A DNA stretch of 36,076 nt from Planctomycetota bacterium (GTDB taxonomy: Bacteria; Planctomycetota; J058), in assembly GCA_020425635.1 (NCBI GenBank), contig JAGQRJ010000082.1:1-36076 (forward strand). Reading direction: 5' to 3'. Position 1 is the first letter of the stretch. Every line of letters begins with the position of its first letter. Of the stretch, positions 1 through 36,076 are shown piece by piece. The translations under genes and the position numbers were made by a program. The notes below the pieces were generated by a model, which had not been told where the DNA came from, did no database searches, and saw only the letters and a program-made list of their open reading frames with translations.

Positions 1-1048
1 CCTGCTGCAGCGCCGCGGCCGCGCGCTGCCCGGCGCCGCGCGCCCAGGCCACCCAGCCGCGCTCGACGGCGAGCTCGGCGCGGTACGGGTCACGCGGGGC
101 CAGCAGCCCCTCCGCGCGGGCGAGGTGCGCGTCCGCGGCGTCGAGCTCTCCCGCCTCGCGCTCGATCCGCGCCAGTCGCAGCTCGATCCGCGCCGCGCCG
201 GCTTCGAGGCCGATCTGCTGCGCGAGGTCGAGGGCTCGGACGCAGGCGCCGCGCGCGGCGAGCAAGGCTCCTTGCTCGAGGTGCACCAGCCCCAGGTTGG
301 CGAGCAAGAGCGAGGTCGTGTTGCCGTTGCCGAGCTCCTCGGCCAACGCGAGCCCGGCGCCGAGCTCTTCGGCCGCGGCCTCGAGCGCTCCCAGGGCGAG
401 GTGCACCAGCCCGAGGTTCCCGTGATTGACCGCGCGTCCCAGGGGGTGGCGACAGCGCTCGGCCAGCTCCTGGGCCCGGCGGTAGTAGTCGGCGGCTTCG
501 CGCACGCGCCCCTGCACGAGGCGGGCGTTGCCGACGCTCGAGAGGTAGCCACCGAGCGCGGCGGTCAAGCCGCGCGCTTCGGCGATCGAGAGCGCCTCTT
601 CGAGCGCGATCAGGCCCTTTTGCACCTGGCCCAGGGAGATCTGCGCGTTGGCCAGCAGCGCGAGGGTCGCGGCGCGCTCCTCCGCGCGCTGGGCCGGGGG
701 CAGGGCGACGTGCGTCAAGAGCGCGAGGGCAGCCTCCGCGTCCGAGCTGGCCTTGAGCCGGTCTCCGATCATGAACCGCCCGGCGCTGCGGCGCTGCAGC
801 AGGCGCGCGACGAGCAGGTCGTCGGTGTGCGCCCGCGCGACCTGAATCCCCAGGGTCGCCTCGAGCACCGAGCGCGCGGGGTGGGTGGCGAGCTGCCCCC
901 AGATTCCGGGGAGCAAGCTGCGCACATGCTCCAGCGCCCGGGAGTCCGCGAGCAGCTGCTCGAGGGCCGGACCCGGGTTCGTCAAGTCGTCGAGCGCCAT
1001 GTGCGGCGCCGCGTCGAGACAGGCTTCCCAGAGGCGTTCGATGTCCAT
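1..1048 (-). CDS. TPR-repeat protein (C-terminus cut by window edge)
   Basis: An open frame on the minus strand starts at the ATG at 1046-1048 (MDIERLWEAC...) and runs off the left edge without a stop, giving about 349 codons. Residues from about 120 onward are helical pairs of roughly 36-40 residues with the A/L/G/Y spacing of tetratricopeptide repeats, for example the stretches around 'LANAQISLGQVQKGLIALEE', 'NHGNLGLVHLALGALEAA' and 'LLANLGLVHLEQGALLAAR'. There is no signal peptide, so it is probably cytoplasmic. The N-terminal 100 residues show no domain I recognise. Such C-terminal arrays occur in adenylate-cyclase/kinase-associated or LuxR/MalT-like regulators, but the rest of the protein is outside the window. 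Two other long frames over the same bases are shadows: Ala/Arg/Gly-rich with no repeat pattern. It diverges from the ATP-grasp gene. Confidence 0.75.
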   Translation of the reverse strand, partial: MDIERLWEACLDAAPHMALDDLTNPGPALEQLLADSRALEHVRSLLPGIWGQLATHPARSVLEATLGIQVARAHTDDLLVARLLQRRSAGRFMIGDRLKASSDAEAALALLTHVALPPAQRAEERAATLALLANAQISLGQVQKGLIALEEALSIAEARGLTAALGGYLSSVGNARLVQGRVREAADYYRRAQELAERCRHPLGRAVNHGNLGLVHLALGALEAAAEELGAGLALAEELGNGNTTSLLLANLGLVHLEQGALLAARGACVRALDLAQQIGLEAGAARIELRLARIEREAGELDAADAHLARAEGLLAPRDPYRAELAVERGWVAWARGAGQRAAAALQQ

Positions 1049-1138
1049 GCCCGAGCATAGTCAGCGAATTCCCGTTGAGCACGCGCCCCGCTGATTTCGG
1101 GTGCCGCGGGCAGCGAGTTTCTGAGTAGCCTGGCGGGC

Positions 1139-1993
1139 ATGGGCTCAGTCTTCACCCTCGTGACCTGCGCGGAGCACCCCGACGGACACCCGGAGGACGC
1201 GCCGCTGCGCGCGGCGCTCGCTGCGCGCGGCGCGGAGGTGCGCGTCCGCCGTTGGGACGACCCCGAGGTCCGCTGGGGCGAGACCACGGCGGTGCTCCGC
1301 ACCCCGTGGGACTACGTCCCACGCCTGGCGGAGTTTCGCGGGTGGCTCGACGCCCTCGAGGCCCGCGGCGGGCGCGTGGTCAATCCGCTCGGGACCCTGC
1401 GCTGGAACCTGCACAAGGGCTACCTGCTCGAGCTCGCGGCGCGCGGGGTGGCGGTGGTCCCCTCTCGCCTCGTGCCGCGAGGCGCGGCGCCCGACCTCTC
1501 CGCGCTGCGCGCCGAGACGGGCTGGGGCGAGCTCGTGATCAAGCCCGCGGTCTCCGCGGGCGCGCGGGGGACCTACCGGGCCCCCGCGGAGGACCCCACG
1601 ATCGCCGCGCGCTTCGCCGCCTCGGTCGAGGCCGGCGACACCCTGGTCCAGCCCTTCCTGCCCGAGGTCGCGGGGGGCGAGCTCTCGCTGATCTACCTGG
1701 GCGGAGCCTACTCCCACGCCGTGCTCAAGGTCCCCGCCCGCGGCGACTACCGCGTGCAGTCGGACCACGGCGGCGCGGTGTTGCCCTTGCGGACGGTCGC
1801 TGCGCCCGTGCGCGAGGCCGCCGAGGCCGCCCTGGCCGCCGCCGCGCGCCCCTGGACCTACGCCCGCGTCGACGGCGTCGTCGTCGACGGCGCCTTCTTG
1901 CTCATGGAGCTCGAGCTGCTCGAGCCCGAGCTGTTCCTGACCCGCGCCCCTCGAGCCGCGGAGCGCTTCGCCGAGGCCCTGCTCGAGGCGTAG
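1139..1993 (+). CDS. ATP-grasp domain protein (RimK/DcsG-like ligase)
   Basis: 284 aa, soluble. It has the ATP-grasp layout. An N-terminal pre-ATP-grasp part includes 'LRTPWDY' near residues 53-59 and 'NPLGTLRWNLHKGYL' near 82-96. The ATP-binding lysine is in 'ELVIKPAVSAGARGTY' (K135). Next comes 'VQPFLPEVAGGELSLIY' (170-186) with the conserved Glu, and a C-terminal 'MELELLEPELFL' (256-267) that would supply Mg-binding carboxylates. This family, related to glutathione synthetase, RimK and the cycloserine-pathway enzyme DcsG, joins a carboxylate to an amine through an acyl phosphate. The substrates cannot be read here. The ATG at 1139 has no good Shine-Dalgarno. A TAGCCT at 1126-1131 could be a -10 box that would give an almost leaderless mRNA. 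It converges on the pseudo-AAA+ gene; only 9 bases separate the stops. Confidence 0.85.
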   Translation: MGSVFTLVTCAEHPDGHPEDAPLRAALAARGAEVRVRRWDDPEVRWGETTAVLRTPWDYVPRLAEFRGWLDALEARGGRVVNPLGTLRWNLHKGYLLELAARGVAVVPSRLVPRGAAPDLSALRAETGWGELVIKPAVSAGARGTYRAPAEDPTIAARFAASVEAGDTLVQPFLPEVAGGELSLIYLGGAYSHAVLKVPARGDYRVQSDHGGAVLPLRTVAAPVREAAEAALAAAARPWTYARVDGVVVDGAFLLMELELLEPELFLTRAPRAAERFAEALLEA

Positions 1994-2002
1994 CCTACGA
2001 CT

Positions 2003-2031
2003 TCACCACTTCGTAGTGAGGTTTGCAGGCT
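2003..2031. repeat. Hairpin repeat copy 1 (shared with 8196-8224)
   Basis: A 29-nt imperfect palindrome centred on CACCACTTCGTAGTG. It matches the segment at 8196-8224 at 26 of 29 positions. Both copies sit exactly between convergent genes. Here the repeat also encodes the last residues (NLTTKW) and the TGA of the minus-strand gene ending at 2003. It could act as a two-way terminator, but there is no T-run. Confidence 0.6.
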
Positions 2032-3643
2032 GGCCCAGCGCTCCCGCGCCGCCCTGCCTGCGACGCAGGAGCCAGGACGCCACCAGGCCAGACACCACAC
2101 CGCCCCCCGCCGGGACCCAGGGGAAGCCAGGCCCGCTGGGTGGCGACGCCGCGACTCCCGGGACCACGGCCGAGGTCGGCGGTTCGAGCGCGGGCGGCCT
2201 GCGGGGAGCTTGCTCGCCGAAGACGAGGCACAGCCCCATGAGCAAGGCGACCGTGCCGAGGAACACGGGGACTCCGGTCCGCAGCGCGTTTCGCCCCTCC
2301 TGACCGAAGCGCAGCTGACGCGCGCAGGCGAGCACGAGCCGGGGGAGTCCGCGGCGCTCGGGAAACAGCCGCGCGTGCTGCTGCGCCCACGCCAGGCGCT
2401 CGAGCTCCAGCGACGCCAGCACGAAGGGGGGTGGGATCTCGGGCAGGGGCCGGGGGGGCAAGGCGGGCAGCGCCGGCAAGGCCGGCAGCGCGGGCAAGGC
2501 GAGCGGGGGAGCCAACGCGGGCCGCGCAGCCAGGGCGACCGGCGCAGCCGCGGGCCAGGCGGGGAGCGCGGGGGTCGACGGCAAGGGCGGCAGGGAGGCG
2601 CGTGAACAGGTCGCGGGTTCACCCTGGACCGAGCCGCCGCTTGGGCCACCTGGCTCCCGTGCCGCGAGCTCGCTGACCCGGATCTGCAGCGCGCCGCGAA
2701 CCGCCTTGGGATCGTTGCGGCGCAGCACCGGCGGGCGGCCGCTGCGAAACCATGGCGCCCCCTCTGCGGGCTCCGCTGCGCTGAACAGCGGGTCCAGGCG
2801 CGCCCGCAGCAGCGCCTCGGCGTCGAGTTCGAGCGGGCCGGTCGAGGGTGCCTCCCCGCTGGGGACCTCTACGCGGACCCCGCAGCGCTTGCAGCGCAGG
2901 TGCTTCCCCGCATACCGTCGAGGGACCTTGTAGGCCTGCGCGCACTCCCCGCAGGCGAAGCGCAGCGGCTGAGCGACCCGCGGGCGCGGCGCGATCCGCT
3001 CGAGCGCGCAGCCGAGCAGCAGGCGCAGCTCGCTGAGGTTCCCGCTCCAACACTGCTCGGTGAGGTAATGCCGCGCGGTGGGCGTGATCGTGACGGGCCG
3101 AGGAAAGGCGAGCTCCCGCAGCACCGACTCCACCAGGCGCAGCAGGTCGTCACGCCGCGCGCTGAGGTCGGGGACGTTCACCTGCATGGGCAGCGCGTCC
3201 AGCAGCCGCCCGACGATCCTGCCGCGTGTGCGCGCGGTCGCGATCACCCTGCACGAGGGCTTGCCTTCGAGCGCGGTCGCGAGGGCATGCTGGAGCTGCG
3301 GGGGCAGCGTGTCGACCGCGATCAAGAGCAGCGTTCCGCTGCCGGCCGCGCTCAGTGTGCTCCCGCGCACCAGCTGCTCGAAGGTCGTGGACGCCGCCGG
3401 GTCCGCGCAGTCGACGGTGAACAGCCGGGCCCGCGGAGACCAGGTGTGCACGTGCGCGGCGAGGGTCCGCTTGCCGCACCCCGCTGCACCCCGCAGGAGC
3501 AGCGGCTGCGCGCTGCCTGCGAGCATGCGCGCGAGGCGGACGGTGTCCCGCATGGCGGGCGAGTGGACGACGAGGGGGGGAATCAACACAGGCGGCTCCG
3601 GCGGGCTGACGGTGGTTGGACAGCCCCCCGGGTCTTCCCTCAC
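2003..3643 (-). CDS. Membrane-anchored pseudo-AAA+ (NtrC-like) protein with zinc ribbon
   Basis: 546 aa. I chose the GTG at 3643 because AGGAAAG lies 6 nt before it and a terminator-like hairpin lies upstream; longer starts would cross that hairpin. Residues 25-215 match the sigma-54-activator AAA+ fold: Walker A GAAGCGKRT (52-60), then GTLLLIAVDTLPPQLQ (103-118), then WSGNLSEL (199-206). Key residues are gone. The Walker B DE pair reads I-A (108-109), the GAFTGA loop is deleted, and the sensor-II Arg of GNVREL reads Ser. Residues 231-254 form a CxxC...CxxC zinc ribbon of the type common in Planctomycetota. A Pro/Ala/Leu-rich linker follows, with five LPA-like units. The C-terminal part has two hydrophobic segments (about 460-480 and near the end). 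It is likely a non-catalytic scaffold or sensor; function unknown. Confidence 0.75.
   Translation of the reverse strand: MREDPGGCPTTVSPPEPPVLIPPLVVHSPAMRDTVRLARMLAGSAQPLLLRGAAGCGKRTLAAHVHTWSPRARLFTVDCADPAASTTFEQLVRGSTLSAAGSGTLLLIAVDTLPPQLQHALATALEGKPSCRVIATARTRGRIVGRLLDALPMQVNVPDLSARRDDLLRLVESVLRELAFPRPVTITPTARHYLTEQCWSGNLSELRLLLGCALERIAPRPRVAQPLRFACGECAQAYKVPRRYAGKHLRCKRCGVRVEVPSGEAPSTGPLELDAEALLRARLDPLFSAAEPAEGAPWFRSGRPPVLRRNDPKAVRGALQIRVSELAAREPGGPSGGSVQGEPATCSRASLPPLPSTPALPAWPAAAPVALAARPALAPPLALPALPALPALPALPPRPLPEIPPPFVLASLELERLAWAQQHARLFPERRGLPRLVLACARQLRFGQEGRNALRTGVPVFLGTVALLMGLCLVFGEQAPRRPPALEPPTSAVVPGVAASPPSGPGFPWVPAGGGVVSGLVASWLLRRRQGGAGALGQPANLTTKW
2457..2501 (-). repeat. Five 9-bp tandem units coding Leu-Pro-Ala repeats
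   Basis: Units of the form GGCAAGGCG / GGCAGCGCC follow each other five times without a gap. On the minus strand they encode repeated Leu-Pro-Ala in the linker of the pseudo-AAA+ protein, between the zinc ribbon and the membrane segments. Such short in-frame repeats usually vary in copy number between strains. Confidence 0.8.
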
Positions 3644-3673
3644 GGACCGCTTTCCTGCGGACCCTGCACACGA

Positions 3674-3709
3674 CGAAGCGGCGAGCACCCACAGGTCCTC
3701 GCCGCTTCG
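3674..3709 (-). terminator. Hairpin after the exported-protein gene
   Basis: Twelve-base perfect arms (CGAAGCGGCGAG at 3674-3685 and its complement at 3698-3709) around a 12-nt loop. It lies 60 nt after the stop of the minus-strand gene ending at 3769 and before the start of the next minus-strand gene. There is no clear U-tract, so termination is inferred from position and stem strength. Confidence 0.55.
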
Positions 3710-3768
3710 CGTCTTCTGTCGTAGAGCAGTGCGCGGCCGACCCCCCGGCCGCGCCCGCGGCGGCCGGG

Positions 3769-4863
3769 CTAGCGGTCGGCCTTCTTGAACACCCGCCGCC
3801 ACATGCGGGAGAAGAAGTTGCGCTTCTTGGCGGGGCGAGGAGCCGCCTGGATCGGCTCGACCCCGCCTTGCACCAAGGGCGCGTCGACCTGAGGCAGCGC
3901 CTGCGGCGAGGCGTGGGCCGGGAGCGCCTGCGGGGCGGCGTGCTGCGAGCCCACGGCGATCGGCTCGGCCGCGATCAACGCCTGACCCTGGTGCGGCGGC
4001 CGCTGGATCGAGACCTGCACGGGCGCAGGTTCCGGCCCACGGGCGCGGAGGGCGAGCTCCTGGGCGCGGGCCTGGAAGCGGGCGGAGTCTTCGGTCGCCT
4101 TACCAGCGCGCTTCTCGGCGCGCTTGGCCCGCCAGGCATAGGCCTTGGCCTGCAGGCCGAGCGCCATGCTGCGAACCTTGGCGATCAGGGCCTTGAAGCG
4201 CGCCTTGAGCTTGCCTAAGAAGGTCCGCGTCCGGCCCTGGTTGGCGTCGAGCAGCGGCGCCAGCCGTCCGTCGTCGGTGGCCTGGGCGGTGAACTCATGG
4301 GTCTTGCAGATCCCCTCCGCGGTCACGACGTTGGTGCGGCGGTTCAGGCGCAGGTCGAGGTCGACGGGCTCGAGGGGCTCGCCTTGCATGAGCCCAGCCA
4401 GCCCGTCGTCGTGGTCGAGCTTGACCCGCACGCGGTCGCCCCGGACCTTGCCGACGCCGGTCTGCACGGCCACGGTCCCGTCGGGGAGGGTCACCTCACG
4501 CTGCACGCGGAGCTGCCCCGGCTCGGCGCCAGCGCTGAGCAAGAGCTGGCTCTGGGTCGCGCCGTCGCGGGAGTCTCGCCCCGACAGGGTCAGACCCACC
4601 GGGTCGACCGCGTCGACGAGGGCCGGGTCGATCCCCACGTCCGTGACCACCGGGGCCCCGTCCTGAGCGGGCCCAAGCGGCCCTGACTGGGCGGGCGCCG
4701 GGGGCAGCACGAGGGTGTCCGGGAGGGTGGGGAGGCCGGGGTCGGCGCTCGCCTGCGAGGCCTGGGCGGGGAGCTGCAGGCGTTCGAGCGGTCGGGCCTG
4801 CTCCTGAGCGGAGCAGAGGGTTGCGGTCAGCGCGAGGCAGACCGCTGCGGTGCGGTGGATCAT
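3769..4863 (-). CDS. Exported protein of unknown function, basic C-terminus
   Basis: 364 aa. The start is the ATG at 4861-4863, preceded by AGAGGA, because it begins a clear signal peptide (MIHRTAAVCLALTATLCSAQ, cleavage expected after Ala-18 to Ala-20). Residues about 25-85 are Pro/Ala/Leu-rich and low complexity. Residues about 90-205 are rich in short beta-like stretches ending with the only post-signal Cys ('EGICKTHEF'). Residues about 225-290 form a Lys/Arg/Ala-rich amphipathic helix that may be a coiled coil. A Pro/Ala linker leads to a strongly basic tail (KKRNFFSRMWRRVFKK). I recognise no family. The basic tail could bind the cell wall, lipopolysaccharide or nucleic acid outside the inner membrane. 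It is probably monocistronic, with a hairpin 60 nt after its stop. Confidence 0.7.
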   Translation of the reverse strand: MIHRTAAVCLALTATLCSAQEQARPLERLQLPAQASQASADPGLPTLPDTLVLPPAPAQSGPLGPAQDGAPVVTDVGIDPALVDAVDPVGLTLSGRDSRDGATQSQLLLSAGAEPGQLRVQREVTLPDGTVAVQTGVGKVRGDRVRVKLDHDDGLAGLMQGEPLEPVDLDLRLNRRTNVVTAEGICKTHEFTAQATDDGRLAPLLDANQGRTRTFLGKLKARFKALIAKVRSMALGLQAKAYAWRAKRAEKRAGKATEDSARFQARAQELALRARGPEPAPVQVSIQRPPHQGQALIAAEPIAVGSQHAAPQALPAHASPQALPQVDAPLVQGGVEPIQAAPRPAKKRNFFSRMWRRVFKKADR

Positions 4864-5263
4864 GGTGTGTGGGGTCCTCTCCAACTGTGTTCGGCTGGGG
4901 CTTTCTCTCGAGGGACGAAAGAGCAAGCGCCGCTCCAACCACGCAACCCCCTGAACCGGCAAGCATTACCCATCTCGCGCGGAGACCCCTAAATTCCCAG
5001 AACTTAGGGATCGTTTCACGGGAGCCACACCCTGGTTGCGCCGCGCTGAACCCCACCCCCGTCGGCGCCCCGCCCAGGCCGCGAGTTCGGTGCTTCCCCC
5101 CCGTGCGTGGGTTGGCTACGCTAGGCCCCGCTCCGAGGAGCCGAGCGTCCCTCCACCGCGGCCCTGTGCCGGGGTCGCTCCCCCAGCCACCCGCCGAGCT
5201 TCGCCTCGGCCAGCGCGCGCTCCTTGCGCGCCACGCGCGGCGCGACCGCCGCAGGAGGACCCC
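4864..5263. promoter_or_regulatory. 400-bp divergent intergenic region with inverted repeat 4987-5009
   Basis: No gene was found between the exported-protein gene (minus) and the aldehyde dehydrogenase (plus). It must hold the promoters for both. The clearest structure is CCCTAA (4987-4992) and TTAGGG (5004-5009), a perfect 6-bp inverted repeat with an 11-nt spacer in a local AT-richer patch, a possible operator. A TACGCTAGG segment near 5115-5123 resembles the TAGGNT -10 box seen elsewhere in the window. Neither assignment is firm. Confidence 0.35.
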
Positions 5264-6646
5264 ATGACGACCCTCGCCGCGACCCCGATCCCCGAGCGGA
5301 TCGCCGCCCTGCGCTCGACCTTCCTCAGCGGACGGACCAAGGACCTCGCCTGGCGCCGCCGCCAGCTCGAGCGGCTGATCGCGCTCATGCGCGAGAACGA
5401 GGAGCGGATCTTCGAGGCGCTGACCCTCGACATGGGCAAGCCGCGGGAGGAGGCCTACGGCGCCGAGATCGGCACCGTGGTCGGCGAGACCGAATACACG
5501 CTCAAGCGCCTGCACAAGTGGGCCAAGCCCGAGAAGGTGCGCACCAACCTGATCAACCTCCCCGGCTCGAGCATGATCCAGCGCGAGCCGCTGGGGGTCG
5601 TGCTCGTGATCGCGCCCTGGAACTATCCGATCCAGCTCGCGCTGCTCCCGGTCATGGGCGCGCTGGCCGCGGGCAACTGCGTCGTGCTCAAGCCCTCGGA
5701 GATCACGACCCACAGCGCGGCGCTCATGGCCGAGCTGCTCCCGAACTACCTCGACCCGCAGGCGGTGACCGTGGTCGAGGGCGGAGTGGCCGAGACCACC
5801 GAGCTCCTCGAGCAGCGCTTCGACCACGTGTTCTTCACGGGCAGCACCCGGGTCGGCCAGATCGTCATGCAGGCCGCCGCCAAGCACCTGACCCCCGTGA
5901 CCCTCGAGCTCGGCGGCAAGAGCCCGACCCTGGTCGACGAGGACGTCGACCTCGAGGTCGCCGCGCGCCGAATCGCCTGGGGCAAGTTCTTCAACTGCGG
6001 TCAGACCTGCCTCGCCCCGGACTACGTGCTCGTGCACGGCCGCCGCGAGCAAGAGCTCGTGGACGCGCTCAAGGCCGCGGTCGAGTCGTTCTATGGCGAG
6101 GACCCCCAGACCTCGAAGGACTTCGCGCGGATCGTGAGCGCGCAGCACCACCAACGCCTGGTGAGCCTGATCGAGGGCCAGACCGTGGTCTGCGGCGGCG
6201 TGCACGACGCCGCCACGCGCTACCTCGCGCCCACGATCCTGCGCGACGTCGACCCGGGCTCGCCGATCATGCAGGAGGAGATCTTCGGCCCGATCCTCCC
6301 GGTGCTCCGCGTCGAGAGCATGGACGAGGCGATCGAGTTCGTCCGCGCCCGGCCCCGCCCGCTGGGGCTCTACGTGTTCAGCCGCAACAAGGCCGTGATC
6401 GAGCGCGCCCTGAACGGGATCAGCGCGGGCGGCGTGAGCGTCAACGACACCATGGCGCACTTCACCGTGCCCGAGCTGCCCTTCGGCGGCGTCGGCCAGA
6501 GCGGCATGGGCGCCTACCACGGCAAGCACAGCTTCGAGACCTTCTCGCACCGCAAGGCCGTGATCAAGAAGGCGACCTTCGTCGACCCCGCGCTGCGCTA
6601 CCCGCCCTACTCGGGGCTCAAGTGGCTGCGCCGCCTGATCGGCTGA
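5264..6646 (+). CDS. Aldehyde dehydrogenase, class 3 (ALDH3-like)
   Basis: 460 aa, the usual length of ALDH3-type enzymes, which oxidise medium or long-chain fatty or aromatic aldehydes to acids with NAD(P)+. The ATG at 5264 has AGGAGG at 5253-5258. Visible motifs: 'APWNYP' (117-122, oxyanion Asn120), the co-substrate loop 'FFTGSTRVG' (190-198), the general base in 'LELGGKSP' (E215), the nucleophile in 'NCGQTCLAPDY' (C249, a class-3 type context), 'EEIFGPILPV' and the C-terminal 'PFGGVGQSGMGAYHG'. The end carries a short basic/hydrophobic tail (LKWLRRLIG), as in ALDH3 proteins that touch membranes. Only 9 nt separate it from the first SPFH gene, so the three genes 5264-8166 form an operon. 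This suggests detoxification of lipid-derived aldehydes near a membrane scaffold. Confidence 0.92.
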   Translation: MTTLAATPIPERIAALRSTFLSGRTKDLAWRRRQLERLIALMRENEERIFEALTLDMGKPREEAYGAEIGTVVGETEYTLKRLHKWAKPEKVRTNLINLPGSSMIQREPLGVVLVIAPWNYPIQLALLPVMGALAAGNCVVLKPSEITTHSAALMAELLPNYLDPQAVTVVEGGVAETTELLEQRFDHVFFTGSTRVGQIVMQAAAKHLTPVTLELGGKSPTLVDEDVDLEVAARRIAWGKFFNCGQTCLAPDYVLVHGRREQELVDALKAAVESFYGEDPQTSKDFARIVSAQHHQRLVSLIEGQTVVCGGVHDAATRYLAPTILRDVDPGSPIMQEEIFGPILPVLRVESMDEAIEFVRARPRPLGLYVFSRNKAVIERALNGISAGGVSVNDTMAHFTVPELPFGGVGQSGMGAYHGKHSFETFSHRKAVIKKATFVDPALRYPPYSGLKWLRRLIG

Positions 6647-6655
6647 CGCCGGCCC

Positions 6656-7354
6656 ATGTTCCTCGAGACCCTCCAGTTCTTCACCGGAATCTTCGTGGTC
6701 GTCTACGACGGCCAGCACGCGCTGAAGTTCACCCTCGGCAGAGCCCAGGAGGTGGTCGGCCCGGGGATCCACTTCAAGTGGCCGATCGTCCAGCGCTTCC
6801 GCGTCGAGGAGACCAAGGACACGACCCTCGACCTCGAGCCCCAGGTGATCCAGCTCCAGGACGACCTCGTCTATGAGGTCTCGGCGAAGCTGGTCTACCA
6901 GATCGTCGACCTGCGCAAGGCGCTGATCGAGGTCGACGACCTGGTCGCGGGCCTGCGCAACCGGCTCACGATCGCCGTGCAGCGCGTCGTGCGCGCGCGC
7001 GACCGGCGCTCGATCCTCGAGCTCGAGGCCATGGTCGCGGCCGTCGAGGTCGAGCTGAAGCCCGTCTGCGAGCAGTGGGGGATCCGCGTGCACGAGTTCG
7101 GCTTCTCGGACATTTCGCCCACCCCGGCGACCCTCGAGGTCACCCAGCTGCGCCTGCTCGCCGAAGAGAAGCTGCGGCTCTACACCGCCTTCCGCGGCGA
7201 GGGGCTCGGTGAGGAGGCCTCGGTGGCCCTGGTCTCCGGCGCGGTGATCGCCCTCCGCGATCCGCGCGGGGTGTCTGCGCCCGCCGCGCCTCCCGAGGCC
7301 GAGCCCGCGCCCGGGCCCCCGGACGAGCTCGCCCTGGACCCCGACGCGGCGTGA
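6656..7354 (+). CDS. SPFH/band-7 domain protein 1
   Basis: 232 aa. It has the SPFH (stomatin/prohibitin/flotillin/HflKC) core: an N-terminal hydrophobic segment (MFLETLQFFTGIFVVV), 'GRAQEVVGPGIHFKWPIVQRF' with the typical GPG-hxh-P pattern (about 29-48), the beta-rich part through 'VSAKLVYQIVDLRKALIEVDD' (75-95), then a helical region ending in 'ISPTPATLEV'. The C-terminal 50 residues are Pro/Ala-rich. The family forms oligomeric membrane scaffolds or protease-regulating cages. It overlaps the next gene by GTGA. The two neighbouring SPFH proteins probably form a hetero-oligomer, as HflK and HflC do. It is shorter than HflK/C and lacks the long coiled coil. Confidence 0.85.
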   Translation: MFLETLQFFTGIFVVVYDGQHALKFTLGRAQEVVGPGIHFKWPIVQRFRVEETKDTTLDLEPQVIQLQDDLVYEVSAKLVYQIVDLRKALIEVDDLVAGLRNRLTIAVQRVVRARDRRSILELEAMVAAVEVELKPVCEQWGIRVHEFGFSDISPTPATLEVTQLRLLAEEKLRLYTAFRGEGLGEEASVALVSGAVIALRDPRGVSAPAAPPEAEPAPGPPDELALDPDAA

Positions 7355-8166
7355 ACCTCCTGCTCCAGGCCCTGGGCTGGGTGCGCTGGCTGCTCGACGC
7401 CACCTGGGAGCTGCTGCTCGCCGAGCTGCGCGAGCACCCCGAGCGGGCGCTGATCGCGCTGTGGCTCTTCGCCCGCGCCCTCGGCAAGACGATCCAGACC
7501 GGCCAGCTCGGGGTTCGCTTCCGCTTCGGGCGGGTGCACGGCGCGCTCGAGCCTGGCTTCCATTGGCTGGCCCCTGGGCTCGAGCGGATCCGGGTGGTCC
7601 CCGCGCGCTCCCAGACCCTGGACCTCAAGCAGCAGCGCCTCTCGACCCCCAAGGGCCTCGTGCTCGAGCTCGACGCGAACCTGGTGTTCCGGATCGAGGA
7701 CCCGGTGCTCGCGCTGACCGAGGTCGACGACTACCGCGCGGGCTGCCTGACCGCGCTCGCGCTCGCGGTCCAGGAGGTCGTGTGGCGCTACGGCGACCAC
7801 GGCGCGCGCGAGCTCAAGCTCATGGGGAGTGAGCTCGCCGACGCCTTGCAGCCGCGCCTGGCCCGCTGGGGGATCGTCGTCGAGGAGACGGGCTTCACGA
7901 CCCTCTCCCCCAGCCCGCGCACCCTGCGCCTGACGCAGCTCGGCGCTCGCCTCGCGGAGCGCCGGGAGCTCCTGGCCCACTTCGACCAGGCGGGGCTCAC
8001 CCAAGACCGCGCCCTGGGGCTGCTCGGCTCCCCGGTCCAGCTGCGCGAGCGCGCCTCCACGCGCTACCGCCGCGCGGCCCGCCTCCACCCCCGCGGGCGC
8101 AACGGGAGCCCGCGGACGCAGCAAGCCCCCACGGCCAAGGCGCAGGCCAGCGCCCAGGAGACGTAG
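7351..8166 (+). CDS. SPFH/band-7 domain protein 2
   Basis: 271 aa. The GTG start at 7351 lies in the GTGA overlap with the stop of SPFH protein 1, so the two are translationally coupled. An N-terminal membrane or amphipathic segment (residues 1-45) precedes the SPFH core: 'QLGVRFRFGRVHGALEPGFH' (51-70), 'LDANLVFRIEDPVLALTEVDDYRAG' (111-135), 'WGIVVEETGFTTLSPSPRTLRL'. It parallels its partner nearly motif by motif ('TEVDDY' against 'IEVDDL'), which points to an old duplication. The C-terminus is basic and low in complexity. It ends in a double hairpin region before a convergent gene. Confidence 0.85.
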   Translation: MNLLLQALGWVRWLLDATWELLLAELREHPERALIALWLFARALGKTIQTGQLGVRFRFGRVHGALEPGFHWLAPGLERIRVVPARSQTLDLKQQRLSTPKGLVLELDANLVFRIEDPVLALTEVDDYRAGCLTALALAVQEVVWRYGDHGARELKLMGSELADALQPRLARWGIVVEETGFTTLSPSPRTLRLTQLGARLAERRELLAHFDQAGLTQDRALGLLGSPVQLRERASTRYRRAARLHPRGRNGSPRTQQAPTAKAQASAQET

Positions 8167-8186
8167 CCCGCGACGAGGCGGGCTAC

Positions 8187-8222
8187 CCCGCAAGCTCACC
8201 ACTTCGTGGTGAGCTTTGCGGG
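8187..8222. terminator. Bidirectional hairpin between convergent genes
   Basis: CCCGC-AAGCTCACCAC (8187-8202), a TTC loop, then the complement GTGGTGAGCTT (8206-8216) plus GCGGG (8218-8222), with one bulged T. It is preceded by a second small inverted repeat, TAGCCCGC...GCGGGCTA (8164-8185), that starts at the stop of the SPFH gene. The stem abuts the stop of the minus-strand permease. Position and stem length support termination for both strands. Confidence 0.65.
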
Positions 8223-8224
8223 CT
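8196..8224. repeat. Hairpin repeat copy 2 (shared with 2003-2031)
   Basis: A 29-nt segment matching 2003-2031 at 26 of 29 positions. It forms the upper part of the hairpin above. Two copies at two convergent gene junctions within 6 kb suggest a dispersed palindromic repeat family. Confidence 0.6.
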
Positions 8225-9085
8225 AGGTGTAGTCGGCGATGTTTCGCTCGAGCCGCAGGAACACGAGCCGCCCGACCGCGTAGGTGCCGACCGCCCAGAG
8301 CACCGCGAGCCCGAGCATGTGCCAGCTGATCGGGTACTGGCGAATGAAGGTCGCGTGGGCGAGCTCCATGAACGGGCTCAACGGGTTCAGGTCGAGGAGG
8401 TAGCGGTAGCCCTCGGGGATCTGCGTCGGGAGGTAGATCAAGGGGACCGCGAAGAACTCGATCAAGAGCAGGCTGTTGAGGATCTGCAGCACGTCGCGGA
8501 AGAACACCGCGAGGGCGGAGCAGAGCAGCGCGAGGCCGAGGGTGAACATGGCCAGCAGGATCAGGAGCCCCGGGAAGATCAGCAGACGGATCCCCGGGAA
8601 GCGCCCGACGAAGGCGAGCCCGATCGAGAGGATCACCCCCGACACCAGGAGCCCGACCATGCCGTTGAGGACCTTGACCAGGGGCAGGATCGAGAGCGGG
8701 ATCGGCGAGTGGTGCACGACGTCGGGGTTGTCGACGAGGCTCGTCGAACCGTTCTGCAGCCCGTAGGTGAACGCGGTCCAGGTCACGAAGCCCGCGACCA
8801 CGTAGATCGGGAAGCCCAAGCGCCCCTCGCCGAGGACCGAGTCTGCGCTGGCCGACATGCCCATGGCGCCGAGCACCGGGACGTAGACCACGATGAACAG
8901 CAGCGGGGTCAAGAGCGCCCACACCAAGCCCAGGAGCGCCTTGCCGTGCTGGGTGCGGAAGGAGTAATAGACGAGGGTCGCCACGGCGTAGTTCGAGCCC
9001 ACGAACTCGCGCGCGCGCTTCTCGCCGAGGAGCGGACGCAGCAGGCGCACCACGAGGCTCGCCATGGGCAGCTGGCGGGTCTCGC

Positions 9086-9089
<4 letters not shown>
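8223..9089 (-). CDS. ABC-2 type permease, polysaccharide-export (Wzm/TagG) class
   Basis: 288 aa. The GTG at 9089 overlaps the stop of the ATPase gene as GTGA, so I prefer it to longer frames or to the ATG at 9065. It shows the six membrane segments of the Wzm/TagG/RfbA permeases, preceded by the usual amphipathic 'NYAVATLVYYSFRTQHGKALLGLVWALLTPLLF' type region. Further conserved-looking parts are 'DVVHHSPIPLSILPL', 'FFRDVLQILNSLL' and the C-terminal 'LNPLSPFMELAHATF' segment (the NP-hxxhh pattern common in these permeases). With the ATPase upstream it would move a lipid-linked polysaccharide or similar polymer across the inner membrane. No glycosyltransferase cluster surrounds it in the window. 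Confidence 0.9.
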
Positions 9090-10438
<1,349 letters not shown>

Positions 10439-10518
10439 AGGGGAGAGAGTTTAGCTTTCTAGGCAAGCGGAGGAGCAGGAATATCCTGGCCCGTGCTGCC
10501 CAGGCGGGATTCGACGGT

Positions 10519-13293
10519 TCAGCGCGGCGGCACGCCCGGGCCAGGCGGCTGAGGCTCCTCCTCGAACTGCCCCGCGAGGAAGCGCGACACCCGGGCCAGC
10601 CGCTCCTGAGCGAGCTTCACGAACTGCGGGTCGGTCGCCTTGCCCGAGAGGTAGCCCTTGTAGAGGTCGCGCGCCTGCTCCCAATAGGGGCGGCACTGCT
10701 CGACCAAATCCTCGTGCGGGACCCCCTTCTTCGCCCCCGCCTCGTAGAGCTCCTGCGACTGGGTCATGCGAATGTCGGCCGCGGTGACCTGACTCACCGG
10801 GATCCCGTTGACGACCTTGTAGGAGCGCTCCAGCCAGTGGAAGGCCTGCTCGAGGTCGTTGAGCTCGCTCGCGTAGAGCCCGCCCAGGTTGGCCATCAGG
10901 ATCGGGTCCTCCTTGCCCAGGGCCTCCTTGACCTCGATCGAGCGCTTGAGGCTCTGCTCCGCCTCGCGCAGGTGCGCGCCGATCGCCGCCTCGAGCTCTT
11001 CGGCGACCGCGCTCATGTCGGCCGCGATCTTGAGCGAGCGCTCGACCTGGGCCGCGGTCTCGGGGGTCTTGGGCCCCTTGACCAGGCGCTCCGCCTGGGC
11101 GCGCATGGACTTGCCGAGCTCCACGATCGCGTCGTATTCGGCCTGGCGCAGCTTGGCCAGAGAGATCTGCGAGAGCGAGAGGTTGTTGTGGGCCTTGGTG
11201 TAGTCGGGGTCGAGCTCGATCGCCTTGCGGAAGGCGACGGACGCCTGCTCGGGCCCGCCCTCGACGTCGGTGATCGAGCTGACCTTGCTGCTCGGCACCC
11301 GCCCCGGGGGCTCGTTCATGAACTCGGTGCGCATGGCCTTGAGCAACACCGACTCGTCGGGGAGCCGGAGCGCCCGGCCCTCGAACACCTGCCCGTCGGT
11401 GAGCGCGATCCGCTGGGGCTCGGTGTTCAACAGCGCCAACCCGAGGTTGGTCCAGCCTCGCGGCCGGTCGGGGGACTTCTCGGTCACGTCCCGCCACAGG
11501 CTGACCTCGGTCTCCCACACCGCGTTGCGCGAGACCGTCAGCCCCGTGAGCCCGGCCCCGAGCACGAGCGCGAGCCCCCACAGCACCCAGGCCTCCTTTT
11601 CGGGGCCGAGGGTGTGGCGCGCGAGCCTGGCCGCGAGCGCGGCGAACACGAGGGCCACGCCGAGCAAGGGCAGGTAGAAGCGGTGCTCGTAGATCACGTC
11701 GGGGAGCACGATCAAGGAGGAGGTCGGGGCGAGCACCACCAGGATCAACCCCAGGGCGAAGGCGGGGACCCGCGCCTGCCCGCCGCGCCACACCGCGAGC
11801 GCGACGCACGCCGCGAGGATCGCCCCGCTGAACAGGGCGAGCCAGGTGGCGCCGTCGGTCGGGCTCAGCGCCACGATCGGGTAGTCGTAGTCGAGGTTTT
11901 GCCCGTAGGGCAGCACCGCGACGCGGACGTAGGTCCAGAGCACGTTGGCCTGGGTCAGCAGATACTGCAGCGGCCCGACCAGCGCCTGCTCGTTCTCGCC
12001 GCCGACCGCGGCTGCGCTGCCGAACTGACGCAGAATGTTGCGCCCCGCGACCGGCGCCGCGGCGACCGCGGCCGCGGCGGTGACCAGCGCCCACGGGCCG
12101 AGGTCGCGCAGGCGCGTGGCGAGTCCGCGGCGGAGGCTGCCCCACGCCCAGAGCTTGGCGGGCCGGGGCTCGCCCGCCCCGCGCACGAAGCACAGATCCC
12201 AGGCGCAGATCGCGAGCGGGATCGTCGCCGCGATCTCCTTCGAGAGCAGGCCAATCATGAAGGCGAGGAACGCCCCTCCGCTGAGCGCCGCGTGCCCCCA
12301 CTCGTCCTCGCCGCGCTTGCAGAGCCACACGAGCGCCCCGGTGGCCCCGACGCACGCCAGCACGAAGGTCCACTTGAGCAGGCCGAAGCCAGCGACCCCG
12401 GTGGCGGCGAGCAGCGCGCTGAACCCGACCAGGGCCACCGCGCCGCCGAGCACGAGGGTGCTCTTCCAGGGGGCGCTCCCGGCCTTGGGCCCCAGGCTCC
12501 GGGTCCGCGCCGCGGCGTAGCACCCCAGCGCGAGCAGGTAGAAGGTGACGCACAAGGACTCGGTGCGCTGGGCGAGGTAGGTCACCGCCTGGGTCTGCAG
12601 CGGGTGGGCCACGAAGATCACGGCCACCAACGCCGCCGCGGCGACGGGCGCCCGGCTGGCCCGGCCCGAGGCGCGGAACACCGGCGCGGTGAAGGTCAGG
12701 TAGGCGAGCCACAACGCGAGCAGCCCGTTGAGCAGGTGGATCCGCAGGTTGGTGCGGTGCCAACCCGCGAAGTAGGCGTCGCGCTCCTCGAGGGTCGTGG
12801 CCTTGTCGAAGGGGTAGCTGTCGTAGCTCAAGGTGAACGACCAGAAGGTCACCGTGCGGTTGGCGTTGAAGGCGAAGATGTCCTCCGAGGCCTCACCCAC
12901 CGCCCACAGCTTGCGCTTGAGCTGCTCCAGCCCGCTGAGGTCGGTGCGCGCGTTCTCGCCGTGGACCCGCTTGTAGTAGCTGCGGATCGCGCGGTTGGTC
13001 TTGATCGTGTGGTCGTCGTCGAAGTGGAACTGGGTGTGCGACAGGGTCCCCGCGTAGCCCAGGTAGCCCAGCACCAGCACCAGGACCGCGGCGAGCGCGA
13101 GGAGCCCCTTGGGCTCGCCCCGCCCGGCCGGGGAGGCTCCGCCGCTGGCCGCGGCCACGGCCGCCGCCGGCTGCTCGAGCGCGGCCTCGACGAGCTTCTT
13201 GGGGACCTTGAGCTCCTTCGCCAGCTGCTTGGGCGTCTTCTTGCCCTTGCTGCGGCGGATCACCTTGAGCTGGTCCGCGGTGAGTTCCTTCAT
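10519..13293 (-). CDS. GT-C/TMTC-like multi-pass membrane protein with C-terminal TPRs
   Basis: 924 aa, ATG at 13293. The N-terminal 40 residues are basic and look like a small helix-turn-helix ('KKTPKQLAKELKVPKKLVEA'). A first membrane helix (about 63-84) follows, then the acidic loop motif 'FDDDHTIKTN' (91-100), the place where GT-C glycosyltransferases carry their catalytic acid pair. About ten more membrane helices extend to about residue 530, including 'HPLQTQAVTYLAQRTESL', a signature of bacterial relatives of eukaryotic TMTC O-mannosyltransferases. Residues 540-900 contain TPR-like helices interrupted by insertions ('AFRKAIELDPDYTKAHNNLS' is a clean TPR). It probably transfers a sugar from a lipid carrier to proteins on the periplasmic side. 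It is followed by the ABC export pair. A 903-aa frame on the other strand is a shadow. Confidence 0.85.
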   Translation of the reverse strand: MKELTADQLKVIRRSKGKKTPKQLAKELKVPKKLVEAALEQPAAAVAAASGGASPAGRGEPKGLLALAAVLVLVLGYLGYAGTLSHTQFHFDDDHTIKTNRAIRSYYKRVHGENARTDLSGLEQLKRKLWAVGEASEDIFAFNANRTVTFWSFTLSYDSYPFDKATTLEERDAYFAGWHRTNLRIHLLNGLLALWLAYLTFTAPVFRASGRASRAPVAAAALVAVIFVAHPLQTQAVTYLAQRTESLCVTFYLLALGCYAAARTRSLGPKAGSAPWKSTLVLGGAVALVGFSALLAATGVAGFGLLKWTFVLACVGATGALVWLCKRGEDEWGHAALSGGAFLAFMIGLLSKEIAATIPLAICAWDLCFVRGAGEPRPAKLWAWGSLRRGLATRLRDLGPWALVTAAAAVAAAPVAGRNILRQFGSAAAVGGENEQALVGPLQYLLTQANVLWTYVRVAVLPYGQNLDYDYPIVALSPTDGATWLALFSGAILAACVALAVWRGGQARVPAFALGLILVVLAPTSSLIVLPDVIYEHRFYLPLLGVALVFAALAARLARHTLGPEKEAWVLWGLALVLGAGLTGLTVSRNAVWETEVSLWRDVTEKSPDRPRGWTNLGLALLNTEPQRIALTDGQVFEGRALRLPDESVLLKAMRTEFMNEPPGRVPSSKVSSITDVEGGPEQASVAFRKAIELDPDYTKAHNNLSLSQISLAKLRQAEYDAIVELGKSMRAQAERLVKGPKTPETAAQVERSLKIAADMSAVAEELEAAIGAHLREAEQSLKRSIEVKEALGKEDPILMANLGGLYASELNDLEQAFHWLERSYKVVNGIPVSQVTAADIRMTQSQELYEAGAKKGVPHEDLVEQCRPYWEQARDLYKGYLSGKATDPQFVKLAQERLARVSRFLAGQFEEEPQPPGPGVPPR

Positions 13294-13397
13294 AACCCGA
13301 GCGCTCCCTGGGGGCTGCGCAGGTTAGCACACGCCCCTGGCGCCCGCGGGCGCCGAATCCAGGCCGAGGGCGGCGCGCAGCCCGACGATCGGGTGAC

Positions 13398-13428
13398 ACC
13401 TCGAAGCGCGAGGTGGGTCGGGTAGGAT
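13398..13428 (+). promoter_or_regulatory. Possible promoter/operator of the second ABC operon
   Basis: Inverted repeat ACCTCG-AAGCG-CGAGGT (13398-13414) followed by TAGGAT (13423-13428), a -10-like hexamer of the high-GC TAGRRT type. It lies 19 nt before the ATG of the ABC ATPase at 13447. No good -35 was found, so a repressor-covered or activator-dependent promoter is only a guess. Confidence 0.3.
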
Positions 13429-13446
13429 CCGCCCCGCGGAGCGCCC

Positions 13447-14475
13447 ATGATTCAGGTCCACAAGCTCTCCAAGGCCTTCACGGTCCACAAGAAGGACCCG
13501 GGCCTGCTCGGCTCGGTGCGCTCGCTCTTTCGCCGGGAGCAGGTGGTCAAGCAGGCGGTGCGCGAGGTCTCGCTCTCGATCGAGGAGGGCGAGATCGTGG
13601 GCCTGATCGGCGCCAACGGCGCGGGCAAGACGACCCTGATCAAAATGCTCGCTGGGATCATCGTCCCCAGCGCCGGCGAAGCGACCGTGCTCGGGCACGT
13701 GCCCTGGAAGCGCGACGACCGCTTCCGCCAGCAGATCGCGCTGATCATGGGGCAGAAGGCCCAGCTGTGGTGGGACCTGCCCGCCGCCGACTGCTTCCTC
13801 CTGCTCAAGGAGATCTACCGCCTGCCCGAGGCACAGTACCGCGAGACCCTCGACTACCTGACCGAGGTCCTCGGGGTGCGCGAGCAGCTCAACATTCAGA
13901 TCCGCCGGCTCTCGCTCGGCGAGCGCATGAAAATGGAGCTCCTGGCCGCGCTGCTCCACAGCCCGCGGGTGGTGTTCCTCGACGAGCCCACGATCGGCCT
14001 CGACCTCACCGCCCAGCGCGCGATCCGTGAGTTCATCCTCCAGTACCGCGAGCAGCACCGCCCCGCCATGCTCGTCACCAGCCACTACATGGAGGACATT
14101 CAGCGGCTCTGCGAGCGGATCCTGATCATTCGCGAGGGCGAGCTGATCTACGACGGCTCGCTGCGCCAGGTCATGGAGAAGTTCGCGACCCACAAGCGGA
14201 TCACGGTGCACCTCCGCCCCGACAAGCCCGTGCCCGAGCTCAGCGCCGAGCTGCGCGCGCTGGGTGAGGTCCTGCAGCGCGACGCCGAGCTGGTGAAGGT
14301 CGAGGTGCCCCGGGCCGACGTGCCCGCAGCCTCGGCCAAGCTGCTCCAGGAGCTCCCCGCCGCCGACCTCGTGATCGACGAGCTCGACATCGGGACCGTG
14401 ATCGAGCGGATCCTCAGCCAGCGGGCCGAGGTCCCCGCCAGCGAGCTGCCCGCGAGCGAGCCGAGCGCCTCGTGA
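13447..14475 (+). CDS. ABC-2 exporter ATPase (NatA/EcsA-like)
   Basis: 342 aa, ATG at 13447 with GGAG a few bases upstream. Walker A 'GANGAGKTT' (55-63), signature 'LSLGERMKMEL', Walker B 'VVFLDEPTIGLD' and H-loop 'VTSHYMED' are all present. The N-terminal insertion after the first strand (KKDPGLLGSVRSLFRREQ) and the C-terminal 110-residue regulatory tail are typical of ATPases paired with ABC2_membrane_6 (DUF990) permeases. It overlaps the first permease by GTGA. The three genes 13447-16072 encode a complete exporter with a heterodimeric membrane part. The substrate is unknown; relatives are linked to drug, lipid or peptide export. Confidence 0.93.
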   Translation: MIQVHKLSKAFTVHKKDPGLLGSVRSLFRREQVVKQAVREVSLSIEEGEIVGLIGANGAGKTTLIKMLAGIIVPSAGEATVLGHVPWKRDDRFRQQIALIMGQKAQLWWDLPAADCFLLLKEIYRLPEAQYRETLDYLTEVLGVREQLNIQIRRLSLGERMKMELLAALLHSPRVVFLDEPTIGLDLTAQRAIREFILQYREQHRPAMLVTSHYMEDIQRLCERILIIREGELIYDGSLRQVMEKFATHKRITVHLRPDKPVPELSAELRALGEVLQRDAELVKVEVPRADVPAASAKLLQELPAADLVIDELDIGTVIERILSQRAEVPASELPASEPSAS

Positions 14476-15284
14476 GCCCGCGCCTGTTCCTGCAGGTCCT
14501 GAGCCTCGAGGCCCGCAACCGCCTGAGCTACCGCGCCGAGTTCTGGCTCAACGCGCTCGTCGGGTTCGGGGTCGAGTTCGCGGTGGTCTACTTCCTCTGG
14601 AGCTCCATGTTCCGCGAGTCGGGCAAGCAGGAGATCGGCGGCTTCGACCTCCAGGGCATGGTGACCTACTACCTGGCGGTGATCCTGCTCGGCAAGCTCG
14701 TGCGCACCCAGCGCTTCGAGGGCGGCGTCTCGACGGACATTTACGAGGGCGGGCTGAACCGCTACCTGGTCTTTCCCGCGGGCTACTTCCCCTTCAAATA
14801 CGCCCAGCACCTGGGCGGCCTCGTCCCGGCGGTGGTGCAGTTCCTCCTCTTCGCGCTCGTCGTCGCGTTCTTCCTCGACGTCCCTCCCGAGCTGCGCCCC
14901 AGCCCGACCTCGGCGCTCATGGCGCTGGCCGCGATCGCGGTCGCCAACCTGCTCTACTACCTGCTCGACTACGCGATCCAGCTCGTCGCCTTCTGGGCCG
15001 ACAACGTGTGGAGCCTCGACGTGGCCAAGTGGTTCGTCGCCAGCTTGCTCGGCGGGTTCATGGTGCCGCTCTCGGTGTTCCCCGCCTGGCTCGTGCCCTG
15101 GCTCGAGGCGCTCCCCTTCCGCTTCTTCTTCGACTTCCCCGCCCGGGTGCTGCTCGGTCAGATCGAGCCCGCAGAGTGGGCGCGGGGGCTCGTGGTCGCG
15201 CTGGCCTGGTGCGGGGTGCTGGCCCTGGTGGGGCGCGGGGTGTGGCGGCGCGGGGTCGAGCAGTACGCGGGGGTGGGGATCTAA
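14472..15284 (+). CDS. ABC-2 permease subunit A (DUF990-like)
   Basis: 270 aa. The GTG start at 14472 is in the GTGA overlap with the ATPase stop. It has six hydrophobic segments, with an N-terminal 'LEARNRLSYRAEFWLNALVGFGVEFAVVYF' region like that of ABC2_membrane_6 family permeases and a mid-protein 'TDIYEGGLNRYLVFPAGYFPFKYAQHLG', where family members have a conserved G-x-L-x-x-x-L-x-x-P pattern. It is the first half of the membrane heterodimer; the second permease starts at its stop codon (TAATG). Confidence 0.9.
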   Translation: MSPRLFLQVLSLEARNRLSYRAEFWLNALVGFGVEFAVVYFLWSSMFRESGKQEIGGFDLQGMVTYYLAVILLGKLVRTQRFEGGVSTDIYEGGLNRYLVFPAGYFPFKYAQHLGGLVPAVVQFLLFALVVAFFLDVPPELRPSPTSALMALAAIAVANLLYYLLDYAIQLVAFWADNVWSLDVAKWFVASLLGGFMVPLSVFPAWLVPWLEALPFRFFFDFPARVLLGQIEPAEWARGLVVALAWCGVLALVGRGVWRRGVEQYAGVGI

Positions 15285-16072
15285 TGACCCGCTACCTGCG
15301 CCTCTACGCCTCCTTCCTCCGCTTCTCCTTCAGCCGCTCCCTGGAGTTCCGCCTCGACTTCTTCTTCCGGGTCGGCATGGACGCCCTGTGGTACGCGGTG
15401 CACCTGGTCTTCTTCGGCGTCTTGTTCCAGCACACGGGCGCCCTGGGCGGCTGGAACCTCGACCAGGTCCTGGTGTTCGCCGCGGCGCTGTTCTTCGTCG
15501 ACGCGATCTACATGACCGTGTTCTCGAACAACATGTGGATGCTCCCGATCCTGATCAACCGCGGCGACCTCGACTACTACCTCGTGCGCCCGGTGAGCCC
15601 GCTGTTCTTCCTCAGCGTGCGCGACTTCGCGGCGAACTCCTTCCTGAACCTGGTGCTCGCGGTCTCGATCCTCGCCTGGGCGCTGCTGCGCTACCCCGAG
15701 CCGCTGCCGCTGCTCTCGGTGGCCGCGTTCGGGGTCCTGCTCCTGCTGGGGGCGCTGTTGACCTACACCATGGGCATGCTGTTCACGATCCCGATCTTCT
15801 GGCTGCACTCCAAGAGCGGCCTGCGCGAGGTCGGTTGGTCGCTGGGGCGCCTCGGCGCGCGCCCGCACCGGATCTACACCGGCTGGACCCGCACCCTGCT
15901 GCTCACGCTCCTGCCATACGCCTTCGTGGCCAGCTACCCGGTCTACGTGCTGTTCAACGGCCCGAGCTGGCAGGCCCTGGCGCACACCGCCGCCGTGGTC
16001 GGCGGCGCGTTCACGCTCATGGTCCTCTTCTGGCGCCAGGGGCTGAGGGCCTACTCCTCGGCCTCGAGCTGA
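15284..16072 (+). CDS. ABC-2 permease subunit B (DUF990-like)
   Basis: 262 aa. The ATG at 15284 shares one base with the upstream stop (TAATG), so longer frames that begin inside the previous gene are rejected. Six membrane segments follow an N-terminal 'MTRYLRLYASFLRFSFSRSLEFRLDFF' amphipathic stretch that is characteristic of this permease family. 'LINRGDLDYYLVRPVSPLFFL' is the counterpart of the G-x-L-x-x-x-L motif in the partner. It converges on the asparaginase gene with 9 bases between stops and no obvious terminator. Confidence 0.9.
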   Translation: MTRYLRLYASFLRFSFSRSLEFRLDFFFRVGMDALWYAVHLVFFGVLFQHTGALGGWNLDQVLVFAAALFFVDAIYMTVFSNNMWMLPILINRGDLDYYLVRPVSPLFFLSVRDFAANSFLNLVLAVSILAWALLRYPEPLPLLSVAAFGVLLLLGALLTYTMGMLFTIPIFWLHSKSGLREVGWSLGRLGARPHRIYTGWTRTLLLTLLPYAFVASYPVYVLFNGPSWQALAHTAAVVGGAFTLMVLFWRQGLRAYSSASS

Positions 16073-16081
16073 GCGACCGCT

Positions 16082-17050
16082 TCAGTCCAGCGGGAAGGGC
16101 TCTTCGGGCCACACCGCGACCGGAACGGCCTCGTCGCCGAGGCTCGCCAGCGCGCGGCCCATGCCCTGGGTGTTGAACGCCGCCCCCAATCGCCCCAGAC
16201 GGTCGACGACCACGATCCCGCCCGAGTCGGGGCCGAAGCGCTGGGCCAGGTCGTCCACGGCGCCCTGCGCCGCGGCCTGGGCGTCGGCCCCCGCGGCGAT
16301 CAGGTCGCAGGCGAGCTTCGCGGTCAGGGCGCGGATCATGCGCTCGCCGATCCCGGTGGTCGACGACGCCCCGCCCAGGGCGTCGCAGGCGTAGAGCCCG
16401 GCGCCCGGGATCGCGGAGTCGCCCACCCGCCCGCGGAGCTTGAGCCACAGCCCGCCGGTCGAGACCGCCGCGGCGACCCGGCCCCGCGCGTCGACCGCCA
16501 CCGCGCCCACGGTGTCCTGGCTGTCCTCCGCCTGCTCGTCGTCCGGGCGACCGACGGTCGAGAGGTCCTCCGGCGCGCGCTTGCTCGCGTCGGCCAACAG
16601 CCGGCGGTAGGTCTCGAGCTTCTCCTCCGGGGGCGCCCCCAGCGCGGGCAGCCCGAGGGCGCGCGCCCGGCGCTCGGCGCCTTCGCCCACGAGGAGCACG
16701 TGCCGCCCCTCCTCGAGCAACGCGCGCGCGACGTCGGTGGGGTGCACGGTCGCCGCGCAGGCGCCCACGGCCCCCGCCGCGCGGTCGCTCCCGCGCATGA
16801 GCGCCGCGTCGAGGCTGAACCGCCCGTCCTCGTCGAGGCAGCTCCCGACCCCGGCGTTGAACGCGCCGCAGGCCTCCATGTGGCGCACCGCGACGAGCAC
16901 CGCCTCGAGCGCGTCGCCCGCGCGCAGGGCTTCTCGTCCGAGGCGCGCGGCCTCGACCAGGCCGGCGCGGTAGGCGGCCTCGCGCTCGCCGCCCATGCTG
17001 CGCATGGCCCCGGCCCCGCCGTGGACCAGGATCTTGGGGGTGACGCTCAC
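16082..17050 (-). CDS. Isoaspartyl peptidase / plant-type L-asparaginase (Ntn hydrolase)
   Basis: 322 aa. The GTG start at 17050 is inside the GTGA overlap with the threonine aldolase stop. It has 'ILVHGGAGAM' (7-16), 'NAGVGSCLDEDGRFSLDAALM' (65-85) and the autocleavage site 'DSQDTVGAVAVD', where Thr180 becomes the N-terminal nucleophile. Then come 'AAAVSTGGLWLKLRGRVGDS' and 'SSTTGIGERMIR', the substrate-binding Arg and Thr-Gly of the family. These enzymes cleave themselves into alpha and beta subunits and hydrolyse L-asparagine or isoaspartyl dipeptides from protein repair or turnover. There is no signal peptide. Coupling to threonine aldolase suggests a small amino-acid catabolic operon. 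Confidence 0.93.
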   Translation of the reverse strand: MSVTPKILVHGGAGAMRSMGGEREAAYRAGLVEAARLGREALRAGDALEAVLVAVRHMEACGAFNAGVGSCLDEDGRFSLDAALMRGSDRAAGAVGACAATVHPTDVARALLEEGRHVLLVGEGAERRARALGLPALGAPPEEKLETYRRLLADASKRAPEDLSTVGRPDDEQAEDSQDTVGAVAVDARGRVAAAVSTGGLWLKLRGRVGDSAIPGAGLYACDALGGASSTTGIGERMIRALTAKLACDLIAAGADAQAAAQGAVDDLAQRFGPDSGGIVVVDRLGRLGAAFNTQGMGRALASLGDEAVPVAVWPEEPFPLD

Positions 17051-18117
17051 GCGCCGCGACCGTGGGTCGGGATCAGCTCGCGCAGCGCGACCAGCGCGCG
17101 CTCGACGTCTTCGCCGTCGACGTCTCGGTGGGTCACGAAGCGGATCCCGAGCTCGCCCAGCGGGATCGCCCACACCCCGGCCGCGCGCAGCCCGTCGGCG
17201 ATCGGCCCGTAGCTCGCCGCGCCGGCCTCCGTGCGCACGAAGAGAATGTTCGTGTCGCAGCTCTCCGGATCGACCACGGCCCCCGGGATCTCCGCGATCC
17301 CCCGGGCCAGCGCCTGGGCGTGATCGTGGTCCTCGTGCAGGCGCCCCGGGCCCTCGTGCAGCGCCACCAGCCCCGCGGCCGCGAGCACACCCACCTGGCG
17401 CATGCCGCCTCCGAGGACCTTGCGCACCTTGCGCGCCTCGGCAATGAACGCCTCGGGGCCCAGGAGCACGCTCCCGATCGGGGCCCCGAGCCCCTTGGAG
17501 AGGCAGAAGTAGACCGTGTCGCAGAGCGCGCCCCACGCCGCCGGCAGCACCCCGCTCGCGGCGACCGCGTTCCAGATCCGCGCGCCGTCGATATGCAGGC
17601 GCACATCGTGGGCCTGCGCGACCTCCCACAGCCGCTCCATGTGCTCCAGGGGGATCACCCGCCCGCCCCAGAAGTTGTGGGTGTTCTCGACGACCAGCGC
17701 CGCCGTGCGCGGCTGGTGCAGATCCCCTGGCCGCGCGTAGCGCGCGACCTCCTCGGGATCGATCGCGCCGCGGTCGCCGGTGAAGGTCCGCGTGATCACC
17801 CCCGCGAAGCGCGCGATCCCGCCGACCTCGTTGTTGTAGGTGTGCGAGAGCGACTCGAGGAACACCTCCTCCCCCGGCCGCGCGTGCACGCTGACCGCGA
17901 TCAGGTTCGCCATGGTCCCGGTGGGCACGAACAGCCCCGCCGGCTTGCCGAACATGCCCGCCGCGTCGCGCTCGAGCTCCTGGACCGTGGGGTCGTCCCC
18001 GAACACGTCGTCCCCCACCACCGCCCCGGCCATGGCCGCGCGCATGGCCGCGTCGGGCCGCGTGACGGTGTCGCTGCGGAAGTCGGAGATGGGTTGTCCT
18101 TCAACGAGTTGCGGCAT
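17047..18117 (-). CDS. ltaE: Low-specificity L-threonine aldolase
   Basis: 356 aa, a PLP enzyme that splits L-threonine or allo-threonine into glycine and acetaldehyde. 'SDFRSDTVTRP' (11-21), 'SHTYNNE' (91-97), 'LHIDGARIWNA' (174-184, Asp177 on the PLP nitrogen) and the Schiff-base lysine in 'CLSKGLGAPIGS' (Lys208) are all present. The ATG at 18115-18117 has AGGTGGAG 8 nt upstream. The gene body is native, but its first ~15 codons and its leader are island DNA: a diverged second copy of the same start region lies at 23256-23316, and the inserted island begins inside codons 10-16. Transcription must therefore now start within island sequence, possibly inside the integrase remnant. Confidence 0.93.
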   Translation of the reverse strand: MPQLVEGQPISDFRSDTVTRPDAAMRAAMAGAVVGDDVFGDDPTVQELERDAAGMFGKPAGLFVPTGTMANLIAVSVHARPGEEVFLESLSHTYNNEVGGIARFAGVITRTFTGDRGAIDPEEVARYARPGDLHQPRTAALVVENTHNFWGGRVIPLEHMERLWEVAQAHDVRLHIDGARIWNAVAASGVLPAAWGALCDTVYFCLSKGLGAPIGSVLLGPEAFIAEARKVRKVLGGGMRQVGVLAAAGLVALHEGPGRLHEDHDHAQALARGIAEIPGAVVDPESCDTNILFVRTEAGAASYGPIADGLRAAGVWAIPLGELGIRFVTHRDVDGEDVERALVALRELIPTHGRGA

Positions 18118-18131
18118 GATTCAGGCTCCAC
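18071..18131. repeat. attL-like repeat spanning the present ltaE start
   Basis: This 61-bp segment aligns without gaps to 23256-23316, 51 of 61 identical. Identical blocks are TCGCTGCGGAAGTCGGAGAT (18071-18090), GTTGCGGCATGATTC (18108-18122) and GGCTCCAC (18124-18131). Most of the differences keep the encoded peptide similar (MPQLVEGQPISDFRS against MPQRIDGQEISDFRS). This means two homologous gene starts from different lineages, not a recent duplication. Confidence 0.85.
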
Positions 18132-18584
18132 CTGGTCCGCCACCCGTTCCGAAATCAGTGAGGCCAAGGGGTCATGAACCAGACGGGTCTTTTCTAGCAC
18201 CTTCCGGTGTTGATCGGGCTTTGGAGCGCCCTTCATGTAGCCCAGGTGCGTCCTGACGTCCCTGTGGCGGACGAAATCCATCGCGTCCTTCAAGGGCACT
18301 CCGGCTGAGTGGAGCTTGCGGACCACGTAGCGCCGGAACGAGTGGAGATCGAGCGGCTCTCCCTTCAGCCCCGCCCGCTCCAGACACTTCCGCAAGGCGC
18401 CCAGGACCGTGCGTGGACTGAGCGGCTTCGTTCGGTCCTGCACCGCCGGGAACACGTACTCGTCTCGCCCCACCTCGGGGATCAGGGCCATGAGCTCTGG
18501 CGAAACCGCGACCTCGTCCATCCCGTCGTCGGTCTTGGTGTCGTGGAACCTGATGTGGCCCGTCTTCCGATCGAGACATCTTCT
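18071..18584 (-). pseudogene. Tyrosine recombinase (island integrase), N-terminally truncated
   Basis: The frame reads 'LDRKTGHIRFHDTKTDDGMDEVAV' (the beta-sheet with the catalytic Lys in TKT), then 'LDLHSFRRYVVRKLHSAG' (HxxR box), 'AMDFVRHRDVRTHLGYMKG' (second His and the nucleophile Tyr). The catalytic Arg I region and the whole arm and core-binding domains are missing. Upstream of about 18584 the frame no longer looks like integrase and meets a TAG near 18640. No start better than the ATG at 18521 exists. In the integrated state the frame runs on out of phase through ltaE to a stop at 17901. Joined to the other island end it would finish at 23182. The attP site thus lies in the integrase gene, as in phage Mx8 of Myxococcus. 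Confidence 0.8.
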
Positions 18585-18834
18585 ACGGGCCCGAAAATAC
18601 TTGGGGTGCGAATCTGAACCGGCTGGAATCGGTCCGAAACAACAGCGAGCCTACTGTGGGCGCATCACTTCGGGCCAACCTCGTCTCAGTGGCAGGCTTT
18701 CCTGGTGCAGAAGCCCTTGGCCCTGCTTTGCCTAGGATCACCGCGTTGGCTGGTGTCCAATGTGGATCAGGCACTTAGGGCCTTCCAGCGACAGCAGGAC
18801 TGGAGCAGGCTGTCGTCTAGGATCGAGTGAGCCC
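18585..18834. other. 250-bp gap without a gene, probable deletion scar
   Basis: Only short, unconvincing frames are present. This is where the integrase N-terminus should be, so the segment marks a deletion or replacement. TAGGAT hexamers at 18733 and 18818-18823 may be -10 boxes; the second lies 12 nt before the ATG of the Ntn hydrolase. No good -35 was found. Confidence 0.4.
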
Positions 18835-19845
18835 ATGACCGGTCCAAGCCCTGCCCCTGAACTTCACCTGGATCTCTCCCAAGACGCTCGCCATCGGTAT
18901 GAAGGTCTTTCCCCTGCAGCGGTGGAGCGGGGGCGAGCTGTGCTTGAAGGGGTGCTCAGCGAGATACCTGTGGGGGCCCGACACGTCGCCCACCTGGTAA
19001 GGCTTCGCACGGCTGGCCGATTCCACAAGGATCTCAGGGCCATCAGCGATCGCTTCGGGGTTGACTGGAAGCATCTCGCTCTGGCCTGCGTCTCGTATGA
19101 CCTCACCCTCGCCGCCTTCGGTTGCTCGACCGTCGCGCTCGCAGGAGTTGGCGGCCCCGTCGTCGCTCGCAATCTCGATTGGTGGCCAGAGGAGCCGCTC
19201 GCGCGCTCGACCTACCTGGTCCGCGAGATCGAGACTGGGCGTTGTCTTCGTGCTACGGCTGGTTGGCCGGGGTCGATTGGAGTCGTGACGGGCCTCTCCT
19301 CCAACGGCTTCGCCTTGGTCCTCAACGCCGTCTCGGGCCCGGAAGGCGTAAGTCTTACTGGTTACCCGGTGCTTCTACATCTGCGCCGCGTCTTGGAAGA
19401 TGCAGCTGACTTCGACGCCGCGTTGGTGATGCTGCGGGATACGCACCTCGCGGCCCCTTGCCTGATTTCGCTTGTTGGCGTGGAGAACCACCAGCGGGTC
19501 GTCATCGAGCGGTCGCCAAAGAGACACGCCCTCCGATGGGCGGAAGGTATTTCTCCTCTCGTAGCCACGAATGACTATCGCAAGCTCTTCCCGCCTGAGA
19601 CCCGCGAGGGCAGCCCGATCTACGAGACGACATGTGCGCGCTTCGAGGCGCTAGACCTACTTGGCGCTGAGATCGCCGAGGCAGGTGCGGACCCGACCGA
19701 CGAGGAACTCCTGGGCGTCCTCACGGATCCCGACGTGCTCCAGACCATCACCGTACAACACGTGGTGATGCGCCCTCATACCAACACGATCAAGGTATGG
19801 ATCCCTGAGCTCTACGCGGCGGATCCGAACACCGACGGCTCCTGA
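18835..19845 (+). CDS. NAAA/acid-ceramidase-like Ntn hydrolase
   Basis: 336 aa from the ATG at 18835. It resembles cysteine Ntn hydrolases of the acid ceramidase / N-acylethanolamine amidase / penicillin-acyltransferase group. An N-terminal prosegment of about 96 residues ends at 'AAFG|CSTVALAG', where Cys97 would be freed by self-cleavage. 'VVARNLDWW' (110-117) supplies the Arg and Asp of the active site. 'GWPGSIGVVTGLSSNGFALVLNAVSG' and 'LVATNDYRKL' match the later conserved Asn-containing strands of the group. No signal peptide is seen, so it should act in the cytoplasm on an N-acyl amide or peptide-like substrate that cannot be named. Its GC is lower than the chromosome. It is the first cargo gene of the island and converges on the dCTP deaminase. 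Confidence 0.75.
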   Translation: MTGPSPAPELHLDLSQDARHRYEGLSPAAVERGRAVLEGVLSEIPVGARHVAHLVRLRTAGRFHKDLRAISDRFGVDWKHLALACVSYDLTLAAFGCSTVALAGVGGPVVARNLDWWPEEPLARSTYLVREIETGRCLRATAGWPGSIGVVTGLSSNGFALVLNAVSGPEGVSLTGYPVLLHLRRVLEDAADFDAALVMLRDTHLAAPCLISLVGVENHQRVVIERSPKRHALRWAEGISPLVATNDYRKLFPPETREGSPIYETTCARFEALDLLGAEIAEAGADPTDEELLGVLTDPDVLQTITVQHVVMRPHTNTIKVWIPELYAADPNTDGS

Positions 19846-19865
19846 TTGAGGCTATCTACGCGAGA

Positions 19866-20444
19866 CTACGACTCAGTTCCCGTCGGTACGGACTGACCCT
19901 GGAACTGAGATTCGTTGGTGAACGGAGTCCCCTTCACCTCTTCGACCACTAGCTGGCAGACGTACATGTTCGGGTAGAGATTGATGGGCTTCGGGCCCAG
20001 ATTCACGATTTCGAGGGTGATAGTCCCCTCGAATCCAGCGTGGATGGTTGGGGCCGTGAAGTGAACCAGCATCCCGCAGCGTGCATAGCTGCTCTTCCCC
20101 TCAACTCTGGCAGCGAGAGGAACCTGGCCCTCCAAGATGGGCAAGCCCACGCGTTCGAGGGTCTTTGCCAGAACGAAGGTCCCTGGCTCCAGGTTGAAAG
20201 GAGTATTTGCGCTCGCTGTGCAGTGCACCCAGTCAGAAAGCCTCGCGTACCCACCGTTTCGCAGGTCGATTGCGGTGGGCTGCTCATTGGTTGGCAAGGC
20301 GAACTCTGGGCCCAGCCTTAGATCAACTGCAGAGGTCTGATACGGACACTTCTCGGCCCCAGGGCGGCGAGGAGAGGGCTCGGGAGTGATAACGAGACGT
20401 TTCTCGTCTATTGCCTTTTGAATCTCGATGTTGGAGAGAATCAC
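19866..20444 (-). CDS. dcd: dCTP deaminase (dUTPase-fold)
   Basis: 192 aa, GTG start at 20444 inside a GTGA overlap with the upstream 84-aa gene. 'YQTSAVDLRLG' (35-45) is the first DCD motif. 'EGKSSYARCGM' (115-125) and 'AGFEGTITLEIVN' (136-148) carry the catalytic set. Arg122 and Glu145 are 23 residues apart, exactly like Arg115 and Glu138 of the E. coli enzyme, so it should be active. The reaction is dCTP to dUTP plus ammonia; some relatives also cleave dUTP to dUMP. Housekeeping versions feed thymidylate synthesis, but this copy sits on a mobile island with DprA/PRTase genes. That suggests a role in depleting or altering the dNTP pool during infection. It is not the zinc-dependent CDA-type deaminase of the known antiphage dCTP deaminases. 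Confidence 0.9.
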   Translation of the reverse strand: MILSNIEIQKAIDEKRLVITPEPSPRRPGAEKCPYQTSAVDLRLGPEFALPTNEQPTAIDLRNGGYARLSDWVHCTASANTPFNLEPGTFVLAKTLERVGLPILEGQVPLAARVEGKSSYARCGMLVHFTAPTIHAGFEGTITLEIVNLGPKPINLYPNMYVCQLVVEEVKGTPFTNESQFQGQSVPTGTES

Positions 20445-20695
20445 TCCAAGTCCTCGGACCTCACAGCCAGGACCGAACTCGGATCGCCAGAGGGAATCGA
20501 CGCAATCATGGTCGCCGCCGTGTCTTGGCGCACCTTGACACGCAGAAGGCCTCGGTCACCCTCGACCAAGGTCTCCCTCGGAACGAAAAAGGACTCCTTC
20601 CCTCCGTCCAGCCGAGTGACTGTTACCGCGACTTCGTCGCTGAACATGCCCTTATTGACGGTGCACTTGAGAAGCCTGTCGGAGATGTCAGCCAT
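20441..20695 (-). CDS. Small unknown protein coupled to dCTP deaminase
   Basis: 84 aa (MADISDRLLK...EDLE), ATG at 20693-20695 with AAGGACAGGG just upstream. It is predicted mainly beta with many charged residues, no Cys beyond one, no signal or membrane segment. Its stop overlaps the GTG start of the deaminase, so the two are made in a fixed ratio. I recognise no family. It could be a regulatory subunit or inhibitor of the deaminase, or a small phage-sensing partner. Codon and base composition agree with the island rather than the chromosome. Confidence 0.7.
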   Translation of the reverse strand: MADISDRLLKCTVNKGMFSDEVAVTVTRLDGGKESFFVPRETLVEGDRGLLRVKVRQDTAATMIASIPSGDPSSVLAVRSEDLE

Positions 20696-20809
20696 GACCC
20701 TGTCCTTGGAGCGTTGATTGAATCCTCGGGATATACATCCTGACTACGACAAGGCGAGAAACGCCAAACCGGGGCGTCTTAGCCAACCCCCTGGTCACGA
20801 GCACCTGCC

Positions 20810-21742
20810 TCATGTAGGGCTGGACCATAAGCTTGTCTGAGTCGACTGGGGCCTTGACTCCTCCTCCGCCACAGCCGACAAGAGCCCGGAGAGATTCGCT
20901 CGGTGAGTGGAGGCGCTCTTTCGTAGGGGTTGAGCTCCCTTGCCCAAGAGGATGCGGTTGCCGCTGTTCTCGTCCAGTTGATTGGCGTAATCGACGGAGT
21001 AGAGCGGGACCCCTAGCTTGAGGGACGTGAGCCCGGCGTTGAAGGTCCCACCCTTGGTTCCTGCCTCGATGAGGACCATCGCCCTCGAAAGGGCGCAAAT
21101 CGTCTGGTTCCTAGTCATGGCTTGCCCCGCCTGCCAGGGCCTTTGGGGAGGAAACTCACTTACGACGAGCGTTCGCTCAGGGTCGTAGACCGCCTTCAGT
21201 TCGCGGCGTAGCGAGAACCGGAGGATTCCTTCGGCCAGAACGATCGTGGTTGTTCCACCAGCGGCGAGGGCGGAGCCGTGGGCGGCGGTATCAACCCCCC
21301 GAGCGCCCCCGCTGACCACGTTGACGCGCAGGTGGGCAAGTTGGTCCGCAACGTCTTGAGCTACTTCGATGCCCCTGGGCGTGGCGCGGCGAGAACCGCA
21401 GAATCCAACGCCCACTCGCGAGAGGAGCTCGGCTGGGCCACGTGCAAAGAGAATCGGTGGAAGCGATTCAACGCGATCTGCTGAACGACCAAGCGGGTCG
21501 AACTGTGGCAGGAAGCAGGTGATGCCCTTGTCGACGAGCTCTTGAGCTTGCTGTTCTGCGGCGTCAACATCAGCAGCAGGGAGCGGGACCCCATGCTCTT
21601 GTAGAACCCGCTGCGCCTCGTCTTCGTGAGCCTGCTCGGGATCAAGGTTCCGGTCAGCGAAGGCCGAAAAGAGCCGCCGGATCTTCACCGGCCCTACGCC
21701 GCGGATGGCCTGCAAGCTTAGGCAGACCTTCAGCCTGGCCAT
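20810..21742 (-). CDS. DprA/Smf-like protein (ShosA-like)
   Basis: 310 aa from the ATG at 21740-21742. Upstream ATG/GTG codons up to 21817 are also in frame, but the N-terminus 'MARLKVCLSLQAIRGVGPVKIRRLF' fits the usual DprA beginning with a helix-hairpin-helix-like GVGP. The Rossmann-like core has 'GVGFCGSRRATPRG' (111-124), 'VVSGGARGVDTAAHGSALAAGGTTTIVLAEG' (142-172), 'SEFPPQRP' (195-202) and 'IEAGTKGGTFNAGLTSLKLGVPLYSVD' (225-251), all DprA hallmarks. The C-terminal winged-helix domain of competence DprA is absent. Divergent from it is a ComF-type phosphoribosyltransferase, the pairing of the ShosTA toxin-antitoxin defence system, where the DprA homologue is the antitoxin. A transformation role cannot be excluded. 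Confidence 0.85.
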   Translation of the reverse strand: MARLKVCLSLQAIRGVGPVKIRRLFSAFADRNLDPEQAHEDEAQRVLQEHGVPLPAADVDAAEQQAQELVDKGITCFLPQFDPLGRSADRVESLPPILFARGPAELLSRVGVGFCGSRRATPRGIEVAQDVADQLAHLRVNVVSGGARGVDTAAHGSALAAGGTTTIVLAEGILRFSLRRELKAVYDPERTLVVSEFPPQRPWQAGQAMTRNQTICALSRAMVLIEAGTKGGTFNAGLTSLKLGVPLYSVDYANQLDENSGNRILLGKGAQPLRKSASTHRANLSGLLSAVAEEESRPQSTQTSLWSSPT

Positions 21743-22011
21743 GCCATCTCTTGGGGACTTCACCGATTCGCTCGACACGGCGCGCATGCTACGACAACTA
21801 CCTGTTTCCGCATCCACGAACAGGACCCGACCGCCTGCGTTCGGATGATGTTCGTGCTTTGTCTAAAGGATAGGCGAGGGGTCGGACAACCCACGCAAGG
21901 GGTTTATCGCCAAAGCCTTATGAGCGCGTCGACAGGGCGCCAGCTGACGACTCGTGCTACTTCCCACGCCTCATCCCCCCACTATCAACAACCCAACCAG
22001 GGGGCGAACAA
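21743..22011. promoter_or_regulatory. Divergent promoter region between DprA-like and PRTase genes
   Basis: 269 bp with no convincing gene (part could code for an N-terminal extension of the DprA-like protein up to 21817). It must contain both promoters. A GGGGG-type ribosome site lies 7 nt before the ATG at 22012. I could not pick a -10/-35 pair with confidence. Confidence 0.4.
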
Positions 22012-22938
22012 ATGCTGGCCCCAACGACGTCGGACCCAGGGGTTACATCATCGAGCGTGAACCGCTCAGTTCGTCCCAGCCTCCACGGGCTCAGTGCCCC
22101 TGCCCGCCACGTCGCCAAGATGCGCATCGAGACGGCCTCCTTGAGTCCGGCCTGGAAAGTGCGGTCGTCCAAGTGGTACCGGATCTCCTTCGACCATCCT
22201 CTGCTCGCTGAGGCGTTTGACGCCCGCTTCCCTCGGCTTCGCTCCACGCCGTGGTCGAAGATCGAAGGGCGAAACGGGCCCTTTGGCGCTCGCGCCGAGT
22301 TGGGGCTCTCCGGCCTAGGTCGGCACGATGAGATCGATGCGTTCCTGGAGCTCTTGCGTGGTCGGGTGATCGTCAGCGACCAGACCTCTGGAAGCCTCTC
22401 CCTGTCCTGGCACTACATCAGCGGCTCAAGAAGCCCGGTTGGGCAGCTGCTTAATCAAGCCAAGCTGTACGGAACCCAGCGGCTGAACGACGAGGCCCAG
22501 AGAGCAGCCCAGGACCTAGCGCAGGAAATGGTCCAGGCCTTTGGGGACTTCAGGTGGTTCTTCGCTGGAGTCGATGCGGTTTTGGCCGTGCCACGCTCAG
22601 ACCCCAACAAGGCGGATCTACCAGGCTTCATTGCTGGAGAGTTGGCTCACGCTCATCAGCTAGCTGACCTCCGAGCCACCGTGACGAAGTTGCGCCGGAC
22701 GAGGTCGATCAAGACTCTCCCTATGGAGCAGAAGATCGTCGAACTCGACGGTTCCATCGGGGTCGAGTCCCCCTACCTGATCTCGGGGCGGGCGATCCTC
22801 ATCGTCGACGACCTCTACCAGTCGGGCACAACGATCAACTTCATCGCGGAGTTGCTGAAGACCTACGGCGCCCGAGAGGTCTATGGCTTCACCGCCACGA
22901 AGACCTCCTCTCACACCGACAACCAGGGACGCGGATAG
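22012..22938 (+). CDS. ComF-type phosphoribosyltransferase (ShosT-like)
   Basis: 308 aa, ATG at 22012 preceded by CAGGGGG at a 7-nt distance. The C-terminal half is a type I PRTase: 'GVDAVLAVPRSDPNK' (186-200), a hood-like 'LRRTRSIKTLPMEQK' (227-241) as in ComF proteins, and the PRPP loop 'AILIVDDLYQSGTTINFI' (261-278) with the Asp pair and the SGTT phosphate loop intact. 'SPVGQLLNQAKLYG' (141-154) also recalls ComF. The N-terminal ~130 residues are unlike ComF (no zinc ribbon) and may define the substrate. In ShosTA systems the PRTase is the toxin that stops growth. Here the gene is divergent from, not co-linear with, its DprA-like neighbour. Its end converges on a small ORF at 22946. Confidence 0.85.
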   Translation: MLAPTTSDPGVTSSSVNRSVRPSLHGLSAPARHVAKMRIETASLSPAWKVRSSKWYRISFDHPLLAEAFDARFPRLRSTPWSKIEGRNGPFGARAELGLSGLGRHDEIDAFLELLRGRVIVSDQTSGSLSLSWHYISGSRSPVGQLLNQAKLYGTQRLNDEAQRAAQDLAQEMVQAFGDFRWFFAGVDAVLAVPRSDPNKADLPGFIAGELAHAHQLADLRATVTKLRRTRSIKTLPMEQKIVELDGSIGVESPYLISGRAILIVDDLYQSGTTINFIAELLKTYGAREVYGFTATKTSSHTDNQGRG

Positions 22939-22945
22939 CAGCAAG

Positions 22946-23185
22946 CTAGGCCTCGCGTTGACGTGCGGTCTTCTGGCCAGCGTGCTTGCCTCGCGAGACG
23001 TCGTCGGGCCAGAACTCCAAGGCGGCCTTGAGGATCCCCAACTGGAGGCTCTCATTCATCGCCAGGCTGATGATCGCTCGGCGCCGCTCAGGCGAAGCCG
23101 AGGTGAGGAGTTCGGCCAGCTGATGCGCCTCCGGTGAACGTCCCAGCTTAAGGACCGCCGAAGGGCGCCGATCAGCGTCGTTCAG
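22946..23185 (-). CDS. Small unknown ORF at the island end (start uncertain)
   Basis: An open minus-strand frame ends at TAG 22946-22948 and stays open up to 23227. The stretch 'LGRSPEAHQLAELLTSASPERRRAIISLAMNESLQLGILKAALEFWP' is strongly amphipathic-helical and looks truly coded. No ATG, GTG or TTG precedes it except the internal ATG at 23059 (37 aa). A CTG at 23183-23185 overlaps the restored integrase stop as CTGA and would give 79 aa. It may be a directionality factor-like or regulatory protein made together with the integrase in the excised form, or a decayed gene. No family recognised. Confidence 0.4.
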   Translation of the reverse strand: MNDADRRPSAVLKLGRSPEAHQLAELLTSASPERRRAIISLAMNESLQLGILKAALEFWPDDVSRGKHAGQKTARQREA

Positions 23186-23275
23186 GTCGGCACCTGTTCC
23201 GCTGCTAGAGCGGAAGGTCTTGGCGGCTCAGGTAGTTGCGGCCCGAAGGGCGCCCTCGCTGCGGAAGTCGGAGAT
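23182..23275 (-). pseudogene. Detached 3' end of the island integrase
   Basis: In the frame that reads SPTSAA through the 20-bp core, the minus strand continues 'RAPFGPQLPEPPRPSALAAEQ' and stops at TGA 23182-23184. The same SPTSAA frame leaves the truncated integrase at the other end of the island. The two pieces would be joined in the excised circle, giving a native Pro-rich integrase tail. This supports the island boundaries independently of the repeat. Confidence 0.7.
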
Positions 23276-23303
23276 CTCTTGGCCGTCGATCCGTTGCGGC
23301 ATG
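23256..23303 (-). pseudogene. ltaE: Displaced native start of ltaE
   Basis: An ATG at 23301-23303 with GTGGAG upstream begins MPQRIDGQEISDFRSE, aligned with MPQLVEGQPISDFRSD of the intact gene, then leaves homology at the island core. It is the original chromosomal beginning of threonine aldolase, cut off when the island inserted. Translation from it would give only a short chimeric peptide running into island DNA. Confidence 0.75.
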
Positions 23304-23316
23304 ATTCGGGCTCCAC
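23256..23316. repeat. attR-like repeat
   Basis: Partner of 18071-18131 at a constant offset of 5185 bp without gaps. Homology ends abruptly on both sides. The 20-bp identical core at 23256-23275 is the likely crossover segment; the more diverged 17 bp next to it (23276-23292) mark which side is chromosomal. Confidence 0.85.
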
Positions 23317-23372
23317 TGGGTACGGGTGCGCTGCTGCCCACGCCGGCGAGAGGCCGTGAGGGCTCGCGGCTC

Positions 23373-23378
23373 GTTCTA
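23373..23378 (-). promoter_or_regulatory. Possible orphaned ltaE promoter (-10)
   Basis: On the minus strand TGCTAGAAC lies 75 nt before the displaced ltaE ATG. A similar TGCTAGAAA occurs 79 nt before the present ltaE ATG (TAGAAA at 18191-18196), inside the integrase remnant. The parallel spacing is suggestive, but no -35 is clear at either site. Confidence 0.3.
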
Positions 23379-23427
23379 GCATTTGGTGAGGCTTCGGTCC
23401 GCGCCGTTCCAGGTGCAGCCGGGCGGG

Positions 23428-24060
23428 CTAGCGGTCGTGCAGGCCCTTGCCCTCGAGGATCTGCTGCCGGTGCTTCAGGATCCGCGAGGTGCGGGTCTTC
23501 GCTTGCTTGGCCCCTGAGACGTAGATCAGGTAGCCCCGCTGGCGGCCGGGGGTCAGCGCCTTGAAGGCCTGCTCCAGGGCGGGGTCCTCGGCGAAGACCT
23601 GCAGCACTTCGTCTGGAACGGCAGACCTCGCCGAGGACCTCGGCGGCACCTCCCGACCCGCTCGCTCCACCTCGATCGCCTCGGCGAGCAGGGTCTCGAG
23701 CACGGGCCTCAGCTTGGCGATCTGCTTCGCGCTCTTGAAGCGGATCACGCGCCCTGCGTGAGAGTTCTCCCCGGGCAGCTCGAGCACACGCTGAGGGTCC
23801 CGAAGCAGGGCGCCCTTGAAGAAGCTGAGCGCGGCGGATTCCTTGAAGGCCATGATCATGGCCACGTTCTTGCCCTGGAAGGTGTAGCAGGGCTGCGACC
23901 ACTTCACCGCCTCCGTCAGGCCGCTCTCGAGCGCGAGCTTCCTCAAGCTCCGCAGCGCCTCCTGCCAAGCGTGAACTTTGCACTCAGGGGTCTCGAACAG
24001 CGTGCAGCGCCCGCAGCCGGAGCCGAGGTAGTCGTCGACGCTCGTGATCTTGCGCTTCAT
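23428..24060 (-). CDS. ydeI: YdeI-family protein (DUF1801, OmdA-like)
   Basis: 210 aa, ATG at 24060. It matches the YdeI family through most of its length: 'LTEAVKWSQPCYTFQGKNVAMIMAFKESAALSFFKGALLRDP' pattern (48-89), 'RVIRFKSAKQIAKLRPVLETLLAEAIEVERAG' (104-135) and the diagnostic C-terminal 'ALTPGRQRGYLIYVSGAKQAKTRTSRI' (167-193). The first domain has the YdhG/frataxin-like fold. Bacillus YdeI has been tied to antimicrobial-peptide resistance, but the mechanism is unclear. Odd here is an N-terminal Cys group (C16, C19, C27: CGRC...C) that I do not expect in the family. A TAGCCT about 40 nt upstream may be its -10. It lies just outside the island. Confidence 0.88.
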   Translation of the reverse strand: MKRKITSVDDYLGSGCGRCTLFETPECKVHAWQEALRSLRKLALESGLTEAVKWSQPCYTFQGKNVAMIMAFKESAALSFFKGALLRDPQRVLELPGENSHAGRVIRFKSAKQIAKLRPVLETLLAEAIEVERAGREVPPRSSARSAVPDEVLQVFAEDPALEQAFKALTPGRQRGYLIYVSGAKQAKTRTSRILKHRQQILEGKGLHDR

Positions 24061-24122
24061 GAGGCTGAGTGGACCTGCTCCGAGGTGACTCGGTCGCTAG
24101 GCTAACCCATGCGGCCAGGGAG

Positions 24123-25448
24123 TCAGGCCTCGCCGAACTTGGTCTGGATCTCGACCCCGATCGACTCGAGGAAGGGGGTCGGGAGCACGCCGCCCACGTT
24201 CACGATCACGTCGTCGATCCCGAGGTTCTCGAGCCCCGCCGGGCCCTCGAGCACGACCTCCTGCGCGCGGATCTCGCGCACCTCCGTCTGGAGGTGCAGG
24301 GTCAGCTGCCCGAGGGTCACCATGCGCTGCAGCTGCTCCTGGTTCTTGCTCTTGGCCCGGGAGAAGTCGTCGCGGCGGTAGCTGAGGTGGGCTTCGCAGC
24401 CGGCGACCTGGGCCAGGGCCACGGCCGCCTCGATCGCGGAGTCGCCGCCGCCGACGCAGAGCACGCGCCGCCCACGGTACTGCTCCGCGTCGATCAGGCG
24501 ATACACCACGTGCGACTGCTCCTCGCCCGGGACCCCGAGGGTGCGCGGGGTCCCGCGCCGGCCGATCGCGAGCACCACCGTGCGCCCGCGGTGAAGCTCT
24601 TCGCCCTCGGGCCCTTCACAGCGCACGCGGAAGTCGCCGACCTGGCCCTCGATCCCCACCACCCGCCGGCCTTCGAGGACCGAGAGCGGCGCGGCCTCGA
24701 TGATCCGCTCGAAGTCGCTCATGAGCTCTTCTTTGCGCACGTCCCCGCGCTTGCCGACCTTGCCGACCAGCGGAAGCTCGACCTGCTCGGTGAACACGAG
24801 CTTCCGGCGCGGGTAATGCGCGACGCTGCCTCCCACCGTGTATTGGTCGAGGAGCTTGAAGCGCAGCTCCTTGACCACGCAGTTGACCGCGGCCGCCAGG
24901 CCGGCCGGCCCGGCGCCCACGATCACCACGTCCACCAGGTCGGGGTCGTCGAGCTGCGGCACCCCGGGGCGCGCCAGCGCCCTGGGCACCGACTCGATCG
25001 CCTTCAGGCCCTGGGTCATGGCGTTGCGGATCAGGCCCATGCCCCCCAGCTCGCCTGCAATGAACATGCCGTCGACGTTGCTCTCGTAGCCCTTGCGCAG
25101 CGTAGGCAGGTCGACCCCGCGCTGGGCGCTGCCGAACACGAGCTTGATCGCGTCGACGGGGCAGGCGACCTCGCAACGCCCGTGCCCCACGCAGTCCCCG
25201 ACGGAGTGAATGAAGGTCACGCCGTCCTTGGCGCGCAGCAAGGACTCGGGGCACACGTCGATGCACCCGGCCGAGCCGATACAGACCTCGAGGTCGATCA
25301 CGGGGTGCAGGCTGGGCGGGAGCCCTTGCTGATCGTTCACGTCCCCGAGCGCCGCCTGGGCGTCTTCGCGCCGCAGCGCGAGGTAGACACCTACGACCGT
25401 GATCACCACGATCGCAGCGGCGAGCCCCAGCATGGCCTGACTGAACAT
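24123..25448 (-). CDS. Membrane-anchored ferredoxin/FAD oxidoreductase (YpdA/TrxB-like)
   Basis: 441 aa. One N-terminal membrane helix (about 5-25) is followed by a ferredoxin-like domain (50-105) and a two-Rossmann flavoprotein: 'VDVVIVGAGPAGLAAAV' binds FAD and 'RRVLCVGGGDSAIEAAVALA' binds NAD(P)H. It lacks the CxxC disulfide of thioredoxin reductase and so is nearer to YpdA-type reductases. The iron-sulfur motifs are C56-x5-C62-x3-C66-P and C86-x5-C92-x3-C96-P. The second Cys of the usual CxxCxxCxxxCP is Ser59 and His89, so each cluster has three Cys ligands. It is transcribed away from the multihaem cytochrome operon with 251 bp between them, and may pass electrons between NAD(P)H and that chain. 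Confidence 0.88.
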   Translation of the reverse strand: MFSQAMLGLAAAIVVITVVGVYLALRREDAQAALGDVNDQQGLPPSLHPVIDLEVCIGSAGCIDVCPESLLRAKDGVTFIHSVGDCVGHGRCEVACPVDAIKLVFGSAQRGVDLPTLRKGYESNVDGMFIAGELGGMGLIRNAMTQGLKAIESVPRALARPGVPQLDDPDLVDVVIVGAGPAGLAAAVNCVVKELRFKLLDQYTVGGSVAHYPRRKLVFTEQVELPLVGKVGKRGDVRKEELMSDFERIIEAAPLSVLEGRRVVGIEGQVGDFRVRCEGPEGEELHRGRTVVLAIGRRGTPRTLGVPGEEQSHVVYRLIDAEQYRGRRVLCVGGGDSAIEAAVALAQVAGCEAHLSYRRDDFSRAKSKNQEQLQRMVTLGQLTLHLQTEVREIRAQEVVLEGPAGLENLGIDDVIVNVGGVLPTPFLESIGVEIQTKFGEA

Positions 25449-25699
25449 GCGCCTATCACAGCGCGAAGGGTCAGCGCGAGCAAGCGCGGACTCCGAGGGG
25501 ACTGTGCAAGTTTTTCAGCGCCAGAGTCGATCGTTCAATCCACTGAGCAGTTCTTACAACACGGAGTAGCTCTTACAACGAGCTCCCCCCTTAACTCCTT
25601 TGAATACGTGAGGGGCCTTCGTGCACCGCAGCGGGGTGCATGGGCTCCCAAAGAGTTCCTCCACAAAGGGTTGTGACCGCGCGGAGGCGCCGCTAGCGT
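25449..25699. promoter_or_regulatory. Divergent control region with direct repeats 25552-25579
   Basis: 251 bp between the oxidoreductase and cytochrome operon, AT-richer than its flanks and without a gene. TCTTACAAC occurs twice (25552-25560 and 25571-25579), 19 nt apart, about two helical turns, as expected for a regulator binding in tandem. The repeats lie 120-150 nt before the cytochrome start. No RNA element was recognised. Confidence 0.4.
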
Positions 25700-27961
25700 A
25701 TGCATGCCATGAAGCGCTCGCAGCGATTCTTGCTGACTTTGGTCCCCGTCGTGTGCCTCCCCGTCTACCTGACGGCGTTCCACGCCGAGCCCGGCCGCCT
25801 GTCCTTGGCCCACGCAAAACAACCAACCTTGCACGCTGGACTCGACCGCTGCGACCAGTGCCACACGCCCACCGGGATCGATCCAGGCTGCCTCGCGTGC
25901 CACAAGGAGATCGGCGTCCAGCTCGAGCGCGGGCGCGGCTACCACCACCACCTCGCGAGCACGCAGCCCGAGGCCGAGTGCGCGACCTGCCACTCCGAGC
26001 ACCGCGGCGAGGCGTTCGCCCCCCTCAACGCCAACAGCTGGCCCGAGGGCCGCGACGGCTTCCGCCACCCGCACCTCGAGGCCTTCGTGCTCGACGCGGG
26101 CCGCCACCGGGAGGTCATGGGGGAGTGCGAGCGCTGTCACACGCGGGCGAAGGTCGACGCCCTCCCGAGCCCCGACGTCGAGCTGATCGCGAGCGAGGAG
26201 ACCTTCCTCGGGCTCGACACCGACTGCCACCGCTGCCACGAAGACCCCCACCACGCCGGGTTCTCCGACGATTGCCTCGCGTGTCACGACCAGGCGCAGT
26301 GGAAGGAGGCTTCGAGCTTCGATCACGCCCGGGCGTTCCCCCTCGAAGGCGCCCACACCCCGCTGCGCTGCGACCAGTGCCACCTGGCGGAGGTCGAGAC
26401 CGACCCCGTGGGGCCCACCCAGGGGGCCGCCTGCTCGGCCTGCCACCAGGACCCGCACCTCGAGCGCCCAAACCAGGCCGTGTTCAGTCGCGAGGACCCG
26501 GTGTGCGCGAGCTGCCACAGCGCGACGTCGTTCACCGAGGCCGCCTCCTTGACCTACGCCAGGGCGACCCACGCGCCCAGGACCTTCCCCCTCGCCGGGC
26601 GCCACCTGGAGACCGCCTGCCGGTCCTGCCACGCCCGCCCCGAGGACCCCTCCCCCGCGGCGATCGCGCTCCCCGCCAGCCTGGAGGAGCTGCGCCAGGA
26701 AGCCTGCGCACGCTGCCACGTCGACGTGCACACGAACCCCACGTCTGGGATCGTGCAGCTCGACACGCGCGAGGGCTGCCAGAGTTGCCACGACGTGGCG
26801 GGCTGGAAGCCGACCCTCTACCAGCGCGAAGAGCACGCCAAGACGGGCTTCGCCCTCAGCGGCGTGCACGCTGGGGTCGACTGCGTGCGCTGCCACACCG
26901 GGGTCGAGGCGGTGCGGCTCGCGAGCGAGCCGATCCGCTCCTGCGAAGACTGCCACCAGGACCAGAGCCCCCACCGCGCGGCGTTCGCCGAGGGCTGCAA
27001 CGCCTGCCACGACACCGAGCGCCCCCGCTGGCGCGGCGCGACCCTCAGCGCGCCGCAGCACCGGGTGACCGGCTTCGCCCTGGTCGTCCCCCACGACCTC
27101 GAGTGCGCCAGGTGCCACGCGCCCGAGCTGCCCTTCGCCGAGCGCTACCCCGCGACCGCCCCCGAAGACTGCCGGGGCTGCCACTCCGATCCGCACCTCG
27201 GCCAGTTCGACCGGCGCTCGAAGCCCGCCGACTGTCGCACCTGCCACGACGCCACCCGCTGGCAGCCGTCGCTGTTCGGCGTCGAGCAGCACGCCGCCAC
27301 GAGCTACCCGCTCGTCGGCGGCCACGCCGCGGCGGCCTGCACCGACTGCCACCGCCGCTTCCGCCGGCAGCTCAACCCTGACGAGTCGGTGATCTACCGG
27401 CGCTTCCGCGGACAGTCCCGCGAGTGCAAGAGCTGCCACGAGAGCCCCCACGGCGGACAGTTCGCCGACGTCCTCGCGGACGCGAGCGCTGACTGCACGG
27501 CCTGCCACTCGGGGGAGGTGACCTGGGCGATCCCCGACTTCGACCACACCGCGACGCGCTTCCCCCTCGGCGCGGCGCACCTCGACGTGAGCTGCAGCCG
27601 CTGCCACACCGCCGACCCCGAGCGCCCCAAGCAGGGTCGCCGCTACCGCCCCCTCGACCCGAGCTGCGCGAACTGCCACGCCGACCCCCACGCCGGTCAG
27701 TTCCTCCTCGACGACCCCCAGCTCACCGACGCGGGGCGCTGCGAGCGCTGCCACACTCAGGACACGCTCAGCTGGAAGCCGCGGTCCTTCGACCACAGCC
27801 AGACGCGCTTCCCCCTCGACGGCGCCCACGACGAGGTCGCGTGCGCCGCGTGCCACCGCCCCTATCAACTCCGCGACGGCCGCACGGTCGTGCGTTTCCG
27901 CCCCTTGGGGACCTCCTGTAAGGACTGCCATGGATCGTTCACGAGACCTGACGAGCGCTGA
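25700..27961 (+). CDS. 26-haem c-type cytochrome, membrane-anchored or periplasmic
   Basis: 753 aa with 26 CXXCH haem-attachment motifs by my count, from CDQCH near residue 51 to CKDCH near the end, roughly one per 27 residues. An N-terminal hydrophobic segment (about 10-27, FLLTLVPVVCLPVYLTAF) acts as export signal or anchor. The motifs come in pairs in repeats of the form CxxCHxDPHxxxF...CxxCHxxxxW...H...FPLxGxHxxxxCxxCH, so extra His residues (DPH, FDH, GAH) probably serve as distal ligands. The start is ATG 25700; the ATG at 25709 is also possible. The gene overlaps the next cytochrome gene by 32 nt. In a porin-cytochrome system it would be the periplasmic electron wire. The 904-aa minus-strand frame here is a shadow. 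Confidence 0.92.
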   Translation: MHAMKRSQRFLLTLVPVVCLPVYLTAFHAEPGRLSLAHAKQPTLHAGLDRCDQCHTPTGIDPGCLACHKEIGVQLERGRGYHHHLASTQPEAECATCHSEHRGEAFAPLNANSWPEGRDGFRHPHLEAFVLDAGRHREVMGECERCHTRAKVDALPSPDVELIASEETFLGLDTDCHRCHEDPHHAGFSDDCLACHDQAQWKEASSFDHARAFPLEGAHTPLRCDQCHLAEVETDPVGPTQGAACSACHQDPHLERPNQAVFSREDPVCASCHSATSFTEAASLTYARATHAPRTFPLAGRHLETACRSCHARPEDPSPAAIALPASLEELRQEACARCHVDVHTNPTSGIVQLDTREGCQSCHDVAGWKPTLYQREEHAKTGFALSGVHAGVDCVRCHTGVEAVRLASEPIRSCEDCHQDQSPHRAAFAEGCNACHDTERPRWRGATLSAPQHRVTGFALVVPHDLECARCHAPELPFAERYPATAPEDCRGCHSDPHLGQFDRRSKPADCRTCHDATRWQPSLFGVEQHAATSYPLVGGHAAAACTDCHRRFRRQLNPDESVIYRRFRGQSRECKSCHESPHGGQFADVLADASADCTACHSGEVTWAIPDFDHTATRFPLGAAHLDVSCSRCHTADPERPKQGRRYRPLDPSCANCHADPHAGQFLLDDPQLTDAGRCERCHTQDTLSWKPRSFDHSQTRFPLDGAHDEVACAACHRPYQLRDGRTVVRFRPLGTSCKDCHGSFTRPDER

Positions 27962-29447
27962 CCCCGCGCGCTCGCGCCGGATCCTCCGCTGGGTGGCCCT
28001 GGGCGGGGTGCTCGCCTTCGCCGCGAGCTGCGCGCTGTTCAAGACCGCCGACACGCCGCGCTCGGGTTGGAACGAAGAGGCCTGGGGGCCGGTGCTGCCC
28101 CACGGGTCGTTCCCGGCCGAGTGCGAGCTCTGCCACGTGACCAACACCTGGACCGAGATCAAGCCCGACTTCGTGTTCGACCACGAAGCGGAGACCGGCG
28201 TCGCGCTCCTCGGCGCGCACGCCGACGGCACCTGCCTGCGCTGCCACAACGACCGCGGCCCGGTGCAGCAGTTCGCTCAGCTCGGCTGCCGCGGCTGCCA
28301 CGTCGACCCGCACGAGGGCGCCCTGGGCGACCGCTGCGCGAGCTGCCACACCGAGCGCAGCTGGTCCCCCGAGGGGGTGACGGTCATGCACCTCGAGGTC
28401 GGGTTCCCGCTCTACGGGGCGCACGCCTCGACCTCCTGCGACCAGTGCCACCCCAACGCGCGCAGCCAGGACTTCCGCGGCGCCCCGACCACCTGCGTCG
28501 AGTGCCACCTCGACGACCGCCAGCGCGCGACCTCGCCCGATCACACGACCCTGGTCGACTGCGAGCGCTGCCACAAGGTGTTCGAGTGGAAGGACGCCGT
28601 GTTTCCCCACGACAGCTTCCCCCTGACCGGCGGACACATGAACGTAGCCTGTGCCCAGTGCCACGTCGGGAACGTCTTCCAGGGCACCCCTCGCGACTGC
28701 GCGGCCTGCCACCAGGACGACTTCGCCGCGACCACCGACCCGAACCACGCCGCGGCGGGCTTCTCCATGCAGTGCGAGAGCTGCCACACGATCGCCGCCT
28801 GGAAGCCGTCGACCTTCGCGCACACCAGCTGGCCGCTCACCGGCGCCCACCTGGCCACGGCCTGCGACAGGTGCCACCAAAACGGGGTCTTCGTCGGCAC
28901 GCCGCGCAACTGCGTCGACTGCCACCAGCCCGACTACGCCGCGACGAGCAACCCCAACCACACCGCCCTGGGGATCCCGACCACCTGCGAACAGTGCCAC
29001 GCGACCACCGGTTGGCGGCCGGCGAGCTACGCGCACGACACCTACCCCTTGATCGGGAAGCACCTGACGACGACCTGCAACGCCTGCCACACCAACGGGG
29101 TCTACGCAGGGACGCCGCGCAACTGCGTCGACTGCCACCTGGGTAAATACAACGCGACGAGCAACCCCAACCACACGGCCGCGGGCTTCCCCACGACCTG
29201 CGAATCCTGCCACACGCCGGCCATGTGGGAGGGCGCGGTGTTCAACCACACCTTCGACATCAAGAACGGCAAGCACAACAACTTCGCCTGCTCGCAATGC
29301 CACCCGAACGCCAACGACTTCTCGGTCTTCACCTGCCTCACCTGCCACAGCAAGAAGGACATGGACGACCACCACCTGGGCAAGTTCGCGGGCTACGCCT
29401 ACGACAGCGCGACCTGCCTGACCTGCCACCCGACGGGGCACAGGTGA
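27930..29447 (+). CDS. 19-haem c-type cytochrome, putative outer-surface lipoprotein
   Basis: 505 aa with 19 CXXCH motifs. The start ATG at 27930 lies inside the previous gene; the reading frames overlap by 32 nt. The N-terminus has a basic region, a hydrophobic stretch and 'LAFAASC' (lipobox-like, with Ala at -3 rather than Leu), so lipidation is likely but not certain. The second half consists of near-identical ~71-residue repeats, each with GTPRxCxxCH, ATSNPNHTA, TTCExCH, W, and PLxGxH. The C-terminus is 'CLTCHPTGHR'. With the barrel encoded next, it may sit in or outside the outer membrane as the terminal electron-releasing or electron-accepting cytochrome. Confidence 0.9.
   Translation: MDRSRDLTSADPARSRRILRWVALGGVLAFAASCALFKTADTPRSGWNEEAWGPVLPHGSFPAECELCHVTNTWTEIKPDFVFDHEAETGVALLGAHADGTCLRCHNDRGPVQQFAQLGCRGCHVDPHEGALGDRCASCHTERSWSPEGVTVMHLEVGFPLYGAHASTSCDQCHPNARSQDFRGAPTTCVECHLDDRQRATSPDHTTLVDCERCHKVFEWKDAVFPHDSFPLTGGHMNVACAQCHVGNVFQGTPRDCAACHQDDFAATTDPNHAAAGFSMQCESCHTIAAWKPSTFAHTSWPLTGAHLATACDRCHQNGVFVGTPRNCVDCHQPDYAATSNPNHTALGIPTTCEQCHATTGWRPASYAHDTYPLIGKHLTTTCNACHTNGVYAGTPRNCVDCHLGKYNATSNPNHTAAGFPTTCESCHTPAMWEGAVFNHTFDIKNGKHNNFACSQCHPNANDFSVFTCLTCHSKKDMDDHHLGKFAGYAYDSATCLTCHPTGHR
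28683..29321 (+). repeat. Three ~213-bp tandem repeats in the 19-haem cytochrome
   Basis: The codons for G-T-P-R-(N/D)-C start at 28683, 28896 and 29109, exactly 213 nt apart; a weaker fourth copy begins at 28479. DNA is conserved as well as protein in places (GCCGCGCAACTGCGTCGACT at 28901 and again at 29114), which points to recent unit duplication. Each unit adds about three haem sites. Confidence 0.8.
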
Positions 29448-29454
29448 GCGTGCG

Positions 29455-31197
29455 TTGACGCCCACTCGCCGGGTCTCTGCGCTGCGGCGCGCGCTCGCGT
29501 GCGCCTGCCTCTTCGCCCTGCCCCTCGCCGCCCCGCGCGCGCAGGGGCAAGAGGCCGAGGCGAAGCTGCGCCCGGTCGAGACGCGGGTGAAATACGTGGT
29601 CGAGGGCACGGTCTACCTCAGCGCGGGGCGCCGAGACGGGATCCAGGTCGGAGACAGCCTGCTCGTGACCCTCGACGACGGCTTCGAGGAGCGCCTGCAG
29701 ATCACGGCCACGGCGGAGCGCGCGTCGTCGGCCAGGCTTCCAGGCCCCCTGGCGCTGCTCGTGCGGCCAGGCCAGCGCGCGACGGTGCTGACCCACGAAC
29801 CGGCTGGGACCGAGGCGCCCTCGAAAGCGACCCCCGCGGGAGCGGGCGCCGCGGCCCCGGGCCAGGGCGCCCAGGCGCAAGACCCCAGCGGGCTGTGGGA
29901 CGACGCAGAGCCCGCCTGGGAGGGCGCGACGGTCCAGGGCCCGCTGCGGCCGCTCCTCGCGCCCGTCGCGACCCCCGAGGCCGCCCTGGCCCGCGAGACG
30001 CGGGACGCCTTCCTCCTCGACGGTCGACTGACGCTCTCGGCGTATCGCGTGGACGACACCGAGGTCCGTCGCTCCTGGACCCGGCTGCGCGCCTACGCCG
30101 ACGTAGAGGTCGACCGCCTCGACGGCACGGACTGGCGCGCCGTGATCCGGCTGAGCGCGAACACCCAGCTCGAGCAGAGCGCCAGCGACACCTACCAGCT
30201 CCGCATGCACGAGCTCTACGTCGAGCACTCGCCCAGCGACCAGCGGCACCGCTTCCGCCTCGGTCGCTTCTTCTTCGAGCCGCTCCCCATGGTGGGACAG
30301 CTCGACGGGCTGCACGGCGAGATCCAGCTCGGAACTGGCCCCGTCTACGTCGGCGCGGCGGCCGGCTTCCTCCCCACCGCGCGCCGCGAGACCCCGGACT
30401 ACCGCCGCGCGGGCGGGGTCGCCTACCTCAGCGTGCGCAGCGACCCGCTCGCGCCGACCGGCGTCGACGCGAGCCTGGGCGTGTTCGGCAGCGTCGACGA
30501 CTCGCACCTCGACCGCACGGCGCTCATGGCCCGCCTCTCGGCGCGCTTCGCGGCGCGGGTCTACCTGACGCTCATGGAGACCGTCGACGTCTACGACACC
30601 ACCGACTACCGCCAGGGCATTCGCTCGACCCGCGCCTTCGCCGACCTGCGTGTGCAGATCGTGCGACAGCTCGCGGTGGGCGCGGGCTACGACCGCAACG
30701 AGCTCGCGGACACGATCGCCAGCCGCCAGTTCTACTTCGGCCTGCAGAGCCCGGGGAACACCCGCGCAGAGCGCTACTACGTCTACGCGAACCAACACCT
30801 CCAGCCGGGCTGGAGCTTCTCCCAGCGCCTGAGCCTGATCACGCGCCGCACGCGCAAGAACCAGACCTCCCTCGCGCTGACCTGCTCCAAGTCGGGGATC
30901 TTCGCCCCCGGAGACTCGATCCGCGCGGGCTACTACGGGCTGTTCGGCGGACCGACCGAGAGCCACAGCCCCTACGTCGAGTTGACCAAGGCGCTGACCG
31001 TCGAGCTCAGCCTCTGGACTCGCTACCGCCTGCAGCTGCTCAAGCCCGAGCTGGGCAGCGACCTGACCCAGCACGAGCTGTCCCTGGGGCTCAGCTGGGG
31101 GCTGGGCGACCTCTACCTGCAGCTGGAGGGGTCCTACACCACCGGCGACAGCGTTCGGCGTTACACGGGCTTCGGCTCGCTGACCTGGCGGTTTTGA
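29455..31197 (+). CDS. Outer-membrane beta-barrel of the cytochrome operon (porin-like)
   Basis: 580 aa. TTG start at 29455, 7 nt after the previous stop, with AGGTGAG 6 nt upstream. A signal peptide covers about 1-30 (ALACACLFALPLAAPRAQGQ). A small beta domain (40-115, 'YVVEGTVYLSAGRRDGIQVGDSLLV') is followed by an Ala/Pro/Gly linker to about 170. The rest alternates polar and hydrophobic residues in amphipathic strands with aromatic girdles, and ends in 'YTGFGSLTWRF'; the terminal Phe is the BAM recognition signal. This size fits a barrel of about 22-26 strands, as in MtrB/PioB-type sheaths around a multihaem cytochrome, though I see no clear sequence match to those families. Confidence 0.85.
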   Translation: MTPTRRVSALRRALACACLFALPLAAPRAQGQEAEAKLRPVETRVKYVVEGTVYLSAGRRDGIQVGDSLLVTLDDGFEERLQITATAERASSARLPGPLALLVRPGQRATVLTHEPAGTEAPSKATPAGAGAAAPGQGAQAQDPSGLWDDAEPAWEGATVQGPLRPLLAPVATPEAALARETRDAFLLDGRLTLSAYRVDDTEVRRSWTRLRAYADVEVDRLDGTDWRAVIRLSANTQLEQSASDTYQLRMHELYVEHSPSDQRHRFRLGRFFFEPLPMVGQLDGLHGEIQLGTGPVYVGAAAGFLPTARRETPDYRRAGGVAYLSVRSDPLAPTGVDASLGVFGSVDDSHLDRTALMARLSARFAARVYLTLMETVDVYDTTDYRQGIRSTRAFADLRVQIVRQLAVGAGYDRNELADTIASRQFYFGLQSPGNTRAERYYVYANQHLQPGWSFSQRLSLITRRTRKNQTSLALTCSKSGIFAPGDSIRAGYYGLFGGPTESHSPYVELTKALTVELSLWTRYRLQLLKPELGSDLTQHELSLGLSWGLGDLYLQLEGSYTTGDSVRRYTGFGSLTWRF

Positions 31198-31219
31198 ACA
31201 TGACTGGAGCCCGTCGCAC

Positions 31220-32113
31220 GTGATCCCCGGAGACCCGCAGAGCTCGCTGCTCGCGCGCGCGATCCCCCTCGCGATCGCCTGGGGCCTGGCCTGCGCCGTG
31301 GTCGGCGTCAGCCTCACCCTGCTCGTGACCGGCTGGGACTACTACCTGCTCCCGATCGCGGAGCAGGGCGCGCACCCCTCCGACCCGCTGCTGCGCAGCT
31401 CCGGCCGCTACGGCCTCGCGCTCGGGGTCACGGCCGCGAGCCTCATGGGCCTCAACGTGCTCTACCTCGTGCGCCGCAACCTCGCGGGGAACATGAAGCT
31501 CGGCTCGCTGCGCGCCTGGATGACGATCCACGTGGCCACCGGCCTCGCCGCGCCGGTGGTCGCCCTCATGCACTCCGGCTTCACCTTTCGCACGCCGCTC
31601 GGCGTGTTCGCGCTGGGCCTGCTGACCACCGCCGCGCTGGCGGGGATCGTGGGCCGCTACGTGTACTCGGTCGTGCCTCGCGGGAGCTCGGGCCGGGAGC
31701 TCGAGCTGACCCAGGTGCGGGCCACGGCCGGCGAGGCGCTGGAGCAGCTCGAGGGCGAGCTCGCCGCAGAGGCCAGGGCGGCGGGCTTGATCAAGGAGGT
31801 GCTCGCGGAGCCACTCCCGCCGCGCCCCGAAGGCTGGATCGGCGCGCGGATCATGACGCTCGTGCGCTCGGACCTGCGCCGACGCGCGCGGCTGCGCACA
31901 CTGCGCCGGGCGCTGGGGTCCGACGCCAAGTCGGCCCGCTTGCTGGACCTGCTCGAGACCGTGCTCGACCTGCGGGTGCAGGCGCGGCAGCACCAGGAGC
32001 TGCACCGGATCATGGCCAGCTGGCGCGGCGCGCACCGCTGGATGGCCCTGACCGCGACCCTGCTCCTGCTGGGGCACGTCTACGTCGCCGTCCGCTACGC
32101 GCACCTCTGGTAG
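31220..32113 (+). CDS. Diheme cytochrome b-like membrane protein
   Basis: 297 aa, GTG start at 31220 with GGAG 10 nt upstream. Four or five membrane helices: about 12-44, 62-86, 98-120, 125-150 and 270-294. His104 and His118 in one helix and His272 and His286 in the last are both spaced by 14 residues. That is the geometry that holds two b haems between two helices in cytochrome b and related quinol-oxidising subunits. A charged helical segment of about 110 residues (155-265), probably cytoplasmic or periplasmic coiled coil, separates them. It closes the cytochrome operon and could exchange electrons between the quinone pool and the 26-haem cytochrome. No sequence family recognised with certainty. 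Confidence 0.75.
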   Translation: MIPGDPQSSLLARAIPLAIAWGLACAVVGVSLTLLVTGWDYYLLPIAEQGAHPSDPLLRSSGRYGLALGVTAASLMGLNVLYLVRRNLAGNMKLGSLRAWMTIHVATGLAAPVVALMHSGFTFRTPLGVFALGLLTTAALAGIVGRYVYSVVPRGSSGRELELTQVRATAGEALEQLEGELAAEARAAGLIKEVLAEPLPPRPEGWIGARIMTLVRSDLRRRARLRTLRRALGSDAKSARLLDLLETVLDLRVQARQHQELHRIMASWRGAHRWMALTATLLLLGHVYVAVRYAHLW

Positions 32114-32125
32114 GCGGCCCTCCGC

Positions 32126-32467
32126 TCAGAAGCCTTCTTCCGCGGTGGCTTCGCGGTCGACGAAGACCGCGAGCAGGATCAGCCCCCAGCCGACCGTGCT
32201 CAACGCGGCGCTCACGAGGCCCCGCGCGATCAGGATCGTCGCGTAGCCCTCGCCGCTCGGGTCGATCGCGTGGCTGAACAAGAGCACGTTGAACACGACG
32301 CCGGCCAGGATCGTGACCAACACCAAGGACCCGCCGAGGATCACGAGCGTCGCCGCGCGCCCCAGGTCCTCGCGGCGAACCCCGGCATACAGCACCGCGG
32401 CCGCGACCACGAGGAGCAAGGGCAGCGAGAGCAGCAGGTTCGGCAAGACCTTGAGCATGGAGTCCAT
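32126..32467 (-). CDS. Small three-helix membrane protein
   Basis: 113 aa (ATG at 32467; the ATG at 32458 is also possible). Three hydrophobic segments at about 8-28, 40-62 and 78-101, with a short acidic tail. No conserved motif known to me. Its stop is 12 bases from the convergent stop of the cytochrome b-like gene. The codon pattern supports it as a real gene. Function unknown. Confidence 0.7.
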   Translation of the reverse strand: MDSMLKVLPNLLLSLPLLLVVAAAVLYAGVRREDLGRAATLVILGGSLVLVTILAGVVFNVLLFSHAIDPSGEGYATILIARGLVSAALSTVGWGLILLAVFVDREATAEEGF

Positions 32468-32529
32468 GGGGCGCCCCTCCGTCGAGGGACGATCTCACCA
32501 CACTCGCGGACGCTGAGGTGGACCGGCGG

Positions 32530-34314
32530 TCAGACCCGCAGCGCGCTCAGGGTCGGCGTCCCTGGGCTCTCGACGCCGGCCTCGAGCACGCGCCCGTAGC
32601 CCGGCGCGTGGCCGAGCTCCGCGACCGGCTCGCCGGCCTCCACCGCGAGGCGCCCATTGACCAGCACGGCGTCGACTGCGCGCGGGTTGCGGCGCACGAG
32701 CCGCGGGAGGCCGTTGAGCTCGGGGACGGGCTCCTCATGGATCGCCTCCACGGCCTCGTCGAGTCCTGCGGGGTCGATCACGACCACGTCCGCGCGCTTG
32801 CCCACCGCGAGCACGCCGGCGTCGACGTCGAGCCAGCGCGCGATCTCTGAGCTCAGGCGCTCGACCGCGCGCCCCACGCTCATGAAGGGCGCGCCCTCGC
32901 GCTCGGCGTCGCGCACGCGCTTGAGCAGGCGCATGGGGAAGTTGTAGTGCGCCATGTTGCGCAGGTGCGCGCCGGCGTCCGAGAACCCGATCAAAATGTC
33001 GGGGTGGGTGAGGATCCAGCGCAGCCACGCGGGGCGGTCGTTGCCCATGAGCGTGTACCAGCGCAGCGCGCGGCCGTGCTCGATCACGAGGTCGAGGAAC
33101 ACGTCGATCGCGTCTTGCCCGCGCTCCTCACCGAGGGCGGCGAAGGTCTTGCCGACCACGCTCGCGTCGGGGCAGCGCACGACCTCGGCGTAGCGCAGGT
33201 CGCGGTGGTAGGCGCGGGGCACGAGCTTGCGCCGCCACTGGCGCTTGAAGCGCTTGCGGTAGGCCGGGTCGCGCATGAGCGCCGTCCGCGCGAGCTGGTC
33301 GGTGACGTGCAGCGCCGCGGTGCCTGCCTCGAACTCCTCGAACACGACGATGTCCATGCCGTCGGCGTAGAGGTCGAAGGGCTCGGGCAAGGCCTGCATG
33401 CGGAAGTCGCCGCCCAGGATCCGATTCACGACCCGGCTCATGACCCCCGCGATCCGGAACGCGAAGCGGTCCGCGCGCACGTCCATCATGGAGATCAGCG
33501 TCGTCTTCAACGCCTTGCGCACGAACAGCCCGGCGCTGATCAGGAGGAACAAGAAAATGTTCACCTTGGTGGAAATGTTCGGCACGGCCTGCAGCACCCG
33601 CCCGCGCCGGCGCAGGTGCTTGGCCAAGCGACGGTACTCGCGCCAGCTGCCGAACACCGAGGGCATGGGCCGGCTGCGGTAGACCTCGCCGTCGAGCTTG
33701 TCCCAGGGCAGCGTGCTGATCGAGAGCCCGACGAAGCCCACGTCGAGGGCCTCGTTGAGCAGGTCCTCCATGCGCCGCATTTCGGCCGGGGTCGGGCGCT
33801 CCTTCTTCTCGACGCTGCGCCCGAGCCCCATGACCGCGCTGCGAATCGTCGAGTGCCCGAGCAGGCAGGCCACGTTGGGTCCCAGGGGCAGCCCCTTGAG
33901 GTGCGCGATGTACTCGCGCGGGCTGTCCCAGTCCTTGACCCGCTCGAGCAGGGGGAGCACGACCTCGCGCGGGATCGCCTCGACCCGGCAGAACTGGTCG
34001 GCGAGGTCCTGGGGCTCGCCCATGACCATGCTCAGGCTGCAGCTCCCGGTGAGCACCGTGGTCACCCCGTGACGCACCGACTCGTGCAGCGAGGGGTCGA
34101 ACTCGACCTCGGCGTCGTAGTGGGTGTGCATGTCGACGAAGCCAGGGGTCACCCAGCGGCCAGCGGCCTCGATCACCCGGGTGTCGGGCCCGGCCTCGAG
34201 GCCGGGCCCGATCGCGACGATCGCCCCGTCTTGGATCGCCACGTCGGCCTCCACGCCCTCGCCGCCGTTGCCGTCGAACACGCGTCCGCCGCGAATCAGG
34301 ATCTCAGGGTGCAT
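32530..34314 (-). CDS. Amidohydrolase, N-acyl-D-amino-acid deacylase family
   Basis: 594 aa, ATG at 34314 inside the end of the tetR gene (11-bp overlap), so they form one operon. It begins like D-aminoacylases and dihydroorotase-type enzymes: 'LIRGGRVFDGNG' (6-17), metal-binding 'GFVDMHTHYDAEV' (58-70, His63 and His65), 'HGVTTVLTGSCSLSM' (82-96, with the family's Cys position), 'LGHSTIRSAVMG' and 'GFSDAGAHLRNMAHYNFPMRL', with the catalytic Asp. It ends with the returning beta domain 'GKRADVVVIDPAGLDEAVEAIHEEPVPELNGLPRLVRRNPRAVDAVLVNGR' pattern. Such enzymes remove acyl groups from D-amino acids or hydrolyse related amides and carbamates. The real substrate is not visible. The TetR partner suggests induction by the substrate. 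Confidence 0.88.
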   Translation of the reverse strand: MHPEILIRGGRVFDGNGGEGVEADVAIQDGAIVAIGPGLEAGPDTRVIEAAGRWVTPGFVDMHTHYDAEVEFDPSLHESVRHGVTTVLTGSCSLSMVMGEPQDLADQFCRVEAIPREVVLPLLERVKDWDSPREYIAHLKGLPLGPNVACLLGHSTIRSAVMGLGRSVEKKERPTPAEMRRMEDLLNEALDVGFVGLSISTLPWDKLDGEVYRSRPMPSVFGSWREYRRLAKHLRRRGRVLQAVPNISTKVNIFLFLLISAGLFVRKALKTTLISMMDVRADRFAFRIAGVMSRVVNRILGGDFRMQALPEPFDLYADGMDIVVFEEFEAGTAALHVTDQLARTALMRDPAYRKRFKRQWRRKLVPRAYHRDLRYAEVVRCPDASVVGKTFAALGEERGQDAIDVFLDLVIEHGRALRWYTLMGNDRPAWLRWILTHPDILIGFSDAGAHLRNMAHYNFPMRLLKRVRDAEREGAPFMSVGRAVERLSSEIARWLDVDAGVLAVGKRADVVVIDPAGLDEAVEAIHEEPVPELNGLPRLVRRNPRAVDAVLVNGRLAVEAGEPVAELGHAPGYGRVLEAGVESPGTPTLSALRV

Positions 34315-34903
34315 GCAGCTTGCCTTCCAGCCAGGGTTCCACGAGCGACTTGAACTCCGCGAGCACCGCCGTCGCCAGCGCGTCGTCGGCCTCCAGGACG
34401 TGATTCAGGGCCAAGCCGTCGAGGACGGCCAGGGTCAGCTGCACCGCCGCGCCGACCGGCGCGTCGGGCGGGAGCTGGAACAGGGTGCGGAAGGTGGCCT
34501 CGGCTTCGACGCGGAAGCGCGCGTTCACCTCGGCCACGCGCGCGTGCAAGGCGGGGTCGGTGCGCGACGCGACCACGAGCTCTTGCCACGCGCCGAGGGT
34601 CGAGCCCGAGTAGATCGACCACAGCTGGCGCAACGCCGACTCGAGGGGTTCGCCCGCGGAGGGCTCGCTCAGCGCAGCGCGAAACTCGGCGTGCCGCTTC
34701 TCGAACAGGTGCTCGACGGCGGCCGCCATGAGCTCGGCCTTGGTGGGGTAGTGGTGCAGCTGGGCGCCGCGCGAGACCCCCGCGCGCCGGCAGATCTCGG
34801 CGTTGGTCGTGCTCGGGTAGCCGAGCTCGGCCAGGCACTCGCAGGTCGCGTCGAGCACGAGGGCTTGGGTGGTGGCGCTACGTTCGGCTTGGGTGCGTCG
34901 CAT
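34304..34903 (-). CDS. TetR-family transcriptional regulator
   Basis: 199 aa from the ATG at 34901-34903. I prefer this to a longer frame up to 35065 because a strong promoter lies directly upstream. The helix-turn-helix is at about 27-60 ('GYPSTTNAEICRRAGVSRGAQLHHYPTKAELMAAAVEHLF'-type pattern, with TTNAEICRRAGVSRGAQLHHY as the core). The rest is the helical ligand-binding domain. It probably represses itself and the downstream amidohydrolase through the inverted repeat just before its start codon, until a small ligand releases it. Confidence 0.92.
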   Translation of the reverse strand: MRRTQAERSATTQALVLDATCECLAELGYPSTTNAEICRRAGVSRGAQLHHYPTKAELMAAAVEHLFEKRHAEFRAALSEPSAGEPLESALRQLWSIYSGSTLGAWQELVVASRTDPALHARVAEVNARFRVEAEATFRTLFQLPPDAPVGAAVQLTLAVLDGLALNHVLEADDALATAVLAEFKSLVEPWLEGKLHAP

Positions 34904-34905
34904 AC

Positions 34906-34953
34906 AAACAGTCCAGACGGATTGTTTATAGCCAAGCGGGGCTTGGGTGTCCA
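34906..34953 (-). promoter_or_regulatory. TetR operon promoter with overlapping operator
   Basis: On the minus strand: -35 TGGACA (34948-34953), a 17-nt spacer, -10 TATAAA (34925-34930), each 5 of 6 to the sigma-70 consensus. Overlapping the -10 and the start site is an inverted repeat, AAACAGTCC (34906-34914), AGAC, GGATTGTTT (34919-34927), with one mismatch between arms. This is the classic position for autorepression. The leader would be only about 14 nt. Confidence 0.75.
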
Positions 34954-34991
34954 GCGCTAACCCGTAAGCCGCTTCATGGCAACGGCCTAGG

Positions 34992-35207
34992 TCAGCTGTA
35001 GAGCGGGAGCCCGGCCATGGCGCGGTTCTCGTCCTCGACCATGACCGCGGTCCAGACCACGTCAACGAGCCAGCCGATCCCGAGGAGGCCGCCGGTCAGG
35101 AGCCAGATCACGCCGCTCACGGGGCGCCCGAGGTAGAAGCGGTGGATTCCCAGCAGGCCGAGGAAGAACCAGAGCAGGTAGGCGACCACGAAGCTGCGTC
35201 GGTGCAT
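34992..35207 (-). CDS. TM2-domain membrane protein
   Basis: 71 aa from the ATG at 35205-35207, with GGAGGG 4 nt upstream; an in-frame GTG at 35219 would place that ribosome site inside the gene. It has the TM2 pattern: 'VAYLLWFFLGLLGIHRFYLGRPVSGVIWLLTGGLLGIGWLVDVV', two helices joined by the GxHRFYLG turn, then an acidic stretch. TM2 proteins are small inner-membrane proteins of unclear role. It stands alone, downstream of and divergent from the ABM gene. Confidence 0.85.
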   Translation of the reverse strand: MHRRSFVVAYLLWFFLGLLGIHRFYLGRPVSGVIWLLTGGLLGIGWLVDVVWTAVMVEDENRAMAGLPLYS

Positions 35208-35236
35208 GCGACCCTCCACGTCAGGGCGACCGTTCG

Positions 35237-35273
35237 CCCACCCCGGTATCTGGAGTTACCGCCCGCGGTGGGG
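35237..35273. promoter_or_regulatory. Inverted repeat between divergent TM2 and ABM genes
   Basis: CCCACC (35237-35242) and GGTGGGG (35267-35273) pair around an inner GGTA...TACC (35245-35248 and 35257-35260). It sits in the 168-bp divergent region and could be an operator or a leader hairpin of the ABM gene. Confidence 0.3.
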
Positions 35274-35375
35274 AAGTGGTTTCCAAATCGACTGGGAGGA
35301 TCGACGTGTGCGCGAGTTACGTCGGTGCTTGCGCCGCTTGCGGGAGTTTGCGGACCTAGGGGAGAAGGCGGCGCC

Positions 35376-35942
35376 GTGGAATTCAGGAAGACCTCGCAGG
35401 ACCCCGTGACCGTGCTCGCGGAGCACCGGGTACGCCCAGGCAGCGAGCAGGCGTTCGAGCGCTGGATGGAAGGGATCTCCGCGGACAGCAAAGGCTTCGC
35501 GGGCTACCTGGGGACCGAGGTGATCAGCCCTCTCGACGACGCCGACGACGCCTACGTCTCGATCTTCCGCTTCGACAACTACGCGCACCTCGACGCCTGG
35601 CTCAAGTCGCCCGAGCGTCAGGCCTGGCTGGACAAGCACCACGAGTTCTCCGATGAACCGGCCAGCCTGCGCTACCACAGCCTCGAGTTCCTCTTTTCAC
35701 CCGAGGAGCACGCGGGGCGCGCGCCGTCGAAGCACAAAATGGCGCTGGTGACCTTCGTCGTGATCTGGCCGCTGGTGCACTTCGTGCCGGTGCCGCTGGC
35801 CTGGGTCCTGGGCGCGAGCCCGCCGATCGTCATGGAGGCGACCTCGGTCGGCGTGATCGTGCTGCTCATGACCTACGCCGTCATGCCCGGGGTCACCCGC
35901 CTGCTCGCTCCCTGGCTGTTTGGCAAGCCGACCGCCGGCTGA
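35376..35942 (+). CDS. ABM-domain protein with two C-terminal membrane helices
   Basis: 188 aa. GTG start at 35376 with GGAGAAGG about 7 nt upstream; the longer frame reaches back through the divergent promoter and is rejected. Residues 1-105 form an antibiotic-biosynthesis-monooxygenase (ABM) ferredoxin-like domain ('VTVLAEHRVRPGSEQAFERWMEGI', 'FAGYLGTEVISP', 'YVSIFRFDNYAHLDAWLKSPERQAWL'). Two membrane helices follow (about 118-140 and 148-172). This matches the known ABM-plus-membrane family of uncharacterised enzymes. Whether it binds a quinone, haem or other aromatic is not visible. Confidence 0.85.
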   Translation: MEFRKTSQDPVTVLAEHRVRPGSEQAFERWMEGISADSKGFAGYLGTEVISPLDDADDAYVSIFRFDNYAHLDAWLKSPERQAWLDKHHEFSDEPASLRYHSLEFLFSPEEHAGRAPSKHKMALVTFVVIWPLVHFVPVPLAWVLGASPPIVMEATSVGVIVLLMTYAVMPGVTRLLAPWLFGKPTAG

Positions 35943-36020
35943 GTCGCAGTAGCCCGCGCCTGGAGCGGGGGGCACACGAGCCGCGGGCGCGGCCCCCGGC
36001 GACTCGCCGAGGACCACACC

Positions 36021-36076
36021 TCACGCGCTCGTGCCCGCGAGAGCCCAGGGGAGCAGCGCGTCGCGCACCGCGAGCC
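36021..36076 (-). CDS. C-terminal end of a gene cut by the right edge
   Basis: The minus strand from the edge reads LAVRDALLPWALAGTSA and stops at TGA 36021-36023. The other two frames stop less plausibly or are Arg/Gly-rich. Only 17 residues are visible, so no function can be given. Confidence 0.3.
   Translation of the reverse strand, partial: LAVRDALLPWALAGTSA

Follow-up and report, generated by a model that had tools for sequence, protein, structure and literature searches.

Introduction

PCC3 is a predicted porin-cytochrome conduit that He et al. (2017, PMC5566968) described in Alpha-, Beta- and Gammaproteobacteria. According to the main text of that study, it is composed of a porin, one extracellular and one periplasmic multihaem cytochrome (MHC) and an inner-membrane protein (IMP) of roughly 300 amino acids with five helices, of which the third and fifth bear the motif WX3HX13H and the fourth the motif SGXXG. 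The MHCs are described there as repeat-rich, with 22-39 amino acids per haem, and those of S. lithotrophicus ES-1 contain 21 and 18 haems (Hoover et al., 2023, PMC10734462). The published models, as outlined in the main texts, place the quinone pool at the inner end of the electron path, and the conduit is known from iron oxidisers (PMC5566968, PMC10734462). A flavin or NAD partner for PCC3 is not mentioned in the main text of He et al. (2017). Although known since 2017, PCC3 has neither a tested function, being described as untested in PMC12442390, nor a known inner-membrane electron partner. In the main texts of the open-access literature searched, no report of PCC3 in Planctomycetota was found.

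The DNA analysed here, hereafter the window, is a stretch of 36,076 nucleotides from a Planctomycetota bacterium (GCA_020425635.1, JAGQRJ010000082.1), representing an entire contig of a 7.46-Mb genome that is 89% complete. The original prediction, made from the sequence alone, had read positions 25,700 to 32,113 as a putative electron conduit, possibly of a new type, with haem numbers, a gene order and a barrel that match no family known to its author. Its four genes, A to D, were placed correctly, but a fifth gene, E, was left out (Table 1). A porin-cytochrome conduit is still the best reading of the locus; the statement that it matches no known family has to be given up, since the locus agrees with PCC3 in its set of genes, its haem density and the motifs of its IMP, as judged from anatomy and motifs.

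Table 1. Features of the predicted conduit locus in the window
Feature	Position	Strand	Basis
E, membrane-anchored flavoprotein oxidoreductase of the NAD(P)H type (predicted), 441 aa	24123..25448	-	Pfam, PDB comparison, linkage
Fe-S motifs of E, residues 56-96	25161..25283	-	sequence; conserved in homologues
E/A divergent intergenic region, likely divergent promoter	25449..25699	.	inferred from gene layout
A, 26-haem periplasmic cytochrome c, predicted wire	25700..27961	+	26 CXXCH; Cytochrome_C7 3.3e-32
B, 19-haem cytochrome c, predicted surface lipoprotein, repeated triheme units	27930..29447	+	19 CXXCH
Cys34 of B, lipobox-like (AAS-C)	28029..28031	+	sequence; LVAC/LLAC/VLSC/LAAC-type sites in homologues
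C, predicted 22-strand outer-membrane barrel with a signal peptide and a small N-terminal domain	29455..31197	+	AlphaFold2
D, predicted IMP of the PCC3 type, resembling a diheme cytochrome b	31220..32113	+	AlphaFold2 mean pLDDT 82; motifs
D, WX3HX13H, helix 3 (W100, H104, H118)	31517..31573	+	sequence motif, model
D, AGIVG, SGXXG variant, helix 4	31640..31654	+	sequence motif, model
D, WX3HX13H, helix 5 (W268, H272, H286)	32021..32077	+	sequence motif, model

Results

Multihaem cytochromes A and B

Genes A and B overlap by 32 nucleotides in different reading frames and encode proteins of 753 and 505 amino acids. The originally proposed haem numbers of 26 and 19 are exact: counting CXXCH motifs in the translations gave the same values, corresponding to 29.0 (A) and 26.6 (B) amino acids per haem, while only about 0.3 (A) and 0.24 (B) motifs would be expected from the C and H composition alone. 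We infer from these motifs that haem is bound, and the histidines beyond the CXXCH motifs (34 in A, 21 in B) would suffice for each haem to be ligated by two histidines. The N-terminal sequence of A reads as a signal or anchor, and its C-terminal part resembles the DmsE/MtrA decahaem family (2.3e-17) at a score under the family cut-off. For B, Pfam matches to Cytochrome_C7 (6e-24) and to MtrC/MtrF domain II-IV (1.5e-9) were obtained. In B and most homologues of the main clade, a hydrophobic stretch leads to a lipobox-like cysteine just upstream of the first haem motif, which would fit with a surface lipoprotein. Sequence comparison showed that such a cysteine is absent at this position in Emticicia and in most genomes of the same family. 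Searches of PDB sequences with A and B as queries yielded no match, and a pattern scan of the window's own genome for closely spaced haem pairs, with a pattern that was too strict, detected none.

Barrel protein C and inner-membrane protein D

Gene C has a TTG start and encodes 580 amino acids with the C-terminus TWRF, in agreement with the original description of a signal-peptide barrel ending in Phe. In the AlphaFold2 model (mean pLDDT 75.5, pTM 0.67), 22 barrel strands were found from residue 187 onward, most blocks having a pLDDT of 85-95, and a barrel with this predicted number of strands is not small, which bears on the original proviso that the pore must be wide enough for a cytochrome. 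Structural matches in the PDB were generic outer-membrane barrels (ushers, Occ/OprD, AlgE) with TM-scores near 0.4; MtrB was missing from the 50 best matches. A barrel profile hit almost every related locus and also Emticicia (3.8e-21). As this profile was built from twelve barrels of the related loci, the matches in those loci are partly circular, whereas the matches in the remaining loci and in Emticicia are not. NCBIfam held no model for C or D.

The protein previously noted as diheme b-like was recovered as a membrane protein of 297 amino acids with two WX3HX13H motifs and five long predicted helices in the AlphaFold2 model (6-37, 63-87, 97-118, 126-151 and 258-293). The helix-4 motif, AGIVG in the window, reads SGVVG or similar in several homologues, and both glycines are invariant in the homologue alignment A1. 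Because of the four conserved histidines and weak Pfam matches of D homologues to DUF4405, Ferric_reduct and Ni_hydr_CYTB/cytochrome b561, D may be likened to a diheme b protein or ferric reductase. A fold search with the D model against the PDB gave no significant match, and an IMP profile run against PDB sequences gave chance matches only.

Oxidoreductase E

E starts with an N-terminal membrane anchor (residues 7-25), followed by two ferredoxin-like motifs, C56-x2-S59-x2-C62-x3-C66P and C86-x2-H89-x2-C92-x3-C96P, and finally by a module for FAD and NAD(P). The second cysteine of motif 2 is replaced by histidine in most homologues; the serine at the corresponding position of motif 1 is found in the window and a few others. 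An unusual type of cluster ligation is possible in E. Pfam assigned Pyr_redox_3 (1.5e-30) and Fer4_10 (2.5e-7), and the closest solved PDB chains are of the TrxR/FNR/YpdA kind. No CXXC occurs in the flavin part of window E. Window E contains the motif YRR..F.R.K, and a SYR..F.R.K.RN-like motif, conserved in most homologues, is read as a putative NADPH site by analogy to thioredoxin reductase.

Linkage and distribution

In the window, E lies on the strand opposite to A-D, a layout which counts against a reading as one five-part system. Linkage was compared across 58 loci, comprising 53 regions at the best IMP matches, three genome-contig loci, the Emticicia plasmid and the window. An E homologue is located beside or near the IMP in 52 of these 58 loci, and in 27 of the 52 both form one open frame; in the two such frames examined with Pfam, the IMP part is preceded by Fer4 and Pyr_redox domains. 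E is missing from six loci, four of them on short contigs (L088-L091) and two being 7-haem paralogous loci (L096, L097). The complete set of five is present in 49 loci. Seven of the nine incomplete loci are on short contigs or reach a contig end, and the two others are the 7-haem paralogues. In this comparison the four originally recognised genes do travel together, contrary to the refuting outcome named with the original prediction.

The cluster is widespread across Planctomycetota, and one copy lies on a plasmid from Bacteroidota. An IMP match with an E-value <= 0.001 was present in 89 of 392 sampled genomes of the phylum, many of these matches being weak or partial. Plasmid pEMTOL02 of the cultured bacteroidete Emticicia oligotrophica contains a cluster with 23 and 40 haems alongside a CcsA-type maturation gene. 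The named matches of one scan of genome contigs belong to Planctomycetota, Planctomycetia and Phycisphaerales only. Beyond Emticicia and triads without a porin, plasmid searches with D, A, B, the Emticicia IMP and the Emticicia MHC2 yielded only IMP relatives that were weak or uninspected. A proteobacterial IMP relative from Variovorax (E-value 1.3e-17) is without a porin.

In the tree of E, the window copy groups with copies from the same family; in the tree of D it does not, a difference that likewise counts against the five-part reading. A mosaic origin, with a family-like E and with A-D from elsewhere, was suggested by these trees but is unsupported by the AU test, in which D joining the same-family copies was not rejected (p 0.31).

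A viral-collection contig (L113:5825-6358, IMG/VR 3300006750_000012, and L114) harbours a stand-alone IMP relative of 177 amino acids that has SGxxG and the two WX3HX13H motifs and lies some kb from a frame whose translation reads as DNA-methyltransferase-like; the relative is possibly a phage-borne cytochrome b, or else misassigned bacterial DNA. In the window, an ABC transporter ATPase and an ABC-2 type permease form a pair (13447-15284, +) that is unrelated to the conduit.

Haem numbers

With the two 7-haem paralogues omitted, the haem number is 17, 20, 23, 26 or 29 in 55 of 56 homologues of A, and 7, 10, 13, 16, 19, 22, 25, 28 or 40 in 48 of 54 homologues of B. In two or three of the exceptions in B, a motif is non-canonical or degenerate. 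Mapped onto the IMP tree, the haem count of A changed at least 15 times, with one change altering the count modulo 3, and that of B at least 21 times, with six such changes; a random step size would predict two thirds of the changes to be of this kind. A triheme unit is directly visible in the motif spacings of B (30-16-25). As the haem numbers move in threes, the predicted wires A and B appear to lengthen by triheme modules, which would be a simple rule for wire lengthening. In the 28-haem B of locus L078, triheme spacing of the motifs (30-16-25) gives way to diheme spacing (25-23). An 11-haem protein of roughly 800-1200 amino acids (e.g., L084:14575-17616) is found alongside clusters with no more than 7 or 10 haems in the extracellular MHC.

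Discussion

The locus most likely represents a five-part extracellular electron transfer conduit of the PCC3 type. This reading is based on the haem counts, the PCC3 anatomy, the barrel fold and the lipobox-like cysteine in B homologues, on the conserved linkage of all five parts with frequent E-D fusion, and on haem numbers that step by three (in 14 of about 15 changes for A and 15 of about 21 for B). It is also based on the window's own genome, in which two haem-copper oxidases were identified and RuBisCO was not found at 89% completeness. E would act on the cytoplasmic side as an NAD(P)H flavoprotein, anchored in the membrane and equipped with two Fe-S clusters, and exchange electrons with D; D, a putative diheme b-type inner-membrane protein, would deliver them to the 26-haem wire A. 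This c-type wire is predicted to span the periplasm and to plug the 22-strand outer-membrane barrel C, so assembled that B, as a 19-haem surface lipoprotein, could contact the electron partner outside (NAD(P)H <-> FAD/Fe-S <-> diheme b <-> 26-haem wire in barrel <-> 19-haem surface lipoprotein). As E is a reductase of a type that normally oxidises NADPH, and as no RuBisCO was found, we lean towards an outward flow that starts at NAD(P)H and reaches an acceptor outside the cell.

The fifth gene hints at a direct link of the haem chain to the NADPH pool. On plasmids of Variovorax and Methylophaga, an IMP and a small MHC are paired with a different NAD/FAD/2Fe-2S reductase that is unrelated to E, again without a porin. 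These triads may be regarded as an independent parallel and, together with E, would suggest that the partner in the cytoplasm is nicotinamide. A possible extension, somewhat less likely than not, is an NAD(P)H-linked and quinone-independent trans-envelope wire, in which an Fe-S flavoprotein and a diheme b protein, fused or as a pair, drive triheme-built wires (17-29 plus 7-40 haems, in Planctomycetota and Bacteroidota) through an outer-membrane barrel. If true, extracellular electron transfer would be tied directly to the cytoplasmic nicotinamide pool. Among the proteobacterial plasmids, three (L046, L047 and L122) carry a porin-less triad of FNR-type reductase, IMP and small MHC near copper or heavy-metal resistance genes, the reductase domains having been checked in L046 and L122.

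The same conduit could also connect D to the quinone pool and carry electrons inward during metal or mineral oxidation, leaving E as a side partner, for example in NADP+ reduction. Such an arrangement would be in line with the published PCC3 models, with the occurrence of PCC3 in iron oxidisers, with the quinone activity that FRD/cytochrome b-like IMPs can have and with the two haem-copper oxidases. It appears rather unlikely, as the linkage of E to the IMP, up to one shared frame in 27 loci, is too tight for a side partner; that no RuBisCO was found in the window's own genome also speaks against it. Still less probable is a role in reductive detoxification or as an assimilatory reductase (e.g., metal or humic reduction) instead of respiration. 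An NAD(P)H-linked entry would indeed conserve no energy at the quinone level, and the proteobacterial triads adjoin metal resistance genes, but those triads are without barrel and surface cytochrome, and no metal-resistance genes were identified among the window genes scanned. That A and B are mainly periplasmic and surface haem capacitors or a redox-balancing sink, with a barrel that exports or anchors B instead of housing A, is improbable: 45 haems could hold many electrons, as suggested for PCC3 (PMC10734462), and pilus ushers and AlgE are among the best barrel matches, but these usher matches have low TM-scores (about 0.4) that reflect general barrel shape, and the constant linkage of barrel, both MHCs and a membrane electron donor is the pattern of a porin-cytochrome system.

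Comparison with known systems

The five-part conduit favoured here has a functional parallel in MtrCAB, MtoAB and PioAB, in which an MHC sits in a porin, Mtr also having an extracellular MHC. The resemblance extends to the C-terminal part of A (DmsE/MtrA decahaem) and to B (MtrC domains II/IV), whereas the haem numbers differ (26 and 19 versus 10 and 10 in MtrCAB). A reaches 63.4 bits against the DmsE-family decahaem model of MtrAB/MtoAB/PioAB (TIGR03508, cut-off 192.2), and B, with its 19 haems, 15.8 bits against the OmcA/MtrC decahaem model (TIGR03507, cut-off 209.3). Chains of triheme c7-like modules (PF14522 matches) are shared with Geobacter c7-type nanowire cytochromes such as GSU1996, at a match to the NCBIfam model nanowire_3heme that is below the cut-off. 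These nanowire cytochromes are soluble, contain 12 or more haems and are not known to be linked to a porin.

Porin-MHC systems of Verrucomicrobia likewise combine, outside the Proteobacteria, a porin with a periplasmic and sometimes an extracellular MHC (PMC5615132). In the available text of that source, the periplasmic MHC has eight haems, as opposed to 26 in A, and neither an IMP nor a flavoprotein is described. PCC4, as presented in the main text of He et al. (2017), occurs in some Planctomycetes and has the same set of IMP motifs, a porin and further redox proteins in the cluster. It differs by three periplasmic MHCs (4, 5 and 10 haems) and no extracellular one, in contrast to the two MHCs of the window with 26 and 19 haems.

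The closest likeness is that to PCC3, with which the window shares the porin, the two MHCs, the five-helix IMP with its WX3HX13H motif on helices 3 and 5, a haem density inside the range of 22-39 amino acids per haem, a regular motif spacing in B and haem numbers of the same range (26/19; 21/18 in ES-1). As to the division into one extracellular and one periplasmic MHC, the lipobox-like cysteine of B and most of its homologues would fit a place of B outside the cell. Differences are the AGIVG (AGxxG) of the window IMP in place of the published SGXXG, the occurrence of window-type clusters in Planctomycetota and on one Bacteroidota plasmid instead of in Proteobacteria, their 3n+2 / 3n+1 haem ladder, and an Fe-S/FAD/NAD(P) oxidoreductase that is linked to the cluster and frequently shares an open frame with the IMP, a component outside the PCC3 description in the main text of He et al. 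(2017). New with respect to known PCC3 are thus the planctomycetal host and spread, the fifth member E and the three-haem steps. This suggests that a PCC3-like system reaches beyond iron-oxidising Proteobacteria into Planctomycetota, and the E-D fusions offer a candidate for its inner-membrane electron partner, by which this question becomes testable in vitro.
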